This document shows, one piece after another, positions 1 to 64,000 of a stretch of 64,000 nucleotides of DNA. The notes under the pieces were generated by a model, which was given only the letters and a program-made list of their open reading frames with translations, did not search any database and had not been told where the DNA came from. The DNA is from Halopiger aswanensis (GTDB taxonomy: Archaea > Halobacteriota > Halobacteria > Halobacteriales > Natrialbaceae). Each line of letters begins with the position of its first letter. Position 1 is the stretch's first letter. Position numbers and translations under genes: made by a program. Location: the NCBI RefSeq assembly GCF_003610195.1, contig NZ_RAPO01000001.1:930001-994000 (forward strand). The letters are read 5' to 3'.

Positions 1-543
1 TTCCTCGCCGAAGTAGGTGATCGGGAACAGTTCGGTGCCGCCCTCGGTCCCGGTCGCGACGATCTTCGGCGTGTTGATCTCCGTACAGTCGAACTCGCGG
101 AACTGGTCGCGGACGGCGTTCAGGACGCCCGAGCGGATCTCGAAGATCGACTGGACGTCGTCCTTGCGCAGGTCGAGGGTGCGGTTATCCAGCCGCGTCG
201 AGAGGTCGGCGTCGACCTTCCCCGAGGGGTCGAGCGGCAGTTCGGGGTCGGCCGGCGCGACGACCTCGAGCGATTCGGGCGTGACCTCGACGCCCGTCGG
301 CGCGCGAGGCTCTTCCTCGACGCCGCCGGAGACTTTGATGACGCTCTCGCGGGAGACGTCGAGTCCGGCCTCGACGAGGTCGTCGTCCATTTCTTCCTTC
401 TCGAACTTGATCTGGATCTTCCCGGTCGTGTCGCGGAGAATCAGGAAGGCGATGCCGCCGAGGTCGCGGATCTCGTGGACCCATCCGGCGACGGTGACCT
501 CGTCGCCCGGCTCGGCGTCGGCAGTGTAGGTTCTGTCCTGCAT
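1..543 (-). CDS. aspS: aspartyl-tRNA synthetase, archaeal type (3' end outside window)
   Basis: This gene starts at the ATG at 543 and runs off the left edge, leaving about 181 N-terminal residues. The product charges tRNA-Asp with aspartate in the cytoplasm; archaeal forms without AsnRS/GatCAB specialisation may also mischarge tRNA-Asn. The visible part starts [16 protein letters not shown], then has the OB-fold anticodon-binding domain ([20 protein letters not shown], about residues 18-37) and the flipping-loop region with [11 protein letters not shown] and the class II entry segment ([12 protein letters not shown]). A CTTAAG box at about 568-573 lies 25 bp upstream of the start, which suggests a leaderless transcript. 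The catalytic class II motifs are not in the window. Family assignment is confident; tRNA specificity cannot be judged here. Confidence 0.95.
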
Positions 544-673
544 ACACACCGATTCACGCAGGCGCAACTTAAGCGCAATCGTTCGGGGTCGCCGTGTCGA
601 GCGGCCGCAGGGCGACGAGACGTCCCGGGACGAACCGAAACAGAACGGAATGCGAGCGACGAGAACGGTCCGA

Positions 674-1042
674 TCAGTACGACCTGACGTCCGCCGCCGT
701 CCGCTCGAAGACCGACGGGGTCCGCGTGAGCACCGGTTCGTCGGCTTCGATGGCGATCCCGGCGATCATCGCATCGACCGCGTCGATCGGGTGGTCCTCG
801 CCGTGGAGGCGCTTGTGCTCGTCGACCGCCGTCCGGCCAGCCGGGAAATCGTAGGGTGCCACCTCGAGTCGCTCGACGATCGCGTCGAACTCGGCTCGCT
901 TCGCTTCGGGCAGCCCCTCTCGAATCTGAGCCACCGTTAGCTCCGATATCGCGGCGTCGCGCCAGTCGATATCCTCGAGCGCCGCGACGGCGTCCTCGTC
1001 GCCCGCCATGAGGTCGACGACGAAGCTCTCATCAAGCAGCAC
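674..1042 (-). CDS. PIN-domain toxin, VapC-like
   Basis: This 122-residue protein is PIN-domain sized and is probably a Mg2+-dependent ribonuclease toxin. It opens with the acidic residue of the first PIN strand ([14 protein letters not shown], Asp4) and carries the second half of the fold in [22 protein letters not shown], with the usual D-x-x-I-A helix and the L-T-R strand. The start is GTG at 1040-1042, which lies inside the last codons of the upstream small gene (11-base overlap), so translation is likely coupled. Pair order antitoxin then toxin fits VapBC modules. RNA target and toxicity cannot be read from sequence. Confidence 0.8.
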
Positions 1043-1244
1043 TATCGTCGCCCTCCAGGAACTGTTCCGTATCGAGTTCGCCGTTCGAGTTGCGAAAGCG
1101 CTCGGCCTCGTCCATCTGTCCGTTTATCTCCGCGCGAAACGCCGATAGCTGTGCGCGAACCCCCTCGAGTTCGTCCGCGTCGACGAACCCGACGAGGTCG
1201 CGAAGCGGATTCTCGTCGTCGGCTGGCTCCGTGTCGGTCCCCAT
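1032..1244 (-). CDS. putative antitoxin of the PIN toxin (VapB-like)
   Basis: A 70-residue acidic protein (MGTDTEPADDENPLRDLVG at the start) encoded just before and overlapping the PIN toxin. I do not recognise a ribbon-helix-helix or AbrB fold with certainty; the central part (residues 18-52) looks helical and ends in a disordered acidic tail. The antitoxin call rests on size, position and the 11-base overlap with the toxin gene. Its ATG at 1242-1244 is preferred over much longer in-frame extensions because those run across the promoter region with a TATA-like ATATAA at about 1270. Confidence 0.6.
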   Translation of the reverse strand: MGTDTEPADDENPLRDLVGFVDADELEGVRAQLSAFRAEINGQMDEAERFRNSNGELDTEQFLEGDDSAA

Positions 1245-1318
1245 CTGTGTCCGAGTACGAATGCCCCGGATATAAAGGTTAGACGGCGGTCGGCGAACGA
1301 CGACACGAGGTGTCCGCG

Positions 1319-2665
1319 CTACCGCTCGCGGACCGTCATCGGAATCTCGTGTTTCGGCCGCGCGGTGATCGTCGCGCGCAGGTCCAGGTCCGTACCGGGC
1401 TCGAGTTCGAGGTGGTAATTCTGGTAGACCGTCGCGAGGATGAGCCGCGCCTCGAGCATCGCGAACCGGTCGCCGATGCAGCGGCGCGGCCCGGCCGCGA
1501 ACGGGAAGTACGCGAGCTTCGGCAGGTCGGACTCCATCTCGTCGGTCCAACGCTCGGGACGGAAGGCGAGCGGGTCGTCGTACCAGCGCGGATCCCGGTG
1601 GACGACCCACTGGTGCATCCGAATCGACGCGCCCGCGGGAATCTCGTAGCCGCCGATGACGTCGGGTTTGACCGCCTCGCGGATGATCCCCGGTACCGGC
1701 GGATAGAGCCGCATCGACTCCTTGACGACCTTCTCGGTGTAGGTCAGTTCCGAAAGGTCCCCCATCGTCGGTGCGTCGCCGCCGAGGACGTCCTCGAGTT
1801 CGTCGACCAGGTTTTCCTCGACGCTCGGGTTTTTCGCCAGCAGGTAGAAAGTCAGCGTCAGCGACAGCGCCGTCGTCTCGTGGCCGGCCAGCAGGAGCGT
1901 GACGACCTCGTCGCGGATCTGCTCGGTCGACATCGCCTCGCCCTCTTCGTCGGTTACTTCGAGCAGTTTCGAGATGACGTCGCGGTCGGTGGGGTTCGCG
2001 CGTCGTTCCTCGATGAGTTGGTAGACGACCTCGTCTAAGTTCTCGCGGGCGCGCTCGATGCGACGCCGCGCCGGCGTCGGCACTTGCGGCGGGAGCACGA
2101 AGTTCGCGAGGCTCTCCGTAGCTTCCATGAACTCCTCGAGCGCCGAGCCGACGGTGTCGACGTGCTCGTCGATGTCCGTCCCGAACAGCGCCCGGGCGAC
2201 GATTTTCAGCGTAACCTCCATCATGTCCTCGTGGACGTGTCTGGTCTGGCCGTCCTCCCAGTCCGCGAGTGCGTCCGCGGCGAAGTCGGTCATCATCGTC
2301 GCGTACTCCTGAATCCGGTTCGGGTGGAACGCGGGCTGGATCAGGTGGCGGTTGCGCCGCCAGACGGCGCCCTCGCTGTTCAGGATCCCGTTGCCCGTGA
2401 GCGGCCCGAGGGTCTGCTGGAATCGGTCGCCCTTGACGTAGTTCTGGTTGTTCTGGACGAGCACCTGCTCGATGTACTCGGGGTGGTTCAACTGGAAGAC
2501 CGGCCCGCCGGGGTCCTCCCAGTAGGCGATGTCGCCGTACTCGCGGGCCGTCCGGGTCATGAACCCGTACGGATCGCGGAGAAACGCCAACTGGTTGCCG
2601 ACGATCGGCAAGCCGTCGGGACCGTCCGGACGCTCGTCAGTGATCGCGGGGACGTCGCTGCTCAT
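1319..2665 (-). CDS. cytochrome P450
   Basis: A soluble haem-thiolate monooxygenase of 448 residues. Diagnostic motifs are all present: I-helix AGHETT (about 260-265), K-helix ExxR as ESMR (316-319), the PERF-like FRPERW (368-373), and the haem loop FPFAAGPRRCIGDRFA with the proximal ligand at about Cys396. There is no N-terminal membrane anchor, unlike eukaryotic P450s. It resembles the haloarchaeal CYP174-type proteins I know of, but subfamily is uncertain and the substrate unknown; no ferredoxin or reductase gene is adjacent. GTG at 2666-2668 directly precedes the ATG chosen here. An HTH_10 regulator is divergent upstream. Confidence 0.95.
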   Translation of the reverse strand: MSSDVPAITDERPDGPDGLPIVGNQLAFLRDPYGFMTRTAREYGDIAYWEDPGGPVFQLNHPEYIEQVLVQNNQNYVKGDRFQQTLGPLTGNGILNSEGAVWRRNRHLIQPAFHPNRIQEYATMMTDFAADALADWEDGQTRHVHEDMMEVTLKIVARALFGTDIDEHVDTVGSALEEFMEATESLANFVLPPQVPTPARRRIERARENLDEVVYQLIEERRANPTDRDVISKLLEVTDEEGEAMSTEQIRDEVVTLLLAGHETTALSLTLTFYLLAKNPSVEENLVDELEDVLGGDAPTMGDLSELTYTEKVVKESMRLYPPVPGIIREAVKPDVIGGYEIPAGASIRMHQWVVHRDPRWYDDPLAFRPERWTDEMESDLPKLAYFPFAAGPRRCIGDRFAMLEARLILATVYQNYHLELEPGTDLDLRATITARPKHEIPMTVRER

Positions 2666-2837
2666 CACCCGATAAAACGAACCCCGAACCCGTTCGTCTA
2701 TACCCGAGCATGCTAGGTGTATTTAAGAGGTCGATGGATAGGATCGGTATGAGACTTCGCGATCGATCGGCGGAAAACCGAAACCGACCCGAGCGCTCGA
2801 GACCCGTGTCGAGTACTCGCGGGACGGAGGGTTGGCG

Positions 2838-3521
2838 ATGAGGTACGCCACCGTCGTCCTGACCTGGGCCGACGGCCGACTCAACGCCGTCGACGACGCC
2901 TTCGCTCGCAGCGACGCGGTCTCGATCGAGGCGATCCGCCACGTGAACGCCGTCGGCGACGACCGATACGTCGAACTGCTCGAGCTTCGGGGCGACCTCA
3001 AGCGCGCGCGAGCCCTCCTCGACGACTCGCCGGACGCCCTCGAGTACGACGTCACCGGCGAGCGCGTCCGCGGGGTCGCGTACGTCCAGTGTCGCACCGT
3101 CGGCCCCGTCGACGACCTGCTCGCGATCCTCGACGAGCACGAACTCGTCCTCGACTGGCCGATGACGTACGTCGACGCGGGCGACGGGGCTGCCGGCCGC
3201 GGCCTCGAGGTGACGGCGGTCGGCACCAGCCGCTCGATCCAGCGCGCGGCCGCGGCCCTCCCCGAAGGGATCGCCCTCGATCTGCGCCGAATGGGCGAGT
3301 ACGAGCCCGATGACGGCGGGTTCGCGCCGACGTTGACCGACCGCCAGCGAGAGCTGTTCGAACTCGCGCTCGAGGAGGGGTACTACGAGATCCCCCGCGA
3401 GACGACCCACCGAGACCTCGCCGCGCAACTCGATCTCGCGGCGGGAACGGTCGGCGAACACCTCCAGCGGATCGAAGCGAAGTTAGCGGGATCCTACGCG
3501 GCTTCGGCGTCGCTGCAGTAA
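2838..3521 (+). CDS. HTH_10 (bacterioopsin-activator-like) transcription regulator
   Basis: A 227-residue haloarchaeal regulator. The last ~55 residues form the HTH_10 domain: LTDRQRELFELALEEGYY, then IPRETTHRDLAAQLDL and the recognition part TVGEHLQRIEAKL. The N-terminal ~160 residues are a sensor region typical of the family (RYATVVLTWADG...), ligand unknown. ATG at 2838 is preferred because GGAGG lies about 8 bases upstream; a TTG two codons earlier is possible. It is divergent from the P450 gene across 170 bp and could control it; that is inference from position only. Confidence 0.88.
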   Translation: MRYATVVLTWADGRLNAVDDAFARSDAVSIEAIRHVNAVGDDRYVELLELRGDLKRARALLDDSPDALEYDVTGERVRGVAYVQCRTVGPVDDLLAILDEHELVLDWPMTYVDAGDGAAGRGLEVTAVGTSRSIQRAAAALPEGIALDLRRMGEYEPDDGGFAPTLTDRQRELFELALEEGYYEIPRETTHRDLAAQLDLAAGTVGEHLQRIEAKLAGSYAASASLQ

Positions 3522-3582
3522 CAGTTGGGGATCGGCGAGCGACGACCTGACCGCTTTAGTCGAGCGCGGTCTACCGTCCGAT

Positions 3583-4422
3583 ATGGCCGAAACGGACGAC
3601 CGCGACGAAGGCGCCGATGGCGACCTCGAGTCCCTCGCCGACGAGATCCGACGCGCCGGGACGACCGTCGCGCTGACCGGCGCCGGCATCTCCGCGCCGT
3701 CGGGCGTGCCCACCTTCCGCGGCGACGACGGCGTCTGGGAGCACTTCGACGAAGGGCAGTTCACCTACGGCCGGTTCCGACGCGATCCCGAGGGCTTCTG
3801 GGACGACCGCGTCGATCTCCAGCGAGAGCTGTTCGGAGAAGAATACGAGCCGAACGCCGGCCACGAAGCGCTGGCCGCGATGGGACGGGACGGCTACCTC
3901 GAGGCGATTCTCACGCAGAATACCGACGGGTTGCACGGGACGGTCGCCGAAGCAATCGACGACGATTCGGCCGAAAACGGCGACGCAGTGTCCGAAACTG
4001 AAGCTCCCCTCCTCCTCGAGCTTCACGGCAACGCGCGCCGCGTCCGGTGTACCGACTGCGGCGCGCGGACCGACGCCGGTCCGGTCTTCGACCGCGCCGC
4101 GGACGGCGAACTCCCGCCGACCTGCGACTGCGGCGGGATCTACAAGCCCGACGTCGTCCTCTTCGGCGAACAGCTCCCTGGCGCCGTCATGCAACGCGCG
4201 CGGTCGCTGGCCCGCGAGAGCGACGTCTTCCTCGCGATCGGCTCCTCGCTGGTCGTCGAGCCGGCCGCGTCGCTGCCGAAGATTGCAGCATCGGCGGGCG
4301 CGACCGTCGGCGTCATCAACCTCGAGTCGACGCCGGTCGACGACGCCGCCGATATCGTCCGTCGGGACGACGTTACCGAGGCCCTGCCGCGGCTACGAAG
4401 TCTCGTCGAGAAAGAAAACTGA
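3583..4422 (+). CDS. NAD-dependent protein deacylase, sirtuin (Sir2) family
   Basis: A 279-residue class III deacylase that removes acyl groups from lysine using NAD+. Visible motifs: NAD-binding GAGIS (33-37) followed by SGVPTFRG, TQNTDGLH (111-118), catalytic His148 in LELHGN, a zinc site from Cys156/Cys159 (CTDC) and Cys181/Cys183 (CDCG), and the C-terminal GSSLVVEPAASLP. The zinc spacing of the second pair, C-x-C rather than C-x2-C, is slightly unusual. An acidic insert (about 125-140) is haloarchaeal. It sits alone on the plus strand; deacetylation targets cannot be inferred. Confidence 0.95.
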   Translation: MAETDDRDEGADGDLESLADEIRRAGTTVALTGAGISAPSGVPTFRGDDGVWEHFDEGQFTYGRFRRDPEGFWDDRVDLQRELFGEEYEPNAGHEALAAMGRDGYLEAILTQNTDGLHGTVAEAIDDDSAENGDAVSETEAPLLLELHGNARRVRCTDCGARTDAGPVFDRAADGELPPTCDCGGIYKPDVVLFGEQLPGAVMQRARSLARESDVFLAIGSSLVVEPAASLPKIAASAGATVGVINLESTPVDDAADIVRRDDVTEALPRLRSLVEKEN

Positions 4423-4455
4423 ATCTAGCACTCGCACGGAATTCGGACCGGCGAG

Positions 4456-4722
4456 CTACGCGCCCGAGCCGGTCTCCGTTTCCGTTCCCGGTCTCGTTCC
4501 TGCCGTGCTGGTACTCATGTCCAGATCCGCGTCCACGCCCAACAAATCCCGGATCAGCAACTCCTCGCAGATCGACGGGGGCGTCGGCCGGCCGACGGAC
4601 CCGCTCGAGTCGATCGAGTGGCCCGTTTCGACGAAGTGCTCGAGCGCGAGCCGCGATCGCTCCTGTTCGGTTGCACCGTCCGTTTCGTCGACGAACCAGT
4701 CGCAGGTGTGGCAGAATTTCAT
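4456..4722 (-). CDS. small haloarchaeal zinc-finger-like protein
   Basis: An 88-residue protein beginning MKFCHTCDWFVDETDG and continuing with LALEHFVETGHSI, so Cys4, Cys7 and two later His residues (H-x5-H) could form a C2H2-type zinc site. The C-terminus is a Thr/Gly/Glu tail (TSTAGTRPGTETETGSGA). Its ATG overlaps the stop of the upstream HalOD1 gene (ATGA at 4719-4722), so the two are translationally coupled and probably act together, perhaps in regulation. No function is known to me. Confidence 0.8.
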   Translation of the reverse strand: MKFCHTCDWFVDETDGATEQERSRLALEHFVETGHSIDSSGSVGRPTPPSICEELLIRDLLGVDADLDMSTSTAGTRPGTETETGSGA

Positions 4723-5003
4723 TGGGAGTCGGTCTCCGGATCAGTGCCGGACTGTTCGACCGTTATCTCGCCGTCGTCGTGGACGGTTACCCGTTTTTCG
4801 TTGTAGGCGAACGTGATGCGGCCGTGTCGGGAACCGCCGCGCCGCTTCGGTTCGAAGAGGGCGTCTAACGCAGCCGTATCGAGGCTGTGGTACAGTGGCG
4901 GCGACAGCTCCGTCGGATCGACGCCGTCGTGGGCCGCGATCTCGCGAGCGACCCTGACCGACAGCGGCTCGTCGCCGTCGGGCCGGGAGGACTGTGTTGC
5001 CAT
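4719..5003 (-). CDS. HalOD1 output-domain protein
   Basis: A 94-residue protein with the features of the haloarchaeal HalOD1 domain: VAREIAAHDGVDPTELSPPLYHSLDTAALDALF, then an FAYNEKRVTVHDDGEITV beta hairpin at the C-terminus. HalOD1 domains occur alone or at the end of response regulators and are thought to be signalling outputs; the mechanism is unknown. ATG at 5001-5003 matches the usual family length; longer in-frame starts would be unusual. The next gene downstream starts inside its stop codon. Confidence 0.88.
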   Translation of the reverse strand: MATQSSRPDGDEPLSVRVAREIAAHDGVDPTELSPPLYHSLDTAALDALFEPKRRGGSRHGRITFAYNEKRVTVHDDGEITVEQSGTDPETDSQ

Positions 5004-5178
5004 CACCAGTGTCAGGGGCGGCCTCACTATAAGAATGACGAACAGTATCGTCGGCGGACACCAGCAGAAAAGATGGATTCTGGCTGCTGGCCATGAACGA
5101 AAGGGGTCGATGCCGAGCGGCGGGTCGACGGTGATCCCGGTTCGGACCCGACCGAGAGTGCGATCTCGCGTCCGATTG

Positions 5179-5682
5179 CTACGGCTGCTCCGAATCGGGG
5201 TCCGAATCCGATTCGCCCTCGAGTTCCTCGCGCCCGAACCCGTCGAACGGCCGGGCATACTCGTTGCGCAGTATCTCCGACCCCTCGATCTCGAGGCCCA
5301 GTGCGTCCAGTTCCTCGGCGATCCGTTCGATCTCCCCCGATTCCATCGCGATGGCCTCGACGTGCAGGTTCCGGGTTCCGGCCAGGAGTTCGCGCACGTT
5401 GACGACGCCCGAAATCTCGATGGTTTGTTCGCAGATCGGCCCGCGATCGGCGATGGCCGCCGTACAGATAAACAGGAGGTGGTGTGGAACGCCCGCCCGT
5501 TCGTAGTCGATCACCGGTCGGTACTCCTGCAGGATCCCTCGCTCTTTGAGGTCCTGCAGGCGATTGCTCACGGTGCTCGAGGAGACGCCGACCTGCTCGG
5601 CAACCTCGTCGTGGGTGAGGCGGCTCCGACTCTCCCGCTGTAGCAGGTGGAGGATCGCCCGGTTGGTCGCGTCGAGGTCCAT
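5179..5682 (-). CDS. Lrp/AsnC-family transcription regulator
   Basis: A 167-residue Lrp/AsnC protein. The N-terminal winged helix is clear (DLDATNRAILHLLQRESRS, then VAEQVGVSSSTVSNRLQDLK and ERGILQEYRPVIDYERAG), followed by an alpha-beta RAM-like domain (HHLLFICTA..., LAGTRNLHVEAIAMESGE) and a disordered acidic tail. ATG at 5682 is chosen because homologues begin just before LDATNRAIL; a second ATG at 5733 would add 17 unremarkable residues. The ligand (amino acid or other) is not predictable, and it lies 25-76 bp downstream of another regulator gene on the same strand. Confidence 0.9.
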   Translation of the reverse strand: MDLDATNRAILHLLQRESRSRLTHDEVAEQVGVSSSTVSNRLQDLKERGILQEYRPVIDYERAGVPHHLLFICTAAIADRGPICEQTIEISGVVNVRELLAGTRNLHVEAIAMESGEIERIAEELDALGLEIEGSEILRNEYARPFDGFGREELEGESDSDPDSEQP

Positions 5683-5758
5683 ACCGTTCCAACGGGCGTC
5701 CGACGGATGAGTGCCGGCGCTGCTTTTGCTCATCGAGCGATCGGCGTCCCTCGGAGAC

Positions 5759-6454
5759 TCAGTCCGTGACGACGTACTCCTCGACCAGCCGCGCCTGTCC
5801 CCGGCGAAGCCGTTCGCTGACGGCCTGTTCGGAGATCTCGAGCGTCTCGGCGATCGTCGTCAGCCCCGTCTCGCGCGGCACGTCGAAAAAGCCGTGTTCG
5901 AACGCGAGCGCGAGGGCCTCGCGCTGGGAATCGGTGACGACCGCGTCGTCGGCGTGGGCGCTCGGGCCGTCCGCGAGGCGGTGGAGTTCGAGTTCGACGC
6001 CGCGGGCCGCGAGAAACTCGTGGTAGTCCGTGAACGCCTCCCGGTCGGGAAATCGCATGTCGATCTCCCACCGACCGTTCGTGGCCCGTCCGCCCAACAG
6101 TTCGCCGCCGACCGATACCCAGCGGCGGTACGCACCGACGACGTCAGTGTCGGCATCGGATTTAGATCGAGATTGGGCCTCGGCCCCTGCCTCCGACTCA
6201 CTCCGCCTGACCCGAAAACGCGCCCGATCGTTCGTTCGATCGAGTCGGTCGAACGCCGCGACCGTTCCGTCGGCTGCAAGCGTTCGCTCGAGTCGCTCGT
6301 GATCGTCGCATCGCATCCGGCAGAAGGCGACCGGCTGGGTCGGGTCGAGCGCGTACTGGCGCTCGAGAACCACATCGAGCGACGGCATCGCCTCGAGCGT
6401 CGGCCCGAGAAAGAACTTCGGCGACGCCGCTTCGAACGCCACGCGGACACTCAT
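5759..6454 (-). CDS. HTH_10 (bacterioopsin-activator-like) transcription regulator
   Basis: A 231-residue regulator with a C-terminal HTH_10 domain: VTDSQREALALAFEHGFFDV, PRETGLTTIAETLEIS and EQAVSERLRRGQARLVEEYV. The N-terminal ~165 residues form the variable sensor module and include an acidic, Ser-rich insert (about 88-108). ATG at 6454 gives the conserved opening MSVRVAFEA; the frame stays open 50 codons further upstream, but that stretch covers the likely promoter. It is a second HTH_10 protein within 4 kb of the first, only moderately similar to it. Confidence 0.88.
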   Translation of the reverse strand: MSVRVAFEAASPKFFLGPTLEAMPSLDVVLERQYALDPTQPVAFCRMRCDDHERLERTLAADGTVAAFDRLDRTNDRARFRVRRSESEAGAEAQSRSKSDADTDVVGAYRRWVSVGGELLGGRATNGRWEIDMRFPDREAFTDYHEFLAARGVELELHRLADGPSAHADDAVVTDSQREALALAFEHGFFDVPRETGLTTIAETLEISEQAVSERLRRGQARLVEEYVVTD

Positions 6455-6604
6455 ACCCAGTGATACGTTGGTGGAGGTCCAAAACCGTTTAGGCCGACAA
6501 CTCGATACCCGGCCGTAAACGGCTAATACCGGGAGGAATTCGGCTTTATCGTCCCACGTATCGACAGTAATATGAAACCGAGATGCGGCGGTATCGCCGC
6601 GCAA

Positions 6605-7306
6605 TCAGGCGTCCGACGCGGCTTCGACCGTCTCGCGCACCGCCTCGACGCCTTCGTCGTGCGCGAGGTCGCCGACCACGATCACGTCGGCGTACTGCGC
6701 CATCGAGTACGCGGAGTCGTAGTCGTGGATGCCGCCGCCGTAGAACAGCGTCGACTCGTCGGTCGCTTCGCCCGCGGCCGCGACGATTTCCTCGTCGCCC
6801 AGCGTGCCCGAATACTCGAGGTAGACGATCTCCTGGCCGAACATGCGCTCGGCGACTTTCGCGTAGGCGGCGACCTCGTCGGCGTCCAGCTCGCAGTCGG
6901 CTTCGGTGTATGTCGCGACGTCGGCCTCGGGGTTCATCACGATGTAGGCCTCGGTGGACGTCCGGTCCCAGTCGAGGTCCGTATCGAGGCGGACCCACTC
7001 CTTGTGCGCGCCGGTGATCCAGAACGGCGAGCCGGCGTTAAAGACGGTCGGAATGAGGTAGCCGTCCAGCGCGTCGTCCTCGATGACGACGTCCGGACTC
7101 GAGGGTTCCTGGTAGAGCGGAACGTCGTGTTCGGCGCAGGCCGCGATGACGTCGGCCATGTTCTCCTCGGTGATCCCCATGGTGCCGCCGACCTCGATGG
7201 CGTCGGTCCCGGTCGCACAGAGGTCGCCGTAGGTGACGCCGTCGGGAAGGTCCTTGTCCGGATCGATCTTCAGAATGTGGTTCCAGTCGGCCCAGGGAGC
7301 AGTCAT
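6605..7306 (-). CDS. geranylgeranylglyceryl phosphate synthase
   Basis: A 233-residue TIM-barrel prenyltransferase that joins geranylgeranyl diphosphate to sn-glycerol-1-phosphate, the first ether-bond step of archaeal membrane lipid synthesis. Family signatures: [14 protein letters not shown] near the N-terminus, [14 protein letters not shown] (about 37-50), PVFNAG-equivalent [18 protein letters not shown], the YLEYSGTLG segment and phosphate-binding [12 protein letters not shown] and VVGDLAH. The short haloarchaeal group-I form is typical. ATG at 7306 gives the expected start; the product acts at the inner face of the membrane. Confidence 0.95.
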
Positions 7307-7405
7307 ACCGCTCCGTTTCCCGACAACCGGCAAAAACGCTACGAAACGGGCGTCGCGTCGGGTTCGCGGGCGGTCCCGACGACACCGCGGCGGCGCTACG
7401 GGCCC

Positions 7406-8605
7406 TCAGACGCCCTGTCCCATCAGGTGGCTCCGCAACACGTCGGCCTCCTTGTTCCCCGAACCCGTGTTGAGGATGACGATCGTTTCGTCGCCGTCGA
7501 ACTCGCCGCGCTCGGCCAGTTCCCACGCGCCGCTCGCGGCTGCGGCGGCGCTCGGTACCATCTCGAGCCCCTCGTGTTTCGCGACCTGCACGCCGGCCTC
7601 GAGGATGTCCGGATCGTCCGTCGCGACCGCGCCGCCGTCGGTCTCGCGCAGCGCCTCGAGGATCCACGGGCTCGCGCCGGGATCGGGGATCTCCAGCCCG
7701 CCGCAGATGGTGTCGGGGGTCTCGACGGGTTCGTGTTCGTCCCACCCTTCTTCGTAGGCCTCGACGATGGGCGCACAGCCCGACGCCTGCGCGGCGTACA
7801 TCGCCGGCAGATCGTCGATCAGACCGAGGTCCCGGAACTCGGTGGCGGCCTTGTACATCCCGACGAGGCCGACGCCGCCGCCGGTCGGGTAACAGATCGC
7901 GTCCGGAACGTCCCAGTCGAGTTGCTCGACGATCTCGTACAGCATCGTCTTCTTGCCCTCGTGGCGGTAGGGCGTGACGAACGTCTGGAGCGGGTACCAG
8001 TCCTCGTGTTCCTCGCGAGCCTCCTCGTAGGCCGCGCCGGCGTCGCCGATCCGCCCGCCGACGACGTTCATGTCGCCGCCGTGGACGTTGACCATCGCCT
8101 TGTTCGTAAAGCCCGAGCGCGAGGGCAGGAAGACGTGCGACTCGAGGCCCGCGCGGCCGGCGTAGGCCGCGGCGGCCTGGCCCGCGTTCCCGGCGGAGGC
8201 GAGGACGACGTCGCTCGCGCCGTGCTGGGTCGCGGCCGTCACGGCGACGGTCTGCCCGCGATCCTTGAAGGTCCCCGTCGGATTCCGGCCCTCGTCCTTG
8301 ATCAGGACGCGCCCGACGCCCAGTTCGTCGGCCAGATTGGGGCAGTCGACCAGCGCGGTCGCACCCTCGTCCATCGTGACGGCCGACTCGCGCGTGAACG
8401 GCAGCAGTTCCTCGTAGCGCCACATCGAGTCGAACGGTCGGGATGCGAGGGTCTCGCGGTCGAGGTCGATCGCGTCGTAGTCGTAGGTCGGATCGAGAAC
8501 CCCGCCGCAGTCCGGACACTCGTGGGTCGCCTCGGCGGCGTCGAAGGTCGCGCCGCAGTCGACGCACTCGAGGCCGTCGAAGGCGTCCGTCGTCGTCAGG
8601 TCCAT
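7406..8605 (-). CDS. thrC: threonine synthase
   Basis: A 399-residue PLP enzyme that converts O-phosphohomoserine to threonine. An N-terminal zinc-ribbon-like segment (Cys14-x2-Cys17 and Cys30-x2-Cys33) precedes the catalytic domain, as in many archaeal threonine synthases. The PLP lysine is Lys114 in NPTGTFKDRG; the phosphate loop is the SAGNAGQAAAAYAG stretch, and TGGGVGLVG follows. The start at 8605 gives MDLTTTDAFDGLECVDCG; the open frame continues upstream without support. The gene is alone on the minus strand, 100 bp upstream of GGGP synthase. A threonine dehydratase-like paralogue is a less likely alternative. Confidence 0.93.
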   Translation of the reverse strand: MDLTTTDAFDGLECVDCGATFDAAEATHECPDCGGVLDPTYDYDAIDLDRETLASRPFDSMWRYEELLPFTRESAVTMDEGATALVDCPNLADELGVGRVLIKDEGRNPTGTFKDRGQTVAVTAATQHGASDVVLASAGNAGQAAAAYAGRAGLESHVFLPSRSGFTNKAMVNVHGGDMNVVGGRIGDAGAAYEEAREEHEDWYPLQTFVTPYRHEGKKTMLYEIVEQLDWDVPDAICYPTGGGVGLVGMYKAATEFRDLGLIDDLPAMYAAQASGCAPIVEAYEEGWDEHEPVETPDTICGGLEIPDPGASPWILEALRETDGGAVATDDPDILEAGVQVAKHEGLEMVPSAAAAASGAWELAERGEFDGDETIVILNTGSGNKEADVLRSHLMGQGV

Positions 8606-8740
8606 ACTCGAGTGTTCGGGGCCCGGGACTAATGGCTGTCCATCGTCGTGCGGGTACGAGCGTCGAACGGTGCTGCCTCGAGTACCGAAAAAACGAGTCC
8701 GCTTACGATCGAACCGCACGACCGCGTCGTACTGCGGCGA

Positions 8741-9448
8741 TCAGATCGCCGGCCGTTCCGTCGATGCGTCGCCCTCGTCGTTCCCCATCTCCTCGAGGGG
8801 GACGGGGTTGAGATCGAACCAGGCGTGGCCGATCGCGTGATAGGCCGCGACCAGCGCGTAGAACGCGACGATCGCACCGAGCACGACGCCGACGAACGGG
8901 ATGGCGTTGAGCGCGCCGGTCACGAGCGAGCCGGCGACGACGATCGCGAGCGCGAGCAGCCACGCGACGGCGTAGGTGCCGCTTGCGAGGATCGGGCGGA
9001 TAGCGCCGACGTCGAGTCCCGCGGCGAGTCGCCCTTCAACGGCGAAGTTCGTGATCGCCGCCGGCACGGCGTAGGCGACGACGAGGACGGTCGCGAACGT
9101 GACCAGCCCAGTGACGGCCGCGGCGGCCGCGCCGATCGAGTCGACGGAACCGCCGGCGACGAGCGTCGCGATGCCGGCCAGCACGCCACCGACGACGATC
9201 GGTACGAGCGAGTAGGCCAGGAGGATGACCGTTGCCTTCGCGCCGTCGATCAGCATTTCGCCCCAGTCCTCGAACCGCGGTGCCTCGTCGTCGCCGTGGG
9301 TCGTTCGCTCGAGGACGCGGACGACGTACCCCCAGACGAGAAACAGGGGGAAGAGGAGGAAGCCGAACAGAAGCATGAGTCCGCCGATAATGCTCGTCTT
9401 CCACATCTCGTCGCTGCGCGTCAAGTACGCTAGTGAGTCAGTTAGCAT
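8741..9448 (-). CDS. DUF4013-type polytopic membrane protein
   Basis: A 235-residue membrane protein with about five to six hydrophobic segments (for example IIGGLMLLFGFLLFPLFLVW and LLALAIVVAGSLVTGALNAI). The opening SLAYLTRSDEMWKTSIIGGL, a central LIDGAKATVILLAYSLVP and a final FYALVAAYHAIGHAW are typical of DUF4013 haloarchaeal proteins. Function unknown. The ATG at 9448 has an unusually good Shine-Dalgarno match (GAGGTGAT, 9453-9460, minus strand), so unlike many neighbours it is probably translated from a leadered mRNA. Confidence 0.82.
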   Translation of the reverse strand: MLTDSLAYLTRSDEMWKTSIIGGLMLLFGFLLFPLFLVWGYVVRVLERTTHGDDEAPRFEDWGEMLIDGAKATVILLAYSLVPIVVGGVLAGIATLVAGGSVDSIGAAAAAVTGLVTFATVLVVAYAVPAAITNFAVEGRLAAGLDVGAIRPILASGTYAVAWLLALAIVVAGSLVTGALNAIPFVGVVLGAIVAFYALVAAYHAIGHAWFDLNPVPLEEMGNDEGDASTERPAI

Positions 9449-9767
9449 GGGTATCACCTCGACCGTCTGCAGTCGCTCGCGGCCTGAGTAATGTATTATA
9501 CGACCGACAACTATATAAACGTTCGTCAGGCCTGCTTTCGGGACGTTCACGGCCCGTATGAGGAATATTTGGAATTGGGGGGCGGATAGTGACAGAACGG
9601 CGAACTCTCTCGAGACGACATTCGAATTCACTAGTCGACAACGGAGAACGCCCACCCGCTGAGAAGCGGCTCTAATCTGAGACGAGAATGGAGCGATGCG
9701 ACTCGAGAAGAGACGGCACGGAAGCAGGGGTAGAATGTCCGTTACGAGTCGCAGAGCGATCGTACGT
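9449..9767. promoter_or_regulatory. intergenic region with promoter of the DUF4013 gene
   Basis: The AT-rich stretch 9490-9520 holds a TATA-like box on the minus strand (GTTTATATAG, 9511-9520), about 63 bp before the ATG at 9448, leaving room for a short leader with the GAGGTGAT ribosome-binding site. The rest, 9525-9767, shows no gene or RNA that I can support; it is the downstream side of the L37e gene. Confidence 0.5.
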
Positions 9768-9944
9768 TCAGTTGTCGCCGGCCTTCGACTGCCACTCGTA
9801 GTCGCGGCGCTTAGACGACTTGCCGAAGCCGCACGACGAGCATTCCTTCTTCTTCACGTGGTAGGACTTCTCTCCGCAGCGACGACACTTAACGTGGGTC
9901 GTCTTGTTCTTCTTTCCTTGGCTCGGGGTTCCTGCACCAGTCAT
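9768..9944 (-). CDS. rpl37e: 50S ribosomal protein L37e (eL37)
   Basis: A 58-residue basic zinc-ribbon ribosomal protein, starting [20 protein letters not shown] with Cys20-x2-Cys23 (CRRC) and Cys36-x2-Cys39 (CSSC) as zinc ligands, and ending in [10 protein letters not shown]. It is a component of the large subunit contacting 23S rRNA. Its ATG overlaps the LSm stop codon (ATGA at 9941-9944), the conserved LSm-L37e archaeal gene pair. It is shorter than common ORF cut-offs. Confidence 0.97.
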
Positions 9945-10168
9945 GGAGTGATCGAAACGACGTTATCGCCGCGTATAATGGTTGTGTCTTCGACCGGCGT
10001 CTCCTCTTCCATGCCACCCTCGACGGGAATCGTCGCGTCCTCTAACACGAGATTCATGTGCTGATCGTAGCCCGTGAGCTCGCCGACGTACTCGTCACCG
10101 CTCTTGAGCCGAACAGTGACGCGTTCGCCGAGCGACGCCTCGAGGATGTCCAGCGGTCGTCCACTCAT
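9941..10168 (-). CDS. Sm-like archaeal protein (LSm)
   Basis: A 75-residue Sm-fold protein that would form a ring and bind U-rich RNA. Sm1 is [20 protein letters not shown] with the following MNLVLEDA, and Sm2 is [12 protein letters not shown] with the conserved R-G-(D/N). In haloarchaea the LSm protein binds small RNAs and tRNAs. It is co-transcribed with rpl37e, with a 4-base ATGA overlap. Confidence 0.96.
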
Positions 10169-10305
10169 ACAAAAGAGGGCAGGTGACGGACACTTAATCG
10201 TACCGGTCCCGTTTCCGTCTCGCGGGGATCAATGGCTGCCTACGCTGGCGACCCCTAATGCGAACCAACCAAACGGCTAAGTGGACACTCGTTGACCACC
10301 CGAAT

Positions 10306-10620
10306 ATGGGAGACAAGAAATTCACTCTCGTCGAGTTGCATCTGGACGGTAATCCGCAGTTCGGGCCGCGGACGATCAGCGAAGTGCTGCCGTTCGGCGC
10401 GAGCGAAGAGTCGGCCGAACTCGAGGGGGACGTCGAAACAGTAGACGAAGAAGACGACGACGCTGCCGCGGCAGACGAAGACTCGGGTGGCCCCAGCGCC
10501 GTCGGCGCGCTGGTCGCGCTGGCACTCCTCGTCGCCGCCGGCGTCGCGGTCAAGCGCTACCGCGGCGACGACGAGGAGGAGTTCGAAGAGGAAGAACAGC
10601 CCGACGTGATCGTCAACTAA
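10306..10620 (+). CDS. haloarchaeal single-span membrane protein, unknown function
   Basis: A 104-residue protein starting MGDKKFTLVELHLDGNPQFGP, followed by a highly acidic linker (EEDDDAAAADED), one transmembrane segment (AVGALVALALLVAAGVAV, about 72-90) and a charged tail rich in Glu. The ATG at 10306 is preferred to one 48 bases earlier because that region looks like promoter, with a TATA-like box lacking coding bias. It is transcribed toward the F420-associated gene 46 bp downstream and may share its mRNA. Function unknown. Confidence 0.75.
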   Translation: MGDKKFTLVELHLDGNPQFGPRTISEVLPFGASEESAELEGDVETVDEEDDDAAAADEDSGGPSAVGALVALALLVAAGVAVKRYRGDDEEEFEEEEQPDVIVN

Positions 10621-10666
10621 CCGGATCGACAGAACGCTTTTGCGTCCGCTCGACGTACCCGTATTC

Positions 10667-11629
10667 GTGAATCTCTATCGCAGCGCCCGGGCCGTTGCCG
10701 GGGCGTCCGGTGACGATGCGATCGACTGGCGCTCGGCCGCCGAGGCCGCCAAGGCCGCCACCGATCCCGGCTCGATCGACTTAGAGCCCGGCGAGGCCGA
10801 GGCGTACGCGAGCGACGTTCGCGACGCCCGCGCCGGCGTCCGGTCGGTGTCGGGACTCGAGTTCGACGTCCCCGAAACCGTCGAGATCCAGAACCGCCAC
10901 CACTGGATCGACGCCAACGTCGCGACCTTCGAGCGCGTCATGAGCACGCTCGAAACCCACGCCAACACCGGTACGTTCCCCGGCGTCGCCCGAACGATCA
11001 ACACGGGGACGATGACCGTCATGCTCTCCTTCCTCGGGCGGAACGTCCTCGGCCAGTACGACCCCCTCCTGCTCGCCGACACGCCCGCCGACGAGCACGC
11101 GCTGTACTTCGTCCGGCCGAACATCCTCAAGGCCGCCGAGTCCCTGGAGGTCGATCCCGACCGGTTCCGCCGCTGGATCGCCTTCCACGAGGTGACCCAC
11201 GCCGCGGAGTTCGGCGCCGCCCCGTGGCTCTCCGAGCACCTCGAGCAGCGCATGGAGGAGGGGATCGCGACGCTCTCGCAGGGCTCGTTCGACCGCGAGG
11301 CGTTCCGCGACCTCGACGCGGCGATGACCGTCGTCGAGGGGTACGCCGAACTGCTGATGGACCACGCCTTCGACGACGAGTACGAGGACCTGCGCCGCAA
11401 GTTAGACGAGCGCCGACAGGGTCGCGGTCCGCTGCAGCAGCTGTTCCGTCGCCTGCTCGGCCTCGGTCTCAAGCGCCGCCAGTACGAGCGCGGCAAGGAC
11501 TTCTTCGAGTACGTCGTCTCCACGCGCGACCTCGAGACGGCCGCCGTAGTCTGGGAGGGGCCCGAATACCTGCCGAGTCACGACGAACTGGACTCGCCGG
11601 AGCAGTGGCTGCGACGCGTCGAGCGATAA
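10667..11629 (+). CDS. zinc-metalloprotease-like protein, F420-biosynthesis-associated family
   Basis: A 320-residue protein of the family annotated as coenzyme F420 biosynthesis-associated or DUF2342. The key motif is HEVTH (about 174-178, within FHEVTHAAEFGAAPWL) with a later Glu in VEGYAELLMDH, the pattern of a gluzincin-like metallopeptidase. N-terminal sequence NLYRSARAVAG starts with GTG at 10667; a TTG nine codons upstream is possible. Whether it cleaves anything is not known; the F420 link comes from phylogenetic co-occurrence in other archaea and actinobacteria, and no other F420 gene is in this window. Confidence 0.82.
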   Translation: MNLYRSARAVAGASGDDAIDWRSAAEAAKAATDPGSIDLEPGEAEAYASDVRDARAGVRSVSGLEFDVPETVEIQNRHHWIDANVATFERVMSTLETHANTGTFPGVARTINTGTMTVMLSFLGRNVLGQYDPLLLADTPADEHALYFVRPNILKAAESLEVDPDRFRRWIAFHEVTHAAEFGAAPWLSEHLEQRMEEGIATLSQGSFDREAFRDLDAAMTVVEGYAELLMDHAFDDEYEDLRRKLDERRQGRGPLQQLFRRLLGLGLKRRQYERGKDFFEYVVSTRDLETAAVVWEGPEYLPSHDELDSPEQWLRRVER

Positions 11630-11677
11630 CGCACACGTCCGATTTTACGACTCCAGCCTCACCCGCGATACCACCGT

Positions 11678-12013
11678 TTAGCGGACGATCCAGTACAGAT
11701 ACCACAACAGCGCACCGCCGGCCACCATGCTGGCGACAGTCACCGCACCGACCGCGGCCAGCGACGCGTCCCCCTGCAGTGCCATCAGTCCGCCGGAGAG
11801 GCCGACCAACAGTACGAATCCGGCACCGAGCCGTCTGCGACCGGCGATGTCGGCGCTTCGCTCTTCCTGCTCGCGGGCCCCTCGTCGCCCCGCCCGATCT
11901 CGTCGCCGCGGCCGGCGACTCGAGCCACGCGCGCGGTTCGAGTCGTTCGCGCCGCTCGAGTTGCGGTCGCGTCGTCGGTCGTGATTGTGATCGCGATTTC
12001 GGTCCCGGCTCAT
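11678..12013 (-). CDS. small membrane protein with basic N-terminus
   Basis: A 111-residue protein whose first ~60 residues are very Arg/Asp-rich (MSRDRNRDHNHDRRRDRN...) and probably cytoplasmic or disordered, followed by two transmembrane helices (GAGFVLLVGLSGGLMAL and VGAVTVASMVAGGALLWYLYW). It begins 2 bases after the stop of the SnoaL-like gene and is likely co-transcribed with it. Function unknown. Confidence 0.7.
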   Translation of the reverse strand: MSRDRNRDHNHDRRRDRNSSGANDSNRARGSSRRPRRRDRAGRRGAREQEERSADIAGRRRLGAGFVLLVGLSGGLMALQGDASLAAVGAVTVASMVAGGALLWYLYWIVR

Positions 12014-12015
12014 GG

Positions 12016-12453
12016 TCACAGGTCCTGCGGTGCGCTGACGTGCATCGATGTAAACAGCCAGTCGGGGTCTGGGTCGGTTTCGGTCGCCCTCTCGCCAGCG
12101 CTGTCTCCGGCGGCCGACGCGTCGTCGGCCGGCACCAGCGATCCGCTCCAGCGCGAGTCGAACCGGTGTCGGGCGCCGCTCTCCGTCTCCCTCCAGGCCA
12201 TCGTCACTTCGTCCGCGAACGTGGCGAACGCCTCGCGCTGGTCGACGACGAGATTCGAACTCTCGACCGACCACTCGTCGGTCGTCTCGGTCTGCGATCG
12301 CAGCGCCTCGGCGACCGCGTCGGAGCCGAACAGCGCCTCGCTGATCCCGAACTTGACCGTCGCATCGGATTCGCGGAAGTACGGCTCGAGGGGCTCGCCC
12401 TGCCGGAGCGCGTCGTAGTAGTCGCGGACGACGTCGGCGGCGCCGGTAGACAT
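12016..12453 (-). CDS. SnoaL/NTF2-fold-like protein
   Basis: A 145-residue protein with the pattern of the SnoaL/NTF2-like fold: an N-terminal helix VVRDYYDALRQGEPLEPYF, FGSDAVAEALRSQTE, and beta strands WSVESSNLVVDQ, AFATFADEVTMAWRE and HRFDSRWSGSLVP, then an acidic linker and WLFTSMHVSAPQDL. Such proteins bind small ligands or act as isomerase-like enzymes; no catalytic assignment is possible here. It precedes the membrane protein at 12013 by 2 bases. Confidence 0.75.
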   Translation of the reverse strand: MSTGAADVVRDYYDALRQGEPLEPYFRESDATVKFGISEALFGSDAVAEALRSQTETTDEWSVESSNLVVDQREAFATFADEVTMAWRETESGARHRFDSRWSGSLVPADDASAAGDSAGERATETDPDPDWLFTSMHVSAPQDL

Positions 12454-12521
12454 TGGTGTTGGTGTATCCGTGGGAAGCCGCTCCTATAGAATCATCGGAC
12501 GCAGTCGCAGGCGACCGGCGT

Positions 12522-13745
12522 TTAGAACTCGCCCCGAATGATGTCGGCGACGCGCTGCCGGTCGAAGAACTGTTCCGCCGCCGGAAGTTCGGGATACGCG
12601 CCGTCGACGTACGCCGGCCACTCGCCGAAGGTATCGGGGTAGAGTTGCTTGGCGGTCATCTCCAACTGGAAGAGGTTGAGAATGGGGCCCTGATACCGTG
12701 CGCCCTGCGCGTAGATGCGGTCGTTCTGTACCGCCGTGAGTTTCTGTCCGACCGGATCGTTCTCGAGTTCCGTTCGGATGCTCGCCATATCGGTGTCGGG
12801 GTGCATCCCGCCGAAGGAGATGATCACGTCCGGATCGGCTTCGATCAGCGTCTCCATGTCGATCTGCGCTCCCGAGGACACGTCGTCCCCGAACGCGTCG
12901 ACCGGCTCGAGCGGGCGGATGTGGGCGGTGAGGTATCCCGGGGTATCCACGTTGTAGACGTAGGGTTCCGTCGGTGTAGAGAAGCCGCCCATAACGACGG
13001 TCGGCCGCTCGGATTCGGGCGGCAGGTCCGCCTCGATGGTCGCGAGGATGTCGTCGTGGATCGACGCCAGCGCCTCGTATCGCTCTTCTGCCCGAAACAC
13101 CTGTGCGACCTTCTCGAACTGCTCCCAGAGGGTGTAGTACTCGTATTCACCGGCGTACTCGTCGGGCGGCGAGAGATGCCTGTTGCTGTAGTGGTTGCCG
13201 AACCAGGGGGAGATGTTCTCGCGGATCTCGTCGACGTCGGACTGGTTCCACCCGTCGAGTGCGAGGACGCTCGCCGGATCGGCGAGGTGGACGTCGCTGT
13301 CGAGTTCGTAGAGTTTCTCCGGGTCGGGATTCCACGAGGAGTAGCGCCCGCTCCAATCGATCGAGACGCCCGGGAGTCGCGGGGTAAACTGGTTCCAGAG
13401 GTCGTTGTAGTAGTCCGGCGCGTGCAGCGCGTTCACGTCGTTGCCGCGTCCGAGCGCGAACGCCATCCCCGCAAGGTGGGTCAGGCGGGTGAAGATCGTC
13501 TCGGGGACCTCGTCGAACTCGACCTCGCCCATCGGCGACATCGATACCGTGTACGACTCGTCTGCGATCGTGCCGTCGCTCGAGGGCGACTGCGACGACT
13601 CCGGCGACTCCGAGGTCGTCGCGTTCGACTCGTCCCCTTCGTTACTCGTACAGCCGGCGAAGAGCCCAGCACCGACGACGGTGCCCCCGTACTTCACGTA
13701 GTCTCGTCGGGTCGGCGTCCGCGGCGTTCTCTCGTCTCGAGCCAT
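12522..13745 (-). CDS. ABC transporter substrate-binding lipoprotein, Fe(III)-siderophore type
   Basis: A 407-residue exported binding protein. The signal has a Tat-type motif and a lipobox (RRDYVKYGGTVVGAGLFAGC), so it is likely Tat-exported and lipid-anchored at Cys32. The mature part is of the helical-backbone (cluster A, TroA/FepB-like) type: WGG-less but with LYELDSDVHLADPASVLAL, MGGFSTPTEPYVYNVDTPGY and DPDVIISFGG. It would pass iron chelates to an ABC permease, but no permease or ATPase gene is in the window. An iron-box-like palindrome lies directly before the start codon. Confidence 0.9.
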   Translation of the reverse strand: MARDERTPRTPTRRDYVKYGGTVVGAGLFAGCTSNEGDESNATTSESPESSQSPSSDGTIADESYTVSMSPMGEVEFDEVPETIFTRLTHLAGMAFALGRGNDVNALHAPDYYNDLWNQFTPRLPGVSIDWSGRYSSWNPDPEKLYELDSDVHLADPASVLALDGWNQSDVDEIRENISPWFGNHYSNRHLSPPDEYAGEYEYYTLWEQFEKVAQVFRAEERYEALASIHDDILATIEADLPPESERPTVVMGGFSTPTEPYVYNVDTPGYLTAHIRPLEPVDAFGDDVSSGAQIDMETLIEADPDVIISFGGMHPDTDMASIRTELENDPVGQKLTAVQNDRIYAQGARYQGPILNLFQLEMTAKQLYPDTFGEWPAYVDGAYPELPAAEQFFDRQRVADIIRGEF

Positions 13746-13750
13746 GCGAA

Positions 13751-13764
13751 TTAGGCTGACCTAA
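13751..13764. promoter_or_regulatory. palindromic operator resembling a DtxR/IdeR iron box
   Basis: TTAGGCTGACCTAA is an inverted repeat (TTAGG..CCTAA arms) of the type bound by DtxR/IdeR-family iron regulators, which haloarchaea have (Idr/SirR). It lies 5 bp before the ATG of the Fe-siderophore lipoprotein and directly next to an A/T-rich TATA-like stretch (about 13764-13774), so a bound repressor would cover the start site of a leaderless mRNA. The binding protein is not in the window. Confidence 0.7.
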
Positions 13765-13896
13765 AAATATAAAACGGTTCCGGAATGTAGGCGAGGTTAA
13801 AATATCGAATCGCCGAGTAGCGACGGTCTTGCACCGTGTGAGGGCGGTGGATCACAGAAACAGCGCGCTACGTGGGGGAGTAACCGGCCGTTCCGG

Positions 13897-14451
13897 TCAC
13901 ATGAAGCCGCGGTCGACCTCGTCGGTCTCGATTAAGTCCTCGAGTTCCGCGTTCAGCAGTTCGTCGGCCTCCTCGAAGCGGTCCGAGAGATCGTCGAGTT
14001 CGTCCGGGCGGTCGTACTGGTCGTACTCCATCGGGCCGAACGCGGGGCTCTCGATGGCCTCCATCACGTCGTCGAACAGATCCTGCGGTCGGGTCGGGGC
14101 GTCCGCGTGGGTCTCGAGGACCGTCTCGAGGCGCTTCGAGAGGGTCTCGGCGTGGTCCTCGTCCTCGGGCGGGGACTGGACGGCGAACCGGCCGCCGGCT
14201 TCCTCCTCCTGGGGAAGGAACGAGCCGATCTCGTCGTCCAGATTGCGCGCGACCTGGGTGCCGACGCCGCGGACCTCGTAGGGATTCTTGGCGTACGTCT
14301 TCAGGAAGAAGACGCCCGCTCGGGGATGCGCGAGGTACATGTCTTCGCCGACGCCGCCGGCGCGGTCGCCGGCGACTGCGCGCCAGTCGTCCGGGTCGAC
14401 GTTCCGCTCGGTGACGTCCTCGAGTATGTCCTGCCACTCGCGAATCCGCAT
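13897..14451 (-). CDS. conserved haloarchaeal protein, unknown function
   Basis: A 184-residue acidic soluble protein beginning MRIREWQDILEDVTERNVDP and containing MYLAHPRAGVFFLKTYAKNP and RGVGTQVARNLDDEIGSFLP, then a mostly helical C-terminal half ending in DEVDRGFM. No motif I recognise. The ATG at 14451 gives a natural start; the 72 upstream in-frame codons are hydrophobic-basic and look like the promoter region. Codon use and acidity match its neighbours. Confidence 0.75.
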   Translation of the reverse strand: MRIREWQDILEDVTERNVDPDDWRAVAGDRAGGVGEDMYLAHPRAGVFFLKTYAKNPYEVRGVGTQVARNLDDEIGSFLPQEEEAGGRFAVQSPPEDEDHAETLSKRLETVLETHADAPTRPQDLFDDVMEAIESPAFGPMEYDQYDRPDELDDLSDRFEEADELLNAELEDLIETDEVDRGFM

Positions 14452-14620
14452 GTCTCGTGGTTGGATTGCGGTCGGAAAGAACGTATCGGTTGCGACGACC
14501 ACCGTGTGATCCGACCGGCAAGTGATTGTGATAGTCCGGTACGCGAGAAAATTCGACCCGAATCGAACCAAAAGGAATACGACGACCGCCCCGACATCAC
14601 ACGTAACCGTCGCTTTCCCC

Positions 14621-14860
14621 ATGTCCGTCCGCGAACCACTCCCCATCGTTGAACTGTTTCGCGCCACCCCGGCGACGAGTTGCCTGCTTACCCTCGGCCC
14701 GGCGGCGCTGGCGCTCGGACAGCTTTTGAACAGCTACGTCAACGGCGTGTCGCCGCTCGTGGCGATCGGCTTTACCGCGGTTATGCTCGGCTTTGCCGCC
14801 GTCGCGATTCGGCATCACGCCGCCGAATATCGGCTGCGTCGACTCGAGTCGGAGCTTTAA
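14621..14860 (+). CDS. small membrane protein
   Basis: A 79-residue protein with two hydrophobic helices (CLLTLGPAALALGQLLNSYV and LVAIGFTAVMLGFAAVAI) after a short N-terminus MSVREPLPIVELFRATP. ATG at 14621 is preceded by AC-rich leader sequence. Convergent with the SPW gene: both stop codons lie in one TTAA palindrome at 14857-14860. Function unknown. Confidence 0.7.
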   Translation: MSVREPLPIVELFRATPATSCLLTLGPAALALGQLLNSYVNGVSPLVAIGFTAVMLGFAAVAIRHHAAEYRLRRLESEL

Positions 14861-15408
14861 GCTCCCGTCTCCGGCTCCGTCGCGACCGTTCTCGCCTCGC
14901 GGGCTTCGTAGGCGTTGTACCCCGCGAGCCCGGCGATGAGCAGCCCCGTGGCGAGCGTGCTCCAGAACAGGCCGCCGGCCATCTCGAGCAGCGCCGCGGA
15001 GATGATCAGCCAGATGCCGAGCACCGCCACCAGCGACGCGACCCCGGCGCTGAGCGGGATGTCGTTGTGGAGCCGGTAGTAGTTGTAGCCGGCCGCGGCG
15101 ACGACGGCGATGCCGACCAGAACGTTGTTCCACGTGGCGGCCTCGCCGACCTCGTAGACCAGAACCGACAGCGCGATCCACGCGCCGAGGACGGCGACGA
15201 TGGCGCTGATGATGGGCGTGTTACGACGGCGCTCCTCGGTGACGACTCGCGTGGACTCGTCGCGGGGATCGCGGTCGTTGGGATTGTCGCCGACGCCGGT
15301 CCCGGAGTCGATATCGGCTGACGCCTCCTCCGGCCGGTTTTTCGGGCCGTCGATCCCGTTCGCGTCCGGTTCCGATCCCGTCCGCCGGTCGTCGTTCGAG
15401 TCGCTCAT
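14857..15408 (-). CDS. SPW-repeat-type membrane protein
   Basis: A 183-residue membrane protein with a disordered acidic N-terminus (~60 residues) and then four transmembrane helices arranged as two similar halves: NTPIISAIVAVLGAWIALSV and SAGVASLVAVLGIWLIISA, each followed by a W-N/F-W and a second helix (VAAAGYNYYRLHN, IAGLAGYNAYEAR). This internal repeat is characteristic of SPW-repeat proteins. Function unknown. The start at 15408 is the first ATG before the acidic region; upstream in-frame codons lack support. Confidence 0.82.
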   Translation of the reverse strand: MSDSNDDRRTGSEPDANGIDGPKNRPEEASADIDSGTGVGDNPNDRDPRDESTRVVTEERRRNTPIISAIVAVLGAWIALSVLVYEVGEAATWNNVLVGIAVVAAAGYNYYRLHNDIPLSAGVASLVAVLGIWLIISAALLEMAGGLFWSTLATGLLIAGLAGYNAYEAREARTVATEPETGA

Positions 15409-15583
15409 CTCGAGCGGCGATTCCGCTCGCGGTCCCAAAAGCGACGGCGACCGTTTCGACCGGCCGTCGGTCGCAATCGGGAGTAATCGGGGATTACTCG
15501 CAGGACTGCGGCGTTCCCGTTCGGCGGGCGACTCGAGCGGCGACCGATAGCGTTTTTGTCGACTCGGCCCGTGATGCATAGCC

Positions 15584-18355
15584 GTGCACGTACGCGGAAC
15601 CGTCGCGGGCGAGGTCGAGGTGCGGTCGGTGTCGACGAGCTACGGCGAGACCGATCTGGCGGAAGTGCCGCTGCAGCTGACGGCGATCGAGGCGGCGGCC
15701 GCGCCGGACGGCGGCCCCGAGAGCGAGCCGCTCGCGGCCGCCGTCGAGGGTGACTCCGTCGCCGACTCCGGCCCAAACCTCGAGCCCGACCCCGAGCCGA
15801 CGACGGTAACGCTCTGGAACAAGTGGACCGAATCGGCCGAACTCCTCGAGCCCGGGATGGAACTGCTCGTCACGAACGCCGAGCAAGATGAGTACCAGGG
15901 CGAGACGCAGTACAAGACGACCGGCGACTCCTACGTCGTCGTCGAGCCCTCGTTTCTGGTGAACGTAACCGCGATCCGCAACTGGGTGGAGTGTCCCCGC
16001 CTCTACTACCTGAACAAGCTCTCCGGCGTTCCGCTGAACTACCCCGTCGTCAAAGGGACCATCGTCCACGAGGTCTTCGGCGACCTCCTGCGCGGCCGGG
16101 ATCTCGAGGAATCCATCGACGCCCGCGTCGACGAGCACGGCCTCGAACTCGGGCTGCTGGGGGAATCCCCCGACTCGGTCGCCGAGGACGTCCGCGAGAA
16201 CGCCGGCGCGATCGAGGGCTGGCTCGAGCAGGGCCGGCTGACCGAAGAAGACAGTTGGCGCTCCGAACAACTGCTCATCAGCGAGACCTTCGGCATCCGC
16301 GGCCGCGCCGACGCGATCCGCCGGGGGGCGCCGGTCGAACTCAAGACGGGGAAGAACTTAAAGAAGGAACCGCGGTTCAAGGACAAGGTGCAGGCCGCCT
16401 GCTACGCCCTGCTGCTCGAGGAACACGGCGGCGACGTCGACACCGGGACCCTCCTGTACACGAAGAACTCGGCGCTGGACCGCAACGAGGAGACCGGCGA
16501 CCTCACCCCCGCCAAGGACTTCTCGATGGGCGACGGCCTGCTGAAGTTCGTCGTCCGGCTCCGGAACGAGATCGCGGCGATGGAGACGAGCGGCGATATC
16601 CCGACCGGCTACGAGGGGTCGGCCAAGTGCGAGTACTGCTTCGAGCAGGACACCTGTATGGTCGTCTCCGGTCGCCTCGATCAGGAGTCCAAGGCCGGTC
16701 AGATCGGCCAGGCCCTGCCCGACGAGGAACTCGAGTACTTCGAGCGGTTCTATCGGGCGATCGAGGAGGAACGCCGCGAGGTCCACCGCGAGTACGCCAA
16801 GCTCTGGGAGCAGGACGCCCAGGAGCGAGCCGACGACGACCGCGCGCTGATCGACCTCGAGTTCGTCGAGAAGCGACCGCTCGAGGGCGGGCGCTGGGAA
16901 CTCCGTGCGCGCCGCGAGGGCGGTGCGACATCGAAGCTCCGGGAGGGCGACCTCGTCCTCGCGAGTGACGGCCACCCGGTCCGTGGGCAGTCCGAACTCG
17001 CCCGCATCGAGCGATTGGACGACGAAATCGTCCTCACTGCCGACGAACCCGTCGAGGTCACGAGACTGGACGTCTACCCCTCCGAACTCACCACGGACCG
17101 ACTGCTCGCCGCCCTGCACGACGCGCTCCTGAAGGGCGACGAGCGACGGAAAGATATCCTGTTCGGCCGCGCCGATCCCGAGTTCGAGGAGATCGAGGAG
17201 ACCTTCATCGACAACAACGCGCGCCAGAACGAGGCCGTGACGAAGGCCGTCGGCGCGAAGGACTGTGCGCTGATCCACGGCCCGCCGGGCACCGGGAAAA
17301 CATACACCATCGCCCGCGCCATCCGCGCGATGGTCGAGCGCGGCGAGCGCGTCCTGCTGTCGGCCTTTACGAACCGCGCGGTCGACAACGCCTTGGAGGC
17401 ACTGCTCGAGCAACTCGAGGGCGTCATCGACGAAGAGCGGATCGTCCGCGTCGGCTCCGAGAGCGGCGTCCGCGACGACATGGAACCCTACCGCCTCGAG
17501 CGGGCCGGCGATCCCGAGGACCGACTCGCGGAGTTGCAGAACGCGCAGGTGGTCGCGGCGACGACGGCGACCTGCGGCTCCCGCATCATGAAGGAACAGT
17601 CGTTCGACGCGGCGCTGGTCGACGAGGCCGCCCAGTTGACCGAACCCGGTACCTGCGCGGCGATCAACCTCGCCGAGCGGTTCGTCCTCGTCGGCGACCA
17701 CGAGCAGCTGCCGCCGGTCGTGCGAGCCGAAAACGACCTCTCCGAGTCGCTGTTCGAGCGGCTCGTCGACCTCCACCCCGAGGCCGGCGTCATGCTCGAC
17801 CGCCAGTACCGGATGAACCAGCGCATCCAGGCGTTCGCCTCGCGGGAGTTCTACGACGGAAAACTGCGGCCCGCCGAACCCGAAGTCGCGGCCCGGACGC
17901 TGGACGACCTCGAGGGCGTTGCGCGCGCTGACCTGCCCGAACACCTGCAAGACCCCGTCTCGTTCGTCGACGTCGAGGGCGACGGCAGCCGGTACACCGA
18001 CAGCGAGGAGGCCGCCCGCATCGCCGAGTTGATCGAGGCCTACGAGGCGGCCGGCCTCGAGCGCTCGGAAATCGGCGTCATCGCACCGTTCCGCGCGCAA
18101 GTGTCCGAGATTTCGGCGCACGTCCCCGACGACGTCGCCGTCGACACCGTCGACCGCTTCCAGGGCTCGAGCCAGGAGGTCATCGTCGTCTCCTTCACCG
18201 CGACGGGGTCGCTCGAGGGGCCGATCTTCGAGGACTACCGGCGGATCAACGTCGCGCTCACGCGACCTAAGCGAGCGCTCGTGCTCGTCGGCGACTCGAA
18301 CGCGCTGGCGACCGATCCCGTCTACGGGCGGATGCTCGAGTGGGCGCGGCGCTGA
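15584..18355 (+). CDS. Dna2-like protein: OB fold, RecB/Cas4-type Fe-S nuclease and SF1B helicase
   Basis: A 923-residue DNA nuclease-helicase likely acting in replication or end resection. The N-terminus (1-125) looks like an OB fold (TVTLWNKWTESAELLEPGMEL, SYVVVEP) split by an acidic insert. The nuclease has Cys137 (NWVECPRLYYLNKL), His162, GRADAI (240-245), ELKTGK (252-257) and Cys349/Cys352/Cys358 (KCEYC...DTC), giving the four Cys of a Cas4/AddB-type iron-sulfur cluster. The helicase has Walker A GPPGTGKT (about 566-573), DEAAQ (~680), GDHEQLPPV and VDRFQGSSQEVIVVS. Start is GTG at 15584. Archaeal Dna2 assignment is by architecture; activity is inferred. Confidence 0.93.
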   Translation: MHVRGTVAGEVEVRSVSTSYGETDLAEVPLQLTAIEAAAAPDGGPESEPLAAAVEGDSVADSGPNLEPDPEPTTVTLWNKWTESAELLEPGMELLVTNAEQDEYQGETQYKTTGDSYVVVEPSFLVNVTAIRNWVECPRLYYLNKLSGVPLNYPVVKGTIVHEVFGDLLRGRDLEESIDARVDEHGLELGLLGESPDSVAEDVRENAGAIEGWLEQGRLTEEDSWRSEQLLISETFGIRGRADAIRRGAPVELKTGKNLKKEPRFKDKVQAACYALLLEEHGGDVDTGTLLYTKNSALDRNEETGDLTPAKDFSMGDGLLKFVVRLRNEIAAMETSGDIPTGYEGSAKCEYCFEQDTCMVVSGRLDQESKAGQIGQALPDEELEYFERFYRAIEEERREVHREYAKLWEQDAQERADDDRALIDLEFVEKRPLEGGRWELRARREGGATSKLREGDLVLASDGHPVRGQSELARIERLDDEIVLTADEPVEVTRLDVYPSELTTDRLLAALHDALLKGDERRKDILFGRADPEFEEIEETFIDNNARQNEAVTKAVGAKDCALIHGPPGTGKTYTIARAIRAMVERGERVLLSAFTNRAVDNALEALLEQLEGVIDEERIVRVGSESGVRDDMEPYRLERAGDPEDRLAELQNAQVVAATTATCGSRIMKEQSFDAALVDEAAQLTEPGTCAAINLAERFVLVGDHEQLPPVVRAENDLSESLFERLVDLHPEAGVMLDRQYRMNQRIQAFASREFYDGKLRPAEPEVAARTLDDLEGVARADLPEHLQDPVSFVDVEGDGSRYTDSEEAARIAELIEAYEAAGLERSEIGVIAPFRAQVSEISAHVPDDVAVDTVDRFQGSSQEVIVVSFTATGSLEGPIFEDYRRINVALTRPKRALVLVGDSNALATDPVYGRMLEWARR

Positions 18356-18445
18356 CTTCGGACCCGGTCCGCCCGAACGGTTGCGTCTCGTGAGTGTCCC
18401 GCGATGTGAACACTTACGTCGGACGCACGAAGACGCTGAGCCGAC

Positions 18446-19315
18446 ATGCGACTCGAGGCACAAAGCGCTGCGATTCGAGAGCTGTTTCCCGCCGACTACG
18501 CCGACCTCGCGCTTGCCGTCACCGAACTCGGTGGGTCGACGGGGGCGATGATCGTCCTCGCGCTGCTGTTCTGGCTCTCGAGTCGGCACCGTCGGAACAC
18601 CGCGCTGATCGTCAGCTACGCCTTCGCCGGCCTCGCCCTCCTCGTGGCGCTCAAGTCGCTCATCGGACTGCCCCGCCCGCCGGACGCGGTCCTGCTGCCC
18701 GGCGCCGCGGGGGAGGCCGACGGCTACGGCTTTCCGAGCGGCCACGCGTTCGCCGCCGTCGTGGTCTACGGGGGCCTCCTCTCGGCGTTCGACCGAAGGC
18801 GCGATCCGCGGGCCGTCCTGGCGGTCGGCGCCGTCGTCGTCGCCGTCTCGCTCTCGCGGGTCGTCCTCGGCGTCCACTACCTCGGCGACGTGATCGCCGG
18901 CGCGGCGATCGGGCTCGCCTTCCTACCCGCGATGAACCGCCTCACCCGCGGCGACCCGACGCGCGGGTTCGCGATCGCAGTCGTCCTCTCGCTGTCGGCC
19001 CTCGCCGTCGCCGGCGCGACCGAGGACGCCTTGCTCGGGTTCGGCGGCTCGGTCGGCGGCGTCCTCGCCACCCTCGGCATCGACGACTACGGGGTGCCGG
19101 CGCTGCGATCGCGCCTCGAGGCCGCCACCCTCGTCGGGCTCGGGGCCGGCGGCACCGTCGGCGTTCGGGCGCTCGAGGCCGCCGTGGCGGTCGCACCGCT
19201 GCTCGCGGGCCTGTACGCGGTGCTCGTCGCTTGGATCCTGCTCGCGCCGAGCGCGGTCGCCCGCTGCTCGACCGCCGTGTTCGACTCGCTCGCGCAGCGA
19301 CGGGGCGCGTCCTGA
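18446..19315 (+). CDS. PAP2-superfamily membrane phosphatase
   Basis: A 289-residue polytopic enzyme with all three PAP2 signatures: K-x6-RP (Lys70 to RP77-78, KSLIGLPRPP), PSGH (97-100, GFPSGHAF) and SR-x5-H-x3-D (SRVVLGVHYLGD, 137-148). Such enzymes dephosphorylate lipid phosphates or polyprenyl diphosphates at the membrane. Six or more hydrophobic helices are visible; the C-terminal ~120 residues extend beyond the usual core with extra helices. The substrate in this organism is unknown. Confidence 0.93.
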   Translation: MRLEAQSAAIRELFPADYADLALAVTELGGSTGAMIVLALLFWLSSRHRRNTALIVSYAFAGLALLVALKSLIGLPRPPDAVLLPGAAGEADGYGFPSGHAFAAVVVYGGLLSAFDRRRDPRAVLAVGAVVVAVSLSRVVLGVHYLGDVIAGAAIGLAFLPAMNRLTRGDPTRGFAIAVVLSLSALAVAGATEDALLGFGGSVGGVLATLGIDDYGVPALRSRLEAATLVGLGAGGTVGVRALEAAVAVAPLLAGLYAVLVAWILLAPSAVARCSTAVFDSLAQRRGAS

Positions 19316-19712
19316 GCTCTCGCGTCCCGTCCCCTGGCGGGCCCCGATCGTGTTACAGCCACAACAATAATGACGGCTAATGGGGAATGGCTATTCGCGA
19401 CAGCATGATAGGTGGGGAGACACCGCGTCCGATCGAACGGTACTTTCGGCGGCCGCAGCCGGGGCGAGCGGCCGACGGGGAGGAATCGACCGAGACCGGC
19501 CACCGGCGCCGAGCGGCCGATCTGCCGCAGCCGATCCGACTGCTCGCGCGCCCCTACGGCAGGACCGGATAACTGAGAGAACACGGCTCCGGACCGCTTC
19601 GAATCACGGTGGGTTTTCGGTCCGGCGCCTCGAGCGACGAGGGATGGGAAGTGCGGACGATCGCGAGTGAGTAGCAGCGATCGTCCGCTGCGGGTTCGTC
19701 GTTGATCCCGCG
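19316..19712. other. intergenic region, one doubtful 61-codon ORF
   Basis: No gene is supported here. An ORF on the plus strand (19387-19572; starts MAIRDSMIGGETPRPIERYF) has an A/T-rich upstream flank (CAACAATAATGACGG) but is Arg/Pro-rich with no recognisable family, and an overlapping frame starts 7 bases earlier. It may be a small protein or chance. The remaining bases show no RNA or repeat. Confidence 0.3.
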
Positions 19713-19910
19713 CTACGCCGACGAGTAATTCGCTCGTCCTTCCTCTTCGCTCATTCGAATCCAGTAGAGGCGGGTGTAGGGAAGGTGGATGAACCCCTCG
19801 TCCGCGAGGCGCACGCGGACGCCCTGTACCTTGCCGGAGTCGGTGATGTGGTCGGCGTCGACCGTTTCTTCGGCGAGCCCGTCCGGCCCCTCGTAGGCGA
19901 TCGTTGCCAT
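19713..19910 (-). CDS. small haloarchaeal protein, paralogue of the one at 37902-38165
   Basis: A 65-residue protein starting MATIAYEGPDGLAEETVDAD and containing HLPYTRLYWIRMS. It aligns by eye with the N-terminal two-thirds of the protein at 37902-38165 (ATI-YE, G--EE--VD-DHI, DEG, P--R-Y-I), so both belong to one small-domain family, probably beta-rich. Function unknown. ATG at 19910 is preceded by a weak A/T-rich sequence. Confidence 0.78.
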   Translation of the reverse strand: MATIAYEGPDGLAEETVDADHITDSGKVQGVRVRLADEGFIHLPYTRLYWIRMSEEEGRANYSSA

Positions 19911-19992
19911 GTGTGTGGGTGGCGATCCCTATCAATAAGTTCGGGGCACGCGAATTCGGGCGTCGGTCGCTGTCCGCGACTGGACGGACCGG

Positions 19993-20979
19993 TCACTCGC
20001 CCTCGTCCGCGTCCGCCGCTTCCCACAGCGGATACAGATCGTCCTCGACAGGTTCCGTGACCGACTCGCCGTCGACGAGCAGCCCCGAGCCGCCCGCCGT
20101 CACGACGCCGATTTCGGCTGCCTCGAGTCCCTCGTTCGCCAGCGCCGCGAGGCAGTCGCCGACCGCGTCGCGCGGCACGGTCGCGAGCAGCGCGCCGGAG
20201 CCGAAGATCCGCAGCGGGTCGACGCCGGCGGCGTCACAGAGCCGCGCGGTCTCCTCGCGGATCGGGACGGGGTCGCGGTCGACCTCGAGTCGCACGTCCG
20301 AAGCGCGCGCGAGCTCGAGCAGACCGGCCGCGACGCCGCCCTCGGTGGGGTCGTGCATCGCGGTCGCGTACTCGCGGACGACGCGGGCGTCGGGGACGAC
20401 GCTGATCTCCTCGAGGAAGGCTTCGGCCCGCATCCGAGTTTCGTCGTCGACGTCGAACTCGTCGGCGAAGTCGGCCGCGAGGATGGCCGTGCCCTCGATC
20501 CCCGCGGCCTTCGTTAGGATGATTCGGTCGCCGGGTTCGGCACCGCCGGTCGGGACGAACGACTCCGTCGCGCCCATCGCCGTCAGCGAGAGCAGCGGCC
20601 GCTCGAGTTGGTCGACGTACTCGGAGTGGCCGCCGACGATCGACGCGCCGACCTCGCTGGCGGCGGCGTGCAGGTCCTCGGTGATCGCCTCGAGAGCGGT
20701 CTGTTCGTCGGGGAGCATGACGACGACGGTCAGCCAGCGCGGATCGGCGCCGGAGGCGGCGACGTCGTTGCAGGCGACGTGGACGCCGAGGGTGCCGACC
20801 TGCGAGGCGGCCAACGAGATCGGGTCGGAACTGACGACCAGGTCGCCGCCCGGCCAGTCGATCGCGGCGGCGTCCTCGCCGTAGGCTGGCCCCTGCAGGA
20901 TCGTCTCGTCGGCGTCGGGCCCGCCCGTCCGATCGAACACGTGCGCGAGTAACTCGTCGGGTGGTACCTTCCCGGGCAT
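19993..20979 (-). CDS. AIR synthase-related protein (PurM/HypE/ThiL-like ATP-binding fold)
   Basis: A 328-residue protein of the AIR-synthase superfamily. The N-terminal domain has the ATP/Mg site region GPAYGEDAAAIDWPGGDLVV and HVACNDVAASGADPRWL with LPDEQTALEAI, and ASIVGGHSEYVDQ; the C-terminal domain has AMHDPTEGGVAAGLLELA and PVPIREETARLCDAAGVDPL, ending at FGSGALLATVP. The H-D-P-T-E-G-G segment and P-I-x-E are HypE-like, but no hydrogenase or other hyp gene is here, so the substrate is unclear. ThiL is another, less likely, reading. Confidence 0.85.
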   Translation of the reverse strand: MPGKVPPDELLAHVFDRTGGPDADETILQGPAYGEDAAAIDWPGGDLVVSSDPISLAASQVGTLGVHVACNDVAASGADPRWLTVVVMLPDEQTALEAITEDLHAAASEVGASIVGGHSEYVDQLERPLLSLTAMGATESFVPTGGAEPGDRIILTKAAGIEGTAILAADFADEFDVDDETRMRAEAFLEEISVVPDARVVREYATAMHDPTEGGVAAGLLELARASDVRLEVDRDPVPIREETARLCDAAGVDPLRIFGSGALLATVPRDAVGDCLAALANEGLEAAEIGVVTAGGSGLLVDGESVTEPVEDDLYPLWEAADADEGE

Positions 20980-21068
20980 AGCAGGACTTGGAACGATCGA
21001 CGGTTTGTACCTTCGGGATTCGGCTCGTATGCTGCCACAGGTAGTGATAGCGACCCGACCGCAAGCAG

Positions 21069-23852
21069 CTACTCCGACGTTTCCGACGCCAGTCCCTGCA
21101 GCGACCCCTCGCCGATCTCCTCGAGGACGTGCTCGTGGAACGCCTGCAGGGCGGCGCTCTCGTCCTCGGCGAGCACGACGTCGCTGGCCGACAGCGTCGC
21201 GAGGCCGAAGGCCCGCGGCGTCGGCGAGTCCACGAGGTGGCGTTCGACCGCGATCTCGCCCGCTGAAATCGCCTCGACGACGGCCTCGATTTCTTCGACG
21301 TTGAGTTTGTCCTCTAAGATCTCGCGGTAGGTTTCCTCGATCACCGCGAAGTTCTCGAGGTCCTCGGCGAAGCCGAGCAGCATCTCGCTGGAAACCTGCT
21401 GCTCGCTCGCGGACTTCTCGTAGCCCTTGTAGCGTTTGAGGATCATCAGCGAGCGCGTCGCGTTGATCCGGAAGTACCGCTGGAGCAGGTCCGTGCCGGA
21501 CAGCGCTGCGCGCAGGTCCTCGCGCACCTGCTCGGGTTCTAAGTCCTCGAAGATCCCCTCGAGGTCGACCTTCCGGTTCAGCGGCATCGAGAGGACGAAC
21601 CCGTTGTCCGCGACGGCGACGCGGACGTTGGCCGTCGCCTCCTGCGCGCAGCGGTAGGCGAGCAACCGCGAGAGGCCGTCGTTGAACTTCCGGCCGTAGG
21701 CGGAGTGGACGTAGTAGTGCCGTTCGTACTCGTCGCGGTCGCGTTCGACCTCGATCGCGAGACGACCGGGCGTGCTGACGCTCTCTGCGCCCGCGTAGCG
21801 CAGTTGATACTCGAACAGCCGCGCGATCGCCCGGACGCTGTCGTCGTCCAGCGGGCACTCGCGCAGCCACGCGCGGACCCGCGGCGGGCCACCTTCCGCG
21901 TAGTGCTCGAGGAGGTCGCCCTGGAACTCGAGAATCTCGCAGCCGAGATCGTAGGACAGCGGCAGGCGCTCCGAGTACCACGACGGCACCGTCGGCCGGG
22001 CGCTCGTGCGGTCGACGTAGACCTTCGAGCCCCGCCGGTAGCGGTACTCGAAGTGGTCGCCGCCGAGGACGAAGACGTCGCCCTTCTCCAAGGTGTCGAG
22101 GTAGTTCTCGTCGAGTTGGCCGACCCACTCGTCGCTCGCGCGGGTGTAGACGTCGCAGGTGAACGAATCGGGGATAGTGCCGATGTTCGTCATGTAGATG
22201 ACCCGCGCGAGGCGGCCCCGCTTGCCGATCAGCTCCCGGCCGACCTCGAAGTCCTCGTAGTGGTGCTCGCCGTCGGGCGGGTCGTTCTCGTCGCGCCAGA
22301 TTTTCGCGTAGACGTTCTTGTCCTCGAGGCCGGCGTACTCAGCGGTGAGGTAGCGGGCGAGGGATTCCCATTCTTCCTCGCTGTAGTTCCGATAGGGATA
22401 GGCGCGACGCAGAATCTCCGTCACCTCCGACTCGGGACGAACCTCTGCGATCGCCATCCCGTAGACGTGCTGGGCCGCCACGTCCTGGGCGTTTTCGGGT
22501 ATCGAAACGGAGTCGACGAACCCCTCCTCGGCCTTCTTGAGCATCACGGCGCACTCGAGCAGTTCGTCTCGATCCAGGGCGATAACGCGGCCGGTGACGG
22601 TCTGGCCGACGCGGTGGCCGGCGCGGCCGATCCGCTGGAGCAGGGCGGCCACCGATTTGGGCGAGCCGACCTGCACCACGAGGTCGACGTGGGGCATGTC
22701 GATGCCCAGTTCGAGGCTGGTCGAGGAGGTAACGACGTCGAGACTGCCGTCTTTCAGCCGCCCCTCGATGTCGTGGCGGACCTCTTTCGAGAGGCTGCCG
22801 TGGTGACAGCCCGAATTGTCCTCGTCGTAGGCGTCGAATCGCTCGCGGAGGTTGTGCAGCACCCGTTCGGCGCCCGATCTGGTGTTGGTGAACACGAGCG
22901 TGTTCGTGTGCTCCTGGATGTGCTCGTGGAGCGACCGGTAGAACCGGTCCTGGACGACCTCGCGGGGCGTGTTGATCAGGTCGTCGGTCGGACACTCGAG
23001 TTCGATGTCGAACTCGCGGGCGAAGCGGGCGTCGACGATGTCGTAGTCGCGGGGCTCTCCCCCCGGCTCGTTTTGGCCCACGAGGAACTCGGCGACCTGC
23101 GAGAGCGGTTCGATCGTCGCCGAACAGCCGATTCTGGTGATGTCGTGGTCGACCATCGCCTCGAGGCGCTCTAAGCTCACCGACAGGTGGGTCCCGCGCT
23201 TACCCGCGGCCAGCGAGTGGATCTCGTCGACGATGACGTACTCCACGGTACGAAGCTTCTCGCGGAACTTGGGGGAATTGAGGAGGATCGCGAGCGTCTC
23301 CGGCGTCGTGTTGAGGATGTGGGGCGTCTCCTCGAGCATCTTCTGGCGCTCGCTCGAGTCGGTGTCGCCGTGCCGGATGGCGTGGCGGATTTCGCCCATC
23401 TCTTCGCCGTTATCGCGATCCGCGACGACCGATTCGATCCCCTCGAGGGGGACCTCGAGGTTCCGGTGGATGTCGTTGGCCAGCGACTTCAGCGGCGAGA
23501 CGTAGAGGCAGTAGACCGAGTTCTCGAGGCCGTCGTCGTTCGCGCGATCCTCCGTGTACAGGTAGTTGATGATGGACGTAAACGACGCGAGCGTCTTGCC
23601 CGACCCGGTCGGCGCACAGATCAGCGTGTTCGTCCCCTCGTGGATCTTTGGAATCGCGCCCCGCTGGGGCGGCGTGAAGAAGCCCTCGTTCTCGGGGACG
23701 AACTCCCCGAACTCCTCGAGCCACCACTGTTGAACCGCGGGCTCGAGCGACGCGAAGACGTCCCCGTCCTCGATCGTCGTTGCGTCCGGATCGAAGGGGA
23801 GAGCGCCGTCGTCGACGGGCAACTCGAGACGATCGGTCTCGGTCTCGGCCAT
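21069..23852 (-). CDS. Lhr-like superfamily 2 DEAD/DEAH helicase
   Basis: A 927-residue ATP-dependent helicase. RecA-like domain 1 has TPPQRGAIPKIHEGTNTLIC (Q-motif and approach), Walker A APTGSGKT (80-87), DEIH (209-212) and SAT (RIGCSATIEPLS); domain 2 has TSTSLELGIDMPHVDLVVQV and the Arg-rich QRIGRAGHRVGQ motif VI. The ~350-residue C-terminal extension with a winged-helix/beta-barrel region is typical of Lhr core proteins, which unwind DNA:RNA hybrids in archaeal DNA repair. The start at 23852 is the only reasonable ATG. No operon partner. Confidence 0.95.
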   Translation of the reverse strand: MAETETDRLELPVDDGALPFDPDATTIEDGDVFASLEPAVQQWWLEEFGEFVPENEGFFTPPQRGAIPKIHEGTNTLICAPTGSGKTLASFTSIINYLYTEDRANDDGLENSVYCLYVSPLKSLANDIHRNLEVPLEGIESVVADRDNGEEMGEIRHAIRHGDTDSSERQKMLEETPHILNTTPETLAILLNSPKFREKLRTVEYVIVDEIHSLAAGKRGTHLSVSLERLEAMVDHDITRIGCSATIEPLSQVAEFLVGQNEPGGEPRDYDIVDARFAREFDIELECPTDDLINTPREVVQDRFYRSLHEHIQEHTNTLVFTNTRSGAERVLHNLRERFDAYDEDNSGCHHGSLSKEVRHDIEGRLKDGSLDVVTSSTSLELGIDMPHVDLVVQVGSPKSVAALLQRIGRAGHRVGQTVTGRVIALDRDELLECAVMLKKAEEGFVDSVSIPENAQDVAAQHVYGMAIAEVRPESEVTEILRRAYPYRNYSEEEWESLARYLTAEYAGLEDKNVYAKIWRDENDPPDGEHHYEDFEVGRELIGKRGRLARVIYMTNIGTIPDSFTCDVYTRASDEWVGQLDENYLDTLEKGDVFVLGGDHFEYRYRRGSKVYVDRTSARPTVPSWYSERLPLSYDLGCEILEFQGDLLEHYAEGGPPRVRAWLRECPLDDDSVRAIARLFEYQLRYAGAESVSTPGRLAIEVERDRDEYERHYYVHSAYGRKFNDGLSRLLAYRCAQEATANVRVAVADNGFVLSMPLNRKVDLEGIFEDLEPEQVREDLRAALSGTDLLQRYFRINATRSLMILKRYKGYEKSASEQQVSSEMLLGFAEDLENFAVIEETYREILEDKLNVEEIEAVVEAISAGEIAVERHLVDSPTPRAFGLATLSASDVVLAEDESAALQAFHEHVLEEIGEGSLQGLASETSE

Positions 23853-24012
23853 TAGTGAGGGCTGAGGGCCGGGTATGTAAGAGGGTTTGGCCAGCGGAGC
23901 GGAAGTGAAATTGCCGCGCTCGCGGATCGTCGGGCCACCGTCACGGCGTTCGGCCCCGCCGTCAAAATGACACTCGACTAAGAATTATGTCGCTGCGCGA
24001 AGACCGGCGATT

Positions 24013-24690
24013 ATGGGACGACCGACGACCGACCGGCGTTCGCCGCCGCCGGGACTCGGGGCGATCCCGCCGGTCACCGGCGTCACGCTCGTGCTCGCGC
24101 TGATCGCGCTCCCCGCGCTCGCGTTCGCGGCGGCGGCCCTCGAGCTATCGCAACCGGTCTCGCTCGCGCTCCAGTGGCTCGTCGCGATCGCGGTCGTCGC
24201 GGTCACGGTCGGCGTCGAGGGGCGCTCGCTGTCGTCGATCGGTTTCCGACGGCCGGCGTGGATCGACCTCGGCTATCTGCTCGCGGCGGCCGCGGGCGCG
24301 CTGCTGATCTTTCTCGTCACCGGACCGCTCGTGGCGGCGCTCGGACTGCCGGTCGAGTCCGGAGCGGGCGGCATCGCGGAGCTACCGAGTCTCCCCGTCG
24401 CGCTCGCGGCGGCGGTCACGGCCGGCGTCGTCGAAGAGCTCCTGTACCGGGGGTACGCGATCGAACGACTCCTCGAGTACTCGGGCAGTCCGCTCGTCGC
24501 CGGCGGCCTCACGTGGCTCGTGTTCACGCTCGCCCACGCGGTCGCCTGGCCGATCGGGAACCTGCTGCAGGTCGCCGCAGTCACCGCGATCTTCGTGGTC
24601 GTCTACCTCAGACGCCGTACGCTCGTGCCGGTCGTCGGCGCACATGTGCTGGTCTGGGTCCTCCCGGTTCTCGGCGCGTTCTTCGCGTGA
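24013..24690 (+). CDS. CPBP-family intramembrane metalloprotease (CAAX-protease like)
   Basis: A 225-residue membrane protein with about six hydrophobic helices. The ABI/CPBP active site is visible: EE-x3-R in GVVEELLYRGYAIERL (Glu141, Glu142, Arg146), F-x3-H in WLVFTLAHAVAW (His about 179) and a final N-x3-D/H-type element in VPVVGAHVLVW. These proteins cleave membrane substrates or process prenylated/bacteriocin-type peptides; the substrate is unknown here. ATG at 24013 follows an A-rich sequence, with leaderless spacing. Confidence 0.88.
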   Translation: MGRPTTDRRSPPPGLGAIPPVTGVTLVLALIALPALAFAAAALELSQPVSLALQWLVAIAVVAVTVGVEGRSLSSIGFRRPAWIDLGYLLAAAAGALLIFLVTGPLVAALGLPVESGAGGIAELPSLPVALAAAVTAGVVEELLYRGYAIERLLEYSGSPLVAGGLTWLVFTLAHAVAWPIGNLLQVAAVTAIFVVVYLRRRTLVPVVGAHVLVWVLPVLGAFFA

Positions 24691-24721
24691 CGGCGTTGCC
24701 CCGAATCGTCGTAAACCGCTC

Positions 24722-24985
24722 TCAGATCGCTGCGCCGATCGTCGCGACGAGGAACGCGTGCCAGACGACCGCAGCGGCTTTCGCACGGGTCGACGACGGC
24801 GGGATCGGCGGATTCCGAACGATCGCGTCGTAGACGAACACCGTCGCGAGCGCGGCGCCGCCGGCGAGGCCGGTCAGAAAGGCGACCGAGGTCGCGAGTC
24901 CGATGATCGCCCCGAGCGCGAGGCTCCCGACGATGGCGACCAGGAGCTTGTCGTAGTACTCGAAGTGCGGGGTTGCGGGGAGCAC
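24722..24985 (-). CDS. small haloarchaeal membrane protein
   Basis: An 87-residue protein with three likely transmembrane helices (LLVAIVGSLALGAIIGLAT, FLTGLAGGAALATVFVYDAI, AAAVVWHAFLVATIGAAI) and a short hydrophilic loop with PPIPPSSTRAK. It is convergent with the CPBP gene, 31 bp away. Function unknown; codon use is normal. Confidence 0.75.
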   Translation of the reverse strand: MLPATPHFEYYDKLLVAIVGSLALGAIIGLATSVAFLTGLAGGAALATVFVYDAIVRNPPIPPSSTRAKAAAVVWHAFLVATIGAAI

Positions 24986-25236
24986 TGGCCTTCTACCTAG
25001 TCCTTTGCCGTCCGACCTTGAGGATCGCTCGTCGATTCTGAGCGAGCGGGAACCGGTCCGGATCGGGTTCGGATCAAGTGGGTAGATAGCGCGCCGTCAC
25101 GGCTCCACTTCCGTCCGTTTCGGCGTCGGTCACCGAAGCCGTTCGGTTGACGACGGCCGAAAACACTATCTCCTCCGTCGTGAGCCCCAACAGCGTGGCC
25201 ACCACCCTTAACCCAGCGTGAACGTCAGGGTATCTC

Positions 25237-26934
25237 ATGAACGTAGCACAGACGTTAGTTCCGGCTCGCGCTCGCCGGAGCTATACGGCGAAACTCGGCG
25301 CGATCTTCGCGCTGGTGATCGGGGTCACGTTCGCCTTCGGCGGGGTGGCGTACCTCGAGGTAACGGCGGCGCTCGAGGCCGGCGATGCGGCCGCTGTCGG
25401 CGAGGCGGCGACGTCGGGGATTCTCGGGTTGCTCGTCCTGACGGTGATCAATCTCGGCCTCGTCGCGGCGACGGTCGGGGGGAACACGGCAGCGGCACTG
25501 TCCTCGCTGTCCACTCGGGCGACGCGCATGGGCGAGGGGGAACTCGACGTCGATCTCTCGACGCGCCGGGAGGACGAGATCGGCGACCTTTACGACTCGT
25601 TCGACGAGATGCGAACCTCGCTGCGGGAGTCGCTCGAGGAGACCGAGGCGGCGAAGGAGGAAGCCGAACGCGAGCGTGAACGTGCTGAGGAAGCCCGCGA
25701 ACAGGCGGAGGAGGCACAGGCGGAAGCCGAACGCGAGCGCGAACGACTCGCCGACGTCAACGCCGAACTCGAGGCCGAGGCCGAACGTTTCGGCGAGGTG
25801 ATGGCCCGCTGCGCCGACGGCGACCTGACCCAGCGCCTCGAAGCCGAAGCCGACGGCGAGACCGAGGCGATGGAATCGATCGCGACCTCGTTCAACGAGA
25901 TGATGGACGGGATCGAGTCGCTGGTCGGTCGCATTCAGGGCTTCGCGACGGACGTCTCGGACGCGAGCCGGGACGTGCGTGCGAACGCCGAATCCGTAAT
26001 GGACGCCAGCGAGGACGTCAGCGACACCATCGCGGAGATCTCGCAGGGGTCGGACACCCAGACCGAGAAGATCCGCGAGATCGCGGCGGAGATGGACGAC
26101 ATCTCCGCGACGACCGAGGAGATGGCCGCCAGCGCCGCCCAGGTCGCCGCGACCTCCCACGAGGCGGCCCAGGCCAGCGAGAACGGCCTCGAGACCGCCG
26201 AGGCGGCCATCGAGGCGATGAACGAGGTCGAATCACAGACCGACGCCTCGGTCGCGGAGATCGAGACGCTCCACGAGGAGATCCAGGAGATCGGCGAGAT
26301 CACGGAGATCATCGCCGACATCGCCGAGCAGACGAACCTGCTCGCGCTCAACGCCTCGATCGAGGCGGCCCACGCCAACGACGACGGCGACGGGTTCGCC
26401 GTCGTCGCGAGCGAGGTCAAGAGCCTCGCCGAGGAGACCAAGGAGGCGACGACCGAGATCGAGGATTCGATCGATCGAATCCAGGAACAGACCCAGATGA
26501 CCGTCGAGGACATCCGCGAGACGAGCGACCGCATCTCCAACGGCGTCGAGACCGTCGAGGAGACGGTCGACTCCCTCGAGGTGATCGTCGAGTCCGTCGA
26601 GGAGGCCAACACCGGCATCCAGCAGATCAACGAGTCGACGGACACGCAAGCCGAGTCGACCGAGCAGGTCGCGAGCATGATCGATGACGTGGCCGAGATC
26701 TCCGAGACGACCGCTGCGGAGGCCAACGACGTCGCGAACGCGGCCCAGTCGCAGTCGACCGCCGCCCGCGAGGTCTTCGGCCGGGTCGAGGACCTCTCCG
26801 ACGGCGCCGAGACGCTGCTCGAGCTCCTGCAGGACACGCAGCTCTCGCACACGAGCGCGAACGCCGGTGGCGGTTCCGGGGCCGGTCGCGGTGCCGGCGT
26901 CGGTGCGGCCCCGAATCCGGGTGAGGGCGTATGA
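25237..26934 (+). CDS. htrII: sensory rhodopsin II transducer HtrII
   Basis: A 565-residue methyl-accepting transducer. Two membrane helices (about 18-41 and 58-82) flank a short extracellular loop. TM2 contains [12 protein letters not shown]; Asn72 matches the Asn that hydrogen-bonds SRII Tyr199 in the Natronomonas pair. Two HAMP domains follow (R[19 protein letters not shown] and [20 protein letters not shown]) joined by a Glu/Arg coiled coil containing a 21-residue tandem duplication. The signalling hairpin is [20 protein letters not shown] and the methylation helices flank it. The stop overlaps the sopII ATG (ATGA at 26931-26934). It relays blue-light avoidance to CheA. The start at 25237 gives the expected N-terminus. 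Confidence 0.97.
25659..25745 (+). repeat. 63-bp tandem duplication inside the HtrII linker
   Basis: Within htrII the sequence at 25659-25682 recurs at 25722-25745 with a single mismatch over 24 bases (GAGCG(T/C)GAACG region), an offset of exactly 63 bases or 21 residues, that is three heptads. The encoded segments are [11 protein letters not shown] and [11 protein letters not shown]. The in-frame offset keeps the coiled-coil phase between the two HAMP domains. Confidence 0.9.
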
Positions 26935-27662
26935 TCGAGCCGACGCTCGTCTTCTGGCTCGGGGCGATCGGAATGGCTGCAGGGACGATCGCGTTCGCCT
27001 GGGGCAGACAGTCCGCGGCCGCCGAGTCCCGGCAGTACTACACGGTACTCGGCGCGATCAGTCTGATCGCCACGCTCGCCTACGCTGCGATGGCGATGGG
27101 CTACGGCTGGCTCTCGGTCGACGGCCGAACGGTCTTCGCGCCGCGGTACATCGACTGGATCCTGACGACGCCGCTGTTGCTGCTCTATCTCGGCTGGCTC
27201 GCCGACGTCAACCGGAATCGACTCGCGCTCGTCGCCGGCGTCAACACGGTCGTCATGGTCGGCGGCTTCGGGGCGGCGCTGCTGACCGGCACGGTCCGGT
27301 TCGCGCTGTTCGGCCTTGCCGCGGTCGCGTACGTCGGTCTGCTGTACCTGATCCTGCAACCGATGACCACCCGCGCAAGTGAACAGGCCGACGCCATCCA
27401 GTCGCTGTTCACCGGCCTTCGGAACCTCACGGTCATCCTCTGGTCCGTCTATCCGGTGATCTGGCTGCTCGGTACTGCCGGCTTCGGCCTGCTGACCCTC
27501 CCGGTCGACGTCATGCTCACGACCTACCTCGATCTGCTCACCAAGGTCGGGTTCGGCCTGATCGCGCTCAACGCCGGCGCCGCGCTCGAGGCCGAGTACG
27601 GCGACGGAGCGTCGTTCGGCGACGCGCAGGCGAGCGACGAGGTGGCCGCGTCGGCGTCGTAA
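26931..27662 (+). CDS. sopII: sensory rhodopsin II (phoborhodopsin)
   Basis: A 243-residue seven-helix retinal protein that senses blue light for phototaxis via HtrII. The residues known from Natronomonas SRII are at the same positions: Arg72, Asp75 counterion ([12 protein letters not shown]), Tyr174, Asp193, Tyr199 (HtrII contact), Asp201 and Schiff-base Lys205 in [16 protein letters not shown]. The proton-donor position of bacteriorhodopsin is Tyr86, not a carboxylate, so the photocycle should be slow as for a sensor rather than a pump. It is co-transcribed with htrII through an ATGA overlap. Confidence 0.97.
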
Positions 27663-27740
27663 CGGCGACGCGATCGCGCGACTGCCGACCCGATCACGTT
27701 CGGACCAATCGTCAACCCGTTTCTCGTCGATCATCCGCCG

Positions 27741-28136
27741 ATGTCAGCGCCAGCGCCAGCGCCAGCGCTCGAGTGCGAGCCGATCGGCGTCGTTCGAACG
27801 CCGTTCGAGACGCCCGCCGACGCGCCCAGACAAGGCCTCGAGACCGATCTCGAGGGCGAGATCGTCCTCGCCCCGGAGTACGAGCGCGCACTCGAGGGGC
27901 TCGCCGCGAAGAAGACGGTCGAGGTCGTCTGGCACGCCGATCGGGTGGAGCGATCAGCCCTGCGCGTTCGCGACGGCGAGCGAGGCGTTTTCTCGACGCG
28001 AGCGCCGCAGCGGCCGAACCCGATCTGTGTCACTACCTGTGACGTGCTCGCGGTCGAACCGCCGCGGGTGACCGTCGCCGGGGTCGATATGGTCGACGAC
28101 ACGCCGGTGCTGGATCTGAAGCCATCCCTCGAGTGA
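27741..28136 (+). CDS. trmO: tRNA (N6-threonylcarbamoyladenosine-37) N6-methyltransferase TrmO
   Basis: A 131-residue TsaA/TrmO-fold enzyme that methylates t6A37 using S-adenosylmethionine. Motifs: CEPIGVVRTPFETPADAPRQ (substrate/SAM strand) and STRAPQRPNPI, then VDMVDDTPVLDLKP (the usual VDGTPVLDIKP). The N-terminus MSAPAPAPALE is encoded by a GCGCCA hexanucleotide repeat at 27748-27768. It stands 79 bp after sopII and could be read from the same transcript, but has its own context. Confidence 0.88.
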   Translation: MSAPAPAPALECEPIGVVRTPFETPADAPRQGLETDLEGEIVLAPEYERALEGLAAKKTVEVVWHADRVERSALRVRDGERGVFSTRAPQRPNPICVTTCDVLAVEPPRVTVAGVDMVDDTPVLDLKPSLE

Positions 28137-28221
28137 GCCCAGCGGCGGGGCCAAAACCCGGATCCGGCGGCCGATTCGGGCCAGCGCAATCCTTTTGCCC
28201 GGGCCGGGCGCACGCTCTCGC

Positions 28222-28956
28222 ATGCGCGTCACCTTTCTCGGGACCGGAAGCGCCATGCCGACCGGCGAGCGCTTCCAGACCGGTATTCTCGTGCAGGACG
28301 ACGGCCGAACGCTGCTGGTCGACTGCGGCTCCGGTGTCCTCCACCGGCTTCAGCAGTCCGGCGTCGGCTACGAGAGCGTCTCGACGGTCCTGCTGACCCA
28401 CCATCACCTCGATCACGTCAGCGACCTCCTGCCGCTGGTCAAGGCCCGCTGGCTCGCCGGCGAGGAGCACCTCGAGATCGTCGGCCCGCAGGGGACGAAG
28501 GCGCTGGTCGACGACCTACTGTCGGTTTACGACTACCTCGAGGGGCGGATCGATCTGCGGATTCGGGAGGTCCACGAGGGCGAGTTTTCGGTCGCCGGCT
28601 TCGACGTTGCGGCCTACGAAACGCGTCACTCGGTGCCCTGTCTGGCCTACCGGTTCGACGATCGATTCACCTTCAGCGGCGACAGCGAGGCCTTCGGCGG
28701 ACTGACAAACTTCGCAGAGGGGTCGGCGATCCTGGCTCACGACTGCTCCTTTCCGGACGACGTCGACGTCTCGAACCATCCGACGCCGGAGACGCTCGGG
28801 AAGGCGCTTTCGGGCCGCGACATCGGTCGGGTCTACCTCACACACTGCTATCCGCACACCGACGGGCGCCACGAGGAGATGCTCGAGTCGATCGGCGCCC
28901 ACTACGACGGCGACGTGCGGTTCGCTGAAGACCTCACGACGGTTTCCATCGAGTAA
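28222..28956 (+). CDS. metallo-beta-lactamase-fold hydrolase (RNase Z/elaC-like)
   Basis: A 244-residue MBL protein. The zinc site is seen in THHHLDH (about 63-69), later His in the AYETRHSVPCLAYRF segment, Asp in FTFSGDSEAFGGL and the C-terminal TLTHCYPHTDGRH. The order and the FLGTGSAMPTGERFQTGIL start resemble RNase Z-type and beta-CASP-less phosphodiesterases; substrate unknown. Start ATG at 28222 gives the canonical MRVTFLGTGS opening. Confidence 0.88.
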   Translation: MRVTFLGTGSAMPTGERFQTGILVQDDGRTLLVDCGSGVLHRLQQSGVGYESVSTVLLTHHHLDHVSDLLPLVKARWLAGEEHLEIVGPQGTKALVDDLLSVYDYLEGRIDLRIREVHEGEFSVAGFDVAAYETRHSVPCLAYRFDDRFTFSGDSEAFGGLTNFAEGSAILAHDCSFPDDVDVSNHPTPETLGKALSGRDIGRVYLTHCYPHTDGRHEEMLESIGAHYDGDVRFAEDLTTVSIE

Positions 28957-29026
28957 CGGATCGAGCGGGCGAGTGGACGAGCGGGCGAACGGATCGGTCG
29001 ATCCGCAACTCGACGGCCTCGAGCCC

Positions 29027-29980
29027 CTACCCGTGCGGATCGCTCGATTCCGCGACGCCGTCGCGGTCGTCCGCATCGCGTCGCGTCTCGTCCGAATCGT
29101 CGGTCGGACGGCGTCGCCGATACTGCCGCCGAACCCGACCGCGGAGGTTTCGGGCCAGGATCCGGCCGGCAAACCGGAGCGTTCGACGCTGATCGCGCGA
29201 GTAAAAGTCGCCCAGTTGTTCGTCGGGGACGGTCGTCGGTTCGAACGCCGGATCGCGCAGGTTCTCGATCCCGTCGGCGAGGAGATCGATCTGGAGGGTC
29301 GCCGTGCGGTCGAACACGTCCCACAGCGTGTAACAGTCCTCGATCGTCGTTTCGTCGAACGCGACGATCTCGCCGCCGTCGATCGACTCGTCCAGTCGCT
29401 GTAACGTGACCCCGGCGGTCGATCGGCCCTCGCGGAAGATCGCCGGCGGCCCAAGTCCGCGGTAGCGGCGGATGTCCGCTGGATGGAAGCTCACGACGCC
29501 GTGGGACGGAGCCTCGAGAATCGCGCCGCGGATCAGCCCGAACCCGAACCGGATCACGACGTCGCACTCCCGGGCGATCCGGGTGACGACCGAATCGGGG
29601 AATTCGGCCCAGGCGCCGTCCACTCGCGGGGTGCACCGAACGTGTGCGGCGTCGGCGAGCGAGTCGACGTCCTCGATCGCGCGGCGGTGCCAGAGCGTCG
29701 CGTCGTCGCCGGCGATGCGGCCGAGATTGCGCTCCGCGAGGACGAGCGTCCACGCCCGTTCGCGCCGCACCAGCCCGAGAAACTGCGCGAGATCCCCGAG
29801 GCCGATCCGATTGCGACTGTTCCACGAATCGATCTCGGGGTCCGCGTTGCGAGCGTTGCTCACGACCAGCGAGATCTCGACGTCGGTCTCGGCCAGCAGG
29901 TTCCTAACGGCGCGGACCTGCCACCGGTGGAGGTACGGCTCGGTCAAGAGACCGACCGTTTCCGGTTTGGGCGATGACAT
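29027..29980 (-). CDS. formyltransferase-fold protein with altered catalytic Asn
   Basis: A 317-residue protein of the formyl_trans_N family, related to methionyl-tRNA and sugar-nucleotide formyltransferases. The catalytic region is VVSFHPADIRRYRGLGPPAI followed by TAGVTLQRLDESIDGGEIV: His166 and Asp201 are kept, but the usual Asn two residues before the His is Ser164. The Rossmann start PETVGLLTEPYLHRWQVRAV and VRRERAWTLVLAERN are in place; the C-terminus is a charged tail. It is not in a sugar-biosynthesis cluster, so the substrate is unknown. Start ATG at 29980 chosen over GTG at 30001. Confidence 0.78.
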   Translation of the reverse strand: MSSPKPETVGLLTEPYLHRWQVRAVRNLLAETDVEISLVVSNARNADPEIDSWNSRNRIGLGDLAQFLGLVRRERAWTLVLAERNLGRIAGDDATLWHRRAIEDVDSLADAAHVRCTPRVDGAWAEFPDSVVTRIARECDVVIRFGFGLIRGAILEAPSHGVVSFHPADIRRYRGLGPPAIFREGRSTAGVTLQRLDESIDGGEIVAFDETTIEDCYTLWDVFDRTATLQIDLLADGIENLRDPAFEPTTVPDEQLGDFYSRDQRRTLRFAGRILARNLRGRVRRQYRRRRPTDDSDETRRDADDRDGVAESSDPHG

Positions 29981-30280
29981 ATCGTTCGTTGGTTCGATCA
30001 CCGCCTTTAGTCACACTCATCGTTTCAGCGGATACCCGCCGAAAATCGCCGCCCGGCGCCGATCCGAGCCGTCGAACAGTACGAACGTCGTACACGGCTC
30101 TAATCCGTAGCTACGATCCGAAGTCCGATCGAACGCACCGTTCAGACGAACGGGCGATCCGTTCGTCTCCCCGATCGGGGCGGCGATCAGTCGGCGCGTC
30201 TCAGTCGTCGTGACTGTCCCGAAAGTGTAAATAAGCAAACACGTATAAGCGGCCGCATTTTGTAGGATCATAACAACAGC
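29981..30280. promoter_or_regulatory. divergent promoter region with TATA-like boxes
   Basis: This 300-bp gap separates the formyltransferase gene and the MMPL exporter. Toward the exporter, the AT-richer part 30225-30260 holds GTAAATAAG and CGTATAAGC; the latter (about 30242-30250) is about 35 bases before the ATG at 30281 and would give an RNA starting near 30272. No RNA gene is apparent. Confidence 0.5.
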
Positions 30281-30340
30281 ATGCTCCGCCAACGTGTCGA
30301 CAGTGAAGATCGAAGCAGTCCGACGGAGGCGATCGCATGA
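30281..30340 (+). CDS. possible 19-codon leader ORF before the MMPL exporter
   Basis: An ATG at 30281 opens a short frame (MLRQRVDSEDRSSPTEAIA) that ends with a TGA inside the ATG of the MMPL gene (ATGA at 30337-30340). It is 8-10 bases past the predicted transcription start and so could be translated from a leaderless mRNA, with the exporter translated by termination-reinitiation. There is no homology evidence; the ORF could be chance. Confidence 0.4.
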   Translation: MLRQRVDSEDRSSPTEAIA

Positions 30341-33300
30341 GCGTGCCGGAACGGATCGCCGACGTCATCACGTCTCATTCTCGCCTCGTTCTCGTCGTCC
30401 TGCTCGTGACGACCGCGCTCGTCGGCGCCGGCATGCCGATGGTCGACGACGACTCCTCGCTCGATCAGTTCGAGAGCGAATCCGACGAGGCACAGGCCTT
30501 AGAGCGCATCGACGGCAACTTCACGAGCGACCAACAGGAGAATACGACGAGCGTCCAGATGATCACGAGAGGCGATCGAACCGACGAGAACGTCCTCACG
30601 AAGGAGTCGCTACTCGCCTCCCTCGAGTTCCAGCAGGAACTTCGGAACAACGAGTCCATCAACGAGACGCTCGTCAACGACAATCCGATCACCGGCGTAG
30701 AGAATCTGGTCGCCGTTACGGCGATCACGGACGAGCGGGTCGCCGAACTCGAGAACCGCAGCGCCGACCTCGAGGCCCGTAGCGCGGAGCTAAACGAGAC
30801 GACCGCGCGGCTCGAGGAGGGACTCAACGAGACGGTCGCGTTACAGCGCGAACGCGACCAGATCGAGGCCACGTATAACGAGAGCGATCCCGAGTACCAG
30901 CAACGACCGAGCGACGAAGACTTCGCAGCCGTCGTCGAGAACGCGACGCGAGGGCTCGACGACGAGCAGGCCGCCGAGTACGAGGAGTACGTCGGCCAAC
31001 TCCGCGAGATCGAGTCGCAACTGTTCGAGATCGAGCGGGAAGCCGCCGATCCGGCGTCGGTCCCCGAATACCAGGAGCTCCAGCAACAGCGCGAGGACGT
31101 CTACGCCGGCGCGACGATGGGCGTCCTCGAGACCGAGTACGAACAACTCGAGGCGGATTCCGAACAACTCGAGGCCGACTGGGCGGCGCTCGAGGAGGAC
31201 GACGGACAGCCGTCGCTGGACGACCAGATCGAGGCGCTCGAGGACCTCGACGGCGAGGCGTTCAACGACACCGTCGAGCGGACGCTCTCGGACGGCGACG
31301 ACGGAGAGAACTTCGCGATCGGCCTGATGCCCAGCGAGTACGAGCCGGGCAGCACCGAGGCCGACGCCCGGATGACGTCGATCACCCAGTCGACCGCCGG
31401 CGCGGATGCGGCGGGTGCGGAGGAGATGGGCGCGATCGACGACCGGACCGTCGAGAGTCAACTCGAGATCCGCGACCTCGCGAACGCCCACGACGGTGAC
31501 TACGTCGTCTTCGGCGGCGGAATCGTCACCGACGAGATCGACCGTTCGATGGGCGACAGCCTCGCGATCGTCGGCCCGCTCGCGATGCTGTTCGTCGTCG
31601 TCGCCCTGCTTGTCGCCTATCGCGACCTGCTCGATATCATCCTCGGGGTGGTCGGTATCGTGGTCGTCCTCGTCTGGACGTTCGGCTTCATGGGCTGGGC
31701 CGGGATCGCGTTCAATCAGATGTTCGTCGCGGTACCCGTCCTGCTGATCGGGCTCTCGATCGACTACGCGATTCACGTCTTCATGCGGCACCGAGAACAG
31801 CGAGAGTCCGCCGGAACCGCCGACGCCAACGCCGACGGCGTCCGCGGCTCCATGACCATCGCCCTCGCCGGCGTCGGCGTCGCCCTCGTCTGGGTGACCG
31901 CGACGACCGTCATCGGCTTCCTCTCGAATCTGGTCAGTCCCATCGGTCCCATCCGCGAGTTCGGGATCGTCAGCTCCGTCGGTATCGTCGCCGCGCTGAT
32001 CGTCTTCGGCGCCCTGATCCCCGCCGCCAAGGTCGAAATCGACGAGTTCCTCGAGGGCCGCGGGTACGATCGCCGCAAGCGGGCGTTCGGGACCGGCGGC
32101 GGCCGCTTCAGCGAACTCCTGACGGTCGGTTCGACTGCCGCCCGGAAGCTGCCCGCAATTCTGCTCGTGCTCGTCCTGGTGCTCTCGGCCGGCGGCGTCT
32201 ACGGCGCGACGCAGGTCGACACCAGCTTCGAGCAGGAGGACTTCCTCGCGGAGGATCCGCCGGCCTGGACCGAGCGGCTGCCGGGCGGGCTGAGCCCCGG
32301 CGAGTACCAGGCCAAGGCGGACATGGAGTTCGTCAACCAGCACTTCCAGCGGGCGGACAGCCAGGCCCAGATCCTCGTCGAGGGCGAGATCGACGATCCG
32401 GCAGCGCTCGAGCGGATCGACGCGGCGCGCGACGACGCCGCGGACAGCAAGGTCGCCTACCAGCTGGCGACCGGCGAGGCGGACGTGCAGGATCCGCTGT
32501 CGACGATGGAGCGAGTCGCGGCGCAAAACGAGTCGTTCAACGAGTCGTTCGAGGCCGCCGACACCGACGACGACGGGGTGCCCGACGGGAATGTCACGGA
32601 TCTCTACGACCAGTTGTTCGAGGTTGACGAGGACGCCGCCGGGCAGGTGCTCTCCCGTACCGACGGTGGCGGCGAGGGCGGCGAGGGCGGATACGAGTAC
32701 GACGCCGCCCGACTAGTCATCGGCGTGCAGGGCGACGCGAGCGCCGGCGACACGACCGACGAGATGCGCGACATCGCCGGCGCGATCGAGGACGGCGCGG
32801 ACGTTACCGCCGTCGCGACCGGCGATCCGATCGTCAGCTACATCGTCGAACAGGACCTGCTCGATACCGTCCTCGAGAGCCTGCTGATCACGCTGGTGGC
32901 CGTCTTCGCCTTCCTCACGGTCGCCTACTGGCTGACCGGCAACAGCGCGTCGCTGGGGATCGTAACCCTCCTGCCGGTCGCGTTCTCGGTCAGTTGGATC
33001 CTCGGGACGATGTACCTCATCGGGATGCCCTTCAACGTGCTGACGGGGATGATCACGAGCCTCACCATCGGGCTCGGCGTGGCCTACAGCATCCACGTCA
33101 GCGCGCGGTACTCGCTCGAGTTGGAACGGCAGGGTAACGTCTGGTCGGCGCTGCGAACGACCGTCACTGGCACCGGCGGCGCCCTGCTCGGCAGCGCGGC
33201 GACGACCGTCGGCGGGTTCGGGACGCTCGCGTTCGCGATCCTGCCCGCTCTCCAGCAGTTCGGCATCATCACGGCGCTGACGATCACGTACGCGTTCCTC

Positions 33301-33474
33301 GCGAGCGTCGTCGTCCTCCCGTCGCTGTTGGTGCTGTGGACGCGGTACCTCGGTCCCGACGTGTCCTTCGATCCGTCGGGTGCCGGCGGTCCGGCGCCGG
33401 CGGCCAGCGACGGGGGCACGCCGACCGACGAGCCTCGAACCGGCGGTAATGACAGCGGGGGTGACGACGAATGA
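30337..33474 (+). CDS. RND/MMPL-family membrane exporter
   Basis: A 1045-residue transporter with the MMPL layout: TM1 (LVLVVLLVTTALVGAGMP), a large first extracellular region with a long coiled coil rich in Glu and N-glycosylation-like NxS/T sites, then six helices around 400-560 including PVLLIGLSIDYAIHVFMRH with the family Asp of the proton relay, and a second repeat with helices near 850-1010 (GLGVAYSIHVSARYSLELER). Archaeal MMPL proteins move lipids or lipid-linked molecules. It is translationally coupled to a TrmB regulator downstream (ATGA at 33471-33474) and may be preceded by a leader ORF. Confidence 0.92.
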   Translation: MSVPERIADVITSHSRLVLVVLLVTTALVGAGMPMVDDDSSLDQFESESDEAQALERIDGNFTSDQQENTTSVQMITRGDRTDENVLTKESLLASLEFQQELRNNESINETLVNDNPITGVENLVAVTAITDERVAELENRSADLEARSAELNETTARLEEGLNETVALQRERDQIEATYNESDPEYQQRPSDEDFAAVVENATRGLDDEQAAEYEEYVGQLREIESQLFEIEREAADPASVPEYQELQQQREDVYAGATMGVLETEYEQLEADSEQLEADWAALEEDDGQPSLDDQIEALEDLDGEAFNDTVERTLSDGDDGENFAIGLMPSEYEPGSTEADARMTSITQSTAGADAAGAEEMGAIDDRTVESQLEIRDLANAHDGDYVVFGGGIVTDEIDRSMGDSLAIVGPLAMLFVVVALLVAYRDLLDIILGVVGIVVVLVWTFGFMGWAGIAFNQMFVAVPVLLIGLSIDYAIHVFMRHREQRESAGTADANADGVRGSMTIALAGVGVALVWVTATTVIGFLSNLVSPIGPIREFGIVSSVGIVAALIVFGALIPAAKVEIDEFLEGRGYDRRKRAFGTGGGRFSELLTVGSTAARKLPAILLVLVLVLSAGGVYGATQVDTSFEQEDFLAEDPPAWTERLPGGLSPGEYQAKADMEFVNQHFQRADSQAQILVEGEIDDPAALERIDAARDDAADSKVAYQLATGEADVQDPLSTMERVAAQNESFNESFEAADTDDDGVPDGNVTDLYDQLFEVDEDAAGQVLSRTDGGGEGGEGGYEYDAARLVIGVQGDASAGDTTDEMRDIAGAIEDGADVTAVATGDPIVSYIVEQDLLDTVLESLLITLVAVFAFLTVAYWLTGNSASLGIVTLLPVAFSVSWILGTMYLIGMPFNVLTGMITSLTIGLGVAYSIHVSARYSLELERQGNVWSALRTTVTGTGGALLGSAATTVGGFGTLAFAILPALQQFGIITALTITYAFLASVVVLPSLLVLWTRYLGPDVSFDPSGAGGPAPAASDGGTPTDEPRTGGNDSGGDDE

Positions 33475-34238
33475 CCGACGCGATCGACGAGAGCGCGGCG
33501 GTCGACGCCTTCGAACACCTGGGGCTGACCAGCTACGAGGCCAAGGTGTTCATCGCGCTCCACCGACTCGGCGCGGGGACCGCCCGCGACGTCGCCGAGA
33601 TCACCGACGTCCCGCGGTCGCAGGTCTACAGCGTGGCCGACAGCTTAGAGGAGCGGGGCCTGCTCGAGGTCCAGCAGTCGAATCCGATCCGCTACCGGCC
33701 GGTCAGCGTCGACGAGGCCCGCGAGACGCTGCGCGAGCAGTTCGAGCGCGAACAGGACCGAGCGTTCGCGTACGTCGAATCGGTACGGGACGAAGCCGCC
33801 GGCGAGGAGACCCAGGAGGACATCTGGACGATTCGGGGCCGCGACCGGATCGACGACCGCGCCGTCGACCTCCTCTCGCAAGCCGAAAAGCGGATCGTCT
33901 TCGGCACGCGGCTCCCGGAACTCGTCACCGACGCGATCCGGCGAACGCTCGAGGACCGGGCGACCGCCGGCGCGACGGTGGTGACGGTGAGCCAGATCGA
34001 CGAGGTCCAGGCGGCGTTCGACTCGCTCGAGGACGTCGCGGTCGAGTCGCCGTTCATGCACCGGACGGACGACCAGCGGTCGGGGCGGATCGTGCTCGTC
34101 GACGACGACAGCATCCTGCTGAGCGTGATCGACGACGACGGGAGCGAGACGGCGATCTGGAGTTCGGGATCGCTGTTCGCGTCCGTCTTGATTCAGCTCA
34201 TCGAGGCGAACGTCGAGGCCGACGTGCGGCGGACCTAA
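33471..34238 (+). CDS. TrmB-family transcription regulator
   Basis: A 255-residue regulator. The N-terminal winged helix is clear: FEHLGLTSYEAKVFIALHRL, DVAEITDVPRSQVYSVADS and LEERGLLEVQQSNPIRYRP. A helical linker with FEREQDRAFAYVESV follows, then a C-terminal ligand-binding domain (LLSQAEKRIVFGTRLPELV, GRIVLVDDDSILLSV). TrmB proteins control sugar or metabolite genes; here the ATGA overlap with the exporter suggests control of, or sensing for, the exporter. No ligand assignment. Confidence 0.9.
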   Translation: MTDAIDESAAVDAFEHLGLTSYEAKVFIALHRLGAGTARDVAEITDVPRSQVYSVADSLEERGLLEVQQSNPIRYRPVSVDEARETLREQFEREQDRAFAYVESVRDEAAGEETQEDIWTIRGRDRIDDRAVDLLSQAEKRIVFGTRLPELVTDAIRRTLEDRATAGATVVTVSQIDEVQAAFDSLEDVAVESPFMHRTDDQRSGRIVLVDDDSILLSVIDDDGSETAIWSSGSLFASVLIQLIEANVEADVRRT

Positions 34239-34297
34239 CGCACCTCGCCGGCTACCCGTGCTTCGTCACGCCCCGACCACACCGATCACGATCGCGA

Positions 34298-34609
34298 TCA
34301 GCGAACCGCGAGTATCGTTCGGACGTTGTGGACGACGACGCCGATCCCGACGCCGAGAATCGCCGCCGGAACGAGCGCGCGAAACCGGTCGTCCGGGAGC
34401 AGCAGGGAACCGCCGTAAAACACGAGCAGGATACCCACCTTGAACAGTCCAAACCGCAGCGCCGACGGCTGCTCGCCGAAGATCGCTCGAGTGAGGGGCT
34501 GTCCCTCCTCGAGGCCGTCCGTTCGAGTGCCGACGATCGTCGTGACCAGATCGCCGACGCCGTAGAAGAGGACGGCGAGCAGCCACAGTACGAGAGCCAG
34601 AGTACTCAC
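34298..34609 (-). CDS. small haloarchaeal membrane protein (DUF5658-like)
   Basis: A 103-residue protein with about three to four transmembrane helices (LALVLWLLAVLFYGVGDLVTT, FGLFKVGILLVFYGGSLLL, LVPAAILGVGIGVVVHN). The YGVGDLVTT and loop GTRTDGLEEGQPLTR resemble DUF5658-type proteins, but that is only by eye. It faces the TrmB gene tail to tail. Function unknown. Confidence 0.72.
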   Translation of the reverse strand: MSTLALVLWLLAVLFYGVGDLVTTIVGTRTDGLEEGQPLTRAIFGEQPSALRFGLFKVGILLVFYGGSLLLPDDRFRALVPAAILGVGIGVVVHNVRTILAVR

Positions 34610-34682
34610 GGTCGCGCGTTTTGAACGGGAGCGAACAGCACCCTATGCGTTTCGGCCCGTCGCGACTCGCGGCGGAACCCGG

Positions 34683-35750
34683 TCACTCGAGGCGGTACCG
34701 CAGCAGCGCGGCGATCCCGCCCAGATTCGACAGCTGTTGGCCCGGCGGGAACTCGCTCGAGAAGACGGTCACCTCGCCGCCTTTCTGCTCGGTCGTGCGG
34801 ACGATCTGGTCGACGTCGATGTCCCACTCGCCCTCGGGACCGCGCTCCTTCCGGAGCCGATCGTCCAGGATCAGGAGCCGGTCGATCGCGCCGTAGTCGG
34901 CGGCCTGCTGGACCTCTTCGGGACCGTAGGCCGCTTTCGCGCCCTGGGCCATGCGCTCGGTGAGTTCGTCGATGTACTCGGCCTCGCTCTCGATGCGGGT
35001 CTCCTGCTGGACGTCCGCGACGGCGCCGCGTTTGAGGACCTCGTGGACGCCCCGGTCGCCGACGGCGGCCGTGTCGACCATCGTAATCTTCTCGGCGACC
35101 TCGGGCTCGTTGTCCTCGATGTACTTGTAGGCGTCCTGCTTCGTGAAGCCGGGGCCGGCCAGAATGATCGCGTCGGCGTCCTGCCGCTTGAGGACGTCCC
35201 CGAGTTCCGAGAACAGCTCCGAGCGCTCGCGGGCGTATTCACCTTTGCCGGTGGGGCCGGTGATCGTCGCCCGCTCTTCGGTCCCGTACTGGGCGACCGT
35301 GTGGACGTGAGCCTGACCCTCCTCGACGGTCGCGATGGCGACGTCCGGGTTCTCCGTGGCCTCCTCGGCCTCCTCGAGGCGAGCCTCCTGATCCGGCTTA
35401 AACCGCTTCTCGATCGAGAGTTCGTCGCGCTCCTCGACGTTCAGCGTGTGGTGGAACCCGAGCTGGTCCTCCCGCGAGCAGGCGACGATCTCGCCGCCGA
35501 CCCGCAGCCGGTTCGCGAACTTGTGGAACTCGATATCCTCGACGGCGATGGCGACCCACATGTGCTCGCGCTCGCCGCCCGTGTCCCGCATCTGGTCGTC
35601 GTTGCGCTGGATGCGCCGGGTCGTATCGCCCGCGACGCGGTCGCCGGGCTCTAAAACGTACTGGAGGTGCCACAGGTCGTCGACGCTCTCGGGGACGACC
35701 GTCACCCGCTCGCGCCCGCCTTCGACCTGCTCCCGGTCTTTAATCTGCAT
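34683..35750 (-). CDS. pelA: mRNA surveillance protein Pelota
   Basis: A 355-residue homologue of eukaryotic Dom34/Pelota, which enters the empty A site of stalled ribosomes and with aABCE1 splits them. Three domains: an Sm/OB-like N-terminus ([24 protein letters not shown]), the eRF1 domain 2-like centre ([19 protein letters not shown]), and the eRF1 domain 3-like C-terminus ([35 protein letters not shown]). The GGQ loop of eRF1 is absent, as expected. It starts at [15 protein letters not shown] at 35750. RqcH lies 3.3 kb away on the same strand. Confidence 0.95.
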
Positions 35751-35889
35751 GCGCGTGACTTCTCGCGGCGGGGGTAAGTGGGCTGCGATCCCTCGAGCGG
35801 GTGCCGTGCTCGCCGTTTTCGGCGTCGCCGCACCCGGAGTTGCCACTGTTAGGGACGCTTGGTATCTACCTTGGGAGCCAATATCTAAC

Positions 35890-36444
35890 ATGAAGCTCGC
35901 GCACGTAACGCTCTTGGAAGACTTCGGTACTCGATCGATCGCCACCCACGCGCTCATGGTGCTGGCGTTCGTGAACGCAATACTGGCAGGACTGGTCATC
36001 GGGGGTCAAGTCGGCGTCATTTCGTTCGTTGCGCTGCTCAACTTCACCGCGGGCCTGTGGGTCGCCCACTCGATCCACTCGCTCGGGAACGCCACGACCG
36101 ACGACGAGTACGACGGCGTGCTGAACGAACTGTGGGACACGGGCGGTGACGCCGGAGAGGGGTTCGACACCGGCCGATTCGGTCGCCTGCTCGGGCTTAT
36201 CGCGACCGTGACGGCCGTGTCCCTGTTGACCGCCGCGCAGGTCCTGGGCGGCTCGATCCTCCCGGTGGCCATCGTCGCCGTCGGCAGCATCGCGCTCGTC
36301 ACCGCGATCATCGGCTTCCTGATCGCCCTCGGCGCGTCGTACGACGAGAGCCAGCAGGGGTGGCGCGACCGCATCGAGGACGCCCAAGCGCAGGACGCAG
36401 GCGAGGCCGCCAGCGATGGCGGCTCCGTCGACGGGCCGCCGTGA
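35890..36444 (+). CDS. haloarchaeal polytopic membrane protein
   Basis: A 184-residue protein with four to five hydrophobic helices ([77 protein letters not shown]) and a hydrophilic Asp/Gly-rich C-terminus. The first residues [16 protein letters not shown] precede helix 1. It is divergent from pelA across 139 bp, with TATA-like AATATC near the start. Function unknown. Confidence 0.78.
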
Positions 36445-36661
36445 GCCGGCGAGCGCTCACACCAGTATCCGTTTTTTGTCGTCATCGATTCCCTCCAGCG
36501 CAGCCCGACCGGATAAAAGAAATCGAGAGGTTCAAATCCGTACCGTAGCGACCCGTAGTCGTGTCTCGACGAATGGGTCCGACGTGTCCGGTGCCGGTAG
36601 TCGGCGTCTCGCGAGCGGCGCAGTCGCAGCAGTGGACGGTTCCCCGCGGATCGGCTGGTCG

Positions 36662-37861
36662 ATGACGGGCGCAGGGCTCCCGCGACCGTCGGGCCGAGCG
36701 GGCGTGTTCGGCACCATCTGTCTGTTCTCGTTTCTGGTCAACACCGGCCGGATCGCGTTCGCGCCGCTGGTCGACTTCTTCATTCAGTCGGGGATCAACC
36801 CGGCGACCGCGGGACTGGCGGCAACGGCCGTCTGGGTCGGCAGCGCGCTCTCCCGGCTGCCGACTGGGTATCTCCTCACGCGGATCAGCCGCCACCGCGC
36901 CCTCCTCGGTATGGGGCTCTTTCTCAGCATCACGTCCGCGCTGACCGCGCTCTCGCCCGGCATCTGGTTCACCGTCGCCGGCGCCTTCCTCGTCGGCCTC
37001 GCGACCGGCGTCTTCTTTATCGCGGCCAACCCGCTCGTGAGCGAACTGTTCCCCGAGCGGGTCGGCCTCGCGGTCGGCATCCGCGGGATGTTCTCCCAGA
37101 TCGCCGCCGTCACGGCGCCGATTCTGGTCTCGGTGGCGATCGTCCGCGGCTCGTGGCGACTCGTCTTCGGGGCGCTCGCCGTCCTCGCGTTCGTCCTCAC
37201 GGTGGGCTTCCAGTTCGCCGTCCGGCGCGCCGAGATGCCGACCGCCGGCGCCGACGACCGTGACTTCCTCGCCGCGATCCGCGCCCAGTGGCGGCTGATC
37301 GCCGTCGGCATCGTCTTCGTCGGCTTCACCGGCTTCGTCTGGCAGGGCGTGTTCAACTTCTACGTCACGTACCTCGGCGCCGCGAAGGGGATTCCGTCGG
37401 AGACGGGCACCACTCTGCTGACGGTGCTGTTCGCCGCCGGCGTGCCTTCGTTCGTCATCGCCGGGCGCCTCGCCGATCGGTTCTCCTATCTCCCCGTGCT
37501 GCTCGCCACGCTCGCCGGCTTCGTCGCCTGTCTCCTCGCAGTGACCGTCGTCGAGGGCGTGCTCGCGATCGCCGCCGTCACCGTCGCGATGGGACTGATC
37601 ATCCACTGTCTCTTTCCGGTCGCCGACGCCTACCTGCTCGACTCGCTGCCCGACGAGAACCGCGCCAGCGCCTACGCGGGCTTCAGCGCGACGATGATGC
37701 TCATCCAGGCGACCGGCAGCGTCGCCGTCGGCGCGTTCGCGCAGGTCGGTCTGGGTTACACGGCCGTCTTCCGCGGCTACGCGCTGTTCGTCGCCGCCAT
37801 CGCCGTCGCCATGGCCGTCCTCGCACGCGCCGGGCGACTCCCGCGGGGCGGCTACGCCTGA
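36662..37861 (+). CDS. major facilitator superfamily transporter
   Basis: A 399-residue protein with 12 probable transmembrane helices. MFS signatures: GYLLTRISRHRALLGMG in the loop between TM2 and TM3 (the G-x3-D/R-RxGRR-type region, here TGYLLTRISRHR), AAVTAPILVS, and a second half beginning YVTYLGAAKGIPSETGTT and FAAGVPSFVIAGRLADRF. The ATG at 36662 is chosen because the frame upstream is open but has low-quality protein and lies over the promoter. Substrate unknown; nothing adjacent points to one. Confidence 0.9.
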   Translation: MTGAGLPRPSGRAGVFGTICLFSFLVNTGRIAFAPLVDFFIQSGINPATAGLAATAVWVGSALSRLPTGYLLTRISRHRALLGMGLFLSITSALTALSPGIWFTVAGAFLVGLATGVFFIAANPLVSELFPERVGLAVGIRGMFSQIAAVTAPILVSVAIVRGSWRLVFGALAVLAFVLTVGFQFAVRRAEMPTAGADDRDFLAAIRAQWRLIAVGIVFVGFTGFVWQGVFNFYVTYLGAAKGIPSETGTTLLTVLFAAGVPSFVIAGRLADRFSYLPVLLATLAGFVACLLAVTVVEGVLAIAAVTVAMGLIIHCLFPVADAYLLDSLPDENRASAYAGFSATMMLIQATGSVAVGAFAQVGLGYTAVFRGYALFVAAIAVAMAVLARAGRLPRGGYA

Positions 37862-37901
37862 CTCGAGCGGGGCGAGCGGCGCAGCTCGCTCTCCGACGCC
37901 G

Positions 37902-38165
37902 TCAGTCCCGAATCTGCTCGAGTTTATCCTTGGCCTTGTCGACGGCCGTATCGAACGTGTCCTCGAGTTCCTCGACCGAGCGCTCGACGTAGTAGACGCG
38001 GTTGTGCGGCACCCGCCGGACGATGTCGTTTCCCTCGTCGTCGATGTCGTAGGCGAACAGCCAGTGGTCCTGGAAGTACGCGATGTGGTCGTTGTCGACG
38101 TCGACCTCCTCGACGTCACCCTCCGACGTTTCGTAGACGATCGTTGCGGTTCCGAGTTCCGGCAT
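37902..38165 (-). CDS. small haloarchaeal protein, paralogue of the one at 19713-19910
   Basis: An 87-residue acidic protein starting MPELGTATIVYETSEGDVEE, with DNDHIAYFQDHWLFAYDIDD and a C-terminal helix (VEELEDTFDTAVDKAKDKLE). The first ~60 residues match the small protein at 19713-19910 (ATI-YE, G--EE, VD-DHI, DEG, P--R-Y), and this copy has an added coiled helix. Function unknown. Confidence 0.78.
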   Translation of the reverse strand: MPELGTATIVYETSEGDVEEVDVDNDHIAYFQDHWLFAYDIDDEGNDIVRRVPHNRVYYVERSVEELEDTFDTAVDKAKDKLEQIRD

Positions 38166-38230
38166 ACCGGACGGTCACCGTCGACACCCCTGTACGCTGG
38201 CCATGGGGCTGCCGGGGGACGCGCCGTCGA

Positions 38231-38563
38231 CTACGTGCTCGAGGGGCTGTCACTCTCGCCACCTGCGCCGCTCTCGCCGGCGCCGGCGCTGGCGGTCGGC
38301 TCGTCCGGCTGGCCCTGTACCCCTTCGGCGTCGGATTCGTGACCGCTACCGGGGTCGCCAGCGGCCGATCGATTGTGACTTATCGGCGTCTCGTCGTCCT
38401 GCAGAATGGTGTTGTGGGGGCCGAACGCGAGGTAGACCATGACGCCGACGAAGACGGCCAACGCGAAGATGATGGCGGCAGTGATCCCGACCGTCGTACT
38501 GCTCTGCAGCGGGATCGCCGTCGACGCGATGCTTCCGATCGATACGATGCTCAAAACGTTCAC
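38231..38563 (-). CDS. small membrane protein with disordered tail
   Basis: A 110-residue protein with one or two hydrophobic helices near the N-terminus (MNVLSIVSIGSIASTAI and VGITAAIIFALAVFVGVMVYL) and a Gly/Ala/Ser/Asp-rich tail. The start is GTG at 38563, with alternatives at nearby codons. Conserved-looking but I assign no family. Function unknown. Confidence 0.65.
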   Translation of the reverse strand: MNVLSIVSIGSIASTAIPLQSSTTVGITAAIIFALAVFVGVMVYLAFGPHNTILQDDETPISHNRSAAGDPGSGHESDAEGVQGQPDEPTASAGAGESGAGGESDSPSST

Positions 38564-38801
38564 ACCCGCGCTATCGGATACGCCGTAATGAGCCTTCAGC
38601 CGAAGTGCATCGGTGGTCGGCTCGGCGCCTCGAGCAAGCGGCGCTCGGGCGAATCTAATTTCGAGATCGGAATCGCGCTAAATTCGGGAGTAACCAGCAA
38701 ATCGTGAGAGTCGTCCCCTCACACGTCCGTCTATATCACCTAGTATTCTATGGTCGGTATTATAAGAAGGCTCTTCAGTGCTGACTCGCTTCGCTCCGGT
38801 G

Positions 38802-38927
38802 ATGGCAATCCAGAACCAGACGACTGATGCGTTCGAGTGCCCCGAGTGTGCCGGCGCGCTTTCCTTTACCGACGGCGCCTGGGGCTGTACGAACTGCAGC
38901 TACGTGCCGCGACAGAGCGCCGATTAA
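38802..38927 (+). CDS. 41-residue zinc-finger micro-protein
   Basis: The sequence MAIQNQTTDAFECPECAGAL continues with a second C-x2-C, CTNC, giving Cys13/Cys16 and Cys29/Cys32: a complete two-knuckle zinc finger of the type common among haloarchaeal small proteins. It is below the usual ORF length limit. The TATA-like TATTATAAG at 38758-38766 lies 36-44 bases before the ATG. These micro-proteins are thought to act in regulation or as interaction modules; the specific role is unknown. Confidence 0.82.
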   Translation: MAIQNQTTDAFECPECAGALSFTDGAWGCTNCSYVPRQSAD

Positions 38928-39053
38928 GTTCGCGGCACCGCCTCCCGCTTCCAACTGTACCGCTTTCGATCGACGATCCGCCGTACTGACGCTCGAGTCG
39001 GAGGCCGATGGCCGAATCGAACGGTCGGATCCGTTCCTCGCAGCGAGGCTCTA

Positions 39054-41219
39054 CTAATCCTCCGCGATCCGGCTCCCGCCCGGCGGCATGAAGTGCTGAA
39101 TCCGGTCCGGACTCGCGATCTTGCGGACGAAGGACTCGTCCTCGAACCGCTCGCGGAACCGGCGGTACATCCGCTTTGCCGCGTCGGCCTGGGCGTACCG
39201 ACCGGGCTCGAGTTCGATCGTCGTCTCGGCCTGGCCCTCGACGGCCGACGGCGGGCCGCCGATGACGCGGGTGTAGGGCTCGCACTGGATCCCGACGGCG
39301 ACGCCGACCGCCGTGTCGTCGTAGTAGGTTCGGTCGCCGCGGATCGCGAACCCGCCCTTCTCGAGGTATTCGCCGCTTTCCGGCGTCTTCGTCACCTGAT
39401 CCGAGTCGACGGCGTAGACGTCGCCGGCGTAGCGGCCGTCCTTCCACACCGAGGAGTAGGAGACGGCGAACTGGGCGGCCTCCTCGATGCTCGATTCGGG
39501 TAGTTCGATGTCGTGCGAGGACGCCTCGCTCGGGTCCGTCGCCTTCAGCACGGTAACGGGGCCGCCGTGGGCCTGCGTGTGGAGCACCTTGTCGCCGGGC
39601 TCTAAGTACTTCTTGACGATCTCCTCGTTCTGGTCGGCGTTGCGGCCGCCGATCACGAGGTAGTCGTCGCTGGTGTGGAACCAGCGGAACCGGTCGTACC
39701 AGGGCTCGTTCTCGCGAATCGGCACGGAGGGCATGGCGAGCCAGTCGCGGTCGTCCTGCTCGTCGTCCTCGTCGTCATCCCCTTCGTCGGCGTCCTCGGC
39801 CTCCCACTGCTCGCGGCGGCGTTTGGCCTCCTCGAGGTCCTCGCGAGTGTCTTCGATGGCCGCGAGCGCGCCCTCCTTCTTCTCCTCGACGCGCTTGGCC
39901 TCGGTGTAGAGGCGGTCGGCGTTCTGCTCGACGCCCTGCCGGGCCTCGAGGTCGATCCGCTCGCCGTCGATATCGACGGTCACGACCCCCTCGCTGCTGT
40001 CGATGCCGACGACCGCCTCGGCGGCCTCGATGCCGCGCTCCTTGCCCTCCTCGAAGCGCTCCTCGATCTCGTCCCAGGGGCGGTCCTGGTCGCGGGCGTT
40101 CCGGATCGTCGAAAGGATGTCGTCGACCAGCCCGTACCGGGCGTACAGCAGCTCCGCCTTCTCGCGGAGTTGCTCGGCTTCCTGCTCGAAGCCCTCGATC
40201 GCTCCCTGCTGTTGCTCGATGATCCGCTCGTACTTGGCGATCTCCTCCTCGAAGTCGGGCCGCTGTTCGGTCGGGTCCGGTTCTTCCTCGTCCTCGAGTT
40301 CGAGCCGGAAGAAGTAGTCGTCCAGGGCGGTCAGGAACGAGTCGTAGGCCTCGCCGGCCAGTCCTTCGGCTTCGTGTTCCTCGAGCGGGAACGGGGTGAC
40401 GTCGACGACGCGCTCCGGGACATCGCCCTCGCCCTCATCATCGCCATCGCCGTTCCCGTCATCGTCCTCGCGCTCGAGGTACAGCCGCGGGTCGAAGTTC
40501 CCGTTCCGGATATCGAGCGCGAGTCGCTCGATCGCCTCGTAGATCCGGTCGTAGACGTCCTCGTCGGCCTCGGCGATGTCCATCGCCTTCTCGACGCCGG
40601 CGCGGGTACAGAGTTCCTCGGCGTAGAGGCCGCCGAAGTTCAGTTGCGTCGCCAGGGTTCGGACGACGTCCGTATCGGAGTCGTCCATCTCCCGGTAGAA
40701 CGCGTCCCGCGAGACGGTCAGGGGGTTCGTCCGCGTGTCCGGGAACTCGTAGCGCGATCCCGGAACGACGGTTCGGGATTTCAGGCGGACGGTCTCGAGG
40801 CAGTCGATCACCTCGTACTCGCCGTCGGTGACGGCGACGTTGCCCTGCCCGAACAGTTCGACGATGATCCGGGTGGTGCCGTCGTCGCGCTCGAAGGTGA
40901 ACTCGAGGATGCGGTCGAACTCGTACTGCTCGACGCCGGCGAAGTCCGCGCCCGAGAGCCGGTTGCGCAGCATCATCGCGAACTGGGGCGGCCGGCCGGG
41001 CGCGTCGGGTACCCGCTCCTGGGCGACCGTGTGGGCCCGCTTGACCTCGCCGACCTCGAAGAGCAACTCGGTGCGGCCCCGATCGAAGTCCCGCATCTTC
41101 AGCCGGACGAGATCGTCGCCGTAGAGGTAGGCCTTGTCGACCTTCGCGCCCTCGTACGCGCCGAGTTCTTCGACGAGGGCGGCGAGGTCGACGCTCGTAA
41201 GCTCCCGCTTCTGATCCAT
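39054..41219 (-). CDS. rqcH: RqcH/NEMF-type ribosome quality-control protein
   Basis: A 721-residue homologue of eukaryotic NEMF/Rqc2 and bacterial RqcH, which binds split 50S subunits carrying peptidyl-tRNA. The NFACT-N domain is clear (LTSVDLAALVEELGAYEGAK, LLRLKM-like DDLVRLKMRDFD), then HhH (YAEELCTRAGVEKAM), a long coiled-coil middle (about 330-480), and the NFACT-R domain (RWFHTSDDYLVIGGRNADQN, VLHTQAHGGPVTVLKA, YYDDTAVGVAVG). An acidic region (DEGDDDEDDEQDDRD) splits coil and R domain. Archaeal RqcH may add alanine tails; that is not proven. Start ATG at 41219 gives MDQKRELTSVDLA. Confidence 0.94.
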   Translation of the reverse strand: MDQKRELTSVDLAALVEELGAYEGAKVDKAYLYGDDLVRLKMRDFDRGRTELLFEVGEVKRAHTVAQERVPDAPGRPPQFAMMLRNRLSGADFAGVEQYEFDRILEFTFERDDGTTRIIVELFGQGNVAVTDGEYEVIDCLETVRLKSRTVVPGSRYEFPDTRTNPLTVSRDAFYREMDDSDTDVVRTLATQLNFGGLYAEELCTRAGVEKAMDIAEADEDVYDRIYEAIERLALDIRNGNFDPRLYLEREDDDGNGDGDDEGEGDVPERVVDVTPFPLEEHEAEGLAGEAYDSFLTALDDYFFRLELEDEEEPDPTEQRPDFEEEIAKYERIIEQQQGAIEGFEQEAEQLREKAELLYARYGLVDDILSTIRNARDQDRPWDEIEERFEEGKERGIEAAEAVVGIDSSEGVVTVDIDGERIDLEARQGVEQNADRLYTEAKRVEEKKEGALAAIEDTREDLEEAKRRREQWEAEDADEGDDDEDDEQDDRDWLAMPSVPIRENEPWYDRFRWFHTSDDYLVIGGRNADQNEEIVKKYLEPGDKVLHTQAHGGPVTVLKATDPSEASSHDIELPESSIEEAAQFAVSYSSVWKDGRYAGDVYAVDSDQVTKTPESGEYLEKGGFAIRGDRTYYDDTAVGVAVGIQCEPYTRVIGGPPSAVEGQAETTIELEPGRYAQADAAKRMYRRFRERFEDESFVRKIASPDRIQHFMPPGGSRIAED

Positions 41220-41478
41220 ACTCTCAACTGCCCGGCGCGGTCAAAAAGGCGTGTCGCTCCGCGTTTCGGGGCGACGGCGCCGAACCGACCGAATGTAATC
41301 GCGACCGAGTCGTCGGATACGGGTGGAACGCGGTCAGAAAGCCTAATCCGAATCCGCCCGTTTCGGACAACTATGCACACGATCGTCGCCGAAACGAGCG
41401 TTCCGCCGACGCGAGCCGGGTCTCCGGTCGCCGCTCGAACCGCTACTCGAGTTCGAGACCGCGGAGGTCGGTGAGACG

Positions 41479-42132
41479 ATGAGCGCACCGAACCAGCGCC
41501 CCTGGGCCGAGGTCCACCGGATCCCCTCCTTCCTCGAGCGCCTCGAAGAAGAGGGCGGCGTTCGGGTCCTCGAGTTCGTCGACGAACTCGTCGGCGAGGG
41601 CTCGCTCCCGATCGACCCCGAGGGCGTCGTCTACCACGACCGCGGGATCCGCGTGCCCGGCTACGACGCCACCTTCGTCCACGAGCCGACCGGCTCGCGG
41701 GGCCGGCCCGCGTTCAGCCTCGAGGTCGACTCGATCGGGCCGCGAAATACGTGGGCCGTCTTCGACGCGACGGTCTCGTGGGACTTCTACCTCCTTATGA
41801 CCCAGGGCGTGGCGGCGCTCGCCTGGGTGAGCGACGAGGAGTACCGCATCGAGGAGGCCGACGAGTTCGAGACGAAACACGACGCGCTGACCGCGGGCCG
41901 ATTCTCGTTCGGCGTCTTCCTCTACGGCCCCGAGGATTGGACCGAACGGGCCGACCAGCTCCGACAGACCACTTCGCCCGCGTACCTCCGCCGCGAGGAC
42001 GGCTCTACTGTCGTCCCGTCCACGCAAAACGAGTTCTACCGGTACGTCGACGCGACGCCGACCGAGTTCCGCACCAGCGGCAACGCCGATTCGTATCTCG
42101 GGCTGCTGGAACTCGAGTTGACGATCGACTGA
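41479..42132 (+). CDS. conserved haloarchaeal protein, unknown function
   Basis: A 217-residue acidic soluble protein starting MSAPNQRPWAEVHRIPSFLE, with FSLEVDSIGPRNTWAVFDAT and FETKHDALTAGRFSFGVFLY, then SPAYLRREDGSTVVPSTQNE. I do not recognise the family. A GGAGGT at about 41461-41467 lies upstream of the ATG, spacing 11-12. A 33-codon ORF ends 4 bases before the start but is probably part of the leader. No operon partner. Confidence 0.75.
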   Translation: MSAPNQRPWAEVHRIPSFLERLEEEGGVRVLEFVDELVGEGSLPIDPEGVVYHDRGIRVPGYDATFVHEPTGSRGRPAFSLEVDSIGPRNTWAVFDATVSWDFYLLMTQGVAALAWVSDEEYRIEEADEFETKHDALTAGRFSFGVFLYGPEDWTERADQLRQTTSPAYLRREDGSTVVPSTQNEFYRYVDATPTEFRTSGNADSYLGLLELELTID

Positions 42133-42144
42133 GCGTCGACTTCG

Positions 42145-42185
42145 TTTCGGTTCCGGTTCCGGTTCCAGTTCCGGTTCTGAGTTCG
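42145..42185. repeat. degenerate GGTTCC hexanucleotide repeat
   Basis: Right after the stop of the 41479 gene lies a run of GGTTCC/GGTTCT hexamers (TTCGGTTCCGGTTCCGG and following), four to five degenerate copies. On the minus strand it would read as a GTGTGTE-type Gly-Thr tail. It is intergenic here, between two convergent genes. Confidence 0.7.
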
Positions 42186-42286
42186 ATTCCAGTTTCGGCG
42201 TCGGCCACCGGTCGTTCCTCCCCTCCGTTCTACCCCTCATCGCTCGCAACCTCGCCCTCGAATCACTTCGAACTGCGCGACCGCCC

Positions 42287-42682
42287 CTACTCGTCGAACT
42301 CCCGTTCCCGCTCGAGTTGCTGACAGCCGACGACCAGCGAGTCGGGAAGCGCCGCGGCGGACGACTGGAGCGACTCGAACACCGCGGCGACCTCCTCGAA
42401 CCGCGGGCCTCGAGTTGCAACGAACGGATCGGTGTCCCACTCGACGAACTCGTAGTCGGCTAACAGCGGCAGATGTCGGTGCACGAGGTCGCGTCGCAGG
42501 GGCTCCGGCTCCACGGGGACGTTCGGGTTGATCGCGCGTTCCGGCAAGGGAACCGATTTGCCCGACGAAACGTCCAGCAGCGAGACGATAAGCTGTCGAC
42601 GCGGTTCGGCGGAGGCAGCCTCGAAGACCCGATCCCAGTTCTGGATAACCCGCTTCCCGTTCTCGTAGCGTGTAGCCGACAT
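42287..42682 (-). CDS. haloarchaeal winged-helix regulator-like protein
   Basis: A 131-residue protein with a DUF7344-type wHTH pattern: WDRVFEAASAEPRRQLIVSLLD, LPERAINPN and RRDLVHRHLPLLADYEFVEW, then FVATRGPRFEEVAAVFESL. The helix-turn-helix in AEPRRQLIVSLLDV is short; DNA binding is inferred from homologous small regulators. The promoter side (42683-42770) is very AT-rich. The C-terminus is charged (QLEREREFDE). Confidence 0.8.
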   Translation of the reverse strand: MSATRYENGKRVIQNWDRVFEAASAEPRRQLIVSLLDVSSGKSVPLPERAINPNVPVEPEPLRRDLVHRHLPLLADYEFVEWDTDPFVATRGPRFEEVAAVFESLQSSAAALPDSLVVGCQQLEREREFDE

Positions 42683-43004
42683 ACCGCCCGATTTCGCGCA
42701 AACCGGCTAAACTATTTCGATAATTATAATATTTTTAATCATTATAGTACTGTTAAAACTAGCAGTCGACGCGTCAAACGGCGGATTACGGCCACTTGGT
42801 GAACGATGATGTTCTCTCAACTCGGGCCGTCGATAGAGACCACCGATGGAACGAGTGGCAAAATAGATTCTGTGTATGGGAACGGTATTCCATCCGTCCG
42901 CACGATCGTTCGCAGAGATGCTAATCAGTTATCGGCGCTTCGCAACCCAGCAGTGAGCGGCCCGAGCCGGCAGCGATTTGTCCGTTCGGGATCGACGTGC
43001 GGAT
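42683..43004. promoter_or_regulatory. AT-rich intergenic region
   Basis: From 42715 to 42765 the sequence is strongly AT-rich (for example ATAATTATAATATTTTTAAT), far below the local GC, as expected for the promoter of the wHTH gene on the minus strand. A frame on the plus strand from 42806 (MMFSQLGPSIETTDG) is not convincing as a gene. The last ~40 bases lead into the ZIP gene. Confidence 0.5.
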
Positions 43005-43835
43005 ATGTCGTCGCTGGAGGAAGTCCTCGTGGTTGCGACCATCGCCGGCTGTACGACCGGGATCGGCGCGCTACCGCTGTTGCTCACCGATCGGATCAGC
43101 CACCGCGTCTACGACGGCTCGCTCGGCCTCGCCTCGGGAATCATGGTCGGCGCGGCCGTCTTCGCGCTCGTGCTCCCCGGCCTCGAGCTCGGCTCGCCGT
43201 TCGAAGTCGTCGCGGGGCTCGTCGCCGGTGGCGGCTTCCTGCTCGCGAGCAACGCGCTCTTGCCCCACATCCACGTGCTCTTCCCCGGGGAGCAGGTCGA
43301 GGGAACGCGACTCCGCGATCCGGCCGGCGACCTCCCGACGCTGTCGGAGCGCGTTGAATCGGGGCCCGACGACGGCCTCGGCGACGATCTCCGCCGCGCC
43401 GCGCTGGTCGGCGCCGCGATCACGATCCACAACGTCCCGGAGGGGCTGGCCGTCGGGATCGCCTTCGCCAGCGGCGAGGCCGCGCTGGGGCTGGCCATCG
43501 CGACGGCGATCGCCGTCCAGAACGTCCCCGACGGGTTCGCGATGGCCGTCCCCTCGGTCCGCGCGGGCGTCTCCGGCCCGCGGACGCTGCTCTACACGAC
43601 GCTGTCGGGCGGCGTCCCGGAACCGATTGCTGCGGCCGTCGGCTTCCTGCTGGTCGCGGTCGTCTCGAACCTGTTCCCCATCGCGGCCGGCTTCGCCGCC
43701 GGCGCGATGATCGCCGTCGTCTTCCGCGAGCTGGTCCCCTCGAGCCACGGCCACGGCCACGCCGATATCGCAACCGCGGCGTTCGTCGCCGGCTTCGCGC
43801 TGATGCTGATCGTCGATACGGTGCTTGCGGTCTGA
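43005..43835 (+). CDS. ZIP-family divalent metal transporter
   Basis: A 276-residue transporter with eight predicted helices. The ZIP metal-site helices are exact: HNVPEG (142-147) in TM4 and QNVPDG (172-177) in TM5, the second with Gln in place of the usual His. A His-rich loop (HGHGHAD) precedes the last helix. It would import Zn2+ or Fe2+ into the cytoplasm. The ATG at 43005 gives MSSLEEVLVVATIAG; a GTG/ATG 27 bases earlier is less likely. Not linked to other metal genes. Confidence 0.9.
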   Translation: MSSLEEVLVVATIAGCTTGIGALPLLLTDRISHRVYDGSLGLASGIMVGAAVFALVLPGLELGSPFEVVAGLVAGGGFLLASNALLPHIHVLFPGEQVEGTRLRDPAGDLPTLSERVESGPDDGLGDDLRRAALVGAAITIHNVPEGLAVGIAFASGEAALGLAIATAIAVQNVPDGFAMAVPSVRAGVSGPRTLLYTTLSGGVPEPIAAAVGFLLVAVVSNLFPIAAGFAAGAMIAVVFRELVPSSHGHGHADIATAAFVAGFALMLIVDTVLAV

Positions 43836-43916
43836 CCTCGAGCTATCGCGCCACGGAGATGGAGACGTATTCAGGCCCGTCTTGATCCGCCTCGACGGCA
43901 TTCCTTCGCGACGAAG

Positions 43917-44582
43917 ATGGCCCCCGATTACTACACGAAAGCGGACTTCGTCGACGACCTCGAGGTCGATCCCGACCGCTTCGACGATCGACCGGACGAG
44001 GAAACCCTCGAGACCGTCGTCTCCAACGTCGAGGAACGAAATATCGTGGTCCACGTTTTCGACGACGGTGACGACGCCCGTGACCATCTGGCCGATCAGA
44101 TTCCCGACGGTGCCGAAGTGATGGACGGCCACTCGACGACGCTCGAGGAGATCGGCTTCACGGACGTGCTCGCGGCGGCCGACGGCTTCGAGTACGCCGG
44201 CAACGCACTCGAGGAGATCGACGACGACGAAGAGCGTTCGACCCGCCGTCGCGAGGCGACCACCGCCGACGTCTTCTTCGACGGCGCGAACGCGATCGCC
44301 GAGAGCGGCGAAATCCTCGGCGCGAACGCGCTGGGCAACGCCGTCGGCGCCTGGCCCTTCGGCGCCGAATCGCTCGTCCTCGTCGCGGGCACGAACAAGA
44401 TCGAGTCCGACTGGGAGACCGCCGTCGAGCGCATTCGCGAGTACGCGCTCCCGCTCGAGGACGCCCGCGCACGGGAGGTCTACGGCCAGGGCAGCGTCGT
44501 CGGGAAGCTCGTCTCGCTCGAGCACGAGCGGGTCGACGACCGCACGCAGTTGGTGTTGATCGACGACGAGCTCGGGTTCTGA
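43917..44582 (+). CDS. LUD-domain protein (LutC-like)
   Basis: A 221-residue LUD domain protein, the family of LutC and of the C-terminal part of LutB. It has ATSGTAE-like motifs in altered form: DGHSTTLEEIGF, DVFFDGANAIAESGEILGAN and the core LVAGTNKIESDWETAVERIR. A role in organic acid or lactate utilisation is known for LutABC, but no LutA/B is here; the function is open. An aldolase gene follows 93 bp downstream on the same strand and may share the transcript. Confidence 0.85.
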   Translation: MAPDYYTKADFVDDLEVDPDRFDDRPDEETLETVVSNVEERNIVVHVFDDGDDARDHLADQIPDGAEVMDGHSTTLEEIGFTDVLAAADGFEYAGNALEEIDDDEERSTRRREATTADVFFDGANAIAESGEILGANALGNAVGAWPFGAESLVLVAGTNKIESDWETAVERIREYALPLEDARAREVYGQGSVVGKLVSLEHERVDDRTQLVLIDDELGF

Positions 44583-44675
44583 CGCACTCCCGCACTGCCG
44601 GCAGGAACTGCGGGCCCGTCGGCCCGCGTTTCCGCCACCGGTGGCCTTTTCTCGCGGATCGGCCAACGCTTCGGC

Positions 44676-45458
44676 ATGACCTTCGTCTCGAGGCTCCGGA
44701 ACCGCGAGTCGCTCGTCGGCACCTGGGTCGCCCTGAGCGATCCGGCGATCGCCGAGATCAGCGCCCAGCTCGCGTTCGATGCCGTGATGATCGACGCCGA
44801 GCACTCGACGAACTCGATCGAGACGGTGACGGCAATGGCCCGGGCGGTCGACGCCGCGGCCGTCGAGGCCGAAACCGATCCCGGAACGATCGTTCGCCTC
44901 TCGGAGAACGATCCGACGGAGATCAAGCGCACCCTCGACGCCGGCGTCGACGGCGTGATGGCGCCGATGATCGACTCGGCCGAGGACGCCCGAAACCTCG
45001 TCGCGGCGACCCGCTACCCGCCCGAGGGCGTCCGCGGCGTCGGCTACGGTCGCGGCACCGAGTACGGGGAAGCGTTCCCCGAACACCTCGAGCGGGCCAA
45101 CGCCGAGACCCTCGCGCTCGCCCAGATCGAGACCGAATCCGGGTTCGAGAACGTCGAGGAGATCGCCGCCGTCGACGGCCTCGACGGACTGTTCGTCGGC
45201 CCGGCCGACCTCTCGGCCGCACTGGATCTGTTCGGCGAGACGGACGGCGACGAGTTTCTGGAAGCGGTCGACCGCGTGCTCGAGGCGGGCCACGCGGTCG
45301 ATAAGCCGGTCGCGACGCTCGCGTTCGAGGAGGACGAGATCGAGCGGTGGGTCGACCGCGGTTTCGACTTCGTGCTGGCCGGCGTCGACATCGACTACCT
45401 CCAGCGCGGCGGTCGGCGGGCGAAGGCGGCGTTCGAGGACGCGATCGACCGTTCGTAA
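44676..45458 (+). CDS. HpcH/HpaI-family class II pyruvate-dependent aldolase
   Basis: A 260-residue TIM-barrel aldolase. Motifs: DAVMIDAEHSTNS (metal and substrate side), TRYPPEGVRGVGYG with Arg/Gly substrate loop, IETESGFENVEEIA (Glu metal ligand region) and GPADLSAAL (Asp metal ligand). It would cleave 4-hydroxy-2-oxo acids or 2-keto-3-deoxy sugars to pyruvate. The substrate cannot be read; a link with the preceding LUD gene is only positional. Confidence 0.93.
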   Translation: MTFVSRLRNRESLVGTWVALSDPAIAEISAQLAFDAVMIDAEHSTNSIETVTAMARAVDAAAVEAETDPGTIVRLSENDPTEIKRTLDAGVDGVMAPMIDSAEDARNLVAATRYPPEGVRGVGYGRGTEYGEAFPEHLERANAETLALAQIETESGFENVEEIAAVDGLDGLFVGPADLSAALDLFGETDGDEFLEAVDRVLEAGHAVDKPVATLAFEEDEIERWVDRGFDFVLAGVDIDYLQRGGRRAKAAFEDAIDRS

Positions 45459-45459
45459 T

Positions 45460-45603
45460 CCGTCCACGCTCGAGGAGGAGTTCGTCCGCGCCGACGAGGA
45501 GTTCTCGTTCCCGTACGGGTTCAAGCACGGGACGATCCTGCCGATCACGGACGAGGAGTACGAGCGTCTGCAGGAGTACGAGAAGGATCCGTCGGAGCGG
45601 TAG
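45460..45603 (+). pseudogene. start-less gene relic after the aldolase
   Basis: Immediately after the aldolase stop, a frame with typical haloarchaeal codon use (FVRADEEFSFPYGFKHGTIL, then PITDEEYERLQEYEKDPSE) ends in TAG at 45601-45603. It has no ATG, GTG or TTG in frame and its 5' part overlaps only aldolase sequence in another frame. It looks like the 3' end of a lost gene; I do not recognise the parent family. Confidence 0.55.
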
Positions 45604-45749
45604 CGAGCGCCGGTAATCGTTTCATCCGTCGCCGTTCACACCGCGCTCGGAGAGCGATCGTCGTTCGCGATCCGCTCTCGGAGTCGCTTGTAGGGACGAC
45701 GCCGTTGTTTACCTCGTCTTCGGCCGTCTCCACCCATCGCGCCTTGCGG

Positions 45750-46142
45750 TCACGAAAACTCGATACCGTCGTTTTCGATGTAGATCTGGTGCATGTCGGC
45801 GTCGTCCGCCGTCGCTCGGACGAGTAGCGTCTCGGTAGTCGACGGTCCGTCTCGGACCGCTACGGATATCGTGTACTCGCCGTCCGTCTCGAAGACGTCC
45901 TCGATCGGCGTGTTCGGCCGGCCGTGCCCCTCGACGACGGGTACGTCGAACGTCTCGGAGAGGAGGGTTCCGCCCGACTCGTCGGTAACGGCGAGGGTAA
46001 CCGTAACCGGCGATTGGGTCTCGTTCACGAGAATGAGATCCGCCGATCCTTCTGGCCCGCCTTCGACGGCGGCGGAACAGCCGGCGAGTACGCCGGTGGC
46101 GCCGGTGGCGAACGTGTAGAGGACGGTTCTGCGGGAGGACAT
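45750..46142 (-). CDS. Tat-type lipoprotein, unknown function
   Basis: A 130-residue secreted lipoprotein with SRRTVLYTFATGATGVLAGC, a twin-Arg signal with a lipobox at Cys23. The mature part reads as a beta-sandwich (SADLILVNETQSPVTVTLAV, YTISVAVRDG) with no known catalytic motif. ATG at 46140-46142 is chosen because it gives a normal signal peptide; upstream in-frame GTG/ATG codons add only a basic extension. Confidence 0.8.
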   Translation of the reverse strand: MSSRRTVLYTFATGATGVLAGCSAAVEGGPEGSADLILVNETQSPVTVTLAVTDESGGTLLSETFDVPVVEGHGRPNTPIEDVFETDGEYTISVAVRDGPSTTETLLVRATADDADMHQIYIENDGIEFS

Positions 46143-46241
46143 TATGATCCGATTGGCGTATGCCTGCAAATAACCGCCGATTTCTGCCAGAATCCGCTAC
46201 CGCCCGTCCGATCTGTAGCCGAATTCGACCGTCGGCGACCG

Positions 46242-47912
46242 CTACAGTCGTTTGCTCACGTACGGCCCGTCCTGGTGGTAGCCGAGCTTGTTCCGGTAGT
46301 ACTCGCGAGCGCCGATACCGGAGATGACGCTGACCTTGTCGTAGCCCGCGTCGGCGGCGAGTTCCTCGGCTTTCTCCATCAGTCGGCGGCCGTAGCCCTT
46401 GTGCTGGTGTTGATCCGTCTCGCCCTCCTCGCCCATGGTCACTTCGCTGCCGTAGACGTGGAGTTCGCGGACCAGGGCGGCGTTCTCGAGTTCCGGCCGG
46501 ACGGGATCATTGGGGAACCGGAGCCGGCAGAAGCCGATCAGGAGGTCCTTGTCGAAGTCCTCGAAGGAGATGAAATGTTCCGTGCCGCCGCAGGCGTCGT
46601 AGGTCATCACGTCGAGGTCGACGTTCTCGGGTTCCTCGTCGTTCATCCCGACCTCGCGACAGCGGATGCAGTCGCAGGACCAGCCGTGCTCGTCCATGCG
46701 CTGGCGGGCCAGTTGCCGGAGGTTGGACTTCCAGACGCCGGCGTCGATGAAGTCGGCCGGAATGTCCCGCTGGACGCGCTGCAGGCGCGTGTATCGGGGG
46801 ATCATGTCCTTGATCTCCGCGATCAGTTCGGCGGCCTCGTCGTTGCCCAGCGGCTCGAACTCGCCGCGGTGCCACCAGTCGTAGGTCGCCGTGTCGCGGA
46901 CGATCAGCATCGGGTAGATCTTCAAATAATCGGGCTTCCACTCCTCCTCCTCGAAGATGCGCCGGAAGTCCTCGAGGCACATCTCCTTGGACATGCCGGG
47001 CTGGCCGGGCATCATGTGGAAGCCGACCTTGAACGCCGAGTCCCGAAGCCGCTGGTTGGCGTCCATCGACTCCTGCACGCCGTGGCCGCGGTGCATCTCC
47101 CGGTTGACCCGCTCGTAGGTCGTCTGGACGCCGACCTCGACCTTCGTCCCGCCCAGATCGAGCATCCGGTCGATCTGCTCGGGGTCGCACCAGTCGGGCT
47201 TGGTCTCGAAGGTGGTCCCGATGTTGCGGACGTCCGCGGTCTCGTTTTCGGCGATCACGTCCTCGAGGTACTTGAACTCGTACTCCTCGGGATCCTGCGC
47301 AAAGCTCTCGCCCTCGGCCGGTTCGGGCTCCTTGTCGACGTCGTAGTCGTTCATCGCCTCGAGGGCGCGCTTGACGAACCACTCCTGGTAGTCGTGCGAG
47401 CGGGCGGTCATGGTGCCGCCCATCAGGATGAGTTCGACCTTGTCGACGGGGTGGCCGATCTCCCGCAACTGCTCGAGGCGCAGCGTCACCTGCCCGTAGG
47501 GATCGTAATCGTTCTGGACGCCGCGTGCTGCGGCGGGTTCCTCGCCCGTGTAGCTCTGGGACGACGAAAATTCGGAGTCGGGCCCGCCCGGACAGTAGAG
47601 ACACTTTCCGTGCGGACAGCGCTCGGGCGAGGTCATGATCGCGACCGGCGAGACTCCCGATGCGGTGCGGACCGGCTTGCGCTGGAGCACCGCCTCGAGA
47701 TCCTCGCGGTGCTCCTGTGGCGCGTAGTCGAGCAACTCGGAGTTTTTCGGCACCTTCGGGGCCGAGTGCTCCGAGCAGGCCTCGAGTTTGGCCTTCTCGA
47801 CCTCGTCGCGCTCGATCTCGCCCGCGAGGATCCGGTCGACTAGCGTCTCACAGACCTGCCGGAAGGCGTCGGTTTCCGTGGGATCGTCGGAATCGGGCGT
47901 CTCGGTACTCAC
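46242..47912 (-). CDS. elp3: tRNA uridine-34 modification enzyme Elp3
   Basis: A 556-residue radical SAM and acetyltransferase enzyme that installs carboxymethyl-type groups on U34 of tRNAs. The iron-sulfur site is C-x4-C-x2-C (Cys99, Cys104, Cys107 in RCPHGKCLYC), followed by YCPGGPD and LILMGGTMTAR. The C-terminal GNAT domain is GYGRRLMEKAEELAADAGYD and EYYRNKLGYH. Archaea have Elp3 without Elp1/2/4-6, so it acts alone. It is independently encoded; neighbours are unrelated. Confidence 0.95.
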   Translation of the reverse strand: MSTETPDSDDPTETDAFRQVCETLVDRILAGEIERDEVEKAKLEACSEHSAPKVPKNSELLDYAPQEHREDLEAVLQRKPVRTASGVSPVAIMTSPERCPHGKCLYCPGGPDSEFSSSQSYTGEEPAAARGVQNDYDPYGQVTLRLEQLREIGHPVDKVELILMGGTMTARSHDYQEWFVKRALEAMNDYDVDKEPEPAEGESFAQDPEEYEFKYLEDVIAENETADVRNIGTTFETKPDWCDPEQIDRMLDLGGTKVEVGVQTTYERVNREMHRGHGVQESMDANQRLRDSAFKVGFHMMPGQPGMSKEMCLEDFRRIFEEEEWKPDYLKIYPMLIVRDTATYDWWHRGEFEPLGNDEAAELIAEIKDMIPRYTRLQRVQRDIPADFIDAGVWKSNLRQLARQRMDEHGWSCDCIRCREVGMNDEEPENVDLDVMTYDACGGTEHFISFEDFDKDLLIGFCRLRFPNDPVRPELENAALVRELHVYGSEVTMGEEGETDQHQHKGYGRRLMEKAEELAADAGYDKVSVISGIGAREYYRNKLGYHQDGPYVSKRL

Positions 47913-48139
47913 TACTCGATTTTGGTCGCCCGCGGCGAATAAGCGTGTCGGAGTCGCGGCTGACGGCGCCGACGGCCGATGTCGGGCTCCGCCTTACCCC
48001 TCGCAGAACGCTTCGATCGAGCCGCGCTTCGGTGTCAGTAGTGGTCGTACTGACCGTCATCGGGAATATCGGCGCGGCCCTCACGTCTCGCGCTTTCTTG
48101 CCGAACCGTTAAATCACGCCTGTGTGTAAGATAGCAGAC

Positions 48140-50554
48140 GTGCCTCCCGAGTTGTCGATCGTGCTTTCGGCGGTCGCGCTGCCGTTCGTAGTCGCGGGGC
48201 TGACGCCCCTCTTATACCGATTCCTCGGAGAGTACGTCGGCTACGCCGGCGCCGCGGTCGCGCTGACCTGCTTCGGCCTGCTCGCTTCGCAGTACGGCAC
48301 CGAGGGCCCCGTCGAACTCGCCTGGATTCCGTCGCTCGAGATCGCGATGCAGTTCTACGTCGACGGCTGGGCCCTCCTCTTTGCCCTCCTCGCGAGCGGC
48401 ATCGGGACCCTCATCTTCCTCTACTCGCCGGCGTACATGCACGGCGAGTCCCACCTCACGCGCTTCTACGCCGCCCTGCTCGCCTTTATGGGCTCGATTA
48501 TCGGCGTCGCGCTGGCGGCCAACCTCGTCGCGATCTTTCTGTTCTGGGAACTGACCAGCCTCTGCTCGTTCATCCTGATCGGCCACTACACCGAGGACGA
48601 GTCCTCCAAGTACGCCGCCCGGATGGCGATGTTCATCACCGTCGGCGGCGGCCTCTTCCTGCTTGTCGGCCTCCTCATGCTGTCGATCGTCGCCGGCGAC
48701 GCGATCGGCGCGGCGGCGACGTTCGACCTCGTCGCGATGCTCGAGAACCCCGAGGCGATGCAGCAGGGGCTCCGCGAGCGCGGCCTCTTCGTCCCCGTAC
48801 TGCTCCTGCTGGCGGTCGGCGCGGGGACCAAGTCCGCGCAGGTGCCGGTCCACTTCTGGCTGCCGAACGCGATGGCGGCCCCGACGCCGGTCTCGGCGTT
48901 CCTGCACTCGGCGACGATGGTGAAAGTCGGCGTCTACTTCATCGGCCGGGTGCGGCCGCTGCTCGTCGGCGAGGAGTGGCTGTTCCTGTTCGCGACGCTC
49001 GGGTTGACGACGATGACCGTCTGTGCGATCATGGCCGTCGCGTCGACGGACATCAAGGAACTGCTCGCGTACTCGACCGCGAGCCACCTCGGGTTGATGG
49101 TCGCCGGTTTCGGCTTCACGTCGGTCTACGGCGCCGAAACGGGCGTTTTCCACCTGCTGAACCACGCGCTGTTCAAGGCCGCGCTGTTCCTCATCGCCGG
49201 CATCATCGCCCACGAGGCCGGCACGAGAGAGATCGCGAACTTGAGCGGGCTCCGGCGGGACCTACCGATCACCGCGGCGATGACGACCGTCGTTGCACTC
49301 TCGATGGCCGGCATTCCGCCCTTCAACGGCTTCTACTCGAAGGAACTGCTGTTCGAAGCGGCCGTGGAGGCGAGCCACTACCACGACATCGGACTCCTGG
49401 GCTTGCTCTACCCCGCCGTCGCCGTCTTCGGGAGCATCTTCACCGTCCTCTACTCGCTGAAGTTCCTCTCGCTGTTCTTCGGCGAGCGGCCGGAGGCGCT
49501 CGGCCACGTCCACCGGCCCGGCGTCACGCTGCTCGTCTCGCCGGCCGTGCTGGCGCTGCTTGCGGCCGTCGTCAGCGTTCGACCCCAACTCGCGATCGAC
49601 GCGATCGTCCAGTCCGGCGTCGACGCGACGGCCGTCGATCCCCACGAGATGCACGTCGGCATCCCGACGTCGTACTCGCCCGCAGTCGGGATGAGCATCG
49701 TCACGATCGGCGTCGGCCTGCTGGCGTTCCCGTTCTACGACCGACTCCACGACGGTATCCGCGCGATTCCGCACACCCTGCCGCCGACGAGCGCGAACTG
49801 GTGGTACGACGCCATCGTCGGCAACCTCACCGGCGCGGGCGCGTGGTTCGGCTCGCGGGTCCACAACGGCCTGCTGCGAACCTACGCGACGTGGACGCTG
49901 CTGGCCACCGCCGCCCTCGCGCTGGCGGGGTTCGTCGCAACGGGTGCCGTGACGGCGACCGTCTTCGGCCTCGAGACGCCGCTGGCGATCGGGCTCGTGC
50001 TGGTCGTCGCGGTCGCCGCCGGACTCGCGGTCGTGACTTCCGATTCCCACGTTGCGGGCGTGCTCACGCTCTCGATTCTGGGCTTCATGGTCGCGATCTT
50101 CTACATCCTCGGCAGCGCGCCGGACCTCGCGCTGACCCAGTTGGTCGTCGAGACGCTCGTGTTGCTGATCTTTCTGCTCGTGATCGAGGAGATTCCCGAG
50201 TACTACGAGGTCAGCCTCGGCGAGTACGCCCGCGATGCGGTCGTTTCCGTCGCCGTCGGCGCGACCGTGTTCGTCACCGTGCTCGTCGCGACCGACGCTC
50301 GCCCCGCCGGGAGCACGGACATCGCCGAGGCCTACGCCAATCTGGCGGTCCCCGAGGGCGGCGGCACCAACATCGTCAACGTGACCCTCGTGGATTTCCG
50401 CGGTTTCGACACCCTCGGCGAGCTCGTCGTCGTCGCGCTCGCTGCGATCTCGATCCTCACGCTGATCGTCATGCGGGCCGGCGGTACCGGCGGCGCCGAC
50501 GGGACTGCCCCCATCGAGGACAGCACCAGTCGCACTCGAGGTGATGACGAATGA
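48140..50554 (+). CDS. mrpA: Mrp Na+/H+ antiporter subunit A
   Basis: An 804-residue NuoL/MrpA-type membrane protein of the Mrp antiporter. The conserved antiporter core is visible: LFWELTSLCSFILIGHY, KSAQVPVHFWLPNAMAAPTPVSAFLHSATMVK (split here), STASHLGLMVAGFG and LNHALFKAALFLIAG. The C-terminal ~200 residues hold the MrpA/MrpB-like helices (TATVFGLETPLAIGLVLVVA, ALTQLVVETLVLLIFLLVIE). GTG at 48140 gives VPPELSIVLSAVALPF; the frame can start 6 codons earlier. It is the first gene of a tightly packed operon mrpABCDEFG. Confidence 0.94.
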   Translation: MPPELSIVLSAVALPFVVAGLTPLLYRFLGEYVGYAGAAVALTCFGLLASQYGTEGPVELAWIPSLEIAMQFYVDGWALLFALLASGIGTLIFLYSPAYMHGESHLTRFYAALLAFMGSIIGVALAANLVAIFLFWELTSLCSFILIGHYTEDESSKYAARMAMFITVGGGLFLLVGLLMLSIVAGDAIGAAATFDLVAMLENPEAMQQGLRERGLFVPVLLLLAVGAGTKSAQVPVHFWLPNAMAAPTPVSAFLHSATMVKVGVYFIGRVRPLLVGEEWLFLFATLGLTTMTVCAIMAVASTDIKELLAYSTASHLGLMVAGFGFTSVYGAETGVFHLLNHALFKAALFLIAGIIAHEAGTREIANLSGLRRDLPITAAMTTVVALSMAGIPPFNGFYSKELLFEAAVEASHYHDIGLLGLLYPAVAVFGSIFTVLYSLKFLSLFFGERPEALGHVHRPGVTLLVSPAVLALLAAVVSVRPQLAIDAIVQSGVDATAVDPHEMHVGIPTSYSPAVGMSIVTIGVGLLAFPFYDRLHDGIRAIPHTLPPTSANWWYDAIVGNLTGAGAWFGSRVHNGLLRTYATWTLLATAALALAGFVATGAVTATVFGLETPLAIGLVLVVAVAAGLAVVTSDSHVAGVLTLSILGFMVAIFYILGSAPDLALTQLVVETLVLLIFLLVIEEIPEYYEVSLGEYARDAVVSVAVGATVFVTVLVATDARPAGSTDIAEAYANLAVPEGGGTNIVNVTLVDFRGFDTLGELVVVALAAISILTLIVMRAGGTGGADGTAPIEDSTSRTRGDDE

Positions 50555-50679
50555 GACGGAGCCGACAGCCTTCGACGGTAGTATCGACGCGAGACGACCG
50601 GGAGCGAAAAGGACACCGAACCCCCACCCGCAGTCGCCGACACCGGACCCCCACCCACAGCCGAGGTGAGCGCCGATGA
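50551..50679 (+). CDS. Arg-rich 42-codon ORF between mrpA and mrpB
   Basis: A frame opens at ATG 50551 within the mrpA stop (ATGA) and closes at TGA 50677-50679 inside the mrpB ATG (ATGA again), reading MRRSRQPSTVVSTRDDRERK and then repeats around RTPTRSRRHRTPTHSR. The second half comes from two copies of an ACCCCCACCC-type repeat. It could be a coupling ORF or a chance frame in a degenerate repeat; no homologue known to me. Confidence 0.4.
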   Translation: MRRSRQPSTVVSTRDDRERKGHRTPTRSRRHRTPTHSRGERR

Positions 50680-51140
50680 CCACCGTCATCATGCGCACGA
50701 CCGCGCGGGCGGTCGTCCCGATCATTCTGGTCGTCGCCATCGCGCTGTTCGTGGAGGGTCACAACCTCCCCGGCGGCGGCTTCATCGGGGGCGTGCTCAC
50801 GGTGACGGCCTTCGCCGTGCTCTACCTCGCGTTCGGACTCGACTTCTTAGAGCGCGGCGTGCTCGGCCGCGACGTCGAACCCGGGAAGGAACCCTCGCGG
50901 GATCGGGTCGTCGTGGCCTACCGCCGGATCTTCGAGTACGGCCTCGCGATCGCCGTCGGCAGCGGGCTGGCGCCGCTGCTGTTCGATCTGCCCTTCCTCT
51001 CTCAGACCTACTGGGAGTTCGAGGGCGTGCCGATCTACGGCACCGTCGAGGTGGCGAGCGCGATGGCGTTCGACTTCGGCGTCTACTGCGTCGTCGTCGG
51101 TGGCCTGCTCACGATCCTCTCGGTGGTGGGAGCAGAATGA
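50676..51140 (+). CDS. mrpB: Mrp Na+/H+ antiporter subunit B
   Basis: A 154-residue MnhB-type subunit with four helices: VVPIILVVAIALFVEGHNLP (with GHNLPGGGFIGGVLT), TVTAFAVLYLAFGLDF, and a C-terminal YGLAIAVGSGLAPLLF and DFGVYCVVVGGLLTILSVV. It sits in the Mrp membrane complex. ATG at 50676 follows a short inter-gene segment after mrpA; the start of mrpC overlaps its stop (ATGA at 51137-51140). Confidence 0.9.
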   Translation: MTTVIMRTTARAVVPIILVVAIALFVEGHNLPGGGFIGGVLTVTAFAVLYLAFGLDFLERGVLGRDVEPGKEPSRDRVVVAYRRIFEYGLAIAVGSGLAPLLFDLPFLSQTYWEFEGVPIYGTVEVASAMAFDFGVYCVVVGGLLTILSVVGAE

Positions 51141-51499
51141 CGGCCGTCGTCCTCGCCGCGGTGATCGGCGCGCTGTTCGCGCTCGGCACCTTCCTGCTGC
51201 TCCGGCGGGACCTGATCCGGGTCGTCTGGGGGCTGGCGATCATCAGCCAGGCCGCGAACGTCTACCTGCTGGCGATGGGCGGCATTACGGAGGGGACCGC
51301 CGAGACGGTGCCCGTCCTCGAGGGCCACGGCCACGAGGTCCACGTTCCGGTGGGCGTCGCGGACCCGCTCGTACAGGCGCTCGTGCTGACGGCCATCGTG
51401 ATCGGCTTCGGCATGACTGCCTTCGCGCTGGTGCTCTCGTATCGGGTCTACGAGGAACACGATACGCTCGACGTCTCCGAACTGGGTGATCGCGAATGA
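51137..51499 (+). CDS. mrpC: Mrp Na+/H+ antiporter subunit C
   Basis: A 120-residue NuoK-like subunit with three helices (AVVLAAVIGALFALGTFLLL, RVVWGLAIISQAANVYLLA, LVQALVLTAIVIGFGMTAFA). The VQALVLTAIVIGFGM part is the family signature with the buried Glu position here replaced by the usual Gln/Asn-free helix; the loop between TM2 and TM3 is His/Gly rich. Overlaps mrpB and mrpD by ATGA. Confidence 0.92.
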   Translation: MTAVVLAAVIGALFALGTFLLLRRDLIRVVWGLAIISQAANVYLLAMGGITEGTAETVPVLEGHGHEVHVPVGVADPLVQALVLTAIVIGFGMTAFALVLSYRVYEEHDTLDVSELGDRE

Positions 51500-53199
51500 C
51501 GGTGCTCGGATCAGTGGCGCCGCTCGCCGCAGTCCCGGTCGGCACCGAATCCCAACTGGTGATCGCCCCGATGCTGATCGTCCTCGTGGCGGCCGTCGCC
51601 AGCTTACTGCTCGGTCGCTGGCCCCGCGCCCGGATCGGCGTCAGCCTCGCGGGCGGGGCGGCCTACGCGGTCGCCGTCGCGGCGATCGACTGGTACATCG
51701 TCCTCGCGCCGGACGCACCCGGAATCGCGACCTATCAGGTCGGCGACTGGGTCGCCCCGGTCGGGATCACGCTCGTCGTCGACGGCCTGTCGGCGTTCAT
51801 GCTGACGATGGTCGCCGTCCTGGGGATCGCGTCGCTCGTGTTTTCGACGCGGGTCCTCCCCGAAATCGACCGCCGGAGCTACTACTTTCCGCTCTTTCAC
51901 TTTCTGGCGCTCGGCGTTACCGGCGCCTTCCTCACCGGCGACCTGTTCAACCTGTTCGTCTGGTTCGAGGTGATGCTGATGGCGAGTTACATCTTCGTCG
52001 CCTACTACGGCGGGCCCCAGCACACCCGCGCGGCCTTCTGGTACGTCTCGCTGAACCTGCTGGCCAGCGCCGTCTTCCTGCTCGGCGTCGGCGGCATCTA
52101 CGCCGTGACCGGGACGCTCAACATGGCCGACCTCTCGAGGCGCCTCGCGGACTCCGCGGCCTTCGGCATCGAACCCGAGGCGGCACTCGGGCTCTACGCC
52201 CTGCTCCTGTCGGTGTTCGCCATCAAGGCCGGCCTCGTCCCCTTCCAGTTCTGGATTCCGACCGCCTACCGGGCCGCGCCGCCCCAGATCAGTGCGCTGT
52301 TGGCCGGCGCGACGAAGAAAGTCGGCATCTACGCGATCATTCGCCTGTCCTTTACGGTGTTCGCCGGTGCGCCGATCGCCGTGGATCTCTCGATTCCGGG
52401 CACCGGCGTCGGCATCGCCGGCGACTCGCCGCTCATCTTCGTCGGTGCCGCCCTCTTCGTCATGGCCGCCGCCAGCATCCTCGTCGGCGGGATCGGCGCC
52501 GTCGGCCGCGACTCTATCGAGGGCGTGCTCGCGTACTCGAGCATCGGGCAGGTCGGCTTCATCGCGATTCCGGTCGCGATCGCGGCCACCACCGCCAGCG
52601 CGGAGTTGCGCCACCTCGCGATCGTCGCCGCGCTAGTGTACGCGCTCAACCACACGCTGGCGAAGGGGCTCCTGTTCCTGACGGTCGGCGCGGTCCGCTC
52701 GGCGACCGGCACGAGTAGGCTGGCCGACCTCGGCGGACTGGCGGAGCGATCGCCGATGCTCGCGATCCCCTTCTTCATCGCCTCGCTCTCGCTCGTGGGC
52801 ATCCCGCCGCTGTCGGGCTTCTTCGGGAAGTTCCTCGTCTTCGATTCGGCCGCTCGAGCCGAAGCCGCATCGGTGATCGTCCTCCTCCTGGTCGGCTCGT
52901 TGCTGACCATCGCGTACGCGACGCGGGTGTGGAACCGGAGCTTTTGGGGTGATCGAACGCCGGCGGTCGAGAACGCGACGACGGACGGGGTACAACTGGC
53001 CGTCCTGGCCGTCCTCGCCGCGGCGATCGTGCTGGTCGGCGTCGGCTTCGAACCCGTCTACGAGTTCGCCGACGCGGCCGCTACCGCCGCGGTCGACGCC
53101 GACGCGTACGTCGACGCCGTCGATCCGGCCGACGCAAGCGATCTCGAGTTGCCGGACGACGGCGCCGGTAACGGAACCGAAAGCGGAGGTGGACACTGA
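51496..53199 (+). CDS. mrpD: Mrp Na+/H+ antiporter subunit D
   Basis: A 567-residue NuoM/N-like antiporter subunit with 14 or so helices. Key motifs: LFNLFVWFEVMLMASYIFVA, AIKAGLVPFQFWIPTAYRAA with the membrane Lys, LAGATKKVGIYAIIRLSF, YSSIGQVGFIAIPVAIA and LNHTLAKGLLFLTVGAVR. A hydrophilic Asp-rich C-terminus is haloarchaeal. Its start overlaps the mrpC stop, and its stop shares the A with mrpE (TGATG at 53197-53201). Likely one of the two ion-translocating subunits. Confidence 0.94.
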   Translation: MTVLGSVAPLAAVPVGTESQLVIAPMLIVLVAAVASLLLGRWPRARIGVSLAGGAAYAVAVAAIDWYIVLAPDAPGIATYQVGDWVAPVGITLVVDGLSAFMLTMVAVLGIASLVFSTRVLPEIDRRSYYFPLFHFLALGVTGAFLTGDLFNLFVWFEVMLMASYIFVAYYGGPQHTRAAFWYVSLNLLASAVFLLGVGGIYAVTGTLNMADLSRRLADSAAFGIEPEAALGLYALLLSVFAIKAGLVPFQFWIPTAYRAAPPQISALLAGATKKVGIYAIIRLSFTVFAGAPIAVDLSIPGTGVGIAGDSPLIFVGAALFVMAAASILVGGIGAVGRDSIEGVLAYSSIGQVGFIAIPVAIAATTASAELRHLAIVAALVYALNHTLAKGLLFLTVGAVRSATGTSRLADLGGLAERSPMLAIPFFIASLSLVGIPPLSGFFGKFLVFDSAARAEAASVIVLLLVGSLLTIAYATRVWNRSFWGDRTPAVENATTDGVQLAVLAVLAAAIVLVGVGFEPVYEFADAAATAAVDADAYVDAVDPADASDLELPDDGAGNGTESGGGH

Positions 53200-53864
53200 T
53201 GCGAGTCAAAACCTGGCCCCTCGCCGGCGCCGCCTTCGCCGTCCTGTGGATCTTCGTCCGCGGGATCGGGCTCGCGCCGACGGCGCTTTTGGGCCAGTTC
53301 CTCGAGGGACTGGTCGTCGGCCTGCCGATCGCGTTCGTCTTCCGCCGGCTGTACGTCGAGCGGATCGATATCGGCCGGGGCGTGCACGCGCTGCCGTACG
53401 CCGGACTCTACCTCGGAGCGTTCATCTGGGAACTCGTCCGTGCGAATCTGGACATGGTGTACCGGGTGCTCGCGCCGGGGATGCCGATCGAGCCCGAGGT
53501 GATCTTGGTGCCGCTGCGAGCCGAGACCGACGTCGCGATCACGCTGCTGGCCAACAGCGTCACCCTCACGCCCGGAACCGTTACGCTGGACTACGACGCG
53601 GAGACGAACGCGCTCTACGTCCACGCCGTCGACGGCCGCGACCCCGAGGCGATCGCCGCGCCGATTCGCACGTGGGAGGATTACGCCCTCGAGATGTTCG
53701 ACGAAGGCGCCTCGCCCGAAGAGACGCCCCCCGATATCGTCGTTTCCGGCGGGGAACGGAACCACAACGGAGCCGGAGCGGACGAGGACCGCAATCGAGG
53801 AAACCCGAAGAGTGAAACCGACAAATCCGCGGACCGCGAACGACGAGGTGTCGACGATGAGTGA
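53199..53864 (+). CDS. mrpE: Mrp Na+/H+ antiporter subunit E
   Basis: A 221-residue MnhE protein: TM helices in PLAGAAFAVLWIFVRG and AGLYLGAFIWELVRANLDMV, then the MnhE soluble domain (ITLLANSVTLTPGTVTLDYD, LYVHAVDGRDPEAIAAP). The last ~55 residues form a hydrophilic, likely disordered tail absent from bacterial MrpE. It overlaps mrpF by 8 bases. Role: assembly or proton path in the Mrp complex. Confidence 0.92.
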   Translation: MRVKTWPLAGAAFAVLWIFVRGIGLAPTALLGQFLEGLVVGLPIAFVFRRLYVERIDIGRGVHALPYAGLYLGAFIWELVRANLDMVYRVLAPGMPIEPEVILVPLRAETDVAITLLANSVTLTPGTVTLDYDAETNALYVHAVDGRDPEAIAAPIRTWEDYALEMFDEGASPEETPPDIVVSGGERNHNGAGADEDRNRGNPKSETDKSADRERRGVDDE

Positions 53865-54150
53865 GGCCACCGACCCGGCGCTGCTCGAGACCGCGATCAG
53901 CGCGGCGTTAGTGATCGTGAGCGGGCTCTGCGTGCTCTGTAGCTACCGGGTGATCCGCGGGCCGACGAACCCGGACCGTGTGGTCGCGCTCGACGCCATC
54001 GCGACGAACGTCGTCGCGATCGCAGTGTTGTTCGCGCTGCAGACGGAGCGGGGGCTCTTCCTGACCGTGAGCCTCGTGCTCGCGATCATCGGCTTCATCG
54101 CGACCGTCGCGGTCGCCAAGTTCGTCACCGAAGGGGAGGTGATCGAATGA
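53857..54150 (+). CDS. mrpF: Mrp Na+/H+ antiporter subunit F
   Basis: A 97-residue MrpF with three helices: AISAALVIVSGLCVLCSYRV (with IRGPTNPDRVVALDAIATN next), VVAIAVLFALQTERGLF and LVLAIIGFIATVAVAKF. The signature GPTNPDRVVALD with its Asp is present. ATG at 53857 is preceded by GAGGTG. It overlaps mrpG by ATGA at 54147-54150. Confidence 0.92.
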   Translation: MSEATDPALLETAISAALVIVSGLCVLCSYRVIRGPTNPDRVVALDAIATNVVAIAVLFALQTERGLFLTVSLVLAIIGFIATVAVAKFVTEGEVIE

Positions 54151-54560
54151 TCCACGAGATCGTTATCCTCGCGCTGATCGTCGTCGGGGTCTTCTTCCTG
54201 ACGGTCGGCACGATCGGCCTGCTGCGCCTGCCGAACGTCTACAATCGGATGCACGCCACGAGCAAGCCCACGACGCTCGGCACCGCCGCGATCTTTCTGG
54301 CCGGCTTCGTCGAGTTCGGTCCCGGCGGCGAGGGGCTGACCGCGCTACTTGGCATCGCCTTCCTCTTTCTGACCGTGCCCACCGGCGCGCACATGATCGC
54401 TCGCGCGGCCGAACGGATCGGCATCCCGTTCCTCGGGAGCGTTACGTGGCCGGATCCGTCGGCCGTCGAGCGCGGCGAGCGGTCCGAGTCTCGGTCCGGG
54501 GCTGGTTCCGGATCCGGATCCGGGTCCGAAACTGGATCGGAAGTAACCGACGACGACTGA
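54147..54560 (+). CDS. mrpG: Mrp Na+/H+ antiporter subunit G
   Basis: A 137-residue MrpG: helix VILALIVVGVFFLTVGTIGL, RLPNVYNRMHATSKPTTLG (family signature), then AAIFLAGFVEFGPGGEGL and ALLGIAFLFLTVPTGAHMIA. The last ~35 residues are a Ser/Gly/Glu tail partly encoded by GGATCC hexamers (54500-54530). It is the last gene of the Mrp operon; the antiporter exchanges Na+ for H+ and supports pH and salt homeostasis. Confidence 0.92.
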   Translation: MIHEIVILALIVVGVFFLTVGTIGLLRLPNVYNRMHATSKPTTLGTAAIFLAGFVEFGPGGEGLTALLGIAFLFLTVPTGAHMIARAAERIGIPFLGSVTWPDPSAVERGERSESRSGAGSGSGSGSETGSEVTDDD

Positions 54561-54741
54561 TCGATCTCGCTCGCGGTCCGATCTACACCGTCTCAACCTT
54601 GTCCTCGTCTCAGTCGCTCGAGCGACGACGCGGGCTCGAGGTGTGACGACACAGCCTCCGTACCACGCACAGCCCAATCCCGCGTGCAACCGCAAACGCA
54701 GTCGCTATCGGGTGAGTACGGACGACGGAGAAGGGCGCGAG

Positions 54742-56880
54742 TTACGCGAGCGTCTCGTCGAGTGCCTCGAGCGCGGCGTCGCGGACGGCTGCCCGTTCAC
54801 CGGGCAGGAACTCGATGTGACCGTCCTGGCCGCCGACGACGCGGACGCCGGCGTCGGGCGCGGCCGCAGCGATGGCGTCGCCGAGGTCGCGGACGTTCAG
54901 CGATTCGGTCGCGCGGACGTGGAGTTCGTCGTCGCCGACGCCCAGCGTCACGAACGGCCCCTCGTCGCGCTGCCGGCGGTGCAGTTCGTCCAGCAGCATC
55001 GTCGTCGTCGGGAAGTTGTACCGGTGCGTGAACGCCGACGTGTCGAGGACGGCGACGGTGATCCCGTCGACTTCCTCCGTCGTGAGGTTCTCGCGGGCCG
55101 TCTCGAGTTCGGTGTCGAGCTTCGCGCGGAACTGCTCGGAGACGTGGGCCGCGAGGTCGCCGTCGTCGTCGAACAGCAGGTCGGCGACGAGTTCGCGCTT
55201 GTCCTTGTAGGATTGGTAGTAGGCCTCGAGCGCGACGGCTTCCCGCCGCTCCGAGATGGCGGTCTCGTCGTAGCCGGCCTCGGTGGCGAGCTCGAGGTAG
55301 GCCTCGGGGGCGTTCTCCCAGTAGCTGACGGCGGGGAGGTGTCCGAGGTCGTCCCGGACGTCGCCGTTGACGTGAGCGGCGACGTTCGCGGCCAGCGCCG
55401 TCGAGGTGACGTCCGAGACGTCGACACCCGCCAGCGAGGGCGTCGCGGCGACCGAGACCGCGTCGGCGATCTCCGCGTCGGCGCGACTGTCGTCGATGAC
55501 GAGCGCGTCGGCGCCGTAGAGGCTGAGCAGTTCGTAGCCGTCGACCGACTCCTCGGTCGCGCCGGCGTCGACGAGCACGATCAGCGGCAGTTGCTCGCCG
55601 TGACGGTCGCGCGCCTCGAGCATCGAGGTGACGTCGTCGGTGGCGGCGTCCATGCCGTAGACGCGGCCGTCGAGCGGACGACGCTCGAAGTAGTGGTACT
55701 CGGCGTCTTCGCGAGTGTGTTTCTCGCGGATCAGCGGGAGGACGGCGCGTTCGATGGCGGCGCCGGCGACGTAGCCGTCGGCGGTCGCGCCGTGGCGGAC
55801 GACGATCGGTCGGGCCTCCATGACCGCGCGGCGGATGGCGGTCGCGGCGTCGAGCAGTTCGTCCTCGACGGCGGTGACGGCGTCGTGGTCCGCGAGGAAC
55901 TCGATCTCAGCGGGTCGGGCCTCGCGCTCGATCGCGCTCTCTAAGCGGTCGACGACGGCCTCGCGGTCCTCGCCGTCGAGAATCTCGAGCGTCTCGGTTT
56001 CGACCTGCAGGTCGCCGTGGTGGCGCTCGACTTCGCCCTCTAAGGCGACGACGTCGTCGATTTCGACGTCGGGGTAGGCGCGAACGCCGGCCTCCTCGAA
56101 TGCGGCGCACTCGACGGTGCCGGTCTCGTCGCGCAGCGTGAACACCGTGGGGCCGCTGGTCTGGCGGATGCCGGTGATTTCGCCCTCGAGGCGAACGACG
56201 CTGCCGACCTGGTTGTCGATAGCGTCGATCGTCGTGCGCTTGAGCGGTGCGTCCTCCGTCGTGGGCTCGGCGTCGGCCGCGTCGTCGGTGGCCGCGGTCG
56301 ACGTCGTCGCGCTCTCGGCCGCGACGGTGCCGCCGCCGGAAGTCGCGCCCGCGGTGGCGGGCTGTTCGTCGGCCGGACCGGTGTCGTCGGCGGCGGTCTG
56401 GAGTTCGCCGGCGTCGACGTCTGCCGACTGCTGGTCGCTTTCGTGTTGGCTCTCCTGGGTGTCGGTAGCGTCGGCGTCCGAGTCCGTTCCGTCCTCGAAC
56501 TCCTCGGGGAGAAGCTCCGAGTCGCCCGTGTCGATCAGCTTCCCGCGGAACTCGCGTTCGCGCTGGCGGATCGACCAGCCGAGGTCGACGTTGCCGTTGT
56601 CCCGGACGTCGAGCACCTGGACGTAGACCTCGTCGCCAGGTTCCCAGTCGAGACTCTCGAGTCGTTGGTCGAGTTCGCTTCTGTGCAACAGGCCGGTGAC
56701 GTGATCCCCGACGTCGACGAAGACGCCGAAGTCGGCGTAGCCGTCGACGGTGCCCCGGTAGTAGCGACCGGGGGAGAGCTGCGAGGCCGAGGAGCCGCGG
56801 AACGCGAAGACCGCGTCCTCCTCGTGACTCTCGCAGATCTGCCCGTCGACGGATGTGCCGCAGATGATACAGTTACCCAT
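54742..56880 (-). CDS. RecJ/DHH-like protein with zinc ribbon, S1 and OB domains, degenerate DHH motif
   Basis: A 712-residue haloarchaeal protein. N-terminus: Cys4-x2-Cys7 and Cys16-x2-His19 (zinc-ribbon-like), an S1/OB domain at about 38-105 (GRYYRGTVDGYADFGVFVDV), an acidic linker, and an OB-fold domain at about 225-300 (VGSVVRLEGEITGIRQTSGP). The rest follows the RecJ/DHH arrangement: VVRHGATADGYVAG (about 360-373) takes the place of the DxDG motif, but the DHH motif reads IDDSRAD (about 462-468), so both His are lost. This predicts loss of Mn-dependent nuclease activity. It resembles haloarchaeal RecJ3-like proteins; a Cdc45-like scaffold role is inference. Confidence 0.85.
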   Translation of the reverse strand: MGNCIICGTSVDGQICESHEEDAVFAFRGSSASQLSPGRYYRGTVDGYADFGVFVDVGDHVTGLLHRSELDQRLESLDWEPGDEVYVQVLDVRDNGNVDLGWSIRQREREFRGKLIDTGDSELLPEEFEDGTDSDADATDTQESQHESDQQSADVDAGELQTAADDTGPADEQPATAGATSGGGTVAAESATTSTAATDDAADAEPTTEDAPLKRTTIDAIDNQVGSVVRLEGEITGIRQTSGPTVFTLRDETGTVECAAFEEAGVRAYPDVEIDDVVALEGEVERHHGDLQVETETLEILDGEDREAVVDRLESAIEREARPAEIEFLADHDAVTAVEDELLDAATAIRRAVMEARPIVVRHGATADGYVAGAAIERAVLPLIREKHTREDAEYHYFERRPLDGRVYGMDAATDDVTSMLEARDRHGEQLPLIVLVDAGATEESVDGYELLSLYGADALVIDDSRADAEIADAVSVAATPSLAGVDVSDVTSTALAANVAAHVNGDVRDDLGHLPAVSYWENAPEAYLELATEAGYDETAISERREAVALEAYYQSYKDKRELVADLLFDDDGDLAAHVSEQFRAKLDTELETARENLTTEEVDGITVAVLDTSAFTHRYNFPTTTMLLDELHRRQRDEGPFVTLGVGDDELHVRATESLNVRDLGDAIAAAAPDAGVRVVGGQDGHIEFLPGERAAVRDAALEALDETLA

Positions 56881-57026
56881 CTATTCGGTTCAAGCAGGTT
56901 CGCCCTAAAACGGTTGTCGAAATGCGTCCGTCGGTCGACCGACACGTCCGCGGGTACCGGTCGCTGGTCGCAGCGCGATTCGTTCGGGTCGGAGTCGACC
57001 GCTCCGGGACCGCTATCGCGCCGCCG

Positions 57027-57290
57027 TCACTCGAATGCCGGCGACTCCTCCTCGAGACGCTCGATGTCGTCGGCGAGGTCGCGGACCTGCTCGGGGAACA
57101 GCGACACCTGAATCTCGTTTTCGTCGTCGTCCTCGAAGACGAGTTTGACGCGCTTGTCGCCGAACTCCCGGCCCTCGGCGGATTCGACGTCGAACAGCTT
57201 GACCGTCGCCGACTTGTTCTTCGGCCCGACGTTCTTGATCGACCCGTCGTTGAGCTCTACCATGAAGTCCTCGAGCGTCAGTGCGAGCAT
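57027..57290 (-). CDS. conserved haloarchaeal protein, unknown function
   Basis: An 87-residue protein starting MLALTLEDFMVELNDGSIKN, with KNKSATVKLFDVESAEGREF and VKLVFEDDDENEIQVSLFPE, then a helical end (VRDLADDIERLEEESPAFE). It appears to be beta-rich with a helical tail; no family recognised. A TTTTTTATG box at 57310-57318 is 25 bases before the ATG, fitting a leaderless mRNA. Confidence 0.75.
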   Translation of the reverse strand: MLALTLEDFMVELNDGSIKNVGPKNKSATVKLFDVESAEGREFGDKRVKLVFEDDDENEIQVSLFPEQVRDLADDIERLEEESPAFE

Positions 57291-57732
57291 ACCTGCCGTA
57301 CGGGTTCGACATAAAAAACGACACGGCATCGGCGTCACCGGGAGATGTCGGTGGCGACCCCCGGCGGAGTCCGCCGTGTCGTCACGAAAATCGAGCGGGC
57401 GGGATAGCGCCGTTGCGTTCGAGCCCCCTGAAACGGCTGGTGTGACTGGTCCTGCAACACCGATCGCCGCTCGTTCGATCGCGGAAGCGATCGACCGCAT
57501 GCGCAGTGTGTCAGTACGCGTGCGGCTTGCTACCGTTGCGATGGACGGCTGATAAATGTTGGTGATCGTGTACGTTTCATACGCGCCGAAAACGGGGCAA
57601 ATTAGTCGCCCGCCACTCGGTATCGAAACAGAGACCTCCCGAGGAGTCGGTATCGATCCGACCGTCGTTCCCGCGGAAATCGCTGCCCGCGCACCCAGTT
57701 TTAAGTCCGTTTCGCGTCAACGTTCGACCGCT
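57291..57732. other. 442-bp intergenic region with two promoters
   Basis: On the left is the promoter of the minus-strand gene at 57290; on the right, CAGTTTTAAGTCC at about 57697-57709 lies about 25 bp before the ATG at 57733 and is the likely promoter of the UPF0173 gene. Between them I see no gene: plus-strand frames through 57370-57552 overlap the minus gene and lack a start with support. Confidence 0.5.
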
Positions 57733-58461
57733 ATGGAACTCACCTGGCACGGCCACTCGACGTGGCACGTCACCGTTGGCGACACCGAGTTGCTGATCGA
57801 CCCGTTCTTCGATAACCCGAAGACGGATCTCGAGCCGTCGGACGTCGAGACGCCCGATTACGTGCTGTTGACCCACGGCCACGCCGATCACATCTCCCAC
57901 GCCGGGGAGTTCTCCGACGCGACGCTGGTCGCGACGCCCGAACTCGTCTCCTACTGCGAGGACGAGTTCGGCTTCGAGGACGCCGTCGGCGGGATGGGAA
58001 TGAACCTCGGCGGCACCGTCGAGTGCGGCGACGCCTACGTCACGATGCACCGTGCCGACCACACCAACGGGATCATGACCGAGTACGACGTCGACGCCGG
58101 CATGCCGACCGGCTTCGTCATCTCCGATACGAAGCCCACGCAGATCGCCGACGAGGAGTCGACGACCTTCTACGACGCCGGCGACACCGCGCTCATGACC
58201 GAGATGCGCGACGTCATCGGTCCGTACTTGGAGCCCGACGCCGCCGCCGTGCCGATCGGCGACCACTTCACGATGGGGCCCCAGCAGGCCGCCATCGCCG
58301 TCGACTGGCTCGACGTCGACTACGCGCTCCCCCAGCACTACGACACCTTCCCGCCGATCGAGCAGGACCCCGCGGACTTCGAGCGCGAGGTCGAGGCGAC
58401 CGGCAGCGACGCCGAGGTGCAGGTCCTCGAGGCCGACGAGCCGTTCGAACTCGAGTCCTGA
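57733..58461 (+). CDS. metal-dependent hydrolase, UPF0173 family (MBL fold)
   Basis: A 242-residue MBL protein starting [20 protein letters not shown]. Zinc residues: [14 protein letters not shown], a later [10 protein letters not shown], Asp in [12 protein letters not shown] and the C-terminal [15 protein letters not shown]. This is the UPF0173/YtkL pattern; the substrate in archaea is unknown. It is separate from the other MBL genes of the window. Confidence 0.9.
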
Positions 58462-58554
58462 GCGTCGATCCCGGTCTGCAGCCGGGAAACCGAGTCGAGT
58501 CGCCGGTGCGAACCGACCGAGTTATTTTCGTGTCAGTTACCGATCCGAACGAGG

Positions 58555-59229
58555 ATGAGCCGAATCGAGGCGGTCTCGTTCGACCTGGATAATACGCTGC
58601 TTCGATACGAACGCTCGCCGGGTGAGGTGCTTCGGCTCGCGTTCGAGACAGTCGGAGTCGACCCGCTGTTCTCCGTCGACAACTACTACGACCGGTACGA
58701 CGAGTTCGCACAGCAGTGCGACTCGATGGGCGAGCTCCGGTCGGCGTGTTTCGCCGCGCTCGCCGCCGAGAACGGGTACGAGCGCCGCCTCGGACGGGCG
58801 GTTGCGGACGCGTTCCGCGCCGAACGCGACCAATCGAACGTCGAACTGTTCCCGTCGGTTCCGGACGTGCTGGAGACGCTCAGTCGGAGATATCGGTTGG
58901 CGGTGATCACGAACGGCGCGCCGGACGCACAGCGAGAGAAAATCGACGCCACCGGACTCGAGCGGTGGATCGACACGGTCGTTATCGCGGGCCACGAGAT
59001 TCCACCGAAACCGTCGCCGAAGCCCTTCGAACGGGCGCTCCGGGCCCTCGACGCGTCTTCGGAGACGGCGGTTCACGTCGGCGACTCGCTCGAGACCGAC
59101 GTGCGCGGCGCAGCTGCCGCCGGCCTCGAGTCGGTGTGGGTTGCCGCCGACGGCGATGCGGGAAACGACGATCCAACCTATCGCGTCGAGGGGATCAGTG
59201 AGTTATCGCCCCCTCCCTGGACGGGCTGA
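58555..59229 (+). CDS. HAD-superfamily phosphatase
   Basis: A 224-residue HAD hydrolase. Motif I FDLDNTLLR with Asp10 and Asp12, motif II LAVITNGAPDAQ, motif III Lys in PPKPSPKPFERAL, motif IV HVGDSLETDVRGAAAAG. The cap is helical (C1 type). It is a phosphoglycolate- or epoxide-like HAD of the common haloarchaeal type; the substrate is not predictable. Located 93 bp after the UPF0173 gene, same strand. Confidence 0.92.
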   Translation: MSRIEAVSFDLDNTLLRYERSPGEVLRLAFETVGVDPLFSVDNYYDRYDEFAQQCDSMGELRSACFAALAAENGYERRLGRAVADAFRAERDQSNVELFPSVPDVLETLSRRYRLAVITNGAPDAQREKIDATGLERWIDTVVIAGHEIPPKPSPKPFERALRALDASSETAVHVGDSLETDVRGAAAAGLESVWVAADGDAGNDDPTYRVEGISELSPPPWTG

Positions 59230-59343
59230 CGTCGGGCGCAGGGACGTACTGTGTCGGCTCCCCGGCGGTTCGTCTCAGTCGAACGGACCGTATCCCCCGC
59301 GAGAACAACGTTTACGGCCCCGGCTGTGGACGATCCGCCTGCT

Positions 59344-59739
59344 ATGGCGAAGCAAGTCACCACGGTATCCGAGGAGGGCTACAGCGCGACGAACGAGATC
59401 CGCGAGTTCGAGACGACAATCGACGCCAACGGCGAGGACGCACCCGACACGCTCGAGGCGCTGCTGGCCGCCTACGGCTCCTGTTACGTGCCCGCGCTCC
59501 GCGTCGGCGGGCAGCAGCGCGGCGCCGACGACCTCGGAAAGATCGAGATCGACATCACCGGCGAGCTCAACGACGACGACAAACTCGAGTCGATCGCCTT
59601 CGATATCCGCGTCGAGGAAGACGTCGACGACGAGACGGGCGAGGAGATCATCGAGCGCGCGTTCGAACTCTGTAAGGTCCACGACGCGCTAAAGGACGAC
59701 CTCCACGCGGAGACGAGTTTCGAGGGCGGCGCCGTCTAA
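59344..59739 (+). CDS. OsmC-family peroxidase-like protein
   Basis: A 131-residue OsmC/Ohr-fold protein. The two redox Cys are in AAYGSCYVPALRVG and FELCKVHDAL, the positions of the peroxidatic and resolving Cys of the family, and the start is MAKQVTTVSEEGYS. It would reduce organic hydroperoxides, or a close function; haloarchaeal members are small. Not in an operon with a peroxidase regulator. Confidence 0.88.
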   Translation: MAKQVTTVSEEGYSATNEIREFETTIDANGEDAPDTLEALLAAYGSCYVPALRVGGQQRGADDLGKIEIDITGELNDDDKLESIAFDIRVEEDVDDETGEEIIERAFELCKVHDALKDDLHAETSFEGGAV

Positions 59740-59847
59740 CCTGACACCCTGTCGGCCGACTGTAACTCTTTTCGCACCGAGACGTTTCAACCCGTGAACC
59801 GGTCGGAAACCCGACCGCTCCGAACCACCATATCCCGCGAGGGCGTC

Positions 59848-60936
59848 GTGGGGAACGTGCAACGATCCGTCCTCGTCGTCGCTGTCGGACTCACGGTCAT
59901 CCTCGCGGGTTGTGCCGGCGGTGTCGATTTCGGGACGTCCGCCGATTCCAGCGCAGACTCGTCCACGGTCGACGCCGCCGGCGACCTCGAGATTCACCAC
60001 ATCGACGTCGGCCAGGCCGACTCGACGCTGATCGTCACGCCGGCCAACGAGACGATTCTGATCGATACGGGCGACTGGCGCGACGACGGCCAGGCCGTCA
60101 TCGACTACCTCGAGGCCCAGGGGATCGAGCGCATCGACCACCTGGTCGCGACCCACGGCCACGCGGACCACATCGGCGGCCACCCGGCCGTCATCGAGCA
60201 CTTCGAGGAACACGGCGAGGGCGTCGGCGCGGCCTACGACGCCGGCGTCGCGCACACGAGCGCCACCTACGAGAACTACCTCGACGCGATCGAGGAATAC
60301 GACGTCGACCTGTTCCAGGTCGTCGCGGGCGATCGATTGCCCCTCGAGAGTGCAAGCGCCGACGGAAGTAACGCGACGCTCGAGGCGACCGTCCTCAATC
60401 CGCCCGAGGAGCGCCCCAACGACGGCGTCGACGAGAACAGCGTCGTCCTCTCGCTCGCGTACGGCGAGTTTACCTACCTCACGACGGGCGACATCGAACG
60501 GACCACGGAACAGCGGTTGATCGACGCCCACGGCGACGCCCTCGCGGCCGACGCCTACCAGGCGGGCCACCACGGGTCGTCGACTTCATCGAGCGATCCC
60601 TTCTTGGACGCCGTCGATCCCGACGTCGCCGTCATCTCGAGCGCGCTCGACTCCCAGTACGGCCACCCGCACGACGAGGTGCTCGAGAGCCTCGCGGAGC
60701 GCGATATCGAGACCTACTGGACCGGCGTGCACGGCGATACGGTGCTCACGGTCGACGACGGCGGCACCGACCTGTCGGTGGCGACCGAACGCGAGGGGCC
60801 GACCGACGCGGCCGCGCTGCTCGAGCGGAAACACGGCGCGGACGACGAGAGGGCCGACAGCGCCGCGGTGTCCCCGATCGCGTCCGATCCGCTCTCACCC
60901 GCGATTGATGTGACTCCCGCGCGTACCGTGGGCTAA
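59848..60936 (+). CDS. ComEC/Rec2-type MBL-fold lipoprotein
   Basis: A 362-residue exported MBL protein, corresponding to the extracellular hydrolase domain of ComEC. The signal VQRSVLVVAVGLTVILAGC ends in a lipobox Cys. The mature part has [33 protein letters not shown] (HxHxDH), FTYLTTGDIE and YQAGHHGSSTSSSDPFLDA with its C-terminal His-His, the order of ComEC MBL domains. GTG at 59848 or 59857 is likely; a GTG at 59794 is possible. Its stop overlaps the DUF3006 gene (TAATG at 60934-60938). Confidence 0.85.
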   Translation: MGNVQRSVLVVAVGLTVILAGCAGGVDFGTSADSSADSSTVDAAGDLEIHHIDVGQADSTLIVTPANETILIDTGDWRDDGQAVIDYLEAQGIERIDHLVATHGHADHIGGHPAVIEHFEEHGEGVGAAYDAGVAHTSATYENYLDAIEEYDVDLFQVVAGDRLPLESASADGSNATLEATVLNPPEERPNDGVDENSVVLSLAYGEFTYLTTGDIERTTEQRLIDAHGDALAADAYQAGHHGSSTSSSDPFLDAVDPDVAVISSALDSQYGHPHDEVLESLAERDIETYWTGVHGDTVLTVDDGGTDLSVATEREGPTDAAALLERKHGADDERADSAAVSPIASDPLSPAIDVTPARTVG

Positions 60937-61382
60937 TGGGTACCAGCTACACTGCGGTCCTCGACCGCATCGTCGAGGCCGAAAGCGGGGGCGAGCGCGC
61001 GAGCGAAAGCGAGGCTGGAGGCGGTGACGAGACGGAGTCGTCCAGCGAGGACCAGACGGATCACGAGGCGGACGCCGATCGCGAACCGCAACGCGACCGC
61101 GTCGAACTGGCCGTCCTCCTGCTCGAGGCCGACGGCGAGGTCGTCGACGAGCGAACGGTCCCGGTCGATCGACTCCCGGAAGACGGAGCCCACGAGGGCG
61201 CCGTACTCGAGGTCGTGATTGCGGACGACGAGGACGAGACCGATAGCGGGACCGGGACCGAAACCGAAGTCGAGACCGGCACGCTGCTCGAGATCACGTA
61301 CGAGCCGGAGCAGGAGCGGGATCGTCGAGACCGAGCGCAGGATCGGTTCGATCGACTCTCGGAGCGACTCTCGGACGAGTAG
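60936..61382 (+). CDS. DUF3006-type partner of the ComEC-like lipoprotein
   Basis: A 148-residue acidic protein: YTAVLDRIVEAESGGE at the start, DRVELAVLLLEADGEVVDER and VPVDRLPEDGAHEGAVLEVV, the pattern of DUF3006 proteins often found next to ComEC-type MBL genes. An acidic insert (about 20-50) and a Glu/Thr-rich region precede the charged C-terminus. Its ATG uses the A of the preceding stop (TAATG). Probably intracellular; function unknown. Confidence 0.8.
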   Translation: MGTSYTAVLDRIVEAESGGERASESEAGGGDETESSSEDQTDHEADADREPQRDRVELAVLLLEADGEVVDERTVPVDRLPEDGAHEGAVLEVVIADDEDETDSGTGTETEVETGTLLEITYEPEQERDRRDRAQDRFDRLSERLSDE

Positions 61383-61698
61383 GGACTCGGGGGTACGGGT
61401 GCAGCAACAGGGGAGGAACGAAGGGGGGGTTCGACTCGACCCCTGTTCACCGGTTGGGGTAGATGGGGTGAGGTGGTGGGATGACACTCAGCGGAACGGT
61501 GGCCGGGGGAAGCCAGAACGCCCGCTGCAATCGTTTATTTCGCAGGATCGATCTTAGCCGTAATGCCAAATCACGTTGGTAGTTATGAGAAACTGCATCC
61601 GTTCTTGCAACTGGATGATATGATCGGATGATAGGAGCTGACCGATCGACCGCGGCGCACAGATTCAAGGGCACGCCCGAACCACCGTGAGACGAGAC
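61383..61698. other. 316-bp gap with an AT-richer block and a 22-codon ORF
   Basis: The block 61527-61635 is AT-richer than the surroundings. A TATA-like TTTATTT (about 61533-61540) precedes, by about 25 bases, an ATG at 61563 that opens MPNHVGSYEKLHPFLQLDDM and stops at 61631. It could be a leaderless micro-ORF or a remnant of foreign DNA; no homologue is known to me. The rest leads into the gamma carbonic anhydrase gene. Confidence 0.35.
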
Positions 61699-62199
61699 AT
61701 GCTTCGTTCGTTCGACGGCACGACGCCACAGATCGCCGACTCCGCGTACGTCGACGAGGCCGCTGTGGTCATCGGCGACGTCATCGTCGAGGCCGACGCC
61801 AGCGTCTGGCCGAACACCACCCTCCGCGGCGACCACGGGCAGATCGTCGTCGGCGAGGGCGCGAACGTCCAGGACAACGCCGTTCTCCACGAGGAGGCCG
61901 AACTCGAGCCCTCCGCGACGGTCGGCCACAGCGCGATCGTTCACGACGCCACGGTCGGCGAGCGCGCGCTGGTCGGGATGAACGCGACCGTCCTCGACGG
62001 CGCCCACATCGGCGAGGGGGCCGTCGTCGCGGCCGGCAGCGTCGTCACCGAGGGAACCGAGGTCCCGCCGTCGACGTTAGTCGCCGGCGCGCCCGCCGAG
62101 CCGAAGACCGAAGTCGACGATCCGCGCCTCGAGGCGACCGCCGATCGGTACGTCGACCTCGCGAGGCGCCACGCCGAGTCGTCCGAACGGCTGGACTGA
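61699..62199 (+). CDS. gamma-class carbonic anhydrase-like protein (left-handed beta helix)
   Basis: A 166-residue hexapeptide-repeat protein. The hexad repeats ([LIV]GxxxxV-type) run from about 15 to 125 (IGDVIVEADASVWPNTTLRG, VGEGANVQDNAVLHEE). The three metal His are probably His64, His77 and His82 (VLHEE, VGHSAIVHDA). ATG at 61699 starts MLRSFDGTTPQIADSA. It may hydrate CO2, or be one of the YrdA-like paralogues of unknown activity. Confidence 0.88.
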   Translation: MLRSFDGTTPQIADSAYVDEAAVVIGDVIVEADASVWPNTTLRGDHGQIVVGEGANVQDNAVLHEEAELEPSATVGHSAIVHDATVGERALVGMNATVLDGAHIGEGAVVAAGSVVTEGTEVPPSTLVAGAPAEPKTEVDDPRLEATADRYVDLARRHAESSERLD

Positions 62200-62323
62200 C
62201 GACGCGGGGCAGCGGTGACCGGCGGCGCGACCGGCCGCGAATCGAGGGCTCGAGGGCCGTTCGTCCCCGTATCGGCGTCCGTCGAGGGAAACGCTGATAC
62301 GCGCACCGTGCTAATCGCTGGCC

Positions 62324-62794
62324 ATGAGCGACGCCGACTGGACCGACCGGATCGTCGGGGCGCGGATGACCCTCGATCAGGAGTTTTCCTCACGTATCGC
62401 CGAGTCGCGGTTCTCGAACCAGCAGTGGAGTCTGATCATGACCGCGACCGAACTCGAGATCGAACACGCCGACGACCCCGAGCGCGCCCGGATCGTCGCG
62501 AACACCGACAAAGTCGATCAGATCATGCCCGAACTCGAGAACGTGGATGCGGGGATGGGAGCGATGGGCGGGCCGGGTGCCGGCGGCGGTGGCGGTAACG
62601 CGGGCGGCTCGAGCGGCGGCCTCGTCGACTCCATCAAGGGCGCGCTCGGCCTCGGCGGCGACGGCGGAGGCGGGCACGATGCGAAACGCGAGGCAGCCGA
62701 ACGGCTCACACAGGAGTACGCCGACGAACTTCAGTCGAAACTCGAGTCGAACGGCAAGTGGGACTCGATTCGAGAAATCGCCGCGGAAAACTGA
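62324..62794 (+). CDS. haloarchaeal DUF5799-like protein
   Basis: A 156-residue protein: MSDADWTDRIVGARMTLDQE, FSNQQWSLIMTATELEIEHA, PERARIVANTDKVDQIMPEL, then a Gly-rich linker (PGAGGGGGNAGGSSGG), and a C-terminal helical module KREAAERLTQEYADELQSKL. This layout is that of the DUF5799-type haloarchaeal proteins as I know them; function unknown. Followed convergently by the small gene at 62921. Confidence 0.78.
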   Translation: MSDADWTDRIVGARMTLDQEFSSRIAESRFSNQQWSLIMTATELEIEHADDPERARIVANTDKVDQIMPELENVDAGMGAMGGPGAGGGGGNAGGSSGGLVDSIKGALGLGGDGGGGHDAKREAAERLTQEYADELQSKLESNGKWDSIREIAAEN

Positions 62795-62920
62795 TCGGCG
62801 CGGCGCGAGACGGCCGGCGACGCGCGATACGTCCGGTCGATCGACAACCACTGCTGTTCGGCGACAACCGAGCACCGACCGGGGACAACGCCTGCGGACC
62901 GGCGACGACCGACCGCGCCA

Positions 62921-63064
62921 TCAGTCGCCGGCGCGAAAGAGCGTGTACTCGCTGGTCTCGTAGATGTTGATGAGTTCGTTGACCAGTTCGTCGTAGGACT
63001 CGTCGTCGATGCGCAGTTCGTCCAGTCGCTCGATCGTCTCTTCCTCGAGTTCGACGGTGGGCAT
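62921..63064 (-). CDS. 47-residue haloarchaeal small protein (DUF7557/antitoxin-like)
   Basis: A 47-residue protein reading MPTVELEEETIERLDELRID and then DESYDELVNELINIYETSEY. The LEEETIERLDELR and DESYDELVNELI parts recall the ribbon-helix-helix-like antitoxins, but no toxin gene is next to it. The long in-frame extension to 63169 is not supported. Below the usual size limit for annotation. Confidence 0.75.
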   Translation of the reverse strand: MPTVELEEETIERLDELRIDDESYDELVNELINIYETSEYTLFRAGD

Positions 63065-63198
63065 ACGCGAAACTTCGACGTCAACGGGCAAAAACGCCAC
63101 GGGCACCCGTCCTCGCCGGCCTTCTTCCGATCGACTGACCGATCGACCCGTCGTCGCAAGCCACAGCACCTTTAGGGACGCTTCCCGACCGTAGGGAT

Positions 63199-63489
63199 AT
63201 GTCCGACGACGTGGAGACGATCACCGTCTCGATTACGGCCGATGATGAAACGACAGACGACGTGACGGTCCCCGCCGGCCTCGTGGACCTCGTCGCGGAA
63301 GGCGACCAGACGTCCGCCGAGACGGTCGGCGACATCGTGCTGCTCTCGTTCGCCAGCCGCGCCCACCACATGGTTCACCACGGCCAGGGCGGCGACGAGG
63401 ACCTCGAGGCCCAGGAGGAACGCATCATGGATCTCTTCGAGGAGCGGTTCGGCGTCACCTTCGGCGAAGCGACCGGTCACCAGCACTAA
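63199..63489 (+). CDS. small haloarchaeal protein, unknown function
   Basis: A 96-residue acidic protein: SDDVETITVSITADDETTDD, VPAGLVDLVAEGDQTSAETV, IVLLSFASRAHHMVHHGQGG and a C-terminal helix EERIMDLFEERFGVTFGEAT. The middle His-rich stretch AHHMVHHG and the terminal HQH could bind metal; this is speculation. Function unknown. Codon use matches neighbours. Confidence 0.7.
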   Translation: MSDDVETITVSITADDETTDDVTVPAGLVDLVAEGDQTSAETVGDIVLLSFASRAHHMVHHGQGGDEDLEAQEERIMDLFEERFGVTFGEATGHQH

Positions 63490-63674
63490 CGCGCTCCCGA
63501 ACGATCGAACCACCGGTCGACGCTGCAGTCTGCGGGTTCGGACCCTCGTTCTGCGGACTCGACCGTCGGCGATTTCTACGGCGGTATCCGAACGATCGAC
63601 CAGCTACCGACGGCGCTGGTGTCGCGCTGTGGCGGGCGCGCTCGAGCGACGCCGTCGGTCGCCGGCTCTCGGAG

Positions 63675-64000
63675 CTAGACGACTGTTATCCCCGATTCGC
63701 CGGCGGTCGATTCAGCCGGCGGCGAGTCGCCGGATTGTTCGGTGCCCTCGGCTGAGCCGTTCGACTCGGCCGGTGGACCAGGGCTGGTCGGTTCGTCGGG
63801 CGATTCGGTACCGGCGTTCGCCGGCTCGTCAGCCGCTCCCGAATCGGGGGCCTCGTCGGTCGTTTCGGGCGGTCCCTCCGGAGATTGACCGTCACCTCCG
63901 TCTTCGGACCGCGCCTCCGGCGGTTCGTCCGCACCCGCACCGGCGTCGCCCGCGTCGCCGGCACCGGACTCGGTGACCGCTTCGATCGTCACCGAGCCAG
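63675..64000 (-). CDS. C-terminal part of a protein with a Pro/Gly/Glu-rich tail (partial)
   Basis: A minus-strand frame enters from the right edge, reads SVTIEAVTESGAGDAGDAGA and then a Pro/Ser/Gly/Glu-rich disordered stretch ending in GESGITVV at 63675. The length and lack of stop up to the edge suggest the 3' end of a larger gene; the SVTIEAV start may close a beta domain. No family can be assigned from this tail alone. Confidence 0.5.
   Translation of the reverse strand, partial: GSVTIEAVTESGAGDAGDAGAGADEPPEARSEDGGDGQSPEGPPETTDEAPDSGAADEPANAGTESPDEPTSPGPPAESNGSAEGTEQSGDSPPAESTAGESGITVV

Follow-up and report, generated by a model that had tools for sequence, protein, structure and literature searches.

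The window, a 64,000-nucleotide stretch of the Halopiger aswanensis genome, carries on its + strand the gene htrII (25237..26934), whose open reading frame encodes a 565-amino-acid transducer of sensory rhodopsin II (SRII). The product contains an Htr2 transmembrane domain (PF17909, residues 21-81; 25297..25479, +), a HAMP domain, HAMP1 (PF00672, residues 83-131; 25483..25629, +), and an MCP signalling domain (PF00015, MCPsignal, residues 321-488; 26197..26700, +), all three scoring over their cut-offs and together making up the domain set of HtrII. Its closest PDB match is 2f95_B, an SRII transducer (E=4.7e-52). The gene is adjoined by that of SRII itself (243 amino acids; 26931..27662, +; Bac_rhodopsin, PF01036, E=9.3e-55), which is 87% identical to the rhodopsin of a congener. 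The two genes overlap by the four bases ATGA at 26931-26934, which suggests translational coupling. An earlier note on this DNA had named the gene HtrII, and the Pfam domains, the 2f95_B match and the adjoining SRII gene all bear this out. A promoter and terminator scan with bacterial consensus sequences found nothing.

A second HAMP domain, HAMP2 (25768..25935, +, bounds approximate), was recognised with a home-made HAMP2 profile; when this segment was scanned alone, the Pfam HAMP model gave two stretches. The HAMP2 connector DGETEAMES (25852-25878) has two residues more than in five aligned relatives. As a measure of the linker we took the distance from the D of the DExG motif in HAMP1 (residue 113) to the G of the GD motif in HAMP2 (residue 195), which is 82 residues in the window protein (25573..25821, +), i.e. 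5 modulo 7. The two HAMPs are not concatenated without a spacer, the shortest class described below having 36 residues between the same anchors. Within the measured stretch lie a variable heptad spacer (25636..25749, +, bounds approximate), delimited by the phase composition of 125 proteins and having the consensus EEAExAR with Ala at both core phases, and a fixed four-residue stutter, placed by its core residues Leu178 and Ala182 at positions -17 and -13 relative to the GD of HAMP2 (25768..25782, +).

The search for SRII genes covered 125 genomes from the family and 392 from the order, and 100 neighbourhoods, a subset of the matches, were fetched. The family yielded fifteen pharaonis-type SRII genes (59-100% identity). 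Fourteen of the HtrII proteins encoded beside them form one clade (bootstrap 100, FastTree support 0.945), with the window protein and those of Natrialba swarupiae, Salinadaptatus halalkaliphilus, Natrarchaeobius chitinivorans and Halobiforma haloterrestris among its members, and all fourteen have a DExG-to-GD distance of 82 residues. The fifteenth (G020), with 75 residues, branches outside this clade.

The spacer of the window gene contains the 24-base sequence GGAAGCCGAACGCGAGCGTGAACG at 25659..25682 and again, with 23 of 24 bases identical and in frame, at 25722..25745 (both +). The earlier note had described an exact 63-bp duplication; the 24-base repeat with one mismatch at an offset of 63 stands, whereas the ungapped similarity around it extends to 57 nt at 77% identity (25626-25682 versus 25689-25745). 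Among the 72 linkers of length 75 or more that were measured, identity at lag 63 is highest in the window (20/21), followed by the congener (19/21). Shuffling the codon order of the linker never attained 23/24 at lags of 21-105 nt (0/400), while synonymous shuffles equalled the observed match for the same pair in 205 of 5000 cases and attained 23/24 for the best pair of the linker in 20 of 400. The DNA match therefore mostly reflects the repeated peptide EAERERER combined with codon bias; the real feature is for the most part this peptide, present twice, 21 residues apart, and the DNA match is secondary.

Among the 14 clade members, a pair of ERERER sites separated by 21 residues is present only in the window protein and its congener; the 24-base identity at offset 63 is 23 in the window, 22 in the congener and 9-17 in the other twelve. 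The second of the two sites carries ERERER in 12 of the 14 members, so the first copy is taken to be the one derived in the genus of the window. The repeat is best read as a local likeness between spacer heptads that arose in the genus with the length unchanged. Local gene conversion between two spacer heptads in the ancestor of the genus could have produced it, and the presence of the repeat in both genus members, with one mismatch between the copies in the window and two in the congener, is in keeping with such an event. Codon bias acting on a convergent peptide, however, yields an equal match in 4-5% of shuffles, three relatives have their second ERERER at other heptads (14 residues away in L003, 28 in L004 and L027), and the genus is represented by two species only; we consider gene conversion a possible but somewhat doubtful origin.

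Among the haloarchaeal transducers that we collected, the linker length changes almost exclusively in steps of seven residues. In an initial listing of 51 SRII-linked transducers, obtained by a pattern reading that gave no transducer at 9 of 65 loci and left L125 unread, the distance was 47 (3 proteins), 54 (1), 61 (10), 68 (3), 75 (18) or 82 (16), thus 5 modulo 7 in every case (51/51). The pattern reading was later replaced by profiles of HAMP1 and HAMP2, neither of which spans the middle of the linker. Open reading frames that matched a single profile were left out, and the result was a set of 140 distinct proteins, SRII-linked ones together with paralogues from nine genomes (loci were obtained for 30 of 46 and 30 of 39 of the paralogue matches listed). 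In this set 125 proteins are at 5 modulo 7. The other 15 comprise nine with a middle HAMP motif (79-107, all 2 modulo 7), one at 78 (L195) in which another middle HAMP-like stretch was judged by eye, four at 36 and one at 50.

A prediction was then written for a holdout made up of the loci of a further paralogue search, obtained for 29 of 29 matches, and of 40 haloarchaeal matches chosen among those listed in another search. It was written after these searches and before the sequences were read, some of the genomes concerned having already given an SRII-linked transducer. Once 4 duplicates and 17 haloarchaeal open reading frames with a single profile or with both misordered had been set aside, 38 new proteins remained. 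All 28 without a middle HAMP are at 5 modulo 7 (61, 75 and 82), and all 10 with one are at 2 modulo 7. Altogether, 178 distinct haloarchaeal transducers were measured; 158 have no middle HAMP, and 153 of these have a linker of 47, 54, 61, 68, 75 or 82 residues, lengths that differ by multiples of seven. The remaining five double-HAMP proteins, at 36 or 50, are 1 modulo 7. The class with a middle, divergent HAMP (L176, L177, L178, L250, L284 and others, with a motif like FDDPVL...VPGxFG) spans 79-107 residues and is at 2 modulo 7 in 19 of 19 cases. Twenty regions from methanogens and from further lineages of the phylum outside the haloarchaea contained no protein in which the two profiles occur in order: 17 had a single profile or both misordered, and 3 had none. 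The 5 modulo 7 rule is accordingly stated for haloarchaea.

Changes in length were counted by parsimony on a protein tree that leaves out the linker middle and includes 136 of the 140 proteins (4 were too short) and none of the 38 holdout proteins. Over the 126 double-HAMP tips, i.e. with the middle-HAMP proteins omitted (nine recognised by motif and L195 by eye), the minimum is 31 length changes and 2 phase changes; over all 136 tips it is 39 and 7. All four figures are lower bounds, from a tree some nodes of which are weak. Changes in linker length thus keep the heptad phase, as the earlier note had proposed. Were the changes independent and each a multiple of seven with p=1/7, 29 or more such changes among 31 would have a probability of about 1e-22. 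The C-terminal tail of the same proteins, from signalling tip to stop, served as a control: it shows 67 changes over 114 tips, 56 of them altering the phase, and its length takes 58 values among 140 of the proteins at 5 modulo 7. As this control kept proteins at 5 modulo 7 only, the linker has 0 phase changes in it by construction, and that figure does not enter the comparison. The HAMP connectors, with 3 and 1 changes only, are almost free of indels and too quiet for a control, so that the comparison is with the unstructured tail.

Such a pattern could in principle come from the supply of mutations, with no selection on phase, if the spacer DNA consisted of 21-nt repeats in which slippage or unequal recombination yields steps of 21 nt. 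L061 (82 residues) differs from L055 (75 residues), of the same genus, by one extra 21-nt unit that is identical to its neighbouring unit at 19 of 21 positions; this duplication is a young event. The best identity between adjacent 21-nt units lies between 14 and 19 of 21 in 101 of the 153 linkers, which makes the DNA somewhat repetitive. However, an identity of 18 or 19 positions in 21 at this lag is reached by only 13 of the 153 (11 being too short), so that a good repeat is seldom present, and against 2 phase changes in at least 31 in the spacer stand 56 in 67 in the tail of the same genes. Slippage may be a source of 21-nt steps, but it cannot alone account for the missing other steps, and we regard an explanation by mutation alone as unlikely.

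The register of the helix can be followed from the core residues. After HAMP1, hydrophobic residues occupy phases 2 and 5 (positions 2, 5, 9, 12 and 16) in 98-100% of the 125 proteins. The heptad core pattern continues through the linker with one local exception: phase 6 at position 20 is hydrophobic in 125/125 and phase 5 at position 19 nearly always polar, so that no plain heptad repeat exists just after HAMP1. In the middle of the spacer, with the consensus EEAExAR, Ala is found at phases 2 and 5 in 86% and 72% of the proteins, respectively; core positions close to the spacer end are frequently Glu or Arg. Before HAMP2 the core lies at phases 6 and 2, with Tyr, Phe or Ile at -10 and Met, Leu or Ile at -6. 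Position -17 (phase 2) is Leu, Val, Ile or Met and position -13 (phase 6) is Ala in all 125 proteins; in the holdout -13 is Ala in 28/28, and -17 is Leu in 26/28 and Tyr in 2/28. Judged by these core residues, the stretch between -17 and -13 adds four residues to the heptad pattern. This stutter occupies one fixed site before HAMP2, and it is upstream of it that EEAExAR heptads are gained and lost. In the proteins of the 36 and 50 classes, phases 2 and 5 can be read from HAMP1 into HAMP2 in one unbroken register without a stutter, which favours the coiled-coil reading proposed below. Some of their core positions, however, carry unfavourable residues (Gln, Thr, His, Gly and Arg), and these five stutter-free double-HAMP proteins presumably work; both points count against that reading.

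AlphaFold predicts one helix at residues 107-193, with pLDDT block means of 88-95 for residues 120-189, the model being of a monomer, built from 6 sequences with a pTM of 0.29, and uninformative on the dimer. A spacer very rich in Glu, Arg and Ala, with runs of ERERER, could also form a single-chain charged helix of the ER/K type, a stiff rod for which phase is irrelevant. The presence of Ala at both core phases in mid-spacer, lengths quantised in heptads and HAMPs on both flanks, which are dimeric in known structures, make such a rod very improbable.

The Natronomonas linker is, as the earlier note had proposed, 21 residues shorter, the DExG-to-GD distance being 61 in the Natronomonas-type L083. 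Across HAMP1 and the beginning of the linker, 72 residues of L083 agree with chain 2f95_B of the N. pharaonis transducer, except at the last one. The view that the repeat added these 21 residues in the lineage of the window did not survive, since the 13 other clade members also have 82 residues and 12 of the 14 are without the repeat, and a single three-heptad duplication gives way to a step of one heptad, all of 47, 54, 61, 68, 75 and 82 being found. In ordered parsimony the clade of the window is at 82 throughout, the base of the pharaonis-type HtrII clade is at 68 or 75, and Natronomonas (61) has shortened. The longer linker is therefore ancestral to the genus and to the 14-member clade, but not to the deeper clade, and the gap of 21 residues is most plausibly the sum of heptad gains in one lineage and losses in the other, the nodes between the clade and Natronomonas being weak (bootstrap 23-72). 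A recent 63-bp tandem duplication that lengthened the window HtrII, suggested by the 23/24 match at offset 63, the top lag-63 identity and the excess over Natronomonas, was rejected as extremely improbable in view of the equal length of relatives without the repeat, a likeness of some 57 nt at 77% rather than an exact 63, and synonymous shuffles that equal the match in 4% of cases.

Beneath HAMP2 the length hardly varies. The distance from GD to the signalling tip, read in the 143 of the 153 proteins at 5 modulo 7 that have a recognisable tip, is 169 residues in 130, 170 or 171 in 10 and 120 in 3. Compensation of the spacer length by the stalk was ruled out for the measured half by this near constancy. 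The three proteins at 120 (L036, L037 and L040) have a linker of 54, a GD-to-tip distance seven heptads shorter than 169 and an unusual tip, KTNILAVNARIESSR; they adjoin rhodopsins about 40% identical to the SRII of the window and are perhaps a separate length class. In the genome of the window, the double-HAMP linkers found measure 82 residues in five proteins, HtrII among them, 75 in one and 61 in two, beside three middle-HAMP proteins of 100, 107 and 107. That all receptors of one genome share one linker length, as the first four paralogues with 82 had suggested, was discarded when 75 and 61 were found. The proteins of this genome (L013-L019 and L175-L178) have mixed linkers and a nearly equal stalk beneath the last HAMP. 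Unequal linkers on nearly equal stalks imply receptors at different distances from the membrane, unless the unmeasured part compensates.

We propose that the helix between HAMP1 and HAMP2 in HtrII is a dimeric, Ala-rich coiled coil with a variable number of whole heptads and one fixed stutter next to HAMP2, a reading to which we assign a probability of roughly 0.8. The sequences show a length quantised in sevens, conserved core phases, a conserved stutter position and a stalk of nearly constant length beneath HAMP2; from these features we infer the dimeric coil, selection on the phase between the HAMPs and a role for the stutter. The repeat in the window is one view of the conserved seven-residue rule and not a recent insertion. 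The coiled coil would couple both HAMPs through angular phase. Whole heptads would be phase-neutral and would come and go, probably as units of 21 nt are duplicated or deleted, and selection would remove indels of other sizes. Such selection would act on angular phase because a heptad, about 10 Å along the axis, shifts HAMP2 axially and hardly turns it, whereas an indel of another size would rotate HAMP2 and disrupt or invert the relay. Owing to the conserved stutter, HAMP1 and HAMP2 may pack in opposite senses, as in the dynamic-bundle model, an effect that we take from published models.

We think it rather probable that a phase lock operates, in which the axial distance between HAMP1 and HAMP2 varies and the angular phase and the single stutter hardly ever change. 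By helix geometry, the axial range is about 52 Å in the family (five heptads, 47 to 82) and about 31 Å within one cell. How HAMPs pass on a signal, whether by rotation, by a piston or by opposite packing dynamics, has long been disputed; a phase lock, if true, would speak against a relay that depends on absolute distance and for one by rotation or packing phase. The natural length series, with six rungs, about thirty changes and one phase in 153 of 158 proteins, supplies ready constructs that separate axial distance from rotation, and the stutter-free class (36 and 50) is its natural contrast. It would also be puzzling how such unequal rods fit into one array, since nearly identical stalks with different spacers coexist in one genome.

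Among known systems, chemoreceptors reportedly fall into length classes counted in heptads and located in the signalling hairpin (Alexander and Zhulin). Variation by whole heptads is common to both; in the haloarchaeal transducers it is the spacer on the membrane side that varies, whereas the measured half of the hairpin is nearly constant. The literature searched, as far as its text was available, yielded no between-species comparison of inter-HAMP linker lengths; a 2011 work of Gushchin and co-workers on the inter-HAMP regions of phototactic transducers may include some length comparison. For N. pharaonis NpHtrII, one source describes an alpha-helical linker between HAMP1 (83-135) and HAMP2 (157-210) (PMC5292967), and a simulation study describes a coiled coil with a phase stutter between the two (PMC4651059). 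The inter-HAMP helix of NpSRII/NpHtrII thus belongs to the same family and is likewise helical, and differs from that of the window in being 21 residues shorter. Linkers stepped in heptads are also described for the phytochrome-linked diguanylate cyclases (PadC), where natural lengths fall into heptad classes in a coiled coil (54% multiples of seven, 38% at -4; PMC9587094), and for LOV receptors, the natural linkers of which differ by multiples of seven in a coiled coil and the engineered kinase YF1 of which has, by experiment, an output that depends on linker length in heptads (PMC6798134). Heptad steps are shared with both, whereas the haloarchaeal linkers lie between two HAMPs, keep one phase in 153 of 158 proteins and have a fixed stutter. 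In the poly-HAMP of Aer2, HAMP units follow one another serially on one helix, either immediately or after a short helical linker (PMC3570549). The haloarchaeal transducers likewise have HAMPs in series, but their spacer extends up to five heptads beyond its 47-residue form.
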